This document shows, piece by piece, positions 1 to 45,156 of a stretch of DNA of 45,156 bases. The first letter of the stretch is position 1. Every line of letters starts with the position of its first letter. The DNA lies in IMG/VR virus record IMGVR_UViG_3300048592_000341, positions 1-45,156 of that record, one strand, 5' to 3'. The notes under the pieces were generated by a model, which saw only the letters and a list, made by a program, of their open reading frames with translations, was not told the origin of the DNA and did not search any database. A program made the translations under genes and the position numbers. Source of the DNA: a virus.

Positions 1-294
1 GCGGTCGGCGCACCAGTGCGCGAATTCCACCAGCAGCGGCCCGGCGTCCACGTAGGGTGTATGCTGCCGCGCCGCGGACGCGCACGCTTTGCCGTCGCCC
101 TTATGGATGATTCCGCACAGCTCGCGCAGGCAAACGCGAGTGCCGGAAGCGTAGCGCAGTGCGTCGGTGACGCGCTCGCTCCCGTGCCATCCCGACACGC
201 ACAACTCGGCGCGGCGCTTCGGCAAGTCGTCGCCCTGCTTGGGAAGCGGCGTCCCGTCGCGGAGGTTAGCGGCTGCGAAGTGAAACACGAGCAC
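1..294 (-). CDS. DUF7666-like alanine-repeat protein, N-terminal part (runs off left edge)
   Basis: Reads leftward from a GTG at 294, one base after the stop of the preceding gene, and leaves the window after about 98 codons. The visible part is nearly identical to the first ~98 residues of the protein at 43602-44297: it opens MLVFHFA and contains LRDGTPLPKQGDDLPKRR, SGWHGSERVTDALRYA and QHTPYVDAGPLLVEFAHWCA. This resembles the DUF7666-type domain I know from phage proteins that end in alanine-rich repeats; its function is unknown. Here residues 8-10 are AAN instead of DEV, and RELCG replaces RELRG. The alanine-repeat C-terminus is outside the window, and may be the partial gene at 44740-45156 if the genome is circular. 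Confidence 0.75.
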   Translation of the reverse strand, partial: MLVFHFAAANLRDGTPLPKQGDDLPKRRAELCVSGWHGSERVTDALRYASGTRVCLRELCGIIHKGDGKACASAARQHTPYVDAGPLLVEFAHWCADR

Positions 295-295
295 G

Positions 296-601
296 TTACA
301 CCCCCTCTCCGCGTTTTTTCGCCCCGATCTCCACGCCGTCCAGCAAGCCGTAGCAGTAACCGGCGGCGAATCCGTGAATGGCTTTCGCGGCATCCTCGCG
401 CGTCAGCTTGCCTGCGACCACGCTGGCGGCGAAGTTTGTCACGACGCGCGCGACCCGCGGCGGCACGTTCTCCGCCTTGCCGGTTTCCCGGAATTGCGCG
501 ACGACGGCAGCGCCGAATGCGGCGCAGTCGGGCGCCGGGCTTTGGGCTTGCGCGTGGATCGCTACGGCCGCGAGCAGCGCGGCGAGAATGGTACGCTTCA
601 T
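296..601 (-). CDS. Small exported protein with signal peptide
   Basis: 101 residues of unknown function. The N-terminus is a good Sec signal peptide: MKR, a hydrophobic run TILAALLAAVAIHA, then an AQAQ-S cleavage site. The mature part is about 80 residues, mostly helical, with two cysteines (in DCAAF and YCYG) that could form a disulfide in the periplasm. A GGGGGA ribosome site lies just upstream of the ATG. Its stop is one base from the GTG of the next gene, so the two are coupled. A periplasmic role during infection is inference. Confidence 0.75.
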   Translation of the reverse strand: MKRTILAALLAAVAIHAQAQSPAPDCAAFGAAVVAQFRETGKAENVPPRVARVVTNFAASVVAGKLTREDAAKAIHGFAAGYCYGLLDGVEIGAKKRGEGV

Positions 602-626
602 CGTATCCCCCTACAGGGTGGAAGGT

Positions 627-654
627 GCCCCGCCTATTATCTCCCCGGCGGGGC
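627..654 (-). other. GC-rich hairpin between two leftward genes
   Basis: Perfect 8-base inverted repeat GCCCCGCC (627-634) / GGCGGGGC (647-654) with a 12-base loop, in the ~100 bp gap between two minus-strand genes. No T-tract follows on either strand, so it is not a standard intrinsic terminator. It may protect mRNA or pause transcription. Confidence 0.5.
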
Positions 655-705
655 GGAGGGGAGGCGCCGTTTGCAGCCCGCGCTCCCTCGGCTGAACCTG
701 TGCGG

Positions 706-1113
706 CTACTCGCTACCGAGAAATTCGCGCGCCTCGCGTTCCGCGTCCACAAACTTTCCGGCGGCAATGTCGCGCAGCAATTCCAGGGCTGCCGCGCCGC
801 GATTGAAATCGCTGAGCATGACGCCGCGCAGCGCTTCGTCGTCCGGGCCGGCGCCGGGCCAGCGTCCCGTCGCGTAACCGTCCTCCCAAACGCTAAAGAA
901 ATCATCCCATGCGCTGCGATAGGGCGCGCAGGCCTCCTCGGCTTCGGCGTAGCCTTCGCTGCGCGCATCGTCCAGCGCCGTGCCCGAGAGAGTCTCGGCG
1001 GCATCGTGCCACTCCTCGAGCCGGTCTCGCACGGCCGGCGCTACGGCATCCGAGAGGGCGCGCAGCAATTCGGAATCGTCCAGCGTGCCCGTTGCGTTGT
1101 GAATGTGCAGCAT
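706..1113 (-). CDS. Hypothetical acidic protein, 135 aa
   Basis: Starts MLHIHNATGTLDDSELLRALSD, with a GGGAG ribosome site before the ATG. Acidic, soluble and probably all-helical. No cysteine motif, membrane segment or catalytic signature recognised. It lies in the leftward run of small genes; the gap to the upstream gene is only about 12 bases, so it is co-transcribed. Function unknown. Confidence 0.7.
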   Translation of the reverse strand: MLHIHNATGTLDDSELLRALSDAVAPAVRDRLEEWHDAAETLSGTALDDARSEGYAEAEEACAPYRSAWDDFFSVWEDGYATGRWPGAGPDDEALRGVMLSDFNRGAAALELLRDIAAGKFVDAEREAREFLGSE

Positions 1114-1125
1114 GGTCTGGGCTCC

Positions 1126-1338
1126 CTATCCGAGTGTCGCGCGTTGCGCGAGCGATTGAGAAATAGCGCCGTTCCGGCACATGGCGTCCAGCCAGTCGCA
1201 CCATGCGCAGCGCGTATCCGTTACGTGCATCGTGCCGTTCCCGGAGTAGTTTGGAATCTTGCGCCGCGATAGGCTCGGGTGCTCCGACCAGAACAGGCGC
1301 CGCAATTCGCGTTGATTCGTGATCCAGTAGCGCGTCAC
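1126..1338 (-). CDS. Small hypothetical protein with CAWC motif
   Basis: 70 residues from a GTG start (1338) that overlaps the upstream stop as GTGA, with GAGG just upstream. An ATG five codons earlier (1353) is the alternative. The sequence has an aromatic/basic first half (TRYWITNQRELRRLFWSEHP) and a CAWC plus a third Cys in the second half, which could bind metal. No family recognised. Confidence 0.65.
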   Translation of the reverse strand: MTRYWITNQRELRRLFWSEHPSLSRRKIPNYSGNGTMHVTDTRCAWCDWLDAMCRNGAISQSLAQRATLG

Positions 1339-1745
1339 TGCACCTCGCAGCATACGCCGCGATGGCTGCCGTCCTCGGGCATCGGCTCGCGCGACACGTA
1401 GATCGCTGCGCCGCGCGGGTCAGTTTGGTAGCGCACGTGCACGCCCAATTCCGCGGCTACCCGGTCCACGCGCCGCTTCGCGCCGGCTTTGCGATCCGCG
1501 ATGCGGCAACGATGGGGCTTGCCATTGTGCGGGTACGTCACTAGGTATGGCGGCCCATCCCCGTTGTCGTCGCGCTCGATCGCCCATGAGGCATAGCCAT
1601 TGCCGTCGCCGCACTCCAATTCGTACCAGCGCTGCAACGTGCGAGCGGCGCGGCGCAGGGTTTCCGCCTGCGCAAAGGTGGCGAGGATCCCCGCACGCTC
1701 CAGGCGCGCTAGCAGGTTTTCGGTTTTCAGTCGGGCGATACTCAT
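1335..1745 (-). CDS. Conserved phage hypothetical protein, 136 aa
   Basis: Start chosen at the ATG at 1745: it overlaps the upstream stop as ATGA and has GGAGG about 9 bases upstream. A TTG nine bases further up is the alternative. The pattern RRWYELECGDGNG...IERD, followed by a basic DRKAGAKRR segment and DPRGAAIYVSREPM, is one I associate with a small protein found in many tailed-phage genomes. No function is known to me. The downstream gene starts inside its stop codon. Confidence 0.75.
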   Translation of the reverse strand: MSIARLKTENLLARLERAGILATFAQAETLRRAARTLQRWYELECGDGNGYASWAIERDDNGDGPPYLVTYPHNGKPHRCRIADRKAGAKRRVDRVAAELGVHVRYQTDPRGAAIYVSREPMPEDGSHRGVCCEVQ

Positions 1746-1957
1746 GCCCGCCAATCCTCCGGTCGGTTGTGCGCCAGCAAGCGGCGCGCTTCGTCAAGTC
1801 CTACGCCGAGAGTGTCGGCGACTCCGCGCACACTGTCAAGTGACAAGTTGTCACAGGACTGCGGCGCGCTTTGCGCCTCGGCGCTACGCGCTGCGCGTAA
1901 CTCGCGGGCGTAGTCTAGGGCTTCGAACATCCTCCGGGCTTGCGTGGCGGTCAGCAT
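1742..1957 (-). CDS. Small hypothetical protein, 71 aa
   Basis: Starts MLTATQARRMFEALDYARELRAARSAE and ends with VADTLGVGLDEARRLLAHNRPEDWRA, which reads like a short helix-turn-helix-sized segment. GGGAGA precedes the ATG. Its stop overlaps the next start (ATGA). Function unknown; a DNA- or protein-binding adaptor is possible but unsupported. Confidence 0.7.
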   Translation of the reverse strand: MLTATQARRMFEALDYARELRAARSAEAQSAPQSCDNLSLDSVRGVADTLGVGLDEARRLLAHNRPEDWRA

Positions 1958-1960
1958 GGC

Positions 1961-2140
1961 TCAGTCTCCCGCGGCTTCGGCGACGGCGCGCAATGCGGCT
2001 TGCGCCTCATCCAGCAACGCCCATGCGTCGCCCGTGTCGGTGTAGTTTGCGGCTTCGCAGTCCGCGCTAAAGTCGGCAATGCGCGCGGCGACTAAAAGCG
2101 CATAGCGCGCGGCTTCTGCAACGGTTTTCACGTTTTGCAT
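1961..2140 (-). CDS. Very small hypothetical protein, 59 aa
   Basis: Runs from an ATG at 2140 to a TGA at 1961, with GGAGGTTGAGCC directly upstream, the same arrangement as its neighbours. The product starts MQNVKTVAEAARYALLVAAR and is alanine-rich, acidic and predicted helical. Four bases separate it from the upstream stop and three from the downstream start. Function unknown. Confidence 0.7.
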   Translation of the reverse strand: MQNVKTVAEAARYALLVAARIADFSADCEAANYTDTGDAWALLDEAQAALRAVAEAAGD

Positions 2141-2143
2141 GGC

Positions 2144-2404
2144 TCAACCTCCAAAGTAGGCGATTTCGCCGTCGGCGAAACTGCCGGCGGCAAGCCACAG
2201 GATGCGGCGCAGGTTGTCCACGTGCGAGGATAGCTCGGCCTCATCCCACGCGCCATAGGGGTGCAGTGCTGCGCGCGCATCCTCCGGTGACACGGCAAGT
2301 CCGATTTGATCGAGCCAATACGTCACGTCGCCGTCGCAGTCTCCCGCGTGCGAGCAATCGCGCACGAAGTCGGCCGGGAAATCGTCAGGGTAAAGGATCA
2401 GCAT
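2144..2404 (-). CDS. Small acidic hypothetical protein, 86 aa
   Basis: Start at ATG 2404 (MLILYPDDFPADFVRDCSHA) because GGAG lies 9-10 bases upstream; the TTG at 2419 would place that GGAG inside the gene. Rich in Asp/Glu and aromatic residues. Small acidic proteins of this kind in phage early regions are sometimes DNA mimics or anti-defence factors, but nothing here proves it. Confidence 0.65.
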   Translation of the reverse strand: MLILYPDDFPADFVRDCSHAGDCDGDVTYWLDQIGLAVSPEDARAALHPYGAWDEAELSSHVDNLRRILWLAAGSFADGEIAYFGG

Positions 2405-2473
2405 GGCGTCAATCTCCAAAGTAGTCTAATGTTAGCCCGCGTGCTTGAAAAAGAAAGCGTATGGCGTCATGGT

Positions 2474-2782
2474 CTAGCGCTCCCCCAACAAGTCGGCGAT
2501 TTCGTTGACGATGCTCTCGGCGACCTGCGCGGGTTCGCTGTCCCGGTACAGGTAGCCCACGCCCCACGCGGGGAAGCCATAAGCGCCGCCCGTGTAGGAG
2601 TTGTCCCCTGTCTGGTAGCCCCACGCGCCAGACTCATCCGCGCCGACCGTCACCATCATTCCGGGCACGTCGTCGTCGTCGGGGTCGTCGGTCGCGCGGT
2701 AGTCATCGCGAATCGTCGGGATGAGTGAGGCGCAAAGCTCCGTGATTTCGGCGTGGAGCGCGTTGAATTGATCTTCGGTCAT
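2474..2782 (-). CDS. Hypothetical acidic protein, 102 aa
   Basis: Starts MTEDQFNALHAEITELCASL, with AGGAG upstream. The middle is very acidic (ATDDPDDDDVPG), followed by a Gly/Tyr-rich stretch (WGYQTGDNSYTGGAYGFPAW) and a C-terminal helix. The leader before the ATG is almost identical to that of the next gene upstream (see repeat at 2780-2809). Function unknown. The ~70 bases between this gene and the next (2405-2473) hold no convincing gene. Confidence 0.7.
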   Translation of the reverse strand: MTEDQFNALHAEITELCASLIPTIRDDYRATDDPDDDDVPGMMVTVGADESGAWGYQTGDNSYTGGAYGFPAWGVGYLYRDSEPAQVAESIVNEIADLLGER

Positions 2783-2809
2783 GTTCGTGTCTCCTGTTCG
2801 TTGTCTCAG
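2780..2809. repeat. Duplicated translation leader, copy 1
   Basis: 30-base segment around the start of the gene at 2474-2782. It is repeated at 3106-3135 with one mismatch (t for c in the ribosome site region). On the minus strand it reads as a stop, ACGAACAGGAG, a spacer and ATG. Confidence 0.75.
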
Positions 2810-3108
2810 TCGGCGAGCAGCGCGCCGTTTTTGCCGTAAGTGTACGCGACAAAGCGCGCCACTACGGGGTCCGTGGGCGTCGCAGTAGACAAGCCGCTAA
2901 TGGTGGAAATAGTTACATAGCCCGACACGGTGCGCCCGCGCACGCGCACCGCGGCCGGGACGCTAAAGAACGTGTCCGCAGTCTGCGCGATGCGCGCGAG
3001 TGCGCGCACTTTGCCGTCCGAGCAGAGCACGCGCCCGCCGTGGTACAAGCCCCACGGCATCGACTGCTCCAAGCACGTTCCGTTGGCGTATCTGCGCGTC
3101 GTCTTCAT
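2806..3108 (-). CDS. Hypothetical protein, 100 aa
   Basis: Starts MKTTRRYANGTCLEQSMPWG after a strong AGGAGG. The predicted fold is beta-rich, with a central GRTVSGYVTISTISGLSTATP. No signature recognised. It shares its ribosome-binding leader with the downstream gene, which suggests copying of a leader module or equal expression of the two. Confidence 0.7.
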   Translation of the reverse strand: MKTTRRYANGTCLEQSMPWGLYHGGRVLCSDGKVRALARIAQTADTFFSVPAAVRVRGRTVSGYVTISTISGLSTATPTDPVVARFVAYTYGKNGALLAD

Positions 3109-3135
3109 GTTCGTGCCTCCTGTTCGTTGTCTCAG
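3106..3135. repeat. Duplicated translation leader, copy 2
   Basis: Second copy of the 30-base leader at 2780-2809, here with AGGAGG instead of AGGAG-A upstream of the ATG at 3108. Confidence 0.75.
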
Positions 3136-3183
3136 CGTGGCGCCATCATCCCACGGCGCCGCGATGCTGTCAAGTGAAATACG

Positions 3184-3384
3184 TCACGCTAGGCGCACGC
3201 CACCAACTGCGGCGAGCGCGCTGCGCGCGGCTAGCGAGCAATCCGCACGGTGCGCGATGCCGTAGCCTAAGGCGCAGATCATACGCGCGCGCAGTTTGGT
3301 GTCGGTGCGCTTGTTTGCCTCGACCGCGTAGTTTGTCAGGCGGCCGTTTTTGATATGCCTCGCGTATGCCACTGCGGTCTCCAT
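3184..3384 (-). CDS. First gene of the leftward arm, hypothetical 66 aa
   Basis: METAVAYARHIKNGRLTNYAVEANKRTDTKLRARMICAL... is basic and probably helical; no family recognised. The frame is open up to an ATG at 3435. I place the start at 3384 because the FNR-like box and -10 hexamer upstream predict transcription starting near 3400, which would exclude the earlier ATGs at 3435 and 3411. Neither choice has a strong ribosome site. If translation starts at 3435 the protein is 83 aa and the promoter reading is wrong. Confidence 0.55.
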   Translation of the reverse strand: METAVAYARHIKNGRLTNYAVEANKRTDTKLRARMICALGYGIAHRADCSLAARSALAAVGGVRLA

Positions 3385-3399
3385 TGGTGGCGTTGAATA

Positions 3400-3448
3400 T
3401 GGCGCCATCATAAAGGCGCAGGAATTCAAAAACATTGACCTAGATCAA
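3400..3448 (-). promoter_or_regulatory. FNR/ANR-type class II promoter facing left
   Basis: Read on the minus strand: TTGATCTAGGTCAA (3448-3435), 22 bases, then TATGAT (3412-3407), with an A seven bases on at 3400. The box matches TTGAT-N4-ATCAA at 9 of 10 positions, and the 22-base gap is what a class II FNR site centred at -41.5 requires. It is the only such box I noticed; whether it functions is inference. Confidence 0.5.
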
Positions 3449-3467
3449 GAAAACGGAACAAAAAGCA

Positions 3468-3734
3468 TCGGACAAGGGCCGTTTTTGTCCGACGCAATTA
3501 GTTGAGTGCAATCAACGCGTTGCAAAAATGCGTCGGACGCGCATCGGACAGGTCGCGAGTAGGGTTATTCACTTATCGGACAGCATCGGACACTTATCGG
3601 ACGCAAAGGGCTAATGCAATCAACAGGTTGCGGCGTGCGTCGGACAGCATCGGACGGGCGTCGGACACAAGCCCTATTCTGTCCGATGAAATGCGCAACC
3701 CTTAAGTTGCGCATTATCGGACAAGGGTCGGACC
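3468..3734. repeat. Array of 13 TCGGAC(A/G/C) elements, partly at 10-11 bp spacing
   Basis: TCGGAC-type sites start at 3468, 3533, 3544, 3576, 3586, 3597, 3640, 3650, 3661, 3717 and 3728, with inverted copies at 3486 and 3680. Within clusters the spacing is 10 or 11 bases: 3533/3544, 3576/3586/3597, 3640/3650/3661 and 3717/3728. Most are preceded by A or G (ATCGGACA or GTCGGACA). No gene fills this stretch. Position and phasing fit a multi-subunit DNA-binding site: an iteron origin, operator, centromere-like site, or the pac site of the adjacent terminase gene. Confidence 0.85.
3690..3715. repeat. Perfect 10-base inverted repeat in the control region
   Basis: AATGCGCAAC (3690-3699), six bases, then GTTGCGCATT (3706-3715). 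It sits between two TCGGACA elements. Related GTTGC...TCGGAC arrangements occur near 3520-3538 and 3627-3646, where TGCAATCAAC precedes GTTGC. A dimeric operator or origin element is likely. Confidence 0.7.
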
Positions 3735-3821
3735 GGAGCTATGGTGATGGGAAAGGATTTCGGGCGGAGGGCGTTCCGCGTACGGCGAATGACTCACGCG
3801 CGCGGCTGCTACACTGAGCAC

Positions 3822-4640
3822 ATGGCTGCAAAGCACCTGCCGCAACGCCCCTCCCCCTTGCCTTCAGTCCAATGGACGCCCGAGCAGCGTGGCGCCGCGA
3901 TGGCGCGCATCCTGGAAGGCGCCGCGGAGGGCGTGCCGGTCACGCATATCTGCGCGGCGGAGGGGATGCCCAACTTCGCGACTGTGTGCGAGTGGCGCGA
4001 ACGCTTCCCCGAGTTTGACAGGGCGTACCGCAAGGCGCGTGAATCTCTCGCGGAGCGCTTCGCGCAGGGCATCGCCGCGCTCGCCGACGAAGCGCGCGGC
4101 CTGGACAGCGCGGGAGTGCAGGCCGTGCGCCTGCAAGTGGACACGCGCAAGTGGATCGCCTCGCGCATCCTGCCCCACACCTACGGCGACCATGTGGAGG
4201 TCAAGCACTCGGGCGCGCTGTCCATCGTCGGCGCGAGCGCTGCGCTGCGCACGGTCCAGCCGCCCACGTTCGATGAGAACGGCAACGAGATTGAGGATGC
4301 GACGATCGTTGACGAAGTGCCCAGGGCATTGGGCGCGGAGCTTGCCGGAGTGAGCACTAACGGGGGAGGTGAGCACTCGCTAACTGCCTCGGATAGTGGG
4401 CACTCACCCCCACCCCCGGGGGGTGCCCCCGGCGAAGGGACTCCTACATCGGCACCGGCAGCCCTGAGCCCCGAGACTGGAATTCCAAAATTTCCTGCGG
4501 AAATTCCAGAACCTTTGACGAGTTTTCGACACGCCTTCGCCGAGACCCCCGCCGAGCGCGACGGGCGTCGCGCCCGCATGAAAGCCCGCCGCGAGAAGCG
4601 AGAGGCCAAGAAGCGCGCCGCCCTCGAGGCCCTGCTGTGA
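3822..4640 (+). CDS. Terminase small subunit
   Basis: TerS recognises phage DNA and feeds it to the large subunit. The product is 272 aa from ATG 3822. Residues ~25-65 form a helix-turn-helix domain (VTHICAAEGMPNFATVCEWR) of the kind common in TerS, followed by a helical oligomerisation region ending QVDTRKWIASRILPHTYGDH, typical of the family. The C-terminal half is a low-complexity Pro/Gly linker ending in a Lys/Arg-rich helix. Earlier ATGs at 3741 and 3747 are in frame, and 3747 has GGAG at good spacing; I prefer 3822 because family homology begins there. The gene directly follows the repeat array and precedes terL. Confidence 0.85.
   Translation: MAAKHLPQRPSPLPSVQWTPEQRGAAMARILEGAAEGVPVTHICAAEGMPNFATVCEWRERFPEFDRAYRKARESLAERFAQGIAALADEARGLDSAGVQAVRLQVDTRKWIASRILPHTYGDHVEVKHSGALSIVGASAALRTVQPPTFDENGNEIEDATIVDEVPRALGAELAGVSTNGGGEHSLTASDSGHSPPPPGGAPGEGTPTSAPAALSPETGIPKFPAEIPEPLTSFRHAFAETPAERDGRRARMKARREKREAKKRAALEALL
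4477..4509. other. AT-rich nested inverted repeat inside the TerS gene
   Basis: CTGGAATT (4477-4484) pairs with AATTCCAG (4502-4509); inside lies AATTTCC-TGC-GGAAATT as an alternative hairpin. It is an AT-rich island in very GC-rich DNA, in the linker part of the gene. Pac sites often lie in or near small-terminase genes, so this is a secondary candidate; the symmetry may be fortuitous. Confidence 0.4.
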
Positions 4641-4759
4641 GCATCCCGTTCCCCGCCCGCCTCGCCGGCCTCGCAGGTTGCGCGCGTGCGGTGCTGGAAT
4701 CCGGGCACCGCGTTGAGCTGCTGCCCGATCCCGATGGAAGGTTCCTGTTCCGGCTATGA
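4637..4759 (+). CDS. Tiny hypothetical protein between the terminase genes, 40 aa
   Basis: GTG start overlaps the TerS stop (GTGA, 4637-4640), and its TGA overlaps the TerL start (ATGA, 4756-4759). GAGG lies 7 bases before the GTG. The product begins MSIPFPARLAGLAGCARAVL and ends DPDGRFLFRL. The double overlap and good ribosome site argue for translation; if not functional in itself, it would still couple TerL translation to TerS. Confidence 0.55.
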   Translation: MSIPFPARLAGLAGCARAVLESGHRVELLPDPDGRFLFRL

Positions 4760-6222
4760 GCCACGACGACACCCTCGCCGAGTATCTGCCGCGCATCGCG
4801 CGCTGGCGCGAGCACGGCCCGGCGCTGTTCGCCGCGGAGGCGCTCGGCCTGCCGCCCAAGTGGGACGACGCGAAGAAAGAGGGCATCCGCAAGTGGTGGT
4901 GGCGGGCGTCGCACGGCTTGGTGACGAAGCGCAAGATCAGCGTGCGCTCGGGCCACGGCGCGCACAAGACGGGCTTCACCGCGGTGTCGATCCTGTGGTT
5001 CCTCATCTGCTACCACCCGTGCAAGATCCCCTGCACCGCGCCCTCGTCGCACCAGTTGCACGACGTGCTGTGGCCGGAGATCGCGAAGTGGCATCGCAGG
5101 TTGCGGGAACGGGTGCCGGCGCTCGCCGACGCGATCGAGTGGGGCAAGAACCGCGTCTACGTGAAAGAGGCCCCGGAGGAGGGGTTCGCGGTGCTCCGCA
5201 CCGCGCGCCCGGAGAAGCCCGAGGCGTTGCAGGGCTTCCACTCGGACAACCTGCTGTTCGTAGTCGACGAAGCCTCGGGCGTGGCCGAGCCCGTGTTCGA
5301 AGTCGCGCAGGGCGCGCTGCTCGGCAAAAACGCGTTCCTCATCCTCATCGGCAACCCGACTCGCACGCACGGCTTTTTCTACGAGTCCCACCACAAGGAC
5401 CGCGCCGCCTACACCACGATTCACGTGGACGTGGAGAAGGTGGAGGGCGCGAACGTCGCCGAGGTGGGGCGCCTCGCCGCGAAGTACGGCCGCGAGAGCA
5501 ACTACTTCCGCGTGCGCGTGCAGGGCGAATTCCCGCTCGGCGAGCTGGACACGCTGATCCCGCTGTACATCGCCGAGGAGGCGCAGGCGCGGTGGGGCGA
5601 GATCGAGGACGACGGGCAGATCGTGTGGGGCCTGGACCCCGCCGGGCAGGGCACCGACCGAAGCGTGCTGTTCAAGCGGAGCGGCACCCGGCAGTTGGAG
5701 CCGCACAAGGCGTGGCGCCAGCTCGAGGCGATGCAGGTGGTCGGCCGCGTGCACGAGGAGTGGCTGAACACCCCGCCCGATAAGCGGCCCGTCGCGATCT
5801 GCGTGGACGCGATCGGACTCGGAAGCGGGATCGCTTCCCGGCTTGCCGAGTTGAAGTTGCCAGTCGTGGCGGTGAACGTCTCCGAGCTGCCGGCGATGCG
5901 CGCCGAGTACCACCGCCTGCGCGATGAGCTATACTGGAAGGTGCGGGAATGGCTCATGGTCCGCAAGTCGGCGCTCCACCCGAGCGACGAGGAGGTTGTG
6001 GGCGAGCTGACGCTGCTGCATTGGAAGCCGCCGGAGTCCGACGGCAAGATTCGGATTGAGGCGAAGCACGAGGTGAAGAAGCGGCTGAAAACCGAGTCCT
6101 CGCCGGACGTGGCCGATGCCGTGATGCTCTCGTTCGCGCACTTTGCGCCGGTCGAGGGCGGCATCGTGGCGGGCAGCGCGCAACGCCCCGCGGACGGCGG
6201 GTTCATGGACGCAGCGGAGTGA
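4756..6222 (+). CDS. Terminase large subunit
   Basis: Packaging ATPase and headful nuclease, 488 aa (P22 gp2 is about 500). ATPase: Walker A at 65-72 reads SGHGAHKT, with His where the motif has Gly before the Lys; Walker B LLFVVDEA (~166-173); coupling motif GNPTR (199-203). Nuclease (RNase H fold): WGLDPAGQGTDRS with Asp294, ICVDAIGLGSG with Asp351, and SPDVADAVML with Asp451/454, the usual three acidic clusters. Start overlaps the stop of the tiny upstream gene. Family assignment is secure. Confidence 0.95.
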   Translation: MSHDDTLAEYLPRIARWREHGPALFAAEALGLPPKWDDAKKEGIRKWWWRASHGLVTKRKISVRSGHGAHKTGFTAVSILWFLICYHPCKIPCTAPSSHQLHDVLWPEIAKWHRRLRERVPALADAIEWGKNRVYVKEAPEEGFAVLRTARPEKPEALQGFHSDNLLFVVDEASGVAEPVFEVAQGALLGKNAFLILIGNPTRTHGFFYESHHKDRAAYTTIHVDVEKVEGANVAEVGRLAAKYGRESNYFRVRVQGEFPLGELDTLIPLYIAEEAQARWGEIEDDGQIVWGLDPAGQGTDRSVLFKRSGTRQLEPHKAWRQLEAMQVVGRVHEEWLNTPPDKRPVAICVDAIGLGSGIASRLAELKLPVVAVNVSELPAMRAEYHRLRDELYWKVREWLMVRKSALHPSDEEVVGELTLLHWKPPESDGKIRIEAKHEVKKRLKTESSPDVADAVMLSFAHFAPVEGGIVAGSAQRPADGGFMDAAE

Positions 6223-6227
6223 GGGGC

Positions 6228-6389
6228 ATGAGCGGAGACACCGGTAGGACGCTCGACTGGAAGCAGATGGTCTACAAGGCGCTCGGGACGAACCGCAGCA
6301 AGCCCGAGGACGGCTACGTGTTCAGCAACGGGCGGCGCTTCGAGAACACCGACGCGAAGCCCGGCGGCCCGTACAGGACCAGCACGTGA
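6228..6389 (+). CDS. Small hypothetical protein, 53 aa
   Basis: MSGDTGRTLDWKQMVYKALG... begins five bases after the TerL stop, with GAGGGG just before the ATG. Basic and polar, no cysteines. Its stop overlaps the next gene (GTGA). First of four small genes between TerL and the portal; function unknown. Confidence 0.65.
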   Translation: MSGDTGRTLDWKQMVYKALGTNRSKPEDGYVFSNGRRFENTDAKPGGPYRTST

Positions 6390-6499
6390 TTTGCCCGGTG
6401 TGCCACCCGACGTGCCCGTGCTGTGGGCAACCGCTGCCGACGTGGCCCGCGCCTTGGTGGCAGGCCCCGCCCGTCATGTCAAGCGGGAGCAGCACGTGA
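6386..6499 (+). CDS. 37-aa zinc-knuckle-like peptide
   Basis: GTG start overlapping the upstream stop, and TGA overlapping the next GTG. The product starts MICPVCHPTCPCCGQPLP: five Cys and one His in 14 residues, in a CxxC...CxCC arrangement able to hold one zinc. The rest is Pro/Trp-rich (PTWPAPWWQAPP). Perhaps a packaging or head accessory factor; that is only inferred from location. Confidence 0.55.
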   Translation: MICPVCHPTCPCCGQPLPTWPAPWWQAPPVMSSGSST

Positions 6500-6696
6500 G
6501 CGGCGTCCCGCGCTTCGTCGGCTGGCTGAAGGCCCACGGGCTGCTGCGGCCGCACGTGGCGTGGACGTGCACGACCGACGTGGAGACGGGCATGCCCGTC
6601 TACCGGCGGAGCACCGACTGCAAGCCGGGCACCGAGGCGCTCGGCGCTCTCGTCGTGCGCCCGAAGCGTCAAGCCCTGGAGGCACTGATCCCGTGA
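6496..6696 (+). CDS. Small hypothetical protein, 66 aa
   Basis: GTG start in a GTGA overlap with the zinc-knuckle gene. MSGVPRFVGWLKAHGLLRPHVAW... is basic, with CTTDVETGMPVYRR and DCKPGTEALGALVV. No recognised domain. Its own stop overlaps the next GTG (6693). Confidence 0.6.
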   Translation: MSGVPRFVGWLKAHGLLRPHVAWTCTTDVETGMPVYRRSTDCKPGTEALGALVVRPKRQALEALIP

Positions 6697-7085
6697 CGAA
6701 CCCGGTGGTAGGCTGGCAAGCCGGCCGCAGCATGGACGACCCGAACAGCGGGACGGAGAGCGAGCGCACGATCGCCAAGAACAGCGTGGAAGCACTCATC
6801 AAGCACTACCCCGGCTACTCGTGGTTCGTCGAGGTGCGCGACGGCCTGCTGATGATCCGCTGCTACGAGCTGGACTGGCGCGGCCGCTACTGCATGGTCC
6901 GCAAGCTCGGCACGGTGCAACACGACTACGGTCGCCTCGTGCGCGAAGTGGTGCACGCGGCCGGTGAGTACCTCGAGCGCGCGAACCTGCGCCGGGGCGA
7001 GAAGCGCGAGGGCGAGATGGCCCAAAAAATCGAGGGGGCGCCGTACTTCAAGCCCATGCCGAGCGGCTTGCTCGTGCCCAACTGA
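6693..7085 (+). CDS. Hypothetical protein before the portal, 130 aa
   Basis: GTG start in a GTGA overlap. Residues ~30-100 read ALIKHYPGYSWFVEVRDGLL, then LDWRGRYCMVRKLGTVQHDY and VREVVHAAGEYLERA, a compact alpha/beta pattern. A C-terminal tail ends YFKPMPSGLLVPN. I have seen small proteins of this type between terminase and portal in P22-like phages, without a function. Eleven bases separate it from the portal. Confidence 0.7.
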   Translation: MTNPVVGWQAGRSMDDPNSGTESERTIAKNSVEALIKHYPGYSWFVEVRDGLLMIRCYELDWRGRYCMVRKLGTVQHDYGRLVREVVHAAGEYLERANLRRGEKREGEMAQKIEGAPYFKPMPSGLLVPN

Positions 7086-7096
7086 CCGAGGACCGC

Positions 7097-9421
7097 ATGG
7101 CCCAAATCACCCCGCAGAACAACCGCACGCCGCAGCCGACCGAGCCCGTCACCGGGCGCAAGCGCAAGCAGGTCAACAGCACGCTCCCGCCGGAGCCGAC
7201 TGCCGTCGTGCTCGAGGGGGACGCCATCAACGGCGCGGCGCCCGCCGAGGCCGCCAGCACCGGGCTCGACGCGGCGAAAGCCCTCGAGCTTGCGAAGGAC
7301 GCCTACGAGTCGGCCACCGACTACGTGGACGACAACTTCCGCAAGAAGTGGGAGACGAATCTGCGCTACTTCGACAACCGCCACGCCGCGGACTCGAAGT
7401 ACTACAAGGACGCCTACAAGCACCGCCACAAGCATTTCCGCCCGAAGTCGCGCTCGATCGCGCGCCGCATGGAGGCGCTGGTCGCCAACGCGTTCTTCTC
7501 GCACGAGAAGCTGCTGAACGTCGAGCCGATCAACCCGAACGACCCGATGTCCGCGGCGACCGGCGAGATGGTCGGCGCGCTCATGGAATACCGGCTGCGC
7601 AAAACGATCCCGTGGTTCCTCACGCTGGTCGGCGCGATGCAGGACGCCGTCAAGACGGGCGTGTGCGTGAGCTACAACCACTGGTGCTACCGCACGAAGC
7701 CCGGCACCAAGACGGTCCAGGTGCCGTACATCGACGAGGCCACGGGCCAGCCGGCTCTCGACCCGATGACGGGCATGCCGATGATGTTCGACCAGGAGGT
7801 GCCGGCGACCGTGGTCGCCGAGGATCAGCCGAAGATCGAGCTGTTCCCGGTCGAGTACCTGCGCATCAGCCCGAACGCGCGGTGGGACCGCCCGATCGAG
7901 ACCTCGCCCTACGTCGGGCGCATGGTGCCCATGACGGTGCTCGACGTGAAGCGCCGCATGGAGAACGCCGACCAGTCGGGCCGCACGTGGAAGAAGCTCG
8001 ACGACGCCGAGATCAAGGCGAAGGGCACGCTGCCCGACACCGACTCGACCCGGCAGGCGCGGCTCGGGACGCGGCAAGATCCGACCGAGGACCACACCGA
8101 GGTGAGCGGTTACGAGATCGTGTGGCCGATCGAGTGGTTCATCGACCACGGCGACGAGAAGTACGTGTTCTGGACGCTCGGTACCGATTGCCTGCTCTCG
8201 GAGCCCGAGGAGATCAGCGACGTGTACCTGCATGGGCGCGTGCCGATCACGATGGGCTACTGCGTGCTCGAGACGCACAAGGTGATGCCCGACGGCCTCA
8301 TCGGCATCGGCGCCTCCACGCAGCGCATCATCAACGACTCGGCCAACATGCGCTACGACAACGTGGCGCTCGTGCTGTCGAAGCAATGGGCGATCCGCGC
8401 CGGGCAGCAGGTGGACACGTCGAATCTCATGTACGGCGTGCCGGGCGGCGTCACCGCGTTCCAGAACCCGCAGACGGACGTGGTGCCGCTCGAGTGGAAC
8501 GACGTGACCAGCTCCGCCTACCAGGAGCAGGACCGCCACAACGTCGATTACGACGAGCTGGTGGGCAACTTCTCCGCCTCGTCGGTGATGACGGGCAAGA
8601 ACATGAGCGAGACGGTCGGGGGCATGGAGATCCTCGGCTCGGGCGCGGCGACGTTGTCCGAGTACACCGTGCGGCTGTTCACCGAGACGTGGGTGATTCC
8701 GACGCTGAACCAGCTCGCGATGCTGGAGCAGTACTACGAGACCGACGAGAAGGTGTTTGCGGTCGCGGGGCCGGCGGCGGAGCAGGCGTACCGCCTCAAG
8801 CACGGGGAAGCCGCCGAGCAGGGCGCCGAGTCGCCGCCGATCGACGAGATGATTGAGAACCTCATCAACGAGGACTGCATGGTGAACATCTCGGTCGGCA
8901 TGAATGCGACCGATCCGAACCGCCAGCTCCAGCGGTTCCTGTTCGCGTGCAACCAAGTCGCGCAGTTCTCGCAGAACATGCCGACCGCGGCGAACACCGC
9001 GGAGATGGCGAAAGAGGTGTTCCGCATCCTCGGCTTCGGCGACGGTGCGCGCTTCTGGGACGCGAACGAGGACGCGAAGAACCTCCTGCGCCGCGCGCAA
9101 GAGACTGCGCAGCAGATGCTCAAAGAGGCCGACAACGCCTCCCGCGCGCTCATGGAGGAGGCGCAGAAGCGCCGCCAGAACGCCGAGCAGGCCGAGGAGG
9201 CTGCGATGGAGGAGCAGCAGCAGCTCACCCGCGAGCGGCAGGCGCTCACCGAGCGCACGATCGCCGCGGCGATGAAGGAATTGAAGGTGGAGAAGCGCGA
9301 GGAGGATCTGACGCAGGAGCGCCGCATCCTCCAGCTCGAAAAACAGCTCGCCGAGGCGCAGGTTGCGCTTAAGGCGGCGCAAGCGGCGAAGGCCGCGAAA
9401 GGACCGCAGACACCCGCATGA
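7097..9421 (+). CDS. Portal protein (P22-like)
   Basis: The dodecameric head-to-tail portal, 774 aa against 725 for P22 gp1. The body contains KSRSIARRMEALVANAFF and EYLRISPNARWDRP, then an NDSANMRYDN region. The last ~170 residues (from about 600) are a long charged coiled coil rich in Glu/Ala/Gln/Arg, matching the helical barrel that P22-type portals send into the capsid. Downstream scaffold and coat confirm the role. Its stop overlaps the next ATG (ATGA). Confidence 0.9.
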   Translation: MAQITPQNNRTPQPTEPVTGRKRKQVNSTLPPEPTAVVLEGDAINGAAPAEAASTGLDAAKALELAKDAYESATDYVDDNFRKKWETNLRYFDNRHAADSKYYKDAYKHRHKHFRPKSRSIARRMEALVANAFFSHEKLLNVEPINPNDPMSAATGEMVGALMEYRLRKTIPWFLTLVGAMQDAVKTGVCVSYNHWCYRTKPGTKTVQVPYIDEATGQPALDPMTGMPMMFDQEVPATVVAEDQPKIELFPVEYLRISPNARWDRPIETSPYVGRMVPMTVLDVKRRMENADQSGRTWKKLDDAEIKAKGTLPDTDSTRQARLGTRQDPTEDHTEVSGYEIVWPIEWFIDHGDEKYVFWTLGTDCLLSEPEEISDVYLHGRVPITMGYCVLETHKVMPDGLIGIGASTQRIINDSANMRYDNVALVLSKQWAIRAGQQVDTSNLMYGVPGGVTAFQNPQTDVVPLEWNDVTSSAYQEQDRHNVDYDELVGNFSASSVMTGKNMSETVGGMEILGSGAATLSEYTVRLFTETWVIPTLNQLAMLEQYYETDEKVFAVAGPAAEQAYRLKHGEAAEQGAESPPIDEMIENLINEDCMVNISVGMNATDPNRQLQRFLFACNQVAQFSQNMPTAANTAEMAKEVFRILGFGDGARFWDANEDAKNLLRRAQETAQQMLKEADNASRALMEEAQKRRQNAEQAEEAAMEEQQQLTRERQALTERTIAAAMKELKVEKREEDLTQERRILQLEKQLAEAQVALKAAQAAKAAKGPQTPA

Positions 9422-9729
9422 CGCCCGATCTGAACAAAACGCTCCTCATGCAAGGGGCAATCGGGGCCGACGCCCAGGATTTCCTGGACTCGCCCCTCGG
9501 CCGCCTAGTGCTGACCCACGCGCGCGAAGAAGCGCGGGAGGCCCTGTCCGCGCTGCGCACGGTGTTGCCGTGGCGGCGCCGCAAGATCATGGAATTGCAG
9601 AACCGCGTGTGGCGCGCGGAGGCTTTCGAGGGCTGGCTGCGCCAAACCGTCGCGATCGGCAAGCAAGCACTGGCGGAATACGACCGCCGGCAGGACACCA
9701 TGACCAACGAGGATAACGAAAATGAGTAA
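9418..9729 (+). CDS. Hypothetical protein between portal and scaffold, 103 aa
   Basis: ATG overlaps the portal stop (ATGA). Helical: MQGAIGADAQDFLDSPLGRL, a basic RRRKIMELQNRVWRAEAFEGWL, then an acidic tail TNEDNENE. Its end overlaps the scaffold start. Position suggests a head-assembly accessory; family not recognised. Confidence 0.7.
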   Translation: MTPDLNKTLLMQGAIGADAQDFLDSPLGRLVLTHAREEAREALSALRTVLPWRRRKIMELQNRVWRAEAFEGWLRQTVAIGKQALAEYDRRQDTMTNEDNENE

Positions 9730-10852
9730 GGCAGACCGCAAAACGCTCGGCATCCCGAGCAAAACGCTGGAAACGCTGATCGAGGGCGAGCAGACGCCCG
9801 AATCGAGCGCCCCAGAGGCCCCGGAAGCGAGCGGCACGCCCGCCGCGCCGGCCGCGCACGTCGCGCCGACCCCGAATCCGCGCGCGGAAGCCCTCGCGCG
9901 CCTCGCCGCGCAGGCGGACGTGGAGACGGGCAACGCCGAGGCCGTCGAATTCAGCGAGCAGACGCACCTCGAGCGCCCGATCGGCGACGACGGCCTGCCG
10001 GAAGATCCGGCCGTGCCGATGCTGGTCGCGCCGCCCGGCGACGACGAAGGGCAGGGCGGCGCGGCCGCCGCGGTGCCCCCGACGGAGGGCCAGCCGGCTC
10101 CCGCGGCGCCCGCGGCCAAGAAGTTTCAGGTGGAGGTGAAGGGCCACGTCGCTGAAGTGGACGAACAGGCCGTCATCGAAGCCGGACTGCACGCGCTGCG
10201 CCACAAGGGCGCCGCCGAGATGGCCCTGCGCGAAGCGAACATTCTGCTCACGCAGGCCCGCGGCATCGCCGCGCCGGCCGCGCCGGAGCAGCCCCAAGGA
10301 CAAGCGCCCGCGTCCACGCCGGACGATGCGCTACGGCTCGCCGAGGCCCTGCAATTCGGCACGAAGGAAGATGCCGCGAAAGCGGTAGCAGCGATGATGA
10401 ACCGCGGAGTCGCGTCCGCTGACATCAACGACGTGGTCGCTCGCACCGTCGAGACCCGCGTTCGGGATGTGCTGGATCAAGACGCAGCGGCAAAGCAACT
10501 GGAGCAGATCGTCCCCGAGCTGAAAACCGACAAGTGGGTGCTGGTGCTGCTGGCGAACGAGGAGCGGGCCGCTCGCATGGCCGGTGACTCGCGACCCTAC
10601 AGCCAACTCTACCCGGAGATCGGCAACAAGGTTCGGACGTGGCTGGACTCGCTGAAAGCGCCTGCGCAGGCGCCCGCGGCGAAGCCGGCTGCACCCGCGA
10701 TTGCTCAACGTCAAGCCGCCAAGGCGGCCGTGCCGCAGCCCGTCTCGGGCCGTGGCGCAGCGCCCGCGGCACCCGCACAACCCAAGCCGCCCACCGGCTC
10801 CGAGATCGTCGCCCAAATGCGGGCGATGCGGGGCCAGCGGCAAGCAATCTAG
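9722..10852 (+). CDS. Probable scaffolding protein
   Basis: 376 aa, placed between portal and coat like P22 gp8. Composition fits a scaffold: acidic, Ala/Pro/Glu-rich and mostly disordered in the first ~130 residues (EGEQTPESSAPEAPEASGTP), with a middle structured piece (KFQVEVKGHVAEVDEQAVIE) that also occurs in phage proteins of this class. A helical region follows, then a Pro/Ala/Lys tail ending in a short basic helix (EIVAQMRAMRGQRQAI), which in P22 gp8 binds the coat. The assignment is by position and composition, not sequence identity. Confidence 0.7.
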   Translation: MSKADRKTLGIPSKTLETLIEGEQTPESSAPEAPEASGTPAAPAAHVAPTPNPRAEALARLAAQADVETGNAEAVEFSEQTHLERPIGDDGLPEDPAVPMLVAPPGDDEGQGGAAAAVPPTEGQPAPAAPAAKKFQVEVKGHVAEVDEQAVIEAGLHALRHKGAAEMALREANILLTQARGIAAPAAPEQPQGQAPASTPDDALRLAEALQFGTKEDAAKAVAAMMNRGVASADINDVVARTVETRVRDVLDQDAAAKQLEQIVPELKTDKWVLVLLANEERAARMAGDSRPYSQLYPEIGNKVRTWLDSLKAPAQAPAAKPAAPAIAQRQAAKAAVPQPVSGRGAAPAAPAQPKPPTGSEIVAQMRAMRGQRQAI

Positions 10853-10864
10853 GAGTAACACATC

Positions 10865-11854
10865 ATGGCAGGCCAACTTTGGTCCGTCAACACGCTCGGC
10901 GGGTACTTCTACTCGCTGAACCTCTCGAACGAGCTGCGTAACGCCGTGCAGCCTTCGACGAAGTTCCGCCAGTTCGCCGACGTGAAGGACGCGACGCAGC
11001 AGGGCAAGAAGAAGGGCGACATCTTCACGTGGGACGTCGTCGGCAACATCAGCCGCGGCAACCGCGCGCTGGTCGAGACCAGCACGGTCGGCGAGGGCAA
11101 CTTCACGATCTACCAGAGCACCATGACGATCTCCGAGCGCGGCCAGTCGGTTCCGTACTCGGGCAAGCTGGAAGCCCTCTCGAAGTTCGAGGTGCGCCAG
11201 CCGATCATGCGCGCCCTCAAGAACGACGCGGCGAAGGATCTCGACGCGCTGTGCTTCACGCAATTCAAGCGCGCGAAGCTGCGCGTGGTGTGCCAGTCCG
11301 GCACCGCGATCCTGACCACGAACGGCACCGCGACCGCGACGGCCTCCGTCGCGGTCACGACCACGCACGTGCGCGCCATCCGCGACATCATGGCCGAGCG
11401 CAACATCCCGGCCTACTCGGGCAACGACTACTACGCCATCGCGCGTCCGGCTGCGCTGCGGACCCTCAAGACGGCGCTGGAAGGCGTGTACCAGTACAGC
11501 GGCGAAGGGCTCAAGATGGTGATGAACGGCGAGATCGGTCGTTACGAGACGACCCGCTTCGTCGAGCAGACCAACATCCCGCGCGGCGGCGCTGCCGACA
11601 GCACCACGTTCAGCGAGTACACCAACACCGCCGACGAGTGGACCAACTCGGGCAGCGGCGCGGTGGACTGGATGTTCTTCTTCGGCGAGGACACCGTGGC
11701 GGAAGCCGTGGCCGTGCCGGAGGAGACCCGCGCCAAGATCCCGTCCGACTACGGGCGGTCGAAGGGCGTGGCGTGGTACTACCTCGGTGCGTTCGGCCTC
11801 GTCCACGAGCAGGCGGACGAAGCGCGCATCGTCATGGTGGACAGCGCGGTTTAA
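10865..11854 (+). CDS. Major capsid protein (N4 gp56-like)
   Basis: 329 aa coat protein with a likely HK97 fold. SLNLSNELRNAVQPSTKFRQ, then KKGDIFTWDVVGN, TISERGQSVPYSGKLEALS and KNDAAKDLDALCFTQFK match the N4 gp56-type pattern (NELR..., a Thr/Tyr-rich YxGKLEALS segment, and a dimer-interface helix). It follows the scaffold gene by 12 bases with GGAG upstream and is followed by a terminator, as expected for the most abundant structural mRNA. Confidence 0.88.
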   Translation: MAGQLWSVNTLGGYFYSLNLSNELRNAVQPSTKFRQFADVKDATQQGKKKGDIFTWDVVGNISRGNRALVETSTVGEGNFTIYQSTMTISERGQSVPYSGKLEALSKFEVRQPIMRALKNDAAKDLDALCFTQFKRAKLRVVCQSGTAILTTNGTATATASVAVTTTHVRAIRDIMAERNIPAYSGNDYYAIARPAALRTLKTALEGVYQYSGEGLKMVMNGEIGRYETTRFVEQTNIPRGGAADSTTFSEYTNTADEWTNSGSGAVDWMFFFGEDTVAEAVAVPEETRAKIPSDYGRSKGVAWYYLGAFGLVHEQADEARIVMVDSAV

Positions 11855-11888
11855 CGCACTGACGGGGGCAGCTCCCGACTGACGCATC

Positions 11889-11940
11889 GTCCGCGAGTGC
11901 CCGCGGACGTTAAACCGGCGGCCTTCCCCGCCGTTTTCCT
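11889..11940 (+). terminator. Terminator after the coat gene
   Basis: Two hairpins in the gap 11855-11981. The first is GTCCGCG/CGCGGAC (11889-11908), a perfect 7-bp stem. The second is CGGCGG/CCGCCG (11916-11933) with a 6-base loop followed by TTTTCCTT. The second is a conventional, moderate intrinsic terminator and may limit read-through from coat into downstream genes. Confidence 0.65.
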
Positions 11941-11981
11941 TGTAGTGCCCCCTCGGGAGGCGAGGCGGAAAGGAGATCAGC

Positions 11982-12374
11982 ATGGCAACCCGTAACTTCG
12001 CGTACGACCACCCGGCCTACCTCGTGCCCGTGCAGTTCAGCGGGCAGATCGCGGCGGGTGCCGCGACCGTGATGCGCTTCCTGGCGCACGCGGACCTGCT
12101 CGCCAAGAAGGCGCGCGCCAAGTCCGTCGTCGCCGGCACCTCGGCGAACGAGACCGTCATCCTGTACAAAGTGAGTGGCACCGCCACCACCGCGCTCGGG
12201 ACGATGACTCTCGGCAGCTCGGCGTCGGTCAACTACAGCGCCTCCGTGGACCTCGCCGACGCGGCCATCACCGCGGGCGACGAAATCCGGTTCCTGTCCG
12301 GCACCGACGCGACCCACGTGGTTGCGGTGTCGCTCGAGGCCGTCGTCACCCCCGGCGCGTCGTTCCAGGAGTAA
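11982..12374 (+). CDS. Probable head decoration or accessory protein
   Basis: 130 aa, Ala/Thr/Ser/Val-rich and likely all-beta (VVAGTSANETVILYKVSGTATT, then LGSSASVNYSASVDL). GGAGATCAGC precedes the ATG. It stands alone between two terminators directly after coat, which implies expression linked to coat and high copy number. Composition and place fit a capsid cement or decoration protein; no sequence family recognised. Confidence 0.6.
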   Translation: MATRNFAYDHPAYLVPVQFSGQIAAGAATVMRFLAHADLLAKKARAKSVVAGTSANETVILYKVSGTATTALGTMTLGSSASVNYSASVDLADAAITAGDEIRFLSGTDATHVVAVSLEAVVTPGASFQE

Positions 12375-12394
12375 TTCAGCAGTTTGCGGCCTTT

Positions 12395-12439
12395 CCCCGG
12401 AGCAGCGGATCGATAAACCGCCCCGCTCCGGGGTCTTTT
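12395..12439 (+). terminator. Strong intrinsic terminator
   Basis: CCCCGGAGC (12395-12403) pairs with GCTCCGGGG (12425-12433); the loop holds a small inner GCGG/CCGC stem, and TCTTTTCC follows. It ends the coat-decoration unit. The 60 bases to the next gene show no clear promoter. Confidence 0.8.
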
Positions 12440-12500
12440 CCGCTCCGGCGTGCACAACGCGCCATGCGGTCGGAAGCACTAATTCACGGCGCGGGAAGGG

Positions 12501-12776
12501 ATGGCTGCCGTGAGCCATCAAGTAATCCGGGAGGTGTGCAACAACCTGACGCCCGGCTTCGAGGCGCACTACTTGAAGCGCCAAGAGGCTGTGGGCAAAG
12601 CGATGGGGATGCTGAAAGCCGTGTACGTCGCAAATCCCGGAGCGTACTGGCGGGTTGAAAGTTGGGAGCCAGACGGGAACGCGCGCTCGACGATTCGGGC
12701 GGGAGCGGGGGCAAACAGCACGATCCTCGCCGACTACTCGGTGCTGCAACGCACGCTCGACGACGTGCACCTATAA
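12501..12776 (+). CDS. Hypothetical protein, 91 aa
   Basis: MAAVSHQVIREVCNNLTPGFEAHYLKRQEAVG... with a GGGAAGGG-type ribosome site. The second half (YWRVESWEPDGNARSTIRAG, then NSTILADYSVLQRTLDDVHL) looks like a small alpha/beta protein. First gene after the strong terminator; 25 bases before the methyltransferase gene. Function unknown. Confidence 0.65.
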   Translation: MAAVSHQVIREVCNNLTPGFEAHYLKRQEAVGKAMGMLKAVYVANPGAYWRVESWEPDGNARSTIRAGAGANSTILADYSVLQRTLDDVHL

Positions 12777-12801
12777 CAACCCTCGAAGGGACAACGCCGC
12801 A

Positions 12802-14502
12802 ATGTGGACGCCTGCAAACTCGAACGGACTGGAGTCACTCAAGATCAAGTGGGAGTTGGTGCCCTACACTCGTGGAAGGGGCCTTGACTTGGGCTGCGGC
12901 CCACGCAAGCCCTTCCCGCACTTCATCGGCATCGACAGCAACATCGACTCGGAGCTGTTCGGCAGCGAGGCGTCCGCCCGGAACATGACGGGCGACTGCA
13001 CGAACCTCTCGCTATTCGGCGACGAGACGATGGACTTCGTGTTCTCGTCGCACCTCCTCGAGCACATCGTGGACTACAAGGCGGCGCTCACCGAGTGGTG
13101 GCGCGTCGTCAAGCCCGGCGGCTACCTGTGCCTGTACCTGCCGCACAAGGACTTCTACCCGAACGTCGGCACGGAAGGCGCGAACCCGGACCACAAGCAC
13201 GATTTCCTGCCGACCGACATCGTGGACGCCATGCTCGACATCGCGCCCAACTTCGATCTCGTACGCAACGAGAACCGCAACGAGGGCGACGAGTACTCGT
13301 TTTTCCAGGTGTGGCAGAAGCTCCCCGGCAAGTGGAAGGCCGACCGCAAGAAGCAGGACCGCCGTACGAGCTACAAGAACCCGCGGCCGGAGAAAACCTG
13401 CGCCATCGTGCGCTACGGCGCCTACGGCGACGTGCTCCAGACGGCGAGCGTGCTGCCAGGGCTGAAAGAGCAGGGCTACCACGTGACGTGGTACGGCACC
13501 CCGCGCGGGCACGAAGTCATCAAGCACGACCCGCGCGTGGACGCGTTCGTACTCCAGGACGACAACCAAGTGCCCGCGAATGAGATCGGGCAGCTCGTGT
13601 CGTTCCTCGAGACGAAGTACGACAAGGTGGTGAATTTCTGCGAGGCCGTCGAGGGCTCGCTGCTGCCGTCGCCGGGGCACGCCCCGTTCTACTGGACGAA
13701 GCTGGCGCGGCACGCGCTGTGCAACCACAACTACATCGAGATGCAGCACGTGATGGCTGATCTCGCCTACAACGGGAACCCGGAAGTGAAGTTTTACGCC
13801 ACCGACGCAGAAAAAGAGTGGGCGCGCAAGACGCGCGCCGCGTGCCCCGGCCCCGTCATCATGTTCGCGCTCTCGGGCTCGTCTGTGCACAAGGTGTGGC
13901 CGTACGTGGACACCATCGTGGCCCGCATCCGGCTCGCCGTGCCGAAGGCGACGGTCGTGCTCGTCGGCAGCCCGAACGAGATGGCGCTGGCCTACGCGTG
14001 GCGCAACGACCCGCGGGTGTGGTGCAAGCCCGGCGTGTGGGACATCCGCCACTCGCTCGCGTTCGCCCAAGTGGCCGACATCGTCATCGGGCCGGAGACG
14101 GGCGTCCTGAACGCCGTCAGCATGGAGCGCCACCCCTGGAAGGTGCTGTTCCTGTCCCACTCGAGCAACGAGAATCTGAGCCGGGACTGGAAGTCCACGA
14201 TCGCCTTCGCCGCGGAGCACGTGGCCTGCTACCCCTGCCACCAGCTCCACACGAGCGGCTTCGACTACTGCACCCGGCACGAGTCCGGCGGGGCCGCCTG
14301 CGCGGTCGCCATCACCCCCGACCACGTCTGGAAAGCCGTCAAGCAGCTTCTTGGTACAATGGTAGCGGGGCCGATTTCCGACGAATTCGACTCCGTGGAG
14401 CCCGAAATCGCCAATGACACCCCTGCTGAACAGGGGGCGCAGCCGCCGCGACTAGTCAGCGATCTCCGTGGGGAGATCGTCGCCGCCGACGCCGCCAAGT
14501 AG
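12802..14502 (+). CDS. Methyltransferase - glycosyltransferase family 9 fusion
   Basis: 566 aa. Residues ~24-190 are a class I SAM-dependent methyltransferase: GLDLGCGPRKPF (SAM loop), FIGIDSN (acidic residue for ribose), FVFSSHLLEHI and WWRVVKPGGYLCLYLP. From ~199 it is heptosyltransferase-like GT9: CAIVRYGAYGDVLQTASVLP (the GxxGD motif), then VIMFALSGSS and VIGPETGVLNAV (donor site), plus a Cys-rich C-terminus. The acceptor is unknown: candidates are the host surface polysaccharide or a virion protein. ATG 12802 has AAGGGA 11 bases upstream. The gene lies among head and tail genes, so it is probably made late. Both domains are clear; the substrate is not. Confidence 0.88.
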   Translation: MWTPANSNGLESLKIKWELVPYTRGRGLDLGCGPRKPFPHFIGIDSNIDSELFGSEASARNMTGDCTNLSLFGDETMDFVFSSHLLEHIVDYKAALTEWWRVVKPGGYLCLYLPHKDFYPNVGTEGANPDHKHDFLPTDIVDAMLDIAPNFDLVRNENRNEGDEYSFFQVWQKLPGKWKADRKKQDRRTSYKNPRPEKTCAIVRYGAYGDVLQTASVLPGLKEQGYHVTWYGTPRGHEVIKHDPRVDAFVLQDDNQVPANEIGQLVSFLETKYDKVVNFCEAVEGSLLPSPGHAPFYWTKLARHALCNHNYIEMQHVMADLAYNGNPEVKFYATDAEKEWARKTRAACPGPVIMFALSGSSVHKVWPYVDTIVARIRLAVPKATVVLVGSPNEMALAYAWRNDPRVWCKPGVWDIRHSLAFAQVADIVIGPETGVLNAVSMERHPWKVLFLSHSSNENLSRDWKSTIAFAAEHVACYPCHQLHTSGFDYCTRHESGGAACAVAITPDHVWKAVKQLLGTMVAGPISDEFDSVEPEIANDTPAEQGAQPPRLVSDLRGEIVAADAAK

Positions 14503-14510
14503 GGGGAGCA

Positions 14511-15035
14511 ATGCCGTACATCGACGAGTACTACGCCCAACGTGCGCAGCCGGACCCCGACATCCCGCAGCCGATGGGCTACCAGCCCGATGCCTCCGCC
14601 ATCACGGGCGCGGGGCGCGCGGACATCGCCCCGGCGGGTGCCGCCGGCTGGCGCGAGCGCACCGAGGACTGGATCAACCGCAACCTGCTCTCCGGCGGGG
14701 TCACCGACATCCGCAACCTCGCGACGGCCGTCGGGCCGGCGGTGCAGGCGGCGGGCGGCCTCGGCCAAGTCCTGTCGTGGGGCTCGCGCGCCGGGATGCC
14801 GGCGAAGGCGCAGCCGGCCGTAGACGCTGCCGACCAGATGTTCGACGTGGCCCAACAATCGCCGATCATGCGCGCCGCGATGGGCCAGGGCGGGTTCATC
14901 GACCCGCGCGTGGCGGCCATGCTGGCAGTGGGCGCCGGCATCACGGGCGTGGGCGGCTACGCGGCCTGGAAGGTGAAGGAAATGATGGACGCGCGGCAAG
15001 CGGCGCTCGAGGCCGCCATGAAGCAGGCCCGCTAG
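14511..15035 (+). CDS. Structural-region protein, 174 aa
   Basis: MPYIDEYYAQRAQPDPDIPQ... has a Pro/Asp-rich N-terminus and helical middle. Near residues 138-156 is a Gly/Ala hydrophobic stretch (VAAMLAVGAGITGVGGYAAW), then a charged helix. This could be one membrane-interacting segment, as in ejection proteins. GGGGGAGCA precedes the ATG. Family unknown. Confidence 0.65.
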   Translation: MPYIDEYYAQRAQPDPDIPQPMGYQPDASAITGAGRADIAPAGAAGWRERTEDWINRNLLSGGVTDIRNLATAVGPAVQAAGGLGQVLSWGSRAGMPAKAQPAVDAADQMFDVAQQSPIMRAAMGQGGFIDPRVAAMLAVGAGITGVGGYAAWKVKEMMDARQAALEAAMKQAR

Positions 15036-15338
15036 ATGATCGACGTTCTCATCTCCCGCATCAAGGACGCCTACTACGAGCTGGAGGGCGACCACGCGCG
15101 CCGCGCGCGGTTCTTCGGCATGACGCAGGCGTTCACGCCCGGCGCGATCCAGCTCTCCCCGAGCCAGCTCGCCGACCTCGGGCAGCGGCTCATGGGCGCT
15201 CCGCAACCCAATCCGGGTACGATCATGCCCCAACAGGGTACGCCGCCCGGTGGCCCACCGCAATCGCTTCCTGGTGGGCAACCGCCCGCGCCGGCTCCCG
15301 AGCCGTCCTTTCTCGACGTAGTGGACGCGCGGAGGTAG
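15036..15338 (+). CDS. Structural-region protein with Pro/Gly tail, 100 aa
   Basis: Starts directly after the preceding stop (TAG then ATG). The first ~55 residues are helical (MIDVLISRIKDAYYELEGDH); the rest is Pro/Gly/Gln-rich (PQQGTPPGGPPQSLPGGQPP), ending EPSFLDVVDARR. One base separates it from the tail accessory gene. Function unknown. Confidence 0.65.
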   Translation: MIDVLISRIKDAYYELEGDHARRARFFGMTQAFTPGAIQLSPSQLADLGQRLMGAPQPNPGTIMPQQGTPPGGPPQSLPGGQPPAPAPEPSFLDVVDARR

Positions 15339-15339
15339 C

Positions 15340-16347
15340 ATGGCCCTTTCCAACAGCTTCGACCTGACGAGCACCGCCGCCGACGTGATTCAGGCGGCGC
15401 TCGAGGATCTGCAAGTCGTCATCGCGGGCGAGTCGGTGGACTCCGACGACCAAGCCCTCGCGCTGCGTACGCTCAACAAGCTGGTGAAGCAGTGGAGCAA
15501 CCCGGCCGACGGCTCGCCGGGCATGAAGGTGTGGCTGCGTAAGACGGTCTACCTGTTCCTCGCGGAGGGCACGCGCGAATACGCGCTCGGGCCGGGCGGC
15601 GTGCGCGCCGCGGAGACCTATTACACGACCACGCTGGACGCCGCGGAGGCGAACGGGCAGACCGTCCTCTCCGTCGCTTCGACCGCCAACATGGCGAACA
15701 GCGACATCATCGGCATCGAGCTGGACGACGGCTCGCTGCACTGGTCCACCGTCTCGAGCTTCGTCGCCAACGACACCGTCACCATCGCTGCACAGATCAC
15801 CGCGGCTGCCAGCTCGGGCAATCGCGTGTTCTACTACACCCCGGTGAACAGCCAGAACTACCTGCCGTTCCGCCCCCTCGAGGTGCTCCACGCCATGCTG
15901 CGCGAGTACAACTCGGACGGCGAGGCGGTGGACGCCGCGCGCCTGGACGTGTACTCGCGCGAGGAGCTGCCGATGTTCGAGCAAGTCGCGAACAAGGCGG
16001 ACATGGCCGACCCGACGTGCATTTTCGTCGAGCCGCGGCTGACGACCACGCGCATCACGCTCGACAGCGCCGCGCAGAACGTGGACAAGCTGATCCGCAT
16101 GGTGGTGCTCTCGCCCGCCGACGATCTCGACGCCGCCACCGACACGATCGCGTTCCCGCCGGAGTGGTTCGCGGCGCTCGAATGGGAGCTGGCGAAGCGC
16201 ATCGCACCCGCCTTCGGCAAGGTGTGGACGCAGGGGCACCAAGAGAATTGGACGCAGGCCACCATGATCGCCCGCGCGGTAAACCCGCGCGGGTACATGG
16301 GCGGGGCGCGCGTGCAGGACGCGGACGAAGATCCGGGTACCCTGTAA
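15340..16347 (+). CDS. Tail accessory / head-completion protein (P22 gp4-like)
   Basis: 335 aa. The N-terminus (TAADVIQAALEDLQVV, then DDQALALRTLNKLVKQWSN) and C-terminus (PPEWFAALEWELAKRIAPAFG, then a final region) are the helical pattern of P22 gp4-type proteins, which bind below the portal and close it after packaging. P22 gp4 is only ~166 aa. Here an inserted beta-rich piece of about 150 residues (near 85-230; TTTLDAAEANGQTVLSVAST) makes it twice as long. The next gene is the gp10-like hub, supporting the call. Confidence 0.78.
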   Translation: MALSNSFDLTSTAADVIQAALEDLQVVIAGESVDSDDQALALRTLNKLVKQWSNPADGSPGMKVWLRKTVYLFLAEGTREYALGPGGVRAAETYYTTTLDAAEANGQTVLSVASTANMANSDIIGIELDDGSLHWSTVSSFVANDTVTIAAQITAAASSGNRVFYYTPVNSQNYLPFRPLEVLHAMLREYNSDGEAVDAARLDVYSREELPMFEQVANKADMADPTCIFVEPRLTTTRITLDSAAQNVDKLIRMVVLSPADDLDAATDTIAFPPEWFAALEWELAKRIAPAFGKVWTQGHQENWTQATMIARAVNPRGYMGGARVQDADEDPGTL

Positions 16348-18963
16348 ATGGCGAACGTCTCGCTCTATGCGCCGATCGAGTCTCGCGACGGCTCGCTGAC
16401 CAAGGGCTCGTTCCTCAAGAACGCGTTTACGGAGAAGCGGGGCGAGACCTACTACTGTTTCCGCCGGCCGGGGCTGTCCGTCTACTCGACGAACACGACC
16501 GAGGCGGGGCAGGGCATCACCAACTTCTTCTCCCCCGACGGCGACGAGTACCTCATCCGCTGCGCGGGCGGCTACATCTACACGATGAGCGCCAGCACGC
16601 TCACCGCGACGTGGCTCGACTCCGGCGCGTTCCTCACGACGTGCGGCATGAAAATCTACCTCGCGCGCCTCGTGCGGCTGCAAGGTACCCTGTTCGCGAT
16701 CGGCTCGGACTTGCAGACGGCGACGCGTTTCCGCGTGGCCTACTCGGCGGATGACGGCGCGACGTGGAACGCGCTCGTCGATGTCGCGGACAGCAACGCC
16801 TCGTACCCGAACGGTGCGCGGTGGGCGGCGTGCGTGCACGACAACAAAATCTTCATCTGCAACGGGCTGACCGGCGCCGGCACGCAGATCAAGGAATGCT
16901 GGTACTCGGCAGACGGCGTCACCTGGACGCAGGCGAGCGCCGCGACGGGCGTCACGTCGAACACGAGCCGCGCGGGACGCGTGGTCTCGCACGGCGGCTC
17001 GCTGTACCTGTTCCTGCCGGGCTCGACGAGCAATCCGGTGTGGGTGTCGGCCGATGACGGGGTCAACTGGTCCACGGCGGCGGCGAGTGCCGGATTCAAC
17101 AACTCCGGTAACGCGCGCCTCGATTACGGCGTCATTTCCGACGGCACGTACATGTACGTGGTGGGCGGCAGCATCAGCGTCACGAACGCGCCGCGCGAAA
17201 TCTGGCGCAGCACCGACGCGACTTCGTGGGCCGAGTTGGGCAGCGACGTGCTGTCCAGCGTGTGTTCGGCCACGGCCGGCACCAACCAGTCCACCGAGAT
17301 CGTGCGCTGGCAGGGCATCTACTGGCTGTTCCAGTGGGCCGACAGCGGTGCGAACGACGGCACGATCTGGAAGTCCACGGATCTGACGACGTGGACCGAC
17401 GCCGGCACGCCCTCCTACAACTCGGCGGGCAACCTCTACCTCCAGACGGGCGGCGTCGGCGTGGACTACGTCGTGGTGCCGACCCCCTCGGGCTTCGCCG
17501 TTGCGGGCTTTCCGGGCGACGACGGTTTTGCGGCGACCGACCACAACGTGTACCGCCTCGCGTACTCGGCCTCGGTCGGAAACACGAACGTCGGCGCCAT
17601 CGGCGGCCTCGGCATCGTGGACTTCACGCAGAACTACGCGCGCACGCTGGTCGCCATCAAGAGCAGCGCATCGCTCAAGCAGCTCACGGTGCCCGGTTTC
17701 ACGCTCACGACCGTAACGGACGCCGACTACCCGGCGGAGACGGTGCGCGGCATCGTGTACCTGAACGGCGTGTTCTACGTCATGGACCCCGACGGCACGA
17801 TCTACGGCTCGGCCTCCGAGGATCTCACCTCCTGGAGCGCGCTGAACACGATCTCCGCGGAATTCGAGTCCGACGGCGGCGTGTGCCTCGCCAAGTACAA
17901 CTTCAACATCGTGGCGTTCGGCGAGTACACCACCGAGCTGTTCTTCGACGCGGGCAACGCGACCGGCTCGGCGCTCTCGCCCGTGCAGAATGGCGTGCTG
18001 AACGTCGGCTGCGCGGACGCCGATAGCGTCGCGATGGTGGACGAAACCCTCATCTTCGCGGCCCGCGCGAAGGGGCCGAGCCAGTCGGTGACGGGCGCGC
18101 GGTTCATCGCGCAGATGGTCGGCAACAGCTACCAGCGCATCTCGTCGCCCGACATCGAGCGCATCCTGCTCGCAGACGACTTCGCCGACGTGGAAGCGGT
18201 CGTGTTCTCGGTCGCGGGCCACAGCTACTACGCGCTGAACCTCGGCACCTCCGCGCTGACCTTGGTCTACGACCTGTCGCAGCAGACGTGGACGGTATGG
18301 AACCGGCGCCGCACGTCGTTCACTCACAACCCGACGGGCGTCGTTACGACGAACGGCACGGCGACCTACACCGCCACGCACAGCTTCTCGGACGGCGATG
18401 TGGGCGTGGTCACGGCGTTCAGCGGCACGCACACGGCGCTGAACGGCACCTACAACATGATCGTGCCGGCGAGCGGCACGCTGTGCTGGAACGTCGGCAC
18501 GGCCTACAGCGGCACGTCCACCGGCACCGGCACGGCGACTGGCTGGTCCGAGACCGACTTCGGGATCGTCGCCGCGTGCGGCTACTCGGGCGTGCAGCTC
18601 GCGCAGGACGCGAGCAACGGCAAGCTGTACACCATCGACCCGGACGTGTACCAAGACGACTCCGTGTACATGGACTGGCGCGCGAGGCTCGGCAAGCTGG
18701 ACCTTGGCACGCAGCGCGAGAAATTCGCCGCCTACGCCGACTTCATCTCGGATCGCGCGTCGGGTAATGTGCTGATGCGCCACTCGGACGACGACAGCCA
18801 GACGTGGTCGAAGTTTCGGCCGCGCAGCCTCTCGGGGCAGCGCACGCGCTGGCACCGCAGCGGCAGCTTCCGGCGCCGCGTCTACGAGTTTCGCATCACC
18901 GACAACATCCCGATTCGCGCCGAGCGCGTCGAGATTGACTTGGGAGACGCCGAAAATGGCTAG
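16348..18963 (+). CDS. Tail hub / DNA-stabilisation protein with Asp-box repeats (P22 gp10-like)
   Basis: 871 aa, starting directly after the gp4-like stop. The N-terminus (GSFLKNAFTEKRGETYYCFRR, then DEYLIRCAGGYIYT) resembles P22 gp10-type hub proteins. It carries at least seven Asp-box-like motifs: SADDGATWNA, SADGVTWTQ, SADDGVNWST, STDATSWAE, STDLTTWTD, SEDLTSWSA and SDDDSQTWSK. These imply a sialidase-like beta-propeller. No sialidase catalytic set is evident, so the role is probably structural or receptor-binding. The C-terminus overlaps the next gene by 8 bases. Confidence 0.75.
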   Translation: MANVSLYAPIESRDGSLTKGSFLKNAFTEKRGETYYCFRRPGLSVYSTNTTEAGQGITNFFSPDGDEYLIRCAGGYIYTMSASTLTATWLDSGAFLTTCGMKIYLARLVRLQGTLFAIGSDLQTATRFRVAYSADDGATWNALVDVADSNASYPNGARWAACVHDNKIFICNGLTGAGTQIKECWYSADGVTWTQASAATGVTSNTSRAGRVVSHGGSLYLFLPGSTSNPVWVSADDGVNWSTAAASAGFNNSGNARLDYGVISDGTYMYVVGGSISVTNAPREIWRSTDATSWAELGSDVLSSVCSATAGTNQSTEIVRWQGIYWLFQWADSGANDGTIWKSTDLTTWTDAGTPSYNSAGNLYLQTGGVGVDYVVVPTPSGFAVAGFPGDDGFAATDHNVYRLAYSASVGNTNVGAIGGLGIVDFTQNYARTLVAIKSSASLKQLTVPGFTLTTVTDADYPAETVRGIVYLNGVFYVMDPDGTIYGSASEDLTSWSALNTISAEFESDGGVCLAKYNFNIVAFGEYTTELFFDAGNATGSALSPVQNGVLNVGCADADSVAMVDETLIFAARAKGPSQSVTGARFIAQMVGNSYQRISSPDIERILLADDFADVEAVVFSVAGHSYYALNLGTSALTLVYDLSQQTWTVWNRRRTSFTHNPTGVVTTNGTATYTATHSFSDGDVGVVTAFSGTHTALNGTYNMIVPASGTLCWNVGTAYSGTSTGTGTATGWSETDFGIVAACGYSGVQLAQDASNGKLYTIDPDVYQDDSVYMDWRARLGKLDLGTQREKFAAYADFISDRASGNVLMRHSDDDSQTWSKFRPRSLSGQRTRWHRSGSFRRRVYEFRITDNIPIRAERVEIDLGDAENG

Positions 18964-20143
18964 TCTCGCACCAGCCGGGATGGTGTGGAACGGCACGCAA
19001 TTCGTGCCGCGCAACGAGACGAACGACCCTGGCGCGGGCTTCGCCGCTGTCGCCCCGGACAACATCGCCTCGCAGTCGCCGATCACCGTGCACCTCGCCG
19101 GAGATGCGGACTGGAACACGGGCGGGGGCGGCAGCAACATGTACCAAGACGAGAACGGGGTGTGGCGCAACCGCCGCGAGAGCGCCCCGTCTGCGCCGCG
19201 TACCGGCTCGGGTTCGGGGCAACAGCCGTATGCGTACCAGCCGGTAGCGCCCGGCGGCGGGCAATACGCAGGGGCGGGCGGCGACGTGGGTGGCGGGGGC
19301 GGCCGCGGTGCGAACGCACAGGGTTCAACGGGTACGGCTTACGGTTACGGCGGGACGCCCGTCGGTTCCGGTAGAATGAATGGGGGAGGCAATATGGCGT
19401 TTTCGCAAACCGTCGGGGGCGGTATCCGCACCCAGTACAGCTCGCTGGACCCGACCGCGTGGGGGCAAGATCCCACCGCGACGCTCCAGCAGTCGGGCAC
19501 GGCCGCGCAAGGCGCCGTGAACGCGGGCGATGCGCTCATGGGCGTGAACCCCTCCGTTGGTGCCGCGCCGCGCACCCTGTACGACCGCTACTCGAGCCTC
19601 CTCATGGACCCGTCGTCCATGATGAACGACAAGAACGTGGGCTTCATGTTGGACCAAGCGCAGGAGGCCGCGCGCCGGCAGCTCGCCGCGGGCCGGATGC
19701 GGCACAGCGGCAACGCGCTGACCGAGCTGGCGCAAGTGACGAGCGGCAACCTCATGAGCCAGTTTGGCAACCTCGCCGACATCTACGGCGGCGGCGCGGA
19801 TCGCGAATTCGGCCGCTGGCAGGGCGAGACGGGCGCCGGGCTCGACGCCGCGCGCATCCGCGCGGGAGCGCTGCAAGGCGCCGCGGGCGCGTACACGGGC
19901 GCGGGGCAGTTGAGCAACCAAGCCGCCGGCACCATGAACCAGCGCGCAGCACTGGACCTCCAGCGTGTGCAGGCGGGCATCGCCTCGCCGCAGGAGGAGT
20001 ACATGGCCGCGCGCAACGCAGCGACGGCGCCGGTCCTGCGCAACGACTACCAAGCGATGCAGTACCAAACGCCGCTTTACTCGCCGAGCATTCAACAAGC
20101 CCCGACGTACAACACGTGGCTCTCCTCGAATTGGGGGTACTAG
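18956..20143 (+). CDS. Putative DNA ejection protein 1
   Basis: 395 aa from ATG 18956, which lies just inside the hub gene's end. The N-terminal ~140 residues are Gly/Ser/Gln-rich and disordered (GGGGRGANAQGSTGTAYGYGG). The rest is helical: DALMGVNPSVGAAPRTLYDR, then VGFMLDQAQEAARRQLAAGR. In P22 three ejection proteins (gp7, gp20, gp16) follow the hub in this order; this occupies the first place. Sequence identity is not evident, so the role is from order and composition. An internal start at 19394 is possible. Confidence 0.65.
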   Translation: MASLAPAGMVWNGTQFVPRNETNDPGAGFAAVAPDNIASQSPITVHLAGDADWNTGGGGSNMYQDENGVWRNRRESAPSAPRTGSGSGQQPYAYQPVAPGGGQYAGAGGDVGGGGGRGANAQGSTGTAYGYGGTPVGSGRMNGGGNMAFSQTVGGGIRTQYSSLDPTAWGQDPTATLQQSGTAAQGAVNAGDALMGVNPSVGAAPRTLYDRYSSLLMDPSSMMNDKNVGFMLDQAQEAARRQLAAGRMRHSGNALTELAQVTSGNLMSQFGNLADIYGGGADREFGRWQGETGAGLDAARIRAGALQGAAGAYTGAGQLSNQAAGTMNQRAALDLQRVQAGIASPQEEYMAARNAATAPVLRNDYQAMQYQTPLYSPSIQQAPTYNTWLSSNWGY

Positions 20144-21283
20144 ATGGCGTGGCTCGCTGACTACTACGCCGGACGCGCGGGCGCCGAGGAGCTGGACCCG
20201 CGTACGCGCGACATGCTTGTCGAGCGCGGCGAGCCGCTGCGTTTCGAGGACTCGTCGATGTTGTCGGATCGGGACATCGCGCGCTACCGCGAGATGGGCG
20301 GCTCGCTCCAGATGCGCACGCCCGGCGGTGGGCTGAACACCGTAGCGGCGGACCCGAACATCCTGCCCGGCGGTCGCAAGCTCATCAGCGGCGCCGAAGC
20401 ACTCGCTCGGTGGGGCAGCGGCGCGCGGCCGGTGGACGATCCGTTCGGCGTCGTGCCGAACCTCCAGCGGCAGGCGTACACGGCGAACCAGACGCAGGCG
20501 CTCAAGGTCGCCGACTACCTCGCGCAATTCCTGCCGCCGGATCGCATCTCCGACGAAGTGTACAAGATGACGGGCGTGCGCATCGGCGCCGAGACCACGC
20601 CGAACCTCCTCAAGCGCAAGAGCGAGGAGTTGGGCCTGGAGAAAACCCGCGCGGAGACGGAGAGCACCCGCGCGCAAGCCGCCGAGCGGCGTTTGGACAC
20701 CGAGCAGAAGCGGCAGAAGGCCGTCGCCGAGAAGGCTGACGACTTTGGCACGCTCGAGACCGGCATCACGAACCTGAACCGGCTGGCGGACGCCGCGGCG
20801 ACCATCCGCGACGACCCGAACCTGCGGCGCGTGGTCGGCCCGGTCGCAGGGCGGTGGGTGCCGACGACGATGCCAAGCGGCGCCAACATCGAGGCCAATC
20901 TGTTCTCGCTCAAGGCCCAAGTCGGTTTCGCCGCGCTCACTGCGCTGCGCGCGGCGTCCAAGACGGGCGGCGGCCTCGGCAACGTGTCGGACAACGACAT
21001 CAAGAACCTCCAGAACAGCATTGCGGCCCTCGAGCTGACGCAGTCGCCGGAGAACCTCCGCAAGAGTCTGGACACCGTCATCGAGTACACCAACAACGTG
21101 CGCGAACAGATGGAGCGCGGTTACCGCGGCAAGTACGGCAAGCTCGAGACGGAGCTGCCGCGCCCGGCACACGAGCAACTCCCGGTGGCGGCGCGGAGCA
21201 GGCTGCAACCGGGCAAGGCCACGGAATTCGGCAACGGGCAAGTCTGGACCCTGCACAACGGCGTGCCAAAGAGGCTCAAGTAA
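20144..21283 (+). CDS. Putative DNA ejection protein 2
   Basis: 379 aa, starting directly after the previous stop. The centre (about 160-205) is a charged coiled coil: LLKRKSEELGLEKTRAETES. After it comes NLFSLKAQVGFAALTALRAA with SKTGGGLGNVSDNDIKNLQN, a pattern I associate with phage internal virion proteins. It holds the gp20-like place among the ejection proteins. Role inferred. Confidence 0.65.
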   Translation: MAWLADYYAGRAGAEELDPRTRDMLVERGEPLRFEDSSMLSDRDIARYREMGGSLQMRTPGGGLNTVAADPNILPGGRKLISGAEALARWGSGARPVDDPFGVVPNLQRQAYTANQTQALKVADYLAQFLPPDRISDEVYKMTGVRIGAETTPNLLKRKSEELGLEKTRAETESTRAQAAERRLDTEQKRQKAVAEKADDFGTLETGITNLNRLADAAATIRDDPNLRRVVGPVAGRWVPTTMPSGANIEANLFSLKAQVGFAALTALRAASKTGGGLGNVSDNDIKNLQNSIAALELTQSPENLRKSLDTVIEYTNNVREQMERGYRGKYGKLETELPRPAHEQLPVAARSRLQPGKATEFGNGQVWTLHNGVPKRLK

Positions 21284-23290
21284 ATGGCCGCCGAGTGGGA
21301 AGTCCTAGGCGAAACCGATCTGGAGACCGGCGCCCCGGCCGCGGTGGAAGGCCCGTCGCCCGCTGGCTTCGGGCAGCGCATGGCGGCGGGCTTCAAGTCG
21401 AGCCCGCAGTCGGAGCGCAACTATTACGCCACCCAATTCGGCCCGGAAAACGTGCGCCTGTCGCGCGAGGACGCGGTCGAGATCCGCGACCCCAAGAGCG
21501 GGCAGTGGCGCCCGGCGGACCCCTCCGGCCTCGATCTCGGCGACATCGCAGACATGGTCGGCGGCATCCCGGAGCTGGTCGGCGGCGCGCTCGGAGGCAT
21601 CGCGGGCGGCACCGTCGGGCTGTTCGGCGGCGGCGTGGGCGCAGTGCCCGGCGCCATCGGTGGCTCCGCGGCCGGCACGGCGGGCGGGAACGTCGTCAAG
21701 CAGGCCATCGGCGCGATGCTGCCGGGGCAAGACGTGGAGACCCTCGGCCAGCGTGCGGCCGATGTGGGGCTAGCCGGGGTGCTCGGCGGAGTCGGCGAAG
21801 GCGTGGGCCGGGTCGCGTATACCGGCGTCATCAAGCCCTTCGTGCAGGGCGCGTACCGCCGTGCTCTCCGCTCGGGCGCCCCGGCGGCGGCCGAGGCCGA
21901 AGCGATCGAGCGCACGATCAACCGTGGCGGCGGCGCGGCGAACGTCCCGGCGCCGGGCGCGCCGAGTCCGCGCACGTGGGCTGCAACGCAGCCGTTCCAA
22001 TTCACCCCCGGCGAGGCGACCGGCGGCCGCGCGATCCTAATGGTGGAGGACGGGGCGCGCAACGACTTCGCCAGCGCCGACATGTTCTACCAACACGCGC
22101 AGCAGAACCTCCGCGCGCTGCAAGATAAGGCACTGCGCATCATCGACGACGTGCGCGCGGGCGACCGCCCGATGTCCGACATGGTGGCCGGCAACGAGTT
22201 GGGCTCCATGTTCAAGCAGATCGAGGAGGGGATGCAGGGCGCGCTCGAGGAGCGGGCGCGGCGCGAGTTTGCCGTGCTCGACACCGGCCCGGCGCGGCAC
22301 ATGACGTTCGATGCGCCGAACCTCCAGAACGTCATGCACCGGCTGATGGCGGACGACGTCAACTCGCGCGGCGTTCCCGGCGCCGTGGCCGACGGCATTC
22401 AGCGGCTCCGCGAGGAGCTGCCGGCGCGGCTCACTCCGCACGACATGCACCGCTACCTCAAGCAGTGGGGGCGGATGGGCTACGGCAAGGGCGACAAGAC
22501 GTTCATGGAACGCCTTGGCGACGACGATCGCGCGAAGATGGCGCGCACGCTGTTCCGCGCGCTGTCGCAGGACGTGGACATGATCGCGCAGAGCGCGCAG
22601 CCGGGGCATACGATGGTCAAGGCGCTGCGGCAGGCGAAGGACAACTTCGCCTCCGGGCTCCAAAAGATCGACCAGTGGCAGAACGGGCTGTTCGCCAAGG
22701 TGGTCGGCGAGCGCGGGCCGGAGTCGGCCGCGCGCATCGTGGACAGCCTCTACAAGCTGAACCCCGACGAGATGCGCTCGGTGATGACGGTGGTCGGCTA
22801 CCGGCCAGAAGTGGCGAACGCCGTGCGCGCCAACTGGATCGAACGCGCGTTCACCAAGTCGCAGGAGAAAGCCATGTCGCGCTCCGGCACGGGCGAGTGG
22901 TTCAACGCCCGCACCTTCGTGGACGCGCTTGGCGACTCGAAGCGGCTCGAGGCAATGTTCGGCCGCACGCACCGCGGGGTGCTGAACGACCTTATCACCA
23001 TGCAGCGCGCCGTCGGCCGCATGAACAGCCGCGCCTTCATCGGCGAGAGCCCGAGCGCGGGGCGCACGAAGATGACGCGGATGCTCGAGATGCTGCCGAC
23101 GCCGACGCAGTGGCCGAACCTCGCCAAGTCCATCCTCGTGCCGCAGAAGGTCGCCAAGATCCTGTTGGACCCCAAGGCGCGCACGGAGCTGGAAGTCATC
23201 GCCAACGCCAAGGCCCCGACGCAACGCGTCGCCGCGGCCGTCACCTACCTCCTCGGGCAAGAGGCGGCCGACCTGTTCCCGGCGGAGTAA
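21284..23290 (+). CDS. Putative DNA ejection protein 3 with glycine-zipper membrane region
   Basis: 668 aa, the largest internal protein (P22 gp16 place, 609 aa). Residues ~85-160 form glycine-zipper hydrophobic segments (PELVGGALGGIAGGTVGLFG, then GAVPGAIGGSAAGTAGGNVV), typical of proteins that form a channel through the host inner membrane during ejection. The remainder is long helices (MLEMLPTPTQWPNLAKSILV near the end). The role rests on order and membrane segments. Followed 3 bases later by the fibre gene. Confidence 0.68.
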   Translation: MAAEWEVLGETDLETGAPAAVEGPSPAGFGQRMAAGFKSSPQSERNYYATQFGPENVRLSREDAVEIRDPKSGQWRPADPSGLDLGDIADMVGGIPELVGGALGGIAGGTVGLFGGGVGAVPGAIGGSAAGTAGGNVVKQAIGAMLPGQDVETLGQRAADVGLAGVLGGVGEGVGRVAYTGVIKPFVQGAYRRALRSGAPAAAEAEAIERTINRGGGAANVPAPGAPSPRTWAATQPFQFTPGEATGGRAILMVEDGARNDFASADMFYQHAQQNLRALQDKALRIIDDVRAGDRPMSDMVAGNELGSMFKQIEEGMQGALEERARREFAVLDTGPARHMTFDAPNLQNVMHRLMADDVNSRGVPGAVADGIQRLREELPARLTPHDMHRYLKQWGRMGYGKGDKTFMERLGDDDRAKMARTLFRALSQDVDMIAQSAQPGHTMVKALRQAKDNFASGLQKIDQWQNGLFAKVVGERGPESAARIVDSLYKLNPDEMRSVMTVVGYRPEVANAVRANWIERAFTKSQEKAMSRSGTGEWFNARTFVDALGDSKRLEAMFGRTHRGVLNDLITMQRAVGRMNSRAFIGESPSAGRTKMTRMLEMLPTPTQWPNLAKSILVPQKVAKILLDPKARTELEVIANAKAPTQRVAAAVTYLLGQEAADLFPAE

Positions 23291-23293
23291 CCG

Positions 23294-25879
23294 ATGGCTC
23301 AGAAGCCACCGGAGCCGCAGGCCGTACCCGGCGCGAAGGACGCCCCGTCCTCGCCGGGCTGGCTGTTCCTGTTCTACAAGTGGGTCGCGTCCACGCTGTC
23401 GGGACTGGTTCCGGGGACGGCGGGCAACGTCATCTACTCGGATGGCGCGGGCGGCGTGTCCAACGAGGACGCGTTCAACTACAACTCCACTACGAACGCG
23501 CTCGCGGTCGGCTCGGTCTCCGCAACCACCACGCTGACGGCCGGCACGACCGTCACCGCCGGCACTGGCATCACCTCCACGACCGGGAACATCGTTGCCA
23601 CCGCCGGGGCGGTGAACGCCGGAACGACGATGACGGCGGGCACCGGCATCACCTCCACGACCGGGAACATCGTTGCCACCGCTGGCAACTTCGTCCTCAC
23701 CGCCGGCTACCTCTCGCTCACGGAGATCGCGGACCCCGGCAACGCGGGCGCGAATCAAGCGTGGCTGCACGCCGAGGATGTCGCCGGTCTCACGCAGATC
23801 CACCACCACACCGCGACCCACAAGTGGGTCGTCGGGCAAGACAACTGGATCGTCGCGCGCAACGTGACGGGCTCGGAGATTCCGGCGCTGCGCGCGGTGT
23901 ACGTCTCGGGCTCGACCGGCGCGCGGCCGCAGATCACGATGGCGGACGCCGACCTGCACCACCACGCGCTCGGCGTGACGCAGGACACGATCGCCGACAA
24001 CGGGTACGGCGCGGTCGTGGTGTCCGGCTACGTCAAGGGCGTGGACACCTCCGGCTGGACCGCGGGCGACGCGCTCTACCTCGGCAGCACGGCCGGCGTG
24101 CTGACGAACAGCGCCCCGGCCTTCCCGGCGGCGAAGCAGCGCGTCGCCACCGTCATCTACTCGCACGCCACGCAGGGCATCATCCAGGTGTTCCACCACG
24201 AGGACACCCGCGAGGGCGACGGCTCGTGGGAGACCCCGTTCAGCATCGGTGACGGCGCGACGGCCGGCGAGATCCGCCTGCTGGAGCCCTCCGGCACGCA
24301 GTATACCGCGTTCAAGGCGCAGGCGCAGGCCGGCAACGTCACCTACATCCTGCCGGCCGCGCACGCGACGAACGGCGTCTTGCTGAACGACGGTAGCGGC
24401 AACTTGGCGTGGGACACCAACATCAGCGACCTGATCGACCACGGATTGCTGACAGGCTTGGGGGACAACGACCACACGCAGTACGTCAACGCGGTGAGCG
24501 ACACGTCCACGATCGACCTCACCCTCACCGGGCAGTCGATCTCCGGCACCGTCATCGTGGCAGGACTCTCGGGCATCGACCACGGCTCGCAGCTCACCGG
24601 CCTCGCCGACGACGACCACACGCAGTACGTCCTGCTGGTGGGGCGTAGCGGGGGGCAGATCGTGCGCGGCGGCACGGGGGCGAGCGATGCGCTGACACTG
24701 CGCTCCACGTCCAATGCCACGAAGGGCCTCGTGGCACTCGCCGACGAGGGCGGGAATGTCACCATCGGCGGCGGCACGTCCGCGTCGGAACTGCGGTTCC
24801 TCGAGCCCTCGGGCTCGGGCACCAACTACACCGCCTTCAAGGCGCAGACGCAGGCCGGCAACGTCACCTACATCTTGCCGGCCGCTGACGGCAGTGCGAA
24901 TCAGGTTCTCAGCACGAACGGTTCCGGCACGCTGTCTTGGGCTACCGCTGGCAGCGGCAGTGACGCGACTCCGATGACACCGCAAGGCCGTCTGACACTC
25001 GCCACGGCGACGCCCGTGATGGCATCGGAGCAGGCCGCGAAACAGACTGTCTACTACACGCCATATGTCGGCAGCATTATCCCGTTGTACGACGGTTCTG
25101 CTTGGGCTAACACTACGTTCTCCGAGCTGACGCTGTCGATGGCGGGCTCGGCCAATTGGGCCGCGAACAGCAACTACGATCTCTACGTCTACAACGACGG
25201 CGGCACGATCCGCCTTGGTACCGGCGCTGCGTGGACCTCGGACACCGCCCGCAACGAGTCGCTGACGATGCTGAACGGCATCCTCACGAACAACACGACC
25301 ATGACTCTGCGCTACGGGGCGTCATCCACGGTCAGTGTGGCGGCGAACCGCGCCACCTACGTCGGCACCATGCGTACGACCGCGAACACGGGCGAGACGA
25401 CGTGGGAGTTGGGCGGGACGGCGGCGGGCGGAGACCCTGGTCGATTGTTCTTGTGGAACTGCTACAACCGGGTGCTGTCGCAGGCAGCAGTGTTTGACAA
25501 CACCGATTCATGGACATACAGTACCGCCGCTTTCCGGTCACTGGATAACAGCACGAGCAACCGCGTATCGTTTGTCCTCGGACTGGGCGAGGACGCCGTA
25601 GACGCGTCGATGACCGGGTACGGAGTCACGTCGGCTGGTAGCATTGCAGGAGCTGTAGCAATCGGGCTAGACACAACTACCGGGTTCAACGGCACATCAG
25701 GCGGCATCCCGGCCTCTACCCTGGTCAGCACCGTGCCAGCCGCGTACCGAGGCTCTCCTGGGATCGGGTTTCACTACTTGCAGGCCGTCGAGTACGCCAG
25801 CGGAGCGACGCTAACGTTCTACGGCGACGCGGGCGTTACGTACTGGAAAGCCGGATTCCACGTTTCGGGGATGTTCTAA
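23294..25879 (+). CDS. Tail fibre / receptor-binding protein
   Basis: 861 aa. The N-terminal ~50 residues (SPGWLFLFYKWVASTLSGLV) are the likely particle anchor. Then come beta-repeats: two near-identical copies of GITSTTGNIVATAG, two of AGNVTYILPAA preceded by EPSGT.YTAFKAQ, and two DHTQYV segments as in many fibre shafts. From ~560 begins a module PQGRLTLATATPVMASEQAA, then a Ser/Thr/Asn-rich putative receptor domain, ending TFYGDAGVTYWKAGFHVSGM. Base composition falls in the last ~450 bp. The stop overlaps the next ATG by one base (TAATG). Confidence 0.82.
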   Translation: MAQKPPEPQAVPGAKDAPSSPGWLFLFYKWVASTLSGLVPGTAGNVIYSDGAGGVSNEDAFNYNSTTNALAVGSVSATTTLTAGTTVTAGTGITSTTGNIVATAGAVNAGTTMTAGTGITSTTGNIVATAGNFVLTAGYLSLTEIADPGNAGANQAWLHAEDVAGLTQIHHHTATHKWVVGQDNWIVARNVTGSEIPALRAVYVSGSTGARPQITMADADLHHHALGVTQDTIADNGYGAVVVSGYVKGVDTSGWTAGDALYLGSTAGVLTNSAPAFPAAKQRVATVIYSHATQGIIQVFHHEDTREGDGSWETPFSIGDGATAGEIRLLEPSGTQYTAFKAQAQAGNVTYILPAAHATNGVLLNDGSGNLAWDTNISDLIDHGLLTGLGDNDHTQYVNAVSDTSTIDLTLTGQSISGTVIVAGLSGIDHGSQLTGLADDDHTQYVLLVGRSGGQIVRGGTGASDALTLRSTSNATKGLVALADEGGNVTIGGGTSASELRFLEPSGSGTNYTAFKAQTQAGNVTYILPAADGSANQVLSTNGSGTLSWATAGSGSDATPMTPQGRLTLATATPVMASEQAAKQTVYYTPYVGSIIPLYDGSAWANTTFSELTLSMAGSANWAANSNYDLYVYNDGGTIRLGTGAAWTSDTARNESLTMLNGILTNNTTMTLRYGASSTVSVAANRATYVGTMRTTANTGETTWELGGTAAGGDPGRLFLWNCYNRVLSQAAVFDNTDSWTYSTAAFRSLDNSTSNRVSFVLGLGEDAVDASMTGYGVTSAGSIAGAVAIGLDTTTGFNGTSGGIPASTLVSTVPAAYRGSPGIGFHYLQAVEYASGATLTFYGDAGVTYWKAGFHVSGMF
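23569..23682. repeat. Direct repeat in the fibre shaft
   Basis: A stretch of about 38 bases starting GGCATCACCTCCACGACC occurs at ~23569 and again at ~23645, 76 bases apart; flanking bases are partly similar. It encodes the duplicated GITSTTGNIVATA shaft element. A second long near-repeat (about 50 bases, FKAQ.QAGNVTYILPAA) is at ~24310 and ~24834. Such repeats allow length change by recombination. Confidence 0.7.
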
Positions 25880-26178
25880 TGGGCTCCGCATTCAGCCAAC
25901 AGCAGTATGTCGTGCCGAAGCCGCCGACCGGGCGTCTCACGCTCACGTCCGGCACGCCCGTCATGGCATCGGAGGCGGCCGCGCAGACGACCATCTACTA
26001 CACCCCGTACACCGGGGCGATGCTGCCGATCTACGACGGTACCGGCTGGCGCGAGCGCACGTTTGCGGAGTTGTCTCTGGCCCTTGCCGCCTCCGCCAAC
26101 TGGGCGAGCGGCACGTTCTACGGCGACGCTGGCGTTGGCTACATCCAAGAGGCTCTCACGTTCAACGGAATGTTCTAG
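25879..26178 (+). CDS. Mini-fibre: truncated paralogue of the fibre C-terminus
   Basis: 99 aa. PTGRLTLTSGTPVMASEAAA...TIYYTPYTG...LPIYDGTGW..RTFAELSLALAASANWA matches the fibre from residue ~562 (PQGRLTLATATPVMASEQAA...TVYYTPYVG...IPLYDGSAW). It then jumps straight to TFYGDAGVGYIQ...FNGMF, matching the last residues of the fibre (TFYGDAGVTYWK...VSGMF). About 210 residues of putative receptor domain are absent. TAATG overlap with the fibre implies coupled translation and co-assembly. Could be a spare tip, a fibre cap or trimerisation helper. Confidence 0.75.
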   Translation: MGSAFSQQQYVVPKPPTGRLTLTSGTPVMASEAAAQTTIYYTPYTGAMLPIYDGTGWRERTFAELSLALAASANWASGTFYGDAGVGYIQEALTFNGMF

Positions 26179-26187
26179 GAGACAACG

Positions 26188-26493
26188 ATGGACCAATTCA
26201 ATCTCGCAGGCAAACTCCACGAGGCCATCGCGGCCGCGTGCCCCGTCCACGGCGTCAGTATCGGCCGCAAGGACGACAAAGCAACGTGGCGCATCGACTT
26301 CAAGGACGAGGCCACAGACGCACAACGGGACGCGGCGCGGGCCGTTCTGCAAGGCTTCGACCGCGCGGTGGCCGAGGCGCAGGAGCGCACGAAGCGCGAG
26401 CGCGAGGCGTCCGTGCAGGCGAAGATGCGCGAACTTGCCGAGCGCATGGTGGACGACCCGACGCTGCTGGGCCGGCTGTCGCGGCGTCCGTGA
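26188..26493 (+). CDS. Small fibre-adjacent protein, 101 aa
   Basis: MDQFNLAGKLHEAIAAACPVHGVSIG...WRIDFKDEATDAQRDAARAVLQGFD resembles short proteins often found after tail-fibre genes, with a conserved F.dEAT..Q..AA..v...FD pattern. A basic coiled coil forms the C-terminus. AGGAGA precedes the ATG. Function unknown; perhaps fibre assembly. Confidence 0.65.
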   Translation: MDQFNLAGKLHEAIAAACPVHGVSIGRKDDKATWRIDFKDEATDAQRDAARAVLQGFDRAVAEAQERTKREREASVQAKMRELAERMVDDPTLLGRLSRRP

Positions 26494-26510
26494 TACAGTA
26501 GGAGAAGGAC

Positions 26511-26720
26511 ATGGAACGCAAGCAGATGGTACAGAACGTCGTGGACGCCACCCCGCACGTCGGGGTCATCGCCGCTCTCGCCGGATGGCTGCCGCCGATC
26601 GCGGCCGCATTCTCGATCATCTGGATTGGGCTCCAGATCACCGAGAAAGTCACGGGGCGCCCGATGCACGAGCTGCTCGCGCCGGTCTGCGATCGCATCA
26701 AGCGGCTCTGGCCCTGGTGA
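26511..26720 (+). CDS. Putative holin, 69 aa
   Basis: One clear membrane segment (~17-42: VGVIAALAGWLPPIAAAFSI, then IWIGLQI), a short polar N-terminus and a basic C-terminus (CDRIKRLWPW). AGGAGAAGG precedes the ATG. It opens the lysis cassette and its stop overlaps another small membrane-protein gene. Size, topology and place fit a small holin or pinholin. Confidence 0.65.
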   Translation: MERKQMVQNVVDATPHVGVIAALAGWLPPIAAAFSIIWIGLQITEKVTGRPMHELLAPVCDRIKRLWPW

Positions 26721-26869
26721 GCGTTCCGCTGATTGTCGTCGTGACGCTGATCTACGCCAGCGTGGCGATCGACCAATACCGGCAGGGCGAAGTCGGCCTT
26801 GCCGGGATGTGGCTCGGGTACGCTCTGGCGAACGGCGGGCTGATCTACCACATGACGATGAAGGGGTAG
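26717..26869 (+). CDS. Small membrane protein of the lysis cassette, 50 aa
   Basis: GTG start in a GTGA overlap with the holin. Two hydrophobic segments: VPLIVVVTLIYASVAI (3-18) and GMWLGYALANGGLIYHM (~30-46), joined by a polar loop DQYRQGEVG. Possible holin partner, antiholin or second holin. Confidence 0.6.
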   Translation: MSVPLIVVVTLIYASVAIDQYRQGEVGLAGMWLGYALANGGLIYHMTMKG

Positions 26870-26873
26870 CGAC

Positions 26874-27500
26874 ATGGAGCACACCGACCCGATCAAGCTG
26901 ATGGCGGCGATTCTGCTGACCGCGGTCGCGCTCCTCACCTACGGCCCCGCGCGCAGCGGCCCGGACCCCTACGCCACGGTGCGCCCCGTCGAGCACCAAC
27001 TGTTCCGCATGTGCAGCGCCGTCGTCATCGCGCCGGGCAAGGCGCTCTCGGCCGCGCACTGCGTCATGGAGGGCGAGGCAACCCACGTCGAGGGCCAGCC
27101 GATCGTCGGCGCCGTGTTCGACCCCGAAGGCCGCGACCTCGTCGTGCTCGAGGTGCCCGGCCTGCATTGCCCGTGCGCCACGATCGACCGCGCGGTGCCC
27201 GCGGCGAACGATCAAGTGCGCGTGATTGGCTTCCCCGGCGGCAAGAAAGAGGATCTCGGCGTGACGGTGCGCGGCGTCGGCGACGCCAGCGTAGTCATCC
27301 CGGACTCGGGCGTGTGGGAAATGCGCATGATCTGGACGAGCCCCGGCATCCGCCCCGGCCACTCGGGCGGCGGGATGTTCGCGTTCCGCGACGGCGAGTG
27401 GAAACTGGTCGGCATCAACGTCATCATGCTGGCGCAGTGGGGTATGTTCCTCATCGCGGGCGGCAGCGAGCCGCTCGATAGGACGCCGATCCTGCCATGA
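26874..27500 (+). CDS. Membrane-anchored trypsin-like serine protease
   Basis: 208 aa. Residues 8-24 form a signal anchor (LMAAILLTAVALLTYG). A chymotrypsin-fold protease follows: CSAVVIAPGKALSAAHCV gives the catalytic His62 in the classic AAHC, RDLVVLEV gives Asp88, and RPGHSGGGMF gives nucleophile Ser164 (GxSGG). The triad is complete. Export would place it in the periplasm. It lies between two small membrane proteins and the endolysin, with ATGA overlap to the latter, so it is expected late, at lysis. Substrate unknown: lipoprotein, spanin-like target or virion maturation are options. Fold assignment is strong, function inferred. Confidence 0.85.
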   Translation: MEHTDPIKLMAAILLTAVALLTYGPARSGPDPYATVRPVEHQLFRMCSAVVIAPGKALSAAHCVMEGEATHVEGQPIVGAVFDPEGRDLVVLEVPGLHCPCATIDRAVPAANDQVRVIGFPGGKKEDLGVTVRGVGDASVVIPDSGVWEMRMIWTSPGIRPGHSGGGMFAFRDGEWKLVGINVIMLAQWGMFLIAGGSEPLDRTPILP

Positions 27501-27940
27501 AGCTGTCCGAGCATTTCACGCTCGACGAGCTGACGTTCTCCCAAACCGCCGCGCGCATGGGGCTCAACAATGAACCCCCGCCGCGGATCGTCGAGAACCT
27601 CACGTTCTTGGCGTCGCGGCTGGAGGAGATTCGGGCGCTTCTCAAGGCGCCGATGGTGGTGTCTAGCGGCTACCGCTCTCCGGCTGTCAACGATGCAGTT
27701 GGTGGTGCAGCTACTTCTCAGCATCGGTTCGGTCTTGCAGTTGACTTTGTTGCCCCTGGCTTTGGCGATCCCTTCGAGGTGGCGCAGGCGATTGCGGCGT
27801 CGGGCATAGCCTTCGACCAGTTGATCCACGAGTACGGCAAGTGGGTGCACATCAGTTTCGTGCGCAACAATCCGCGCCGGCAGGCGCTCTCGATCTTCAA
27901 GCCCGGCGCGTATGTGCCGGGCATCGTGCAGAGGGGGTAG
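27497..27940 (+). CDS. Endolysin, peptidase M15 family
   Basis: 147 aa zinc peptidase that cuts peptidoglycan cross-links. The M15A fold is visible: ELTFSQTAARMG at the start, VVSSGYRSPAVNDAVGG, then zinc ligands His76 and Asp83 (QHRFGLAVDF), Glu112 and His118 (KWVHISF). No signal peptide, so release needs a holin. Start overlaps the protease stop. Bases 27655-27775 are less GC-rich than their surroundings, suggesting a recombined patch over the catalytic core. Confidence 0.9.
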   Translation: MKLSEHFTLDELTFSQTAARMGLNNEPPPRIVENLTFLASRLEEIRALLKAPMVVSSGYRSPAVNDAVGGAATSQHRFGLAVDFVAPGFGDPFEVAQAIAASGIAFDQLIHEYGKWVHISFVRNNPRRQALSIFKPGAYVPGIVQRG

Positions 27941-27941
27941 T

Positions 27942-28367
27942 ATGGCGTTCCCGTTCCTGGCACTGATCCCCGTCATCGGGCAGTTGCTCGACAAGATCAT
28001 CCCCGACCCGCAAAAAGCGGCCGAGGCGAAGTACAAGCTGGCGGATCTCGCACAGAAGGGCGAATTCCACGAGTTTGACGCGAACGTGCAGCTCGCGCTC
28101 GCGCAGATCGAGGTGAACAAGGAGGAGGCGAAGTCGCCGGGGGTGTTCAAGGGCGGATGGCGCCCGGCGGCCGGCTGGCTGTGCGTTATCGGCGGCCTTG
28201 GCTACCCGCTCGTGCGGAACCTTCTGCCCTGGTGCCTCACCGTCATGGGCGTAGAAGGCGTACCGCCGATGCCCGCGATGGACACTACGGAAGCTCTAGC
28301 GATGCTCGGTTCGCTTCTCGGCCTCGGCACAATGCGGATGCAGGAGCGCAAGGCGGGCAAAGCCTAG
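27942..28367 (+). CDS. 3TM holin-like protein
   Basis: 141 aa from ATG 27942, with GAGGGGG just upstream. N-terminal hydrophobic segment (FPFLALIPVIGQLLDKII), a charged helix, GGWRPAAGWLCVIGGLGYPL and a C-terminal hydrophobic segment (EALAMLGSLLGLGTM). The GWRP..GW motif and three segments fit the 3TM holin family (GTA_holin_3TM type). Last gene of the rightward operon; its TAG shares a CTAG with the stop of the converging gene. Confidence 0.78.
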   Translation: MAFPFLALIPVIGQLLDKIIPDPQKAAEAKYKLADLAQKGEFHEFDANVQLALAQIEVNKEEAKSPGVFKGGWRPAAGWLCVIGGLGYPLVRNLLPWCLTVMGVEGVPPMPAMDTTEALAMLGSLLGLGTMRMQERKAGKA

Positions 28368-28822
28368 CGCATACGCCGAAGGTAGGCCAGAGCAGCCGCG
28401 ATGATCGTCGGATTGTCTTGGAAATGGCCAAGCCCGGAATTGCAACGCCAGCAGAGCACGCCCCGGACCGTTCCGGTCGCGTGGCAGTGGTCTACGCACC
28501 AGTCTCGGCCGTCACCGTACGCCGTGCGCGCCCCGCATATTTCACAGGCCCCGGTATGCTGGGCTAGGGCGCGCTCGGCCGCGTCTGGATTTATACCAAT
28601 CCGTTTCCAATTCGCGCGTCGCATGGACCGCTTACCGGCTTCCGACGCACGCCACCGCGCGCCGCGGGCCGCCACTTTAGCGGGATTCTTCGCGGCCCAT
28701 CGCGCCGCGTAGGCGCGCACCGCTTCCGGGTTTGCGATCCTCCATTGGCGCTGTGCTGCGCGGCGCCGTCTAGCCCGTTCGCGCTCATAGGCGCGGCGCT
28801 TCTCCGGGTCCGAGTACGGCAT
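28364..28822 (-). CDS. HNH endonuclease (endonuclease VII type)
   Basis: 152 aa. A very basic N-terminus (DPEKRRAYERERARRRRAAQ, with WRIANPEAVRAYAARW repeats) is followed by a recombination endonuclease VII domain: ACEICGA...DWCVDHCHATGTVRGVLCWRCNSGLGHF. The two CxxC pairs bind zinc and DHCH is catalytic. Probably a free-standing homing endonuclease. GGAGGAG lies 11 bases before the ATG. It ends tail-to-tail with the lysis cassette. Confidence 0.85.
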   Translation of the reverse strand: MPYSDPEKRRAYERERARRRRAAQRQWRIANPEAVRAYAARWAAKNPAKVAARGARWRASEAGKRSMRRANWKRIGINPDAAERALAQHTGACEICGARTAYGDGRDWCVDHCHATGTVRGVLCWRCNSGLGHFQDNPTIIAAALAYLRRMR

Positions 28823-28824
28823 CC

Positions 28825-29004
28825 CTAAGCCCGCTCCTCCCGGCACATCGCGCCGAGCAGGTTGCTCTTGGGGTGCTGGATCGTGAACCGCACAAAGGCG
28901 AGCGCGCGGTCCCGGCACTCGCGCCACGTGCGCCAGCTCTCCAGGGCCTCGTACTGCGGGCCACCGCTGGTCGCCACGAGCAGGTACAGCACGTAGACCT
29001 TCAC
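28825..29004 (-). CDS. Small hypothetical protein, 59 aa
   Basis: GTG start at 29004 in a GTGA overlap with the upstream stop; GAGGGG is 4 bases upstream. MKVYVLYLLVATSGGPQYEA...WRTWRECRDRALAFVRFTIQ, beta then helix, with two Cys. Function unknown. Confidence 0.6.
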   Translation of the reverse strand: MKVYVLYLLVATSGGPQYEALESWRTWRECRDRALAFVRFTIQHPKSNLLGAMCREERA

Positions 29005-29195
29005 GAACCCCTCGGCACGGCAGGGCCGTCCACAATGCCCATCGGCGCGTCCGGCACCCGGATCATGCTGCCCGGCTCGTCCAGCGAACGGCAATCGAAG
29101 CTGTCGCATTGCGGCCCGTCGTCGCGGTACTCGATCGTCCTGTGCGCGGTGCGCGTATCTCCGCACCGCGGGCACCGATAGGTGTAGACCGGCAT
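29001..29195 (-). CDS. FmdB-like zinc-ribbon protein, 64 aa
   Basis: MPVYTYRCPRCGDTRTAHRTIEYRD...PQCDSFDC: the start (P.Y.YRC..CG) and a second Cys pair match FmdB-type zinc ribbons, small regulatory or structural zinc proteins. Start chosen at ATG 29195, which shares its A with the upstream TGA; a GTG one codon earlier is possible. Confidence 0.7.
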   Translation of the reverse strand: MPVYTYRCPRCGDTRTAHRTIEYRDDGPQCDSFDCRSLDEPGSMIRVPDAPMGIVDGPAVPRGS

Positions 29196-29320
29196 CACTT
29201 CCCCCGCTTCGCTGCGGCGGCCCGAATGCGGGCGCGCTGCGCCAGTTTCGTGCGCGCCGTCCGCGTCTGCTTGCGGCTCTTGCGCGATCCCAACTTCCGT
29301 CTCGCTTCTCTCGCTGTCAT
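29195..29320 (-). CDS. Highly basic 41-aa protein
   Basis: ATG at 29320 overlaps the prim-pol/helicase stop (ATGA), with GAGG upstream. MTAREARRKLGSRKSRKQTR, then TARTKLAQRARIRAAAAKRG: about 40% Lys/Arg, no acidic residue after position 5. Likely binds nucleic acid; it may accompany the helicase. Function unknown. Confidence 0.6.
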   Translation of the reverse strand: MTAREARRKLGSRKSRKQTRTARTKLAQRARIRAAAAKRGK

Positions 29321-31128
29321 TCGAGTTTCCTCTGGATGGTGCAGTCCTCGTTCACGACGATCAGCCCGGAGCGCACGAGGCGCTGCCGCACGTCGTACAT
29401 CGCCCCGCGGCGCTGCGGCAGGAATTCCTCGCACGCCTCTTTCCACTCGGCCTCGGTGACGGGGTCGTTCTGCGGCCGGATCTCGCACAGCACCTCCCAC
29501 GCACGCCGCACGTTGCCCTTGAGCCGGGCGGCGCGCGGGTCGTTCGCGCTCGGCGCTCCGCCGGGCATGACGACGCAGGACGTAATCTCGTCGCCGTCGG
29601 CGTCGAGCCCGAGCAGGACCGGATGCAGGCGGAACCCGATCGGGTCGCACGCCTCGAGATCCCGCTGCTTCGTCGGCGTGATGGCGCGGTCGGCCACCTC
29701 GATCTCGGTGTCAATCGCGCCGAGCAGCGCGGAGGAGCCCCGCGCGCCGTTCGCCTTGTTCTTGCCGCTGTGGTGGATCACGAGCACGCAGGCCCCGGAC
29801 GCCTCCACGAGCGCCCCGATGGCGTCGTTCAGGGCGCCCATGTCCTGCGCGCTGTTCTCGTCGCCGCCCTTCATGGCGCGGGCCAGGGTGTCCACGACGA
29901 TCAGCTTGGGCGTGGTGGGCAAGCCCGCGACCATCTCCGCGAGCGCCTTGCGCCCGGCCTGCTCCCGCAGGTTGTAGTCGGCGGCCTCGACGTAGAGCGG
30001 CACGTCCGCGTCGCCGTAGTGGCGTATCAGCGCCGCGGCCCGGCGCGCGATGCCGCCCATGCCCTCGAATGCGAGGTACAGCACGAGGCCCTCGGCTACC
30101 CGGCGCCCCTGCCATTCGCGGCCGGCGGCGACGTGGTAGGCCATGTCGAGCGCCACGAACGTCTTGCCCTCGCCCGGCGCCCCGTACAGGACGGCGTGGC
30201 TGCGCTGCTGGAGCAGGCCCTTGATGAGGTAGGGGGCGCCCTCGGTCGCCGTCTGCGCGAGCGCGGCGAGGCGCTGCGGCCCTGCGCGCGGGCGGCGCGG
30301 CGGGGCCGGGGGCACGTCAACCGTCGGGAAGTCGTCGGCCGAGATCGCTAGCTTGCCGGGCTCGGCCGTCTGCGCGTAGCGGAAGGCGTTGGTCGCGCGC
30401 AGATGGGCCTCCGCCTCGGGCCACACGCCCGCGGGCGCCTCGCCGGACATGAGCAGCTCGGCTACCTGCGGCGCGGACAGCCCGCGGTCCCTGAGCCCGC
30501 AGGCGAGGCCGTAGCCCCCGGCGTCGGGCGGGGTGCCCCGGAGCCACTCGAGTGCCCGCTGGTAGGTCTCCGGCGGCGCATCGGGCACGTTCACAACCGC
30601 CGGGCGTTCACGTTCCGTGAACACGCCGCAGCGCTGAACGAGCCACTCCGGGGCCGGCGCGATCGTGTCGATTCCGGGGGCGAAAACGTACTCGCCGGCC
30701 GGGACTGTCGATCCTGGCGCCACGACGTAGCCGTTCGTGCTGCGGATGTCGATGCCCGGCGCCACGCGCCCGGCGCTATTCTGCACGCCGGGGTGCCCGT
30801 CGGGCAGGCGGTAGAACAGGTGGCGGCCGCCGGTCGGCGTGGCGGTCGTGAGCGTGTCTGGGAAGCCCTCGATCATGTCGAGCCGCGCGAACGAGGCATC
30901 GCCGCTGTTCTTCACGTCCACGTCCACGACGAGGAGCCCGGCGCAGTGAATCCCGATGTTGGCGTCGGGGTTCAGCGACCAGCGGTGCCGGATAACGCCT
31001 TCGTCCAGCGTGGCCCCGTCATCGCGCTGCCAACCTACCAGCAGCGGCGGCGCTTTGGCGCCGGCCGCGATCGGGAACACCTTGAACCCTCGCGCGGCGA
31101 GGGCGAGTGCGGATTCCAGCTTACTCAT
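29317..31128 (-). CDS. Bifunctional primase/polymerase - RepA-like helicase
   Basis: 603 aa. Residues ~1-170 are a prim-pol domain: FKVFPIAAGAKAPPL, then LLVVDVDVKNSG (metal-binding Asp near 65-67) and TGGRHLFYRL (His near 100). From ~300 is a hexameric RepA/DnaB-like ATPase (AAA_25): LYGAPGEGKTFVALDMAYHV (Walker A ~314-322), LIVVDTLARAMKGGDENSAQ (Walker B ~406) and VLVIHHSGKN (sensor). A winged-helix-like C-terminus follows. It would prime and unwind DNA at the fork for the family A polymerase encoded next door. Confidence 0.9.
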   Translation of the reverse strand: MSKLESALALAARGFKVFPIAAGAKAPPLLVGWQRDDGATLDEGVIRHRWSLNPDANIGIHCAGLLVVDVDVKNSGDASFARLDMIEGFPDTLTTATPTGGRHLFYRLPDGHPGVQNSAGRVAPGIDIRSTNGYVVAPGSTVPAGEYVFAPGIDTIAPAPEWLVQRCGVFTERERPAVVNVPDAPPETYQRALEWLRGTPPDAGGYGLACGLRDRGLSAPQVAELLMSGEAPAGVWPEAEAHLRATNAFRYAQTAEPGKLAISADDFPTVDVPPAPPRRPRAGPQRLAALAQTATEGAPYLIKGLLQQRSHAVLYGAPGEGKTFVALDMAYHVAAGREWQGRRVAEGLVLYLAFEGMGGIARRAAALIRHYGDADVPLYVEAADYNLREQAGRKALAEMVAGLPTTPKLIVVDTLARAMKGGDENSAQDMGALNDAIGALVEASGACVLVIHHSGKNKANGARGSSALLGAIDTEIEVADRAITPTKQRDLEACDPIGFRLHPVLLGLDADGDEITSCVVMPGGAPSANDPRAARLKGNVRRAWEVLCEIRPQNDPVTEAEWKEACEEFLPQRRGAMYDVRQRLVRSGLIVVNEDCTIQRKLE

Positions 31129-31288
31129 TCTCGGGCACCCTGTCGAAGTCGTCCGCGCTTATCCAGTCCTCGCTGTACCTGCACGCATCACAGCGCAGCG
31201 GGCCGCAGATCACGCCGACGCCAACATCCACCTCGTCGCGCCACGTATGCTCGGTGTCGCCGCACTGCGGACACTCAAGCCTTGCCAT
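31121..31288 (-). CDS. 55-aa zinc-ribbon protein
   Basis: MARLECPQCGDTEHTWRDEV, then RCDACRYSEDW: two CxxC pairs 23 residues apart, a textbook zinc ribbon. It overlaps the 3' end of the polymerase gene by 14 bases and the prim-pol start by 8, in different frames. No strong ribosome site; translation is presumably coupled to the polymerase. Possibly a replisome accessory factor. Confidence 0.65.
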   Translation of the reverse strand: MARLECPQCGDTEHTWRDEVDVGVGVICGPLRCDACRYSEDWISADDFDRVPENE

Positions 31289-33305
31289 AGCGCGCCATGA
31301 TGTCGCACGACGTATTCAGCGGGAAGTCCTTGGCCCACGCGGGAACCGTGGACATGATCTCTTGCATCCGCGTCCGCGCGCGTTCGGCGTCGGCGGCCGG
31401 CACTTCGCACACGATCTCGTCGTGAACGTGGAGCACGATCGGGATGCCTTCGGACTCGAGGCGCTCCATGCAGTCGGCCAGTAGGTCTCGGCAAAGGGCT
31501 TGGATGACGTTCTCCAGGAGTGAGCCGCCGTACGTCGAGACACGTGCCCACGTGTTCGTGTTGGCGGGGTCATCAATTAGACTACCCCGTTTCAGGTCGT
31601 TTGTCGAGGGCACCGTGAAATACGTGAGCTGGTCGCCGTAGGCCCCCGGCAGGATCTTCGGGTAGGCGTATGCGAGTGCTCGCTGACCGCTCGGCAGCAA
31701 GCACCACAAGAACGATCCTACCATTTTGAAGCGCACCGCCCGCGCCGAGTGCCCCGCAGAGAACGTCTCTCCGGGGCAACGCACGGCCGCAATGGCGGCG
31801 TTCTCGAGCGAGCGCCACGTGGCGCGCACGGCCGGGTGCGCGGCCCGCCAATTCTGCTTGAACAGCTCCGCCTGCGCGTCGCTGGCCTGCACGCCGAGCG
31901 TGGCGCCCATCGTGCGGAACGCGCCGGCACCACCGCCGTAGCCGAACGCCAACTCCATCACCTTGCCGACTTGCCGCTCCCATGACGGGTTCTTGACGCT
32001 CTCGACCGGGACGTTGAACGACTTGGCGTAGGCCAGCTCGTAGAGCCCGGCGCCCGTCCCGGCGTCCACCGCGCGGTAGGCGTTCAGTTTCCAGTCCTCG
32101 CCGCAGAACCACGCGACGCCGCGGCCCTCCACGCTCGGGAAGTCGCCCGCGACGAGCACGTTGCCCGGCGCCGGAGCGATGAACCCGCGCAGGCAGCTCG
32201 CTATCACGTCCATGACGGGGCCGTGGATCATGTCCACCGCGCGCCAGTCGCCCGCGCGAAGCAGGGTCAGGATGCGGTCCACGATCTTCGACTTGGGCAC
32301 GTTGCGCGGGAAGTTGTGCGGCTGGATTCCGCGCCCGGCCCACCGCCCGGTGCCCGCGCCGTAGTACTGGAATTGGTGGCGGATGCGATCGTCGGCGCTC
32401 GCCAAGTCGAGCATCTTGCCTAGCTTCGCTGTGCTCGTCTTGCCGGCGTCCTGGCGCAGCATCAGCGCGCGGCAGGCGCGCTCCGCATTCGGGTTGTGGC
32501 TCGGTTGCAGCTCCTCAAGCAGCGCGCGGATGTCGGCCTTGGCGAGATCCACCCGCCCGCCGTCGTCGCCGCGCACGCCGAGCGAGTGCAGCCAGTCCTT
32601 GAGCGCCGCGAGCGCGGAGCATGAGGCCACCGCCCCGCCGGTCAGCGCCTTCATCTGCGCGTCCAAGTCCTTGCGCGCGAGATCGGCGGCCCGCAGCGCG
32701 GCTTCGACTGACGCGCGATCGAACGGAATGCCGCGCTCGTTGATGGCGCGGTCCAGCCGGTACAGCCGGGTCTCGGACTCCCCGAGCGGCAGCGTCTTGC
32801 GGTAGATTTCACGCTCCACCGCCACGTCGGTCGCGCAGTAAGCGATGAGGCGCGCGATGCGTTCCGCGTCGTCCCACCACACGGTCGGGTTCTTGGAGCG
32901 CGGCCGCGCCATGCGCAGCATCAGCGCGTGGCCCTCTTTATCCTTGCGGTGCGCGAGGCCCAAGGCCGCCGCGGCGCCGTCGAGCGAGCCCGGCAGGCCC
33001 ATCGCGTAGCAGCGGACCATCGTGCACGTGACGCGCTCGAGGCGCAGCACCGGCCAGCCGTAGCGCGGCGCGAGGATGGCGTTCCAGATTGCCAGCTCGA
33101 ATGCCGCGTTGTGCGCGACGATTTCGCCGTCGCCCGTGGCCCACGCCGGGACCGGGTCGCCGGGGCGCCACGTCTGCACCGGGCCGCCGTCCACGGCGCA
33201 GCACACGCACCACAGGTCGGTGTCCGGGTGCGCGGCGTAGTTGGCGAGGCCGACCGCTTTCGGGTCGGCGGTGCTGCGCGTCTCGAAGTCGCAAAACACG
33301 GGCAT
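31275..33305 (-). CDS. DNA polymerase, family A with 3'-5' exonuclease
   Basis: 676 aa replicative polymerase. The DnaQ-like proofreading domain occupies ~1-185: FCDFETRS (Exo I), VAHNAAFELAIW (Exo II) and YCATDVAVE (Exo III). Polymerase palm: motif A VAGDFPSVEGR (~385), motif B RQVGKVMELAFGYGGG (~442; Arg, Lys, Tyr-Gly) and motif C LHVHDEIVCEVP (~623; catalytic Asp in HDE). No 5' nuclease domain. No ribosome site except inside a hairpin 7 bases before the ATG. Confidence 0.95.
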   Translation of the reverse strand: MPVFCDFETRSTADPKAVGLANYAAHPDTDLWCVCCAVDGGPVQTWRPGDPVPAWATGDGEIVAHNAAFELAIWNAILAPRYGWPVLRLERVTCTMVRCYAMGLPGSLDGAAAALGLAHRKDKEGHALMLRMARPRSKNPTVWWDDAERIARLIAYCATDVAVEREIYRKTLPLGESETRLYRLDRAINERGIPFDRASVEAALRAADLARKDLDAQMKALTGGAVASCSALAALKDWLHSLGVRGDDGGRVDLAKADIRALLEELQPSHNPNAERACRALMLRQDAGKTSTAKLGKMLDLASADDRIRHQFQYYGAGTGRWAGRGIQPHNFPRNVPKSKIVDRILTLLRAGDWRAVDMIHGPVMDVIASCLRGFIAPAPGNVLVAGDFPSVEGRGVAWFCGEDWKLNAYRAVDAGTGAGLYELAYAKSFNVPVESVKNPSWERQVGKVMELAFGYGGGAGAFRTMGATLGVQASDAQAELFKQNWRAAHPAVRATWRSLENAAIAAVRCPGETFSAGHSARAVRFKMVGSFLWCLLPSGQRALAYAYPKILPGAYGDQLTYFTVPSTNDLKRGSLIDDPANTNTWARVSTYGGSLLENVIQALCRDLLADCMERLESEGIPIVLHVHDEIVCEVPAADAERARTRMQEIMSTVPAWAKDFPLNTSCDIMARYGKA

Positions 33306-33312
33306 AGTAGAA

Positions 33313-33334
33313 CGGCCTCGGTCTCCCGAGGCCG
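33313..33334 (-). promoter_or_regulatory. GNRA hairpin over the ribosome site of the DNA polymerase gene
   Basis: On the minus strand: CGGCCTCGG-GAGA-CCGAGGCCG, a 9-bp perfect stem with a GAGA tetraloop, ending 7 bases before the polymerase ATG. The only Shine-Dalgarno-like bases (GGGAGA) lie at the loop. No T-tract follows, so it is not a standard terminator. Translational control is plausible. Confidence 0.55.
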
Positions 33335-33339
33335 CAAGG

Positions 33340-33480
33340 CTATGCCGCCGCGCCGAACAGATAGTCGCGGACGAAGTCGAGGGCGGCGGCCGGGGTGCGG
33401 AACATCGGCCCCACCGGCTTGCCGCACACGACCAAGACGTAGCCGGCGTCCGACACTTGCACGAGCTGTGCGGTCGGCAT
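33340..33480 (-). CDS. Small hypothetical protein, 46 aa
   Basis: ATG at 33480 overlaps the upstream TGA by one base (TGATG). MPTAQLVQVSDAGYVLVVCG, then PMFRTPAAALDFVRDYLFGA: a compact beta-beta-alpha pattern. Between the secreted-protein gene and the polymerase; function unknown. Confidence 0.6.
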   Translation of the reverse strand: MPTAQLVQVSDAGYVLVVCGKPVGPMFRTPAAALDFVRDYLFGAAA

Positions 33481-33974
33481 CACTGGCACTCGGGGCTGTC
33501 TTTCACTTCCGGGATCGCGCACAGCACGCGCTGCTGCGACTTCTGGCCGAAGCCAGAGGCGCGCATCCCGTCGGCGATTGCCAGCTTCCGACAGAAGTCC
33601 ACATCGAACGTGCCGCCGATCGGGCCGATGGACAGCGAGCCCTGACACGCGTTCGCGCTCGTGGCGAGGCCGGTGCCGCCGATGGCGACCGATTTGTTCG
33701 TCACGTTCACGTCGCCCGTCGCGGCGCTGCCGCCTTGCCCGGTGGCCGAGGCGTTGCCGCCCTGCCCGCCGGTCGCCGCCGCGTTGCCGCCCTTGCCGAT
33801 ACCGACCCCGACGCCCACGCCGACGGCGTAGGAGCTGGCGTCGGCGTCCGCCGTCGCGGTGCCGCCGCCGCCCGACTGCGGGCAGTTGCCTTGACAGCCG
33901 TCGTTGTTATTGTTGTTCCCCGCGAACGCCGCGGCCGAGGCGAGCGCGAGAATGATGCCGATGAGGAGTTTCAT
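33480..33974 (-). CDS. Secreted Gly/Asn/Ala-rich protein with conserved Cys
   Basis: 164 aa. Signal peptide MKLLIGIILALASAAAFAG, then NNNNNDGCQGNCPQSGGGG, a glycine-rich repeat region (GVGVGVGIGKGGNAAATGGQ, GGNASATGQGG) and a C-terminal domain with three more Cys (ANACQGS, DFCRKLA, VLCAIP). Exported by Sec. AAGGA precedes the ATG and a terminator stands just upstream. Exported glycine-rich proteins are unusual inside a replication operon; function unknown. Confidence 0.75.
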   Translation of the reverse strand: MKLLIGIILALASAAAFAGNNNNNDGCQGNCPQSGGGGTATADADASSYAVGVGVGVGIGKGGNAAATGGQGGNASATGQGGSAATGDVNVTNKSVAIGGTGLATSANACQGSLSIGPIGGTFDVDFCRKLAIADGMRASGFGQKSQQRVLCAIPEVKDSPECQ

Positions 33975-33990
33975 TGCGGTCCTTGGTTGT

Positions 33991-34025
33991 GGAGAAAAGC
34001 GGGGGAGACCCAGTGGGCCTCCCCC
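33991..34025 (-). terminator. Intrinsic terminator on the leftward strand
   Basis: Stem GGGGGAG-CCC / GGG-CTCCCCC (34001-34025, one mismatch, 3-base loop). On the minus strand it is followed by GCTTTTCTCC (T-run at 33995-33998). It lies between the small gene at 34050 and the secreted-protein gene, so part of the leftward transcript from the SSB side should end here. Confidence 0.75.
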
Positions 34026-34049
34026 GTCCGGTTACGCCCTCTGCGGGGC

Positions 34050-34247
34050 CTAGGTGTTATCGGCGATGCGCGCGTCCGAGCCCATGTGCGCCAGCTCTGC
34101 GTGGACGGAGCGCCAGAAGTCGGTGCCCCACGGGTGTGACCCCCACGAGAATGCGTTCATCAAGGCGTCGGCAGCGGCGAGGCACAACTGCGGATTCTGA
34201 CGATCCGTTTTGCGTGCCGGGCGTGGCGCTTGCGACGGTCGCGCCAT
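34050..34247 (-). CDS. Small hypothetical protein, 65 aa
   Basis: MARPSQAPRPARKTDRQNPQ, then ALMNAFSWGSHPWGTDFWRS and VHAELAHMGSDARI. Basic N-terminus, aromatic middle. It starts four bases after the SSB stop without a strong ribosome site. The coding frame ends just before the terminator, which supports it being a real last gene of this transcript. Confidence 0.6.
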   Translation of the reverse strand: MARPSQAPRPARKTDRQNPQLCLAAADALMNAFSWGSHPWGTDFWRSVHAELAHMGSDARIADNT

Positions 34248-34251
34248 CTTG

Positions 34252-34821
34252 TTAGAACAGGCTCGCCGCGCCGGACTTCTGCGTGGCTTCCGTCTGCGGC
34301 GGAGTGATGGCCTGGAAGTCGTCGGCGCTCGCCACTTCGCCGCCAGCGAGGCGCTCGCCGTCCTTGACAAACTGCACGCCCATGAGCGAGGCGTTGACCC
34401 TCTTGCCGTATTGGTTGTCCATCGCCCACATCTGCACGATGGCGTTGACGTAGCACCCGGAGTACATCTTGCCGTCCGCCGCCGTCAGCGGCGACTTGTC
34501 GCCGTCGATGACGAGCGGGCGGGTCTTACCGCTCGCGTTCAGGTAGAGGTTGCCGGCGTAGCCTTGGTAGGACGCCTTGCCGTCGCCGTCGCGCACGGGC
34601 AGCTTGCCCGAGGCTTTCAGCTCCGTCAGCATCGCCTGCGCCTTCGCACCCCACTTCTCGGTCGCGGCCGCCACGATGGCGTTCGCCAGCTCCCCGAGCG
34701 CGGGATGGTCCTTCGGGATGATGAACGATGCAGAAAACTTCGCATCGCCCTGCCCCTGCACCTGCGAGGGCTCGAACAGGTGAGGGAACGAGAGACGGAC
34801 GTTTTGCAGTGTCACTTTCAT
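34252..34821 (-). CDS. ssDNA-binding protein (DUF2815)
   Basis: 189 aa from ATG 34821, with AAGGAGA upstream. MKVTLQNVRLSFPHLFEPSQ, DAKFSASFIIPKDHP and YAGNLYLNASGKTRPLVIDG are hallmark parts of the DUF2815 family, T7 gp2.5-like ssDNA-binding proteins with an OB fold. YSGCYVNAIVQMWAMDNQYG and GVQFVKDGERL follow, and it ends in Phe (SLF), like other phage SSBs whose last aromatic residue contacts partners. It would coat DNA for the replication proteins nearby. Confidence 0.88.
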   Translation of the reverse strand: MKVTLQNVRLSFPHLFEPSQVQGQGDAKFSASFIIPKDHPALGELANAIVAAATEKWGAKAQAMLTELKASGKLPVRDGDGKASYQGYAGNLYLNASGKTRPLVIDGDKSPLTAADGKMYSGCYVNAIVQMWAMDNQYGKRVNASLMGVQFVKDGERLAGGEVASADDFQAITPPQTEATQKSGAASLF

Positions 34822-35156
34822 TCGTGGTTCTCCTTCAGGTAGGTTTCGATTTTCGCTAGTCCCAATTTCTCGACACGACCGAGCAACATATTGCACCCGG
34901 CGCACAGCACACCGCGGACCCGGCCCGTGTCTGCCGAGTGGTCCACATGCCAGTCTCCCATCCCGCCCGGCTTCGTCGCTGCGCACAGCGCGCACTTACC
35001 GTCGTGCGAAGCAATTGCTGCCAGAGCGTCCCACTCGTTGATACCTTGCGCCCGCCAGCCTTCCCGACGTGCGGCCACACGTGGCGCCGGATCGTCGCCA
35101 CGGCGGCGCGCGGCACGATGCGCGATCTTCTGCCGCTTACTCGCTGCTGACCGCAT
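34818..35156 (-). CDS. HNH endonuclease (endonuclease VII type)
   Basis: 112 aa. KCALCAATKPGGMGDWHVDH, then TGRVRGVLCAGCNMLLGRVE: zinc CxxC pairs and the DH catalytic motif of the endonuclease VII group. Its stop overlaps the SSB start (ATGA) and its start lies 20 bases inside the nuclease gene. Probably a homing-type insertion. The first part is basic and may read across an older junction. Confidence 0.8.
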   Translation of the reverse strand: MRSAASKRQKIAHRAARRRGDDPAPRVAARREGWRAQGINEWDALAAIASHDGKCALCAATKPGGMGDWHVDHSADTGRVRGVLCAGCNMLLGRVEKLGLAKIETYLKENHE

Positions 35157-36267
35157 CCGACGACGGCAACGCCGTGAAGTCTGATTCCGCGATCAGCTCC
35201 ACGCCGGGGCGCGGATCGCTGTCATTCACTAGAGTGTAGCCCGACGACGTGCTGTGTGTCAAGCCCGCGTAGGCCGCAAACTCTTTCTTGCCGACGGCCT
35301 TCTCGACTTGGGCCGGCGACTTGAGCACGGGCTTCTCAAAAGCCACGCCGCCCAACTCCACCACCAGCTTCTTCGAGGCCGCCTCCTCGTCCACCCACTT
35401 GCGCGTCGCGCGCTTCGCGACCAGCTTGTAGCCGGGGACCGGGCGCCCATGCGCGATCTCGGCGTAAGCGTGGTCGCGGATCGCCTTGATGCGCGCCTCG
35501 ACGGCTGGTATGGCGTCCAGGGCCATACGCAGCTTCTCCGGGCTCACGGCCGTCAGGTCGTGGAAGTCGGCCGCCACGATGGCGTCCTGCTTGTCGCGCA
35601 GCGCCGGGCAGATAACCTTGGCCGGGCACCAGCGGCATTGCTTCTCGCCGGGGGTGAGGGGCGCCGGGATCTCGCGCGACTGCGCGGCGGCGGCCTTCAC
35701 GTCGGCCATGAAGTCGAACAGCACTTCGACCGGCGCCGTCCACGTGCGCACCGGCTCGCCGTCGCCGAGCGCTCGCGGCTGGATGACGGCGAGTGTAACA
35801 GTCTTGACCGTGTGCTTGGCGAAATGGTGCAGCGCCCCGAGCGCGTACAGGAGGAGCTGCGGGTTGTTCTCGACTTCCACGAACACGCCGCGGCCGTACT
35901 TGAAGTCGGCCACTAGCAAGTCCTTGCGCGTCGGGCAGTAGCGCACGAAGTCCGCCGTGCCGCCGAGGTTCGGGTCGATCTTTTGGAGCCCGGTCGTCAG
36001 GCTCATCTCGATGAGCACCGTGCTGTCCGGCGTGGACTCGTCGCGGCAGAACCGCACGTAGGTCGGCACGTGCTCGCGCAAGTCGTCGGTGGGCAGCTCC
36101 ACGCTCTCGCCCATGAGGATGCGCGCCGCGTACTCGTGCGCCTGCGTGCCCTCATCGGCCGCCTTGCTCGAGGGCGGGATCGGCACCGCCGCCGATAGCG
36201 CGACGCTACCGGGGCAGGGAATCCAGCGATGCGCGGCCGACGCGCTCAGTCGGGCGTGTGCGCTCAC
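35137..36267 (-). CDS. PD-(D/E)XK nuclease (DUF2800, RecB/Cas4-like)
   Basis: 376 aa. ARLSASAAHRWIPCPGSVAL and ADEGTQAHEYAARIL form the N-terminal helix set. The active site is GGTADFV (~99) and DLLVADFKYGRG (~119; D-x-K), then QLLLYALGAL. CRWCPAKVICPAL near 210 gives Cys residues reminiscent of the Fe-S or zinc cluster of RecB/Cas4 nucleases. DUF2800 usually sits beside DUF2815 in phages, as here. Likely DNA end processing or recombination. GTG start overlaps the upstream stop. Confidence 0.88.
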   Translation of the reverse strand: MSAHARLSASAAHRWIPCPGSVALSAAVPIPPSSKAADEGTQAHEYAARILMGESVELPTDDLREHVPTYVRFCRDESTPDSTVLIEMSLTTGLQKIDPNLGGTADFVRYCPTRKDLLVADFKYGRGVFVEVENNPQLLLYALGALHHFAKHTVKTVTLAVIQPRALGDGEPVRTWTAPVEVLFDFMADVKAAAAQSREIPAPLTPGEKQCRWCPAKVICPALRDKQDAIVAADFHDLTAVSPEKLRMALDAIPAVEARIKAIRDHAYAEIAHGRPVPGYKLVAKRATRKWVDEEAASKKLVVELGGVAFEKPVLKSPAQVEKAVGKKEFAAYAGLTHSTSSGYTLVNDSDPRPGVELIAESDFTALPSSDAVSSE

Positions 36268-36812
36268 GCCAGCATCCCGCGGGCCAGCGCCACCAGCTCG
36301 CCGTACTTGGCGGCGGGCACGTCGCGCAGACGTTGCGCGCCGAGCTTCGACAGCAGCTCTTGCGCCCCGGCGAAGCCCTTGGCTTCGAACACTGTCTCGA
36401 GCGCGGTGCGCGCCTCGGCTTCGGTGGCGGCTGTGCCACCCGCGTCCGGCTGCGGGATCGCCGCGGTCGGCGCCTCCGCCGGCTGGCCGCTGCGTTCGGC
36501 AGCGCCTTGCGGCATGGGCTCGGGCGCCGGTTGGGCCGGCGCGGTGGCGTTCGGTTCGGTCGGCGCTTCCACCGGGGGCAGCGCCTTGGCCGGGCGGCCG
36601 CGCTTCTTGGCGGGGGCCGTCGCCACGGGGGCCTCGGTAACGTCCGCTTTAACGGGCGCGGCCGGCTCCACGGGTTCCACCGCGGCCGTGGCGACGGGTT
36701 CTTGCGCGAACGCACGGAATTTCTCGGCGGGCGACAGCACGGTGCCGGAAGCGGTTACGAACGTGCGCAGCTCCGCGAGGGAGTCGAATTCGATGGTCAG
36801 GGTAGCTTTCAT
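36264..36812 (-). CDS. AT-hook protein with C-terminal helical domain
   Basis: 182 aa from ATG 36812, with GGAGA upstream. N-terminus MKATLTIEFDSLAELRTFVT is a small beta/alpha domain. A long Pro/Ala/Glu linker carries one AT-hook-like motif KKRGRPAKALP. The C-terminus ALETVFEAKGFAGAQELLSK, then RLRDVPAAKYGELVALARGM is a helical module also seen at the end of phage recombination and ssDNA-binding proteins. A DNA-binding partner of the neighbouring nuclease and SSB is plausible. Confidence 0.7.
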   Translation of the reverse strand: MKATLTIEFDSLAELRTFVTASGTVLSPAEKFRAFAQEPVATAAVEPVEPAAPVKADVTEAPVATAPAKKRGRPAKALPPVEAPTEPNATAPAQPAPEPMPQGAAERSGQPAEAPTAAIPQPDAGGTAATEAEARTALETVFEAKGFAGAQELLSKLGAQRLRDVPAAKYGELVALARGMLA

Positions 36813-37231
36813 GTCGCGTGTTTCTCCAAGTAGTGTGCCGCAGCCCGAAGTAGGTTTGCGTCGTCCGAAAAGTGGCCTAAGCCTTTGTTGCAAGCCGCGC
36901 AGAGCAGCCCACGCGGCTTGCGGGTGCCGTGGTCGTGGTCAAGGTGCCAGTCGCCGCGCCCGCCCGGCTTCGATGCGGCACATATCGCGCACACGCCGCC
37001 TTGAGAATTAAGAATGGCACGAACTGCAGCGGCTGTCAAGCCGTACTTGCGTTTCCGGTGTTTCGCGAGGTACTTGGCCGGGTCGCGTCGGTAGACGGCA
37101 CGAGCGTACGCGCGCACAGCTTCGGGGTTCGCGGCCTTCCATCGGCGTTGGTACTCGCGCACACGATCCCGGTGCTTTTCGCGATACGCCGCCATGTACG
37201 CGCGGCGTGCTATCGGATCAGCGTGCGGCAT
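36809..37231 (-). CDS. HNH endonuclease (endonuclease VII type)
   Basis: 140 aa. Basic start (MPHADPIARRAYMAAYREKH, then RRWKAANPEAVRAYARAVYR), KYGLTAAAVRAILNSQGG, and CAICAASKPGGRGDWHLDHD with GLLCAACNKGLGHF. Complete zinc and catalytic residues. Overlaps neighbours by ATGA and TGATG, so it is inserted without breaking translation coupling. Resembles the copy at 28364-28822 more than the one at 34818. Confidence 0.87.
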   Translation of the reverse strand: MPHADPIARRAYMAAYREKHRDRVREYQRRWKAANPEAVRAYARAVYRRDPAKYLAKHRKRKYGLTAAAVRAILNSQGGVCAICAASKPGGRGDWHLDHDHGTRKPRGLLCAACNKGLGHFSDDANLLRAAAHYLEKHAT

Positions 37232-38460
37232 CAGTACAGCGCGTCCAACTCGCGGACGCGGCGCATAAGTACGGCTTGGATCTTGTCGTCAAAGCTACCG
37301 GCCCAGGTCACAATGTCCACCGACGAGGGGCGCACCTTGTCCAAGCTGACGATTCGGTTGACAGCTTGCAGATTATCGCCAGGGGTCCATGCCATTTCGA
37401 GCATGTACGCGTGCCACGCCGCCGACAGGTCGATGGCGGTGCCCGCCGCGACGAGATTGGCGCAGATGACCTCCGTCTCGCCCGCGCGGAATCGCTCTTG
37501 TATCGCGTCGCGGTTTACTCTTGTCGTGGCCCCGGTCAGCAACTCCGCGCGCTTGCCCTCGGCCCGTAGCGCGTTGCACAGGTCCACGAGCGGCTGCGTG
37601 TGGTAGCCGAACACGATCGTCTGCCGGTAGAGCCGCCCGTCCAGGGCGGTTGCGATCTCGCTCGTGAGCGCAGGCACCTTGGCCCGCGCGACGAAGATAC
37701 GCCAGTCCGCCAAGTGCGCGGCGTTCTTCTCGATCCAGCGCGCTGCGGCGGCCGGGTCGGTCGGCAGCTCGTAGCCCATCTCGTCGGCCAGCTTCTCGAC
37801 CTTGGGCTCCACGGGCAGCATCTCGAAGCTGATGCGCGGGATCTCCGGCGCCACTTGCGCGCGGGTCCGGCGCAGCATCACCTTCGCCAGCAGCTCGCGC
37901 AGCTCCGGGATGCGGTCCTCGCGCGTGCCGAGGATGCGGCGGTCCGGCGCGCAGTAGCAGTAGCGCGCCACGAAGTCGTCGTAGGTCAGGCCGACGACGC
38001 CGAACGCGCGCAGCATCGGCCACAGCTCGCCCGCGTGGCGCGGAGCCGGCGTCCCGGACAGCGGCCAGATGTGCCCGGCGTGCCAGCCGATGCCCTCTTT
38101 GCCGTAGACCAGCTTCGTGCGCGCGGCCTCGGGGTTCTTGGCGTAGTGCGCCTCGTCAGGGATGAACACGTCCCACGTGCGGCTCGTGAACGCGTCGGGA
38201 TACTTGCGGGCGTAGTCGTAGCTGCGGATCAGCCGGTGCGGCAGCGGCGTGCCGTCCTGCGGCCACCACTTGACGAATTCGCGCTCCCAGTGCGTGACGG
38301 CGACCGCCGGGCACAGCACGGCCACGCTCTTGGCGCCGATCTTGTGCGCGGCGAGGATCGCCTGCGGCGTCTTGCCGACGCGCATCTCGTCGGCGAGGAG
38401 GGCGTGGCGCCGGGCGGCGAGGAAATCGCGGCCCTGCTCCTGGTAGGGGCGGAGCTGCAC
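37231..38460 (-). CDS. SNF2-like helicase / translocase
   Basis: 409 aa from a GTG (38460) that shares a base with the upstream TAG. MQLRPYQEQGRDFLAARRHA, then ADEMRVGKTPQAI (Walker A, ~22-31), VAVLCPAVAVTHWEREF (Ia), IPDEAHYAKNPEAARTK (DEAH, ~101) and WPLSGTPAPRHAGELWPM (III) are the SNF2 N-lobe. In the C-lobe, motif VI is altered: NLQAVNRIVSLDKVRPSS, where the family has Q..DR.HRIGQ, so the second arginine is missing. Likely works on replication forks or recombination. Confidence 0.85.
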   Translation of the reverse strand: MQLRPYQEQGRDFLAARRHALLADEMRVGKTPQAILAAHKIGAKSVAVLCPAVAVTHWEREFVKWWPQDGTPLPHRLIRSYDYARKYPDAFTSRTWDVFIPDEAHYAKNPEAARTKLVYGKEGIGWHAGHIWPLSGTPAPRHAGELWPMLRAFGVVGLTYDDFVARYCYCAPDRRILGTREDRIPELRELLAKVMLRRTRAQVAPEIPRISFEMLPVEPKVEKLADEMGYELPTDPAAAARWIEKNAAHLADWRIFVARAKVPALTSEIATALDGRLYRQTIVFGYHTQPLVDLCNALRAEGKRAELLTGATTRVNRDAIQERFRAGETEVICANLVAAGTAIDLSAAWHAYMLEMAWTPGDNLQAVNRIVSLDKVRPSSVDIVTWAGSFDDKIQAVLMRRVRELDALY

Positions 38461-38660
38461 TACTCGGTCTTGCCCGTCATGCGGAAGCGCGACAGCACCG
38501 CGATCATGTACGGCGTGCCGAGCGCCACCATCGCCTCGGGGTTCATCTCCGCGCGCTCGAGACGCCGCACGCCCCACTTGCCGGGGTGCCGCTCGTAGCG
38601 CGTGATGAGGCCCGCGTGGGCGTCGATGCAAAGGTAGTGCTTGGATGAATTGTCGATCAT
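38460..38660 (-). CDS. Small hypothetical protein, 66 aa
   Basis: MIDNSSKHYLCIDAHAGLIT, then RYERHPGKWGVRRLERAEMN and PYMIAVLSRFRMTGKTE. Basic, beta-rich. ATGA overlap with the upstream gene, and its TAG shares a base with the SNF2 GTG. No family recognised. Confidence 0.65.
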   Translation of the reverse strand: MIDNSSKHYLCIDAHAGLITRYERHPGKWGVRRLERAEMNPEAMVALGTPYMIAVLSRFRMTGKTE

Positions 38661-38827
38661 TCGGGGTCGGGCAGGTACTCGTTGACCGTGTCCGGGTGGA
38701 AGCTCGCCATGACGAGCAGCCCGCGCAGCATCCGCACGACTTCCGGCATCGCCAGATCATCGTGCGGCACGGACACGCTGGCCGTCGGGTAGCTCTTGTC
38801 GTCGGTCGGCTCGATGGTGATTTTCAT
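38657..38827 (-). CDS. Small hypothetical protein, 56 aa
   Basis: ATG 38827, with GGGAG upstream and ATGA overlaps on both sides. MKITIEPTDDKSYPTASVSV, then DDLAMPEVVRMLRGLLVMAS and a short tail DTVNEYLPDPE: two beta strands, a helix and an acidic end. Small proteins like this are common in phage early operons; function unknown. Confidence 0.65.
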   Translation of the reverse strand: MKITIEPTDDKSYPTASVSVPHDDLAMPEVVRMLRGLLVMASFHPDTVNEYLPDPE

Positions 38828-39057
38828 AGCACTCCCATTTCACGCATCCGGCGCCGCGGGAAGTCCGGCTCGATGTCGGACACGTCGCACGCCCACTTGT
38901 AAGAGTACACCGCCTCGGAGTCGCTCGTCAACCACTCGTACGCGACGACGCGCTCCTCGGGTGTCGGCGCGTCGATCTCCGGGTGGCACACGTCCTGCAC
39001 CGCCTGCGCGATTACGGCGCGCCACAGGGATATGAGCCGCTCATGGGGGGCGTTCAT
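38824..39057 (-). CDS. Conserved phage hypothetical protein, 77 aa
   Basis: MNAPHERLISLWRAVIAQAV...ERVVAYEWLTSDSEAVYSYK, then WACDVSDIEPDFPRRRMREM. The WLTSDSEAVYS..WACDVSDIEPD..R pattern recurs in many phage and prophage genomes; function unknown to me. ATGA overlaps on both sides. Confidence 0.75.
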   Translation of the reverse strand: MNAPHERLISLWRAVIAQAVQDVCHPEIDAPTPEERVVAYEWLTSDSEAVYSYKWACDVSDIEPDFPRRRMREMGVL

Positions 39058-39404
39058 GCCTTCCCCTGGAACACGGCCACGACTTCCGGGCAGTCGCGGA
39101 TGAGGTAGAGCCAGCCGCGCGCCACCTGGTCGGTGCAGCGGTCGGCCACGTCGGGCGGCGCCGGGTGCTCGTAGCTCACGTCGGCGTGGTCCTCGATAGC
39201 GTGCTGAATCTCGTGCGCCAGCGTGGTGCTCTTTTGCTCCGCCGTGAGCGCATCGCTCAAGACGATCAGCCGCTCCTCATAGAAGCAGATGCCGGCCGTG
39301 TGTCCGTTGTCGAGCACCTTCGCCGTGGCCTTGGCGATGCGGACTTCCCACTCCAAGCCGAACAGCTTGAAGCGAAGCCACGGGTGGCCGGGGCGGCGCT
39401 TCAC
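39054..39404 (-). CDS. HExxH metallopeptidase-like protein
   Basis: 116 aa from a GTG (39404) in GTGA overlap with a tiny membrane gene; GGGAG is 8 bases upstream. FGLEWEVRIAKATAKVLDNG, then TAGICFYEERLIVLSDALTA and TTLAHEIQHAIEDHADV: a zincin helix HEIQH preceded by the strand expected in ImmA/SprT-like peptidases. It could cut a host repressor or replication protein; the target is unknown. Confidence 0.75.
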   Translation of the reverse strand: MKRRPGHPWLRFKLFGLEWEVRIAKATAKVLDNGHTAGICFYEERLIVLSDALTAEQKSTTLAHEIQHAIEDHADVSYEHPAPPDVADRCTDQVARGWLYLIRDCPEVVAVFQGKA

Positions 39405-39460
39405 GCCCACAGCTCCCACAACAGCCACAGCCCGACTAGTAGCGCCACGGCGATCGTCAT
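39401..39460 (-). CDS. 19-aa membrane micropeptide
   Basis: ATG at 39460 overlaps the exonuclease stop (ATGA) and its TGA overlaps the next GTG (GTGA). MTIAVALLVGLWLLWELWA is almost wholly hydrophobic, one short transmembrane helix. GGGGAG lies about 11 bases upstream. The double overlap and composition suggest real translation, but at this length it may serve only as a coupling bridge. Confidence 0.45.
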   Translation of the reverse strand: MTIAVALLVGLWLLWELWA

Positions 39461-40200
39461 ACGATGTTCACTCCCCGCTCCTCGCGGTTGACCGAGGTGG
39501 ACTTGTTGCCGCGGAACCAGCCGCCGCAATTCTGGCAGTGGTAGCGGATGTACGTGCGCGTCTGCGCCACCTGTTGCCCGCGCGCCTGGATCCGGCTGCT
39601 CCCGCACTTCGGGCAGCACATGCCGTCACGGTGCGCGCTGTAGTTGGGATGCTTGATGATCCACGGCCGCAGGCGGCGGTACAGCTTCTCGAGCAGCGTC
39701 ACGTCGCCGCGGTTGTAGCGGCCCATGCGCTCCCACGCCTTCGCATCGCCCGCCATGCACTTCACCCACAGCTCGAAACCCTCGTGCTTCACCTTGGCGC
39801 CGATGTCGAGGGCCGCCGACACGAACGACAGCTTGTTGCTCTCGAAACGGAACGCCCGGCGGCAGACTTGCAGCAGGTCGAGCTGCTTGTAGGGCGAGGG
39901 CGGCAGGAACCCGTGCTTGATGAATTCCTTGTTCAGCGTCGGGATGTCGAATTTCGTGCCGTTGTAGTGCACGACCACGTCGGCCTCATCGAGCAGCTTG
40001 TGGATGCCGCGCAGCATGGCCTTCGCGTCGTGCTTCTGCACCGAGTCGAAGTGCATGGTCGTGTCGCCGAGCCACTTGGCCGACCAGCACAGGATGTAGC
40101 CCGAGGCTTCGACTTGGTTCGCGGCAATGTTTTGGTCAAACAGCCCCCACACAAAAGCACGATTCGGAGCCGTTTCGATGTCCAGCATTAGGACGCGCAT
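39457..40200 (-). CDS. DnaQ/RNase H-like 3'-5' exonuclease with zinc ribbon
   Basis: 247 aa from ATG 40200 (GGGAGAAAGG upstream). MRVLMLDIETAPNRAFVWGL has the first metal ligands DxE; VVVHYNGTKFDIPTLN and YNRGDVTLLEKLYRRLR the others. The C-terminus has MCCPKCGSSRIQARGQQVAQ and YHCQNCGGW, a four-Cys zinc ribbon. A separate exonuclease in addition to the polymerase's own domain; probably recombination or RNA/DNA trimming. Confidence 0.85.
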   Translation of the reverse strand: MRVLMLDIETAPNRAFVWGLFDQNIAANQVEASGYILCWSAKWLGDTTMHFDSVQKHDAKAMLRGIHKLLDEADVVVHYNGTKFDIPTLNKEFIKHGFLPPSPYKQLDLLQVCRRAFRFESNKLSFVSAALDIGAKVKHEGFELWVKCMAGDAKAWERMGRYNRGDVTLLEKLYRRLRPWIIKHPNYSAHRDGMCCPKCGSSRIQARGQQVAQTRTYIRYHCQNCGGWFRGNKSTSVNREERGVNIV

Positions 40201-40580
40201 GAAATACCTTTCTCCCAAGGACCGCGCGGGTTGCGCCGCCCCTTACCTTGCCCGTTTTTCGGGCGCATTACCCGCCATCGCGCGAGAGAGGCTTCGATTG
40301 TGCGCTTACGCCTCTCCCCCATCAGGGCGTACAACGTCATCATCCACGCCGCAGCCCGCGAGCCGTACACCGCGGTCGAATACGACGTTTTTAGGGGGAC
40401 GGGACGGACGTAGGGCTTTTTGAGGGTTGAGCCGAGAACGCGAGCCGCGCGTTCGACCACATCGCGGTCGGTCATCGTTACGACGACGCGAGCCGTGCCG
40501 GGGCTCGAACCGCTAAATCCGAAGCATCCCTCCCCCTCCAGCAATCCGGCCAGCCAATGCAGTTCAGCAGTCGTTATCAC
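40188..40580 (-). CDS. LAGLIDADG-type homing endonuclease
   Basis: 130 aa from a GTG (40580) in GTGA overlap with the upstream gene. ELHWLAGLLEGEGCFGFSGS is a clear LAGLIDADG motif with the acidic catalytic residue; RVVVTMTDRDVVERAARVLG and YALMGERRKRTIEASLARWR follow, as in single-motif enzymes that act as dimers. It overlaps the exonuclease start by 13 bases. No intron flanks are visible, so it is free-standing. Confidence 0.85.
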   Translation of the reverse strand: MITTAELHWLAGLLEGEGCFGFSGSSPGTARVVVTMTDRDVVERAARVLGSTLKKPYVRPVPLKTSYSTAVYGSRAAAWMMTLYALMGERRKRTIEASLARWRVMRPKNGQGKGRRNPRGPWEKGISCAS

Positions 40581-40885
40581 AGCGCGCCCCCGATTTCCGC
40601 GGCTTCTATCTCGAGCTGCAACGCGGCGAGCGCCCGCCACGCGAGCTTGGCGCTGTGCCGGATGCCGTCGGAGTCCACCGTGCCGGCCTCCATGAGATGC
40701 CGCGCGATGCAGTCGTGATGGTCCGTGGACTGCTCCCGCGCCCAATGCAACGGCTGGCCGGGGTTGTGCTGGTCGTTGCCGGCTTTCGAGCACGCGGCTA
40801 CGGCCGCGATAGCGTCGGGGAAGTACATCAGCACCCCCGAGTAGATCGGCACGCCCTTGCGAGCTTTGGCGTCAGTCGGCAGCAT
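40577..40885 (-). CDS. DUF5664 / dATP-dGTP diphosphohydrolase N-terminal-like protein
   Basis: 102 aa. ARKGVPIYSGVLMYFPDAIA, KAGNDQHNPGQPLHWAREQS and STDHHDCIARHLMEAGTVDS with HSAKLAWRALAALQLE match the DUF5664 pattern (RKGVP..SGVL.YFPDA...Q..PGQPLHW...S.D..D...RHL). The family is linked to MazG-like (d)NTP diphosphohydrolases of phage nucleotide metabolism. It overlaps the neighbouring deoxyribosyltransferase-like gene by 14 bases. Confidence 0.82.
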   Translation of the reverse strand: MLPTDAKARKGVPIYSGVLMYFPDAIAAVAACSKAGNDQHNPGQPLHWAREQSTDHHDCIARHLMEAGTVDSDGIRHSAKLAWRALAALQLEIEAAEIGGAL

Positions 40886-41294
40886 GCACGGGCTCCGGTA
40901 CGTTCTGCGGGTTGAAAACGGGCGAGTTGAGGGCCACGTTCCAGTCGCGGTAGTGGTGGTCCGCCAGCTTGCCGAAGATGTCGGTGTCGGGCAGGCGGCC
41001 GACGACCACGCGCAGGATGAGTGCTCGCGGGTGGCACGCTACGCCCCACTCCACGTAGCGCCCGCCGGTCGTGCTCCGCCCGTCCACGTCCAGAATGATC
41101 GCGTCGGCTTGGCAGACTTCGGCTACGTCTTTGGCGGCGAGCCGCTCCTGCCACTTACCCTCGGGCATCCACTCGGGGCGGTCCTGCTCATCGAGCCACG
41201 TGCTGACGACTTCGTGGCCGAGCATCCGCAGGCGCTCCGCCATGAGGCGCAGCCGCCCGCGTTCGGTCCAGGTGCCGGACACGTAGACCCTCAT
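40872..41294 (-). CDS. Nucleoside 2-deoxyribosyltransferase-like protein
   Basis: 140 aa from ATG 41294 (ATGA overlap). MRVYVSGTWTERGRLRLMAE, MLGHEVVSTWLDEQ, then VCQADAIILDVDGRSTTGGR and YVEWGVACHPRALILRVVVG: a flavodoxin-like NDT/TIR-related fold with the catalytic Glu in YVEWG. Such enzymes transfer or hydrolyse deoxyribose on nucleosides. Adjacent to DUF5664, suggesting a nucleotide-pool role. Confidence 0.78.
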   Translation of the reverse strand: MRVYVSGTWTERGRLRLMAERLRMLGHEVVSTWLDEQDRPEWMPEGKWQERLAAKDVAEVCQADAIILDVDGRSTTGGRYVEWGVACHPRALILRVVVGRLPDTDIFGKLADHHYRDWNVALNSPVFNPQNVPEPVHAAD

Positions 41295-41455
41295 TGCAGC
41301 GTCCTCGCTTCCGGGGCGGACTCGTCCTCGTTGCCGAGCACGACGGGGTACGTGAACGCCACGACCTTGCGCGTGGCGAACGCACGCAGCACGGCCCACA
41401 GCAGGCGCCAGGACGGGTACAGCACGATCGGGTAGCGCACGACGTGCAGGTTCAT
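41291..41455 (-). CDS. Small hypothetical protein, 54 aa
   Basis: MNLHVVRYPIVLYPSWRLLW, then AVLRAFATRKVVAFTYPVVL and an acidic end GNEDESAPEARTLQ. Hydrophobic and basic first part, perhaps membrane-associated. GGGGTGG upstream; ATGA overlaps on both sides. Confidence 0.6.
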   Translation of the reverse strand: MNLHVVRYPIVLYPSWRLLWAVLRAFATRKVVAFTYPVVLGNEDESAPEARTLQ

Positions 41456-41574
41456 TCGCCACCCCGCAGCTCTTGCCACAGCAGGACGAGCGCCGTGCCG
41501 ATCAGCGCGAAGCCGATTGAAAGCATGACGACGGAAAACACGATCCCGAGCGCGATGAAAGTGGCGTCGTCCAT
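41452..41574 (-). CDS. 40-aa single-span membrane protein
   Basis: MDDATFIALGIVFSVVMLSI, then GFALIGTALVLLWQELRGGE: about 28 hydrophobic residues, one or two membrane passes. ATGA overlap downstream, one-base overlap upstream, GGGGGTCA ribosome-like site. Too short for a named family. Confidence 0.6.
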   Translation of the reverse strand: MDDATFIALGIVFSVVMLSIGFALIGTALVLLWQELRGGE

Positions 41575-41759
41575 TATTCGTTGACCCCCGCCCAGTCGAG
41601 CAGAATGTGGATAGCGCGCCACGTGAGCAGCGAGAACACGGCCAGCGCGCCCGCCATGCCCTCGGCCCGCGCGAACGCGAAGCCAAGCGTGAGCAGCACC
41701 GCGCCGAGCCCGAAGTAGAGCACGGTCACGAGAAACGAGAAGCTGAGAGCGCGGTTCAA
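41574..41759 (-). CDS. 61-aa membrane protein with two spans
   Basis: TTG start at 41759, chosen because GGAGG lies 8 bases before it and it overlaps the upstream stop as TTGA; an in-frame ATG at 41774 is less well placed. MNRALSFSFLVTVLYFGLGA, VLLTLGFAFARAEGMAGALA, then VFSLLTWRAIHILLDWAG. Function unknown; second of two adjacent small membrane genes. Confidence 0.6.
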   Translation of the reverse strand: MNRALSFSFLVTVLYFGLGAVLLTLGFAFARAEGMAGALAVFSLLTWRAIHILLDWAGVNE

Positions 41760-42586
41760 GGTATGGGCCTCCATTCGGTGAGCAAGTCGGCGCGCAGCGC
41801 GTCGAGCAACTCCGGTTGGGTATGGAACAGCGGGGCGCTCGCGAATTGCAGCATCACGTCGTACCGCTCCGCGGGTTCCTCCATAAGCAGATAGCCGCGT
41901 TTGCCCTGCCCCACGGCGTACCCGAATTCTAAATGCCCGGACTTGCCGGCGGGGTATTGCAGCACGACGGCATCGGCGAGGTTGAGGTACGCGCGATCGA
42001 AGTGGAACACGTGCCGGGCCTCCCGGCTCTCCAAGGCTTGCCGATAGTCTCGGCCCCGCGCGGTTGAGTAGGCCTGCCACGCGTCATCCGCTGTTGGCGA
42101 GGCCGCCGTCCAGTTGTCCACGCACTCGATGCCGAGCGCGCGTATCTCGTTCCCGAGCGCAACGACCTTCGGGTTGCGCAACGAGCCTACTAGGTACACC
42201 ACAGGGCGCCGTCGGTCCAGCTCCAAGTACGCGGCCATCTGGTACAAGGTGGCCGCGTTCTCGCGGGCAAACCCGAGCGCCGAGTTACAGTGCGCGCACA
42301 GCAGCCCCCGGACCCGCCCGGTAGCGTGACAGTGGTCCACGTGCGCGGCGCGCGCCGCCCCGGAGTCTATGCGCGTCCCGCAGCACGCGCAGCGGCCATG
42401 CTGCCGGGCCATAAGCGCAGCGAAATCGGCGGCCGTCAGTCCATACCGATCGGTGCGATTCCAATCTCGTTTGCGTGGGTGGCGGTTCGAGGCTTGCACC
42501 TTTTCGGGATTCCGCTTCCGCCAACGGGCGGCGGAATCCCGCAATTTCTCCGGGTTCGCCCGGTTCCACTTCCGTTGCGGGCTCAC
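41756..42586 (-). CDS. HNH endonuclease - nucleoside deoxyribosyltransferase fusion
   Basis: 276 aa from a GTG (42586), GTGA overlap, GGAG 7 bases upstream. Residues 1-122 are a complete endonuclease VII-type HNH: basic NPEKLRDSAARWRKRNPEK, GRCACCGTRIDSG, AHVDHCHATGRVRGLLCAHC. Residues 127-276 are NDT-like: RRPVVYLVGSLRNPKVVALG, GIECVDNWTAASPTADDAW and PAGKSGHLEFGYAVGQGKRG with catalytic Glu220. Both domains are known alone; the in-frame join is unusual. An internal start for NDT alone is not evident: the first Met after the HNH is in the NDT core. Confidence 0.85.
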   Translation of the reverse strand: MSPQRKWNRANPEKLRDSAARWRKRNPEKVQASNRHPRKRDWNRTDRYGLTAADFAALMARQHGRCACCGTRIDSGAARAAHVDHCHATGRVRGLLCAHCNSALGFARENAATLYQMAAYLELDRRRPVVYLVGSLRNPKVVALGNEIRALGIECVDNWTAASPTADDAWQAYSTARGRDYRQALESREARHVFHFDRAYLNLADAVVLQYPAGKSGHLEFGYAVGQGKRGYLLMEEPAERYDVMLQFASAPLFHTQPELLDALRADLLTEWRPIP

Positions 42587-42912
42587 AGGAGGGCTCCCTT
42601 ATTGTACAGCAGCGGCAGGGCGTCCGTGGCGCGCATTACCACGAGCCATTCGCGGTTATCGGCGCGGATCGCGATGGCCGGGACGGCGCAGCCGTCGTAT
42701 TGCGGTTGCGCCGCTACGACTTGGTCCAGGTGTTCGTAAATCGACACCTTGGCGCGGCGCTTGACTTCCCACAGGTACGGGGGCGCCGGCACGTCGCCGC
42801 CGCCGTCGCGCGCCTGCCCGAGCGCTCGCTTGGCGAGCACGCCCACGGCCTTGAGCATCGCGACCCATTCGCGTTCCCCGGCGGCGCCCTTCACGCGTTG
42901 CATCTTTCCCAT
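42583..42912 (-). CDS. PDDEXK (Hjc-like) nuclease / Holliday junction resolvase candidate
   Basis: 109 aa. QRVKGAAGEREWVAMLKAVG, then RALGQARDGGGDVPAPPYLW and EVKRRAKVSIYEHLDQVVAA. The Glu in GERE, the Asp in GGGDV and E-V-K form the PD-(D/E)XK site, with RR and a YEHLDQ helix as in phage Hjc-like resolvases. It would resolve junctions or trim branches during replication and before packaging. Confidence 0.8.
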   Translation of the reverse strand: MGKMQRVKGAAGEREWVAMLKAVGVLAKRALGQARDGGGDVPAPPYLWEVKRRAKVSIYEHLDQVVAAQPQYDGCAVPAIAIRADNREWLVVMRATDALPLLYNKGALL

Positions 42913-42929
42913 TCGTCTACCCTACCCGA

Positions 42930-43142
42930 CTAGAGCAGGGATGTCAAGCCGCCGGCTTCGGCGGGGGCGGCTACGGGCTCGGCTTGCCGGTGCAGCACCG
43001 TGCCGAGCAGCGGGCTTGCCGTGCCGGGTATGGGGAAGAACACGACCCACGCCAGCGCCCGCTCATGGTCCACGGCCAGCTCCGTACCGGCCGGGTAGTC
43101 CACGCCGTAGGCCGAAACCGGCCGCGTCAAGCGTATGCGCAT
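42930..43142 (-). CDS. Small hypothetical protein, 70 aa
   Basis: MRIRLTRPVSAYGVDYPAGT, then ELAVDHERALAWVVFFPIPG: a small beta-rich N-terminus, then a Pro/Ala tail (HRQAEPVAAPAEAGGLTSLL). GGAGGAG precedes the ATG. Similar small proteins occur in phages; function unknown. Confidence 0.65.
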   Translation of the reverse strand: MRIRLTRPVSAYGVDYPAGTELAVDHERALAWVVFFPIPGTASPLLGTVLHRQAEPVAAPAEAGGLTSLL

Positions 43143-43145
43143 GGC

Positions 43146-43598
43146 TCACTCCTCCACGCGCGTCGAGCCGATGAACGGCTCGACGCGCACGATCGCCACG
43201 CTACGCGCACGGCGCAGCGCCGCCAGCCGGCGCGGATCGCGCAGCACGGCCTCGCTCGCCTTCTCGTGGCGCTCGATATAGTCGGCGTACAGCTTGGCGG
43301 CCACGCCGCGCGCCACGTCCACGGCGTTCTCGAGCGCCGCGGCGACGGCCGCCTCCCCGAGCACGGGCTTGGGCACGGCGATCTGCACGCAGCGCGCCGC
43401 GAGAAACTTCACGCTATCGCCGTCGGCGACAGTGGCGTGCGGGTCCAGCGAATCGACCCGCGCTCGCCGCGCGGTCTCCACGGCCCGCTCGAGAAAGCGC
43501 ACGACGCGCCAGGAAAGCGCCCACGCGCGGGCGGGCTGCCCCGCATTCACGGGCGGCACAAGGGCGCGGACTTCGGAAAGGATATCGGCTCGGTTCAT
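43146..43598 (-). CDS. Hypothetical protein, 150 aa
   Basis: MNRADILSEVRALVPPVNAG...LERAVETARRARVDSLDPHA, then DGDSVKFLAARCVQIAVPKP and VLRDPRRLAALRRARSVAIV. Helical and basic; no motif recognised. GGGAG upstream. It follows the alanine-repeat gene at 43602 in transcription order. Confidence 0.65.
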   Translation of the reverse strand: MNRADILSEVRALVPPVNAGQPARAWALSWRVVRFLERAVETARRARVDSLDPHATVADGDSVKFLAARCVQIAVPKPVLGEAAVAAALENAVDVARGVAAKLYADYIERHEKASEAVLRDPRRLAALRRARSVAIVRVEPFIGSTRVEE

Positions 43599-43601
43599 GG
43601 T

Positions 43602-44297
43602 CTACACTCCCAAAAGTTGACGGATTCTCGGCGCAAGCCAATCCTCCTGCACTTGTCTTTCGGCGTCGGCGCGGGCGGCGGCGTCGACGGCGTCGACGGC
43701 GTGGACGGCGGCGGCGCGGGCGGCGTAGGCGGCGGCGTCGACGGCGTCGGCGGCGGAGTAGGCGGCGGCGTCGACGGCGTAGGCGGCGGCGTCGACGGCG
43801 CGGTCGGCGCGGGCGGCGTAGGCGGCGGCGTCGACGGCGTCGGCGGCGGCGTGGACGGCGGCGGCGGCGGCGCGGGCGGCGGCGTCGACGGCGGCGCGGG
43901 CGGCGTAGGCGCGGTCGGCGTAGGCGGCGCGGTCGGCGTAGGCGGCGCGGGCGGCGCGGGCGGCGGCGGCGCGGGCGGCGGCGGCGCGGGCGGCGTCGAC
44001 GGCGCGGGCGGCGCACCAGTGCGCGAATTCCACCAGCAGCGGCCCGGCGTCCACGTAGGGTGTATGCTGCCGCGCCGCGGACGCGCACGCTTTGCCGTCG
44101 CCCTTATGGATGATTCCGCGCAGTTCGCGCAGGCAAACGCGAGTGCCGGGAGCGTAGCGCAGTGCGTCGGTGACGCGCTCGCTCCCGTGCCATCCCGACA
44201 CGCACAACTCGGCGCGGCGCTTCGGCAAGTCGTCGCCCTGCTTGGGAAGCGGCGTCCCGTCGCGCAGGACCTCATCGGCGAAGTGAAACACGAGCAT
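43602..44297 (-). CDS. DUF7666-like protein with alanine-rich repeat C-terminus
   Basis: 231 aa from ATG 44297 (GGAGGG upstream). Residues 1-96 are the DUF7666-type domain (SGWHGSERVTDALRYAPGTR, RELRGIIHKGDGKACASAAR, GPLLVEFAHWCA). Residues ~97-211 use almost only A, D, V, R, Y and H, in units like AVDAAAY, AADAVDAAAYA and AARAAYADRA, with 4/7/11-residue spacing: a long alanine-rich helix. It ends RQVQEDWLAPRIRQLLGV. Similar repeat proteins occur in other phages and bacteria, without known function. The DNA repeat is open in other frames too. Confidence 0.8.
   Translation of the reverse strand: MLVFHFADEVLRDGTPLPKQGDDLPKRRAELCVSGWHGSERVTDALRYAPGTRVCLRELRGIIHKGDGKACASAARQHTPYVDAGPLLVEFAHWCAARAVDAARAAAARAAAARAARAAYADRAAYADRAYAARAAVDAAARAAAAAVHAAADAVDAAAYAARADRAVDAAAYAVDAAAYSAADAVDAAAYAARAAAVHAVDAVDAAARADAERQVQEDWLAPRIRQLLGV
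43606..43675. repeat. Tandem gene duplication: shared 3' end, copy B
   Basis: About 70 bases, from TACACTCCCAAAAGTTGACG through the last codons of the alanine-repeat gene, repeated at about 44740-44809 with only a few differences. The shared block covers the stop codon and the leader of the following gene (CTTTTGGGAGTGTAGA + ATG). Confidence 0.8.
43660..44010. repeat. GC-rich low-complexity repeat (alanine-repeat coding), copy B
   Basis: About 350 bases made of GGCGGCG, GTCGACGGCG, GTAGGCGGCG and similar units in multiples of three. It encodes the alanine-rich helix on the minus strand. Near-exact repeats within it should allow in-frame length change. Confidence 0.85.
44009..44135. repeat. 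127-base segment identical to the right end of the window
   Basis: Bases 44009-44135 are identical to 45030-45156, the last 127 bases of the window; the base before each differs (g versus t). The block encodes the middle of the DUF7666-type domain. Confidence 0.9.
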
Positions 44298-44300
44298 GGG

Positions 44301-44531
44301 CTATCCCTCCAGTGGCATGACGACTTCGGCGTAACACTCGCCGAGTGCGTGATTGCGTTGTTCGTAGCGCAGCACCGCTCCGGGGTTCGCTTGCAGCGTC
44401 ATCGCTACTAGAGCATCGACTTCCGCGAGCGGCCCGCGGATGCACCGCAGGTCGCGCAGCTTGCCGGCTACCGGCACGCGTTGCCGATAGTCGGCTATGC
44501 GCGCGGATTTGGGCTCGGTGCCGTACGTCAT
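44301..44531 (-). CDS. Small hypothetical protein, 76 aa
   Basis: MTYGTEPKSARIADYRQRVP, then RDLRCIRGPLAEVDALVAMT and LRYEQRNHALGECYAEVVMP. Starts in an ATGA overlap with the upstream gene. Alpha/beta pattern, two Cys, no family recognised. It separates the two alanine-repeat genes together with the next small gene. Confidence 0.65.
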   Translation of the reverse strand: MTYGTEPKSARIADYRQRVPVAGKLRDLRCIRGPLAEVDALVAMTLQANPGAVLRYEQRNHALGECYAEVVMPLEG

Positions 44532-44737
44532 CGTCCGCACTTCCAGCGGCGCCGCGTTGACGCGGGCGCGGCGTTGTACCCGTGGCGCCAGAGTTGCAGC
44601 GCGGACTCCGCGAGCGAGACATAGTGCGCCCGCAGGCTCGGCTCGCGCGACATGCCCGCGCGGGCGAGATCGTTGCGCGCGACGTTGAGCTGGTGCATCA
44701 ACGTGGCGTGTCGGCTCTGATGTTGGTTTCCCCACAT
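44528..44737 (-). CDS. Small hypothetical protein, 69 aa
   Basis: MWGNQHQSRHATLMHQLNVA, then RNDLARAGMSREPSLRAHYV and SLAESALQLWRHGYNAAPAS, ending RRRWKCGR. Helical and basic. GGGAG in the same CTTTTGGGAGTGTAGA leader that precedes the gene at 43146-43598, because the leader was duplicated with the alanine-repeat gene. Confidence 0.65.
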   Translation of the reverse strand: MWGNQHQSRHATLMHQLNVARNDLARAGMSREPSLRAHYVSLAESALQLWRHGYNAAPASTRRRWKCGR

Positions 44738-44739
44738 GT

Positions 44740-44809
44740 CTACACTCCCAAAAGTTGACGGACTCTCTGTGCAAGCCAATCCTCCTGCACTTGTCTTTCG
44801 GCGTCGGCG
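44740..44809. repeat. Tandem gene duplication: shared 3' end, copy C
   Basis: Partner of 43606-43675. Differences include CTCTCTGTGCAAGCC for TTCTCGGCGCAAGCC (protein AQRV versus APRI). Confidence 0.8.
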
Positions 44810-45156
44810 GCGGCGCGGGCGGCGGCGTCGGCGGCGTCGACGGCGTGGACGGCGTAGGCGGCGCGGGCGGCGTAGGCGGCGGCGTCGGCGGCGGCGTAGG
44901 CGGCGGCGTCGACGGCGTGGACGGCGTAGGCGGCGTCGGCGGCGGCGTAGGCGGCGGCGGCGTAGGCGGCGGCGGCGTCGACGGCGTGGACGGCGGCGGC
45001 GGCGGCGCGGGCGGCGTCGACGGCGCGGTCGGCGCACCAGTGCGCGAATTCCACCAGCAGCGGCCCGGCGTCCACGTAGGGTGTATGCTGCCGCGCCGCG
45101 GACGCGCACGCTTTGCCGTCGCCCTTATGGATGATTCCGCGCAGTTCGCGCAGGCA
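44740..45156 (-). CDS. Second DUF7666-like alanine-repeat protein, C-terminal part (runs off right edge)
   Basis: Reads leftward from the window end. The visible part includes VDAGPLLVEFAHWCADRAVD, then alanine repeats (AAYAVHAVDAAAYAAADAAA), ending ERQVQEDWLAQRVRQLLGV. It is a close paralogue of the gene at 43602-44297, with a shorter repeat. It may be the same gene as the N-terminal fragment at 1-294: both have CADRAVDAA/CADR and a t where the other copy has g. No start within the window. Confidence 0.75.
   Translation of the reverse strand, partial: CLRELRGIIHKGDGKACASAARQHTPYVDAGPLLVEFAHWCADRAVDAARAAAAAVHAVDAAAAYAAAAYAAADAAYAVHAVDAAAYAAADAAAYAARAAYAVHAVDAADAAARAAADAERQVQEDWLAQRVRQLLGV
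44810..45030. repeat. GC-rich low-complexity repeat (alanine-repeat coding), copy C
   Basis: About 220 bases of the same GTCGACGGCG / GTAGGCGGCG units as copy B, in a different order and shorter by about 130 bases. It keeps the minus-strand frame open. Confidence 0.85.
45030..45156. repeat. Terminal 127 bases, identical to 44009-44135; near-overlap with bases 1-132
   Basis: Exact 127-base match to 44009-44135. Bases 45025-45140 also match 1-116 exactly. Over 132 bases the two window ends differ only at positions 117 (a/g) and 121 (c/t). Confidence 0.9.

Follow-up and report, generated by a model that had tools for sequence, protein, structure and literature searches.

What is the role of an array of short repeats that lies between the divergent gene blocks of a phage, directly upstream of the gene for the small terminase subunit (terS)? 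We analysed the whole stretch of DNA, which is 45,156 bases long and is here called the window. From 3741, the rightward genes encode TerS, TerL, portal and capsid. The leftward genes encode a PrimPol/RepA-type helicase, DNA polymerase A, an Enc34-like ssDNA-binding protein, an exonuclease, an SNF2-type helicase and endonuclease VII proteins. The genes that matter for the question are:

3184–3435, minus strand: first leftward open frame past the divergence point (83 aa), weakly supported as a gene
3741–4640, plus strand: TerS, small terminase subunit (phrog_1482, 3.5e-29), with alternative starts at 3747 or 3822
4756–6222, plus strand: TerL, large terminase subunit (phrog_2, 5.7e-40)
29317–31128, minus strand: PrimPol and RepA-type helicase with a C-terminal winged helix (residues about 531–600), the proposed binder of the array

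The two ends of the window (1–132 and 45025–45156) are 98.5% identical and lie within an alanine-rich repeat tract; the contig probably breaks inside this repeat. Judging from the sequence, the genome may thus be circular or nearly complete, and the array would then lie at the only divergence point between early and late genes. The alanine-rich repeat-coding tract covers 1–293 and 43600–45156, and 1–293 matches 44004–44296 at 96%. Several endonuclease VII-type proteins are encoded in this one genome (28364–29035, 34818–35156, 36809–37231 and 41756–42586), the last of which also matches a nucleoside deoxyribosyltransferase family in its second half. Furthermore, a leader of 31 bp with a ribosome-binding site is duplicated (2779–2809 and 3105–3135, 97% identical), and its copies precede two early leftward genes.

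The array was characterized by a site search, its chance expectation and a phase test. It contains TCGGAC 13 times, with 11 copies in forward and 2 in reverse orientation, and all elements that the first-pass annotation had reported within 267 bases were recovered:

3468–3733, plus strand: iteron-like array of 13 TCGGAC copies, the first forward site starting at 3468
3487–3492, minus strand: reverse site, inverted partner of the site at 3468
3533–3549, plus strand: cluster 1, sites at 3533 and 3544, 11 bp apart
3576–3602, plus strand: cluster 2, sites at 3576, 3586 and 3597, 10 and 11 bp apart
3640–3666, plus strand: cluster 3, sites at 3640, 3650 and 3661, 10 and 11 bp apart
3681–3686, minus strand: reverse site that forms the left arm of a hairpin
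3717–3733, plus strand: cluster 4, sites at 3717 and 3728, 11 bp apart

In the whole window, TCGGAC occurs as often as expected by chance (39 observed, 38.6 expected), and the excess is thus confined to the cluster at 3468–3733. Per 267 bp, 0.23 copies are expected, and the Poisson probability of at least 13 copies is about 6e-19. The spacing of 10 or 11 bp within the four clusters, and with it the placement of the sites on the same helix face, agrees with the first description: the forward sites lie in one helical phase (R = 0.90 near a period of 10.8 bp), and this coherence was unmatched by up to 20,000 random placements. The array therefore has the phased short repeats, well above chance, that are looked for in an iteron-type origin. 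The inverted pair 3468/3485, TCGGACAA...TTGTCCGA, is present as well. Two details had to be revised. The inverted copies, which had been placed at the flanks of the set, are its second and eleventh members and lie inside the array. The repeat unit had been given as TCGGACA; its core TCGGAC is invariant in all 13 sites and is preceded by A or G, whereas the final A is found in 9 of the 13 sites and is missing from 4.

Three further kinds of element, none of which the first-pass annotation had described, occur in the same region:

3411–3510: the 100 bp of lowest GC content in the window (43%, compared to about 67% overall), a candidate unwinding element
3510–3522, plus strand: IHF consensus AATCAACGCGTTG, the first of only two in the window
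3618–3630, plus strand: IHF consensus AATCAACAGGTTG, the second of the two
3680–3723: hairpin of 18 pairs, with an inverted repeat (3690–3699/3706–3715) flanked by inverted TCGGAC copies

The perfect IHF consensus WATCAANNNNTTR has only two matches among the 45,156 bases, where 0.05 are expected, and both are located in the array. Each lies within a duplicated element of 17 bp (3507/3615) that precedes a TCGGAC cluster. The core of the hairpin consists of 10-bp arms and a 6-bp loop, enclosed by the reverse site at 3681 and the forward site at 3717. Its predicted DNA fold has an energy of −18.9 kcal/mol (z = −7.8), and a perfect stem of this length is found in 0.5% of random 300-bp pieces of the window. 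Thus, a stem-loop as in pRN1-type replicons is found in the putative origin region. When the combination of IHF and TCGGAC sites was searched elsewhere, at least 120 stretches fitted the pattern, and among the matches listed none had more than three TCGGAC copies per 300 bp.

To what extent does the motif itself inform about function? Scanning IMG/VR for three phased TCGGAC copies yielded at least 119 stretches in 50 groups, and a control scan with the reversed hexamer yielded 52 stretches in 37 groups. The control loci, too, include replication-initiator genes. We thus reject TCGGAC as a universal motif, and the fact that two genomes share it is in itself little proof; phased hexamers of any word are often found at the replication genes of phages. 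In several loci (the L021/L172/L074 group, L063, L082 and L178), the TCGGAC array is found where a gene for a PrimPol and/or a RepA-type helicase has its 3′ end, and in L172/L074, L063, L082 and L178 TCGGACA itself is the helicase-adjacent motif. The window encodes a homologue of this helicase. Furthermore, L172/L074 share with the window a TerL of 41–45% identity and a PDDEXK-like protein of 109 aa. As these loci had been selected by the motif, they cannot serve as a test. The scan also revealed 47 prophage loci (the L085 group), as well as L019 and L016, where a TCGGAC triple lies near a gene for a lambda-type integrase (Arm-DNA-bind_1); these triples are possibly arm-type sites.

Relatives of the window were gathered by protein similarity alone, 80 loci via TerL and 80 via the helicase, and each locus was searched for its strongest hexamer cluster, whatever the sequence of the hexamer. 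The helicase relatives were dereplicated at 70% helicase identity into 19 lineages. A cluster was considered adjacent if it fell within −150 to +500 of the helicase stop codon, and a lineage was counted if any of its members qualified. Of the 19 lineages, 14 have their top cluster at the helicase stop, one has it elsewhere, and four have no significant cluster. The adjacency interval covers 8% of the sequence, which gives a binomial p of about 6e-15 that is only approximate since the lineages share ancestry. In the parallel test at the TerL stop, none of the 26 loci that have a cluster had it there. Annotated phage records with this helicase show the same arrangement: the array is located directly downstream in seven out of ten (Rhizobium RHph_X2_25, Roseobacter CRP-831 and CRP-406, Idiomarinaceae 1N2-2, Alteromonas XX1924, Salicola CGphi29 and Caudoviricetes ct3Oc712) and is absent from Caulobacter GB2A, Mycobacterium Dove and ct76p945.

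The repeated word differs between lineages and includes TCGGACA, TCAGACA, TGAACA, GGGACA, GGTACA, ATCACA, CAAATG, AACATT, TATGAA and GTAGAC, among others. The layout recurs, with repeats often 8–11 bp apart, short clusters and both orientations. Hairpins enclosed by inverted copies are common, and an unusually long stem was detected in 12 of the 26 arrays tested. A motif that varies by lineage at a fixed position and layout is expected if the site co-evolves with the neighbouring DNA-binding domain, and SaPI and pRN1 replicons show the same pattern. Two other observations concern these relatives. In many of them (L298, L300, L313, L326, L339, L357 and L410), the array is immediately followed by the start of a conserved gene, whose product has about 200 aa and a KWG motif, and we found no convincing homologue of it in the window. 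Two marine, helicase-bearing loci (L385:1780 and L387:907) have three phased CGGACA copies away from the helicase gene.

In the window itself, the 3′ flank of the helicase gene, which ends at 29317, contains no array; the array lies at 3.5 kb, about 17–19 kb from the gene around the circle. The nearest helicase relative, L362 (51% identity), has no array anywhere in its 17.8-kb fragment. As the helicase flank is array-less in both genomes, and the next gene in both is a small one that appears zinc-ribbon-like by eye, the detachment of the array may be a property of the lineage to which the window belongs.

The helicase has the domains that its proposed role would require. Its N-terminus matches the PrimPol domain (Pfam Prim-Pol, 7e-39) and aligns in profile comparison with chains of the pRN1 PrimPol ORF904 (E 5e-4), so that the ORF904-related PrimPol domain of pRN1-type replicons is present. 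The SF3 helicase domain of such replicons is absent from this protein, which has a RepA/RecA fold: an AlphaFold2 model (mean pLDDT 78.5) resembles RepA of the plasmid RSF1010 (1g8y) with Z 24.0 and 2.1 Å over 204 residues. When the last 74 residues were modelled alone, a winged helix was predicted (pLDDT 93), with the winged-helix domains of ORC as the best structural matches (Z 9.7). The models thus give the helicase a predicted C-terminal DNA-binding domain, as is looked for in the initiator of an iteron-type origin. Winged helices are common, and the fold therefore supports DNA binding and not specificity.

Taken together, the array is probably an iteron-type replication origin for the phage's own PrimPol/RepA-type helicase. 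We infer the following order of events. The C-terminal winged helix of the helicase would bind the TCGGACA sites and form an oligomer on one helix face, and IHF would bend the DNA at the two sites between the clusters. Melting would begin in the AT-rich stretch at 3411–3510 and/or at the hairpin, the hexameric helicase would be loaded, and its own PrimPol domain would prime. The window would be an unusual variant, in which the origin has been separated from the helicase gene, has IHF sites and now lies between two divergent gene blocks. Given the distance between the array and the helicase gene, the link between the two is drawn from the motif and from exclusion and not from adjacency. Several observations weigh against an origin: the missing array in L362, the four lineages and three annotated records that are negative, and two properties of the window. 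Its GC skew, by which the first-pass annotation had proposed to recognize an origin, is weak with no clear turn and gives no support. Furthermore, the window contains no cluster of DnaA boxes; one TTATTCACT with a mismatch is present, and the total is below chance. We thus reject a DnaA-type origin in the window. Clusters of DnaA boxes, with three to five perfect copies each, do occur in L172 (2588–2834), L188, L170 and L226 and in 11 of 80 TerL relatives, where they lie between the two terminase genes or immediately upstream of terL. These are a possible second candidate, a DnaA-dependent origin in those phages, and they call for caution with the claim of a helicase-specific iteron origin.

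An alternative is that the array is a multi-site operator. In this case, a phage regulator would span the divergent region and select either the early leftward or the late rightward genes for expression, and IHF would be its architectural partner. The array occupies the divergent region up to 8 bp before the ATG of terS, and IHF sites and phased repeats would suit a large regulatory complex as well. However, no regulator was recognized among 28 open frames of the window, mostly small ones, and the promoter-like sequence that best suits the early genes (3173–3145) lies outside the array. In the relatives, moreover, arrays follow the helicase gene and not a divergent promoter. We therefore regard an operator as unlikely. 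A ribbon-helix-helix protein at 41.2 kb was considered as a binder and was rejected, as the match falls in a spurious frame.

The first-pass annotation had favoured a packaging site or an operator because of the location upstream of terS. IHF sites are known from lambda cosB. As a pac or cosB-like site, the array would have its phased repeats bound by TerS beside the gene for this protein, and both the position and the two IHF sites would fit. The relatives, however, do not support this preference. L284, whose TerL is 66% identical and whose TerS is homologous (34%), has no array upstream of terS, and a TCGGAC array was found in none of the 80 TerL relatives. Five TerS-bearing relatives do have a cluster, but it is located at the helicase stop, at a distance of 1.3–2.2 kb from terS, and this speaks against a pac site. 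Conservation of the array beside terS in phages with a homologous TerS was thus not observed, and an association with TerL or TerS is rejected since the clusters track the helicase instead. A packaging site is accordingly improbable, even more so than an operator. What remains of the earlier proposal is the more general idea that an oligomeric protein is loaded here, for which iteron origins had also been listed.

It is very improbable that the array has no special function and arose by chance or as a relic of repeat expansion. The control hexamer also gives phased triples, but chance would have to explain 13 sites where 0.23 are expected, their phase coherence, two IHF sites and a hairpin of 18 bp in the same 270 bp, and the control arrays themselves include replication-initiator genes. 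Least probable of all is a partition centromere or a set of recombination arm sites: phased repeats of 10–11 bp do occur in plasmid parC centromeres and TCGGAC triples lie close to integrase genes in prophages, but the window has no match to a ParA-type ATPase (AAA_31, PF13614) or to a tyrosine integrase (PF00589).

A more general proposal can be made, which we put forward tentatively and hold to be somewhat less well founded than the origin itself. PrimPol/RepA-type helicases with their own winged helix may define a class of phage replicons that is widespread and has apparently not been described. In these replicons, the helicase would recognize a lineage-specific array of 6–8-bp repeats with a hairpin, normally at the stop codon of its own gene. 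In the lineage of the window, the origin would have moved beside the terminase genes and would be assisted by IHF, possibly coupling its firing to late transcription or packaging. Most phages with such helicases, whether environmental or cultured, appear to have no annotated origin. From the rule that a lineage's own repeat array lies at the helicase stop codon, origins would be predicted in many genomes, including those of the cultured phages CRP-831, CRP-406, 1N2-2, XX1924, CGphi29 and RHph_X2_25. Furthermore, the drift of the motif at a fixed position provides a natural data set for changes in the DNA specificity of winged helices. If our reading of the window is true, an origin of this kind and the gene for its initiator need not stay together.

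The proposed origin resembles several known systems. The alpha protein of phage P4 combines primase, helicase and winged helix and binds short iterons (ori/crr), some of them away from its gene; it differs from the helicase of the window by a DnaG-type primase, an SF3 helicase and a different motif. SaPI Rep and SCCmec Cch2 use their C-terminal domain to recognize repeats that lie downstream of their own genes (PMC7581432 and the studies that it cites). As in the array-bearing relatives, the helicase gene is directly followed by short repeats, whereas these helicases belong to other families and have no PrimPol fusion. The window differs further by the detached array and the IHF sites. In pRN1, an essential stem-loop lies 54 bp downstream of orf904 and still works when moved (PMC4234260), which makes a displaced origin plausible. 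ORF904, like the helicase of the window, combines PrimPol, helicase and winged helix, and both systems have a stem-loop; ORF904 has an SF3 helicase and its stem-loop is essential, whereas the window has a RepA-type (RecA-fold) helicase and phased repeat arrays. The same authors propose this arrangement for some phages, and they judged the repeats of phage BIP-1 not to be the origin (PMC4234260). RSF1010 (IncQ), whose RepA is the closest solved helicase fold, has an oriV with iterons and with hairpins (ssiA, ssiB) for priming, as outlined in the same source (PMC4234260). Its proteins RepA, RepB′ and RepC include a separate iteron binder, RepC, whereas the helicase of the window has winged helix and PrimPol in the same polypeptide. 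A search of the open-access literature, with subscription journals mostly outside its scope, found no description of the helicase-adjacent arrays. Judged from sequence comparison, the array would thus belong to a known kind, the iteron origins recognized by their own helicase, and what appears to be new is the variant in the window and the general rule for this group of phages.
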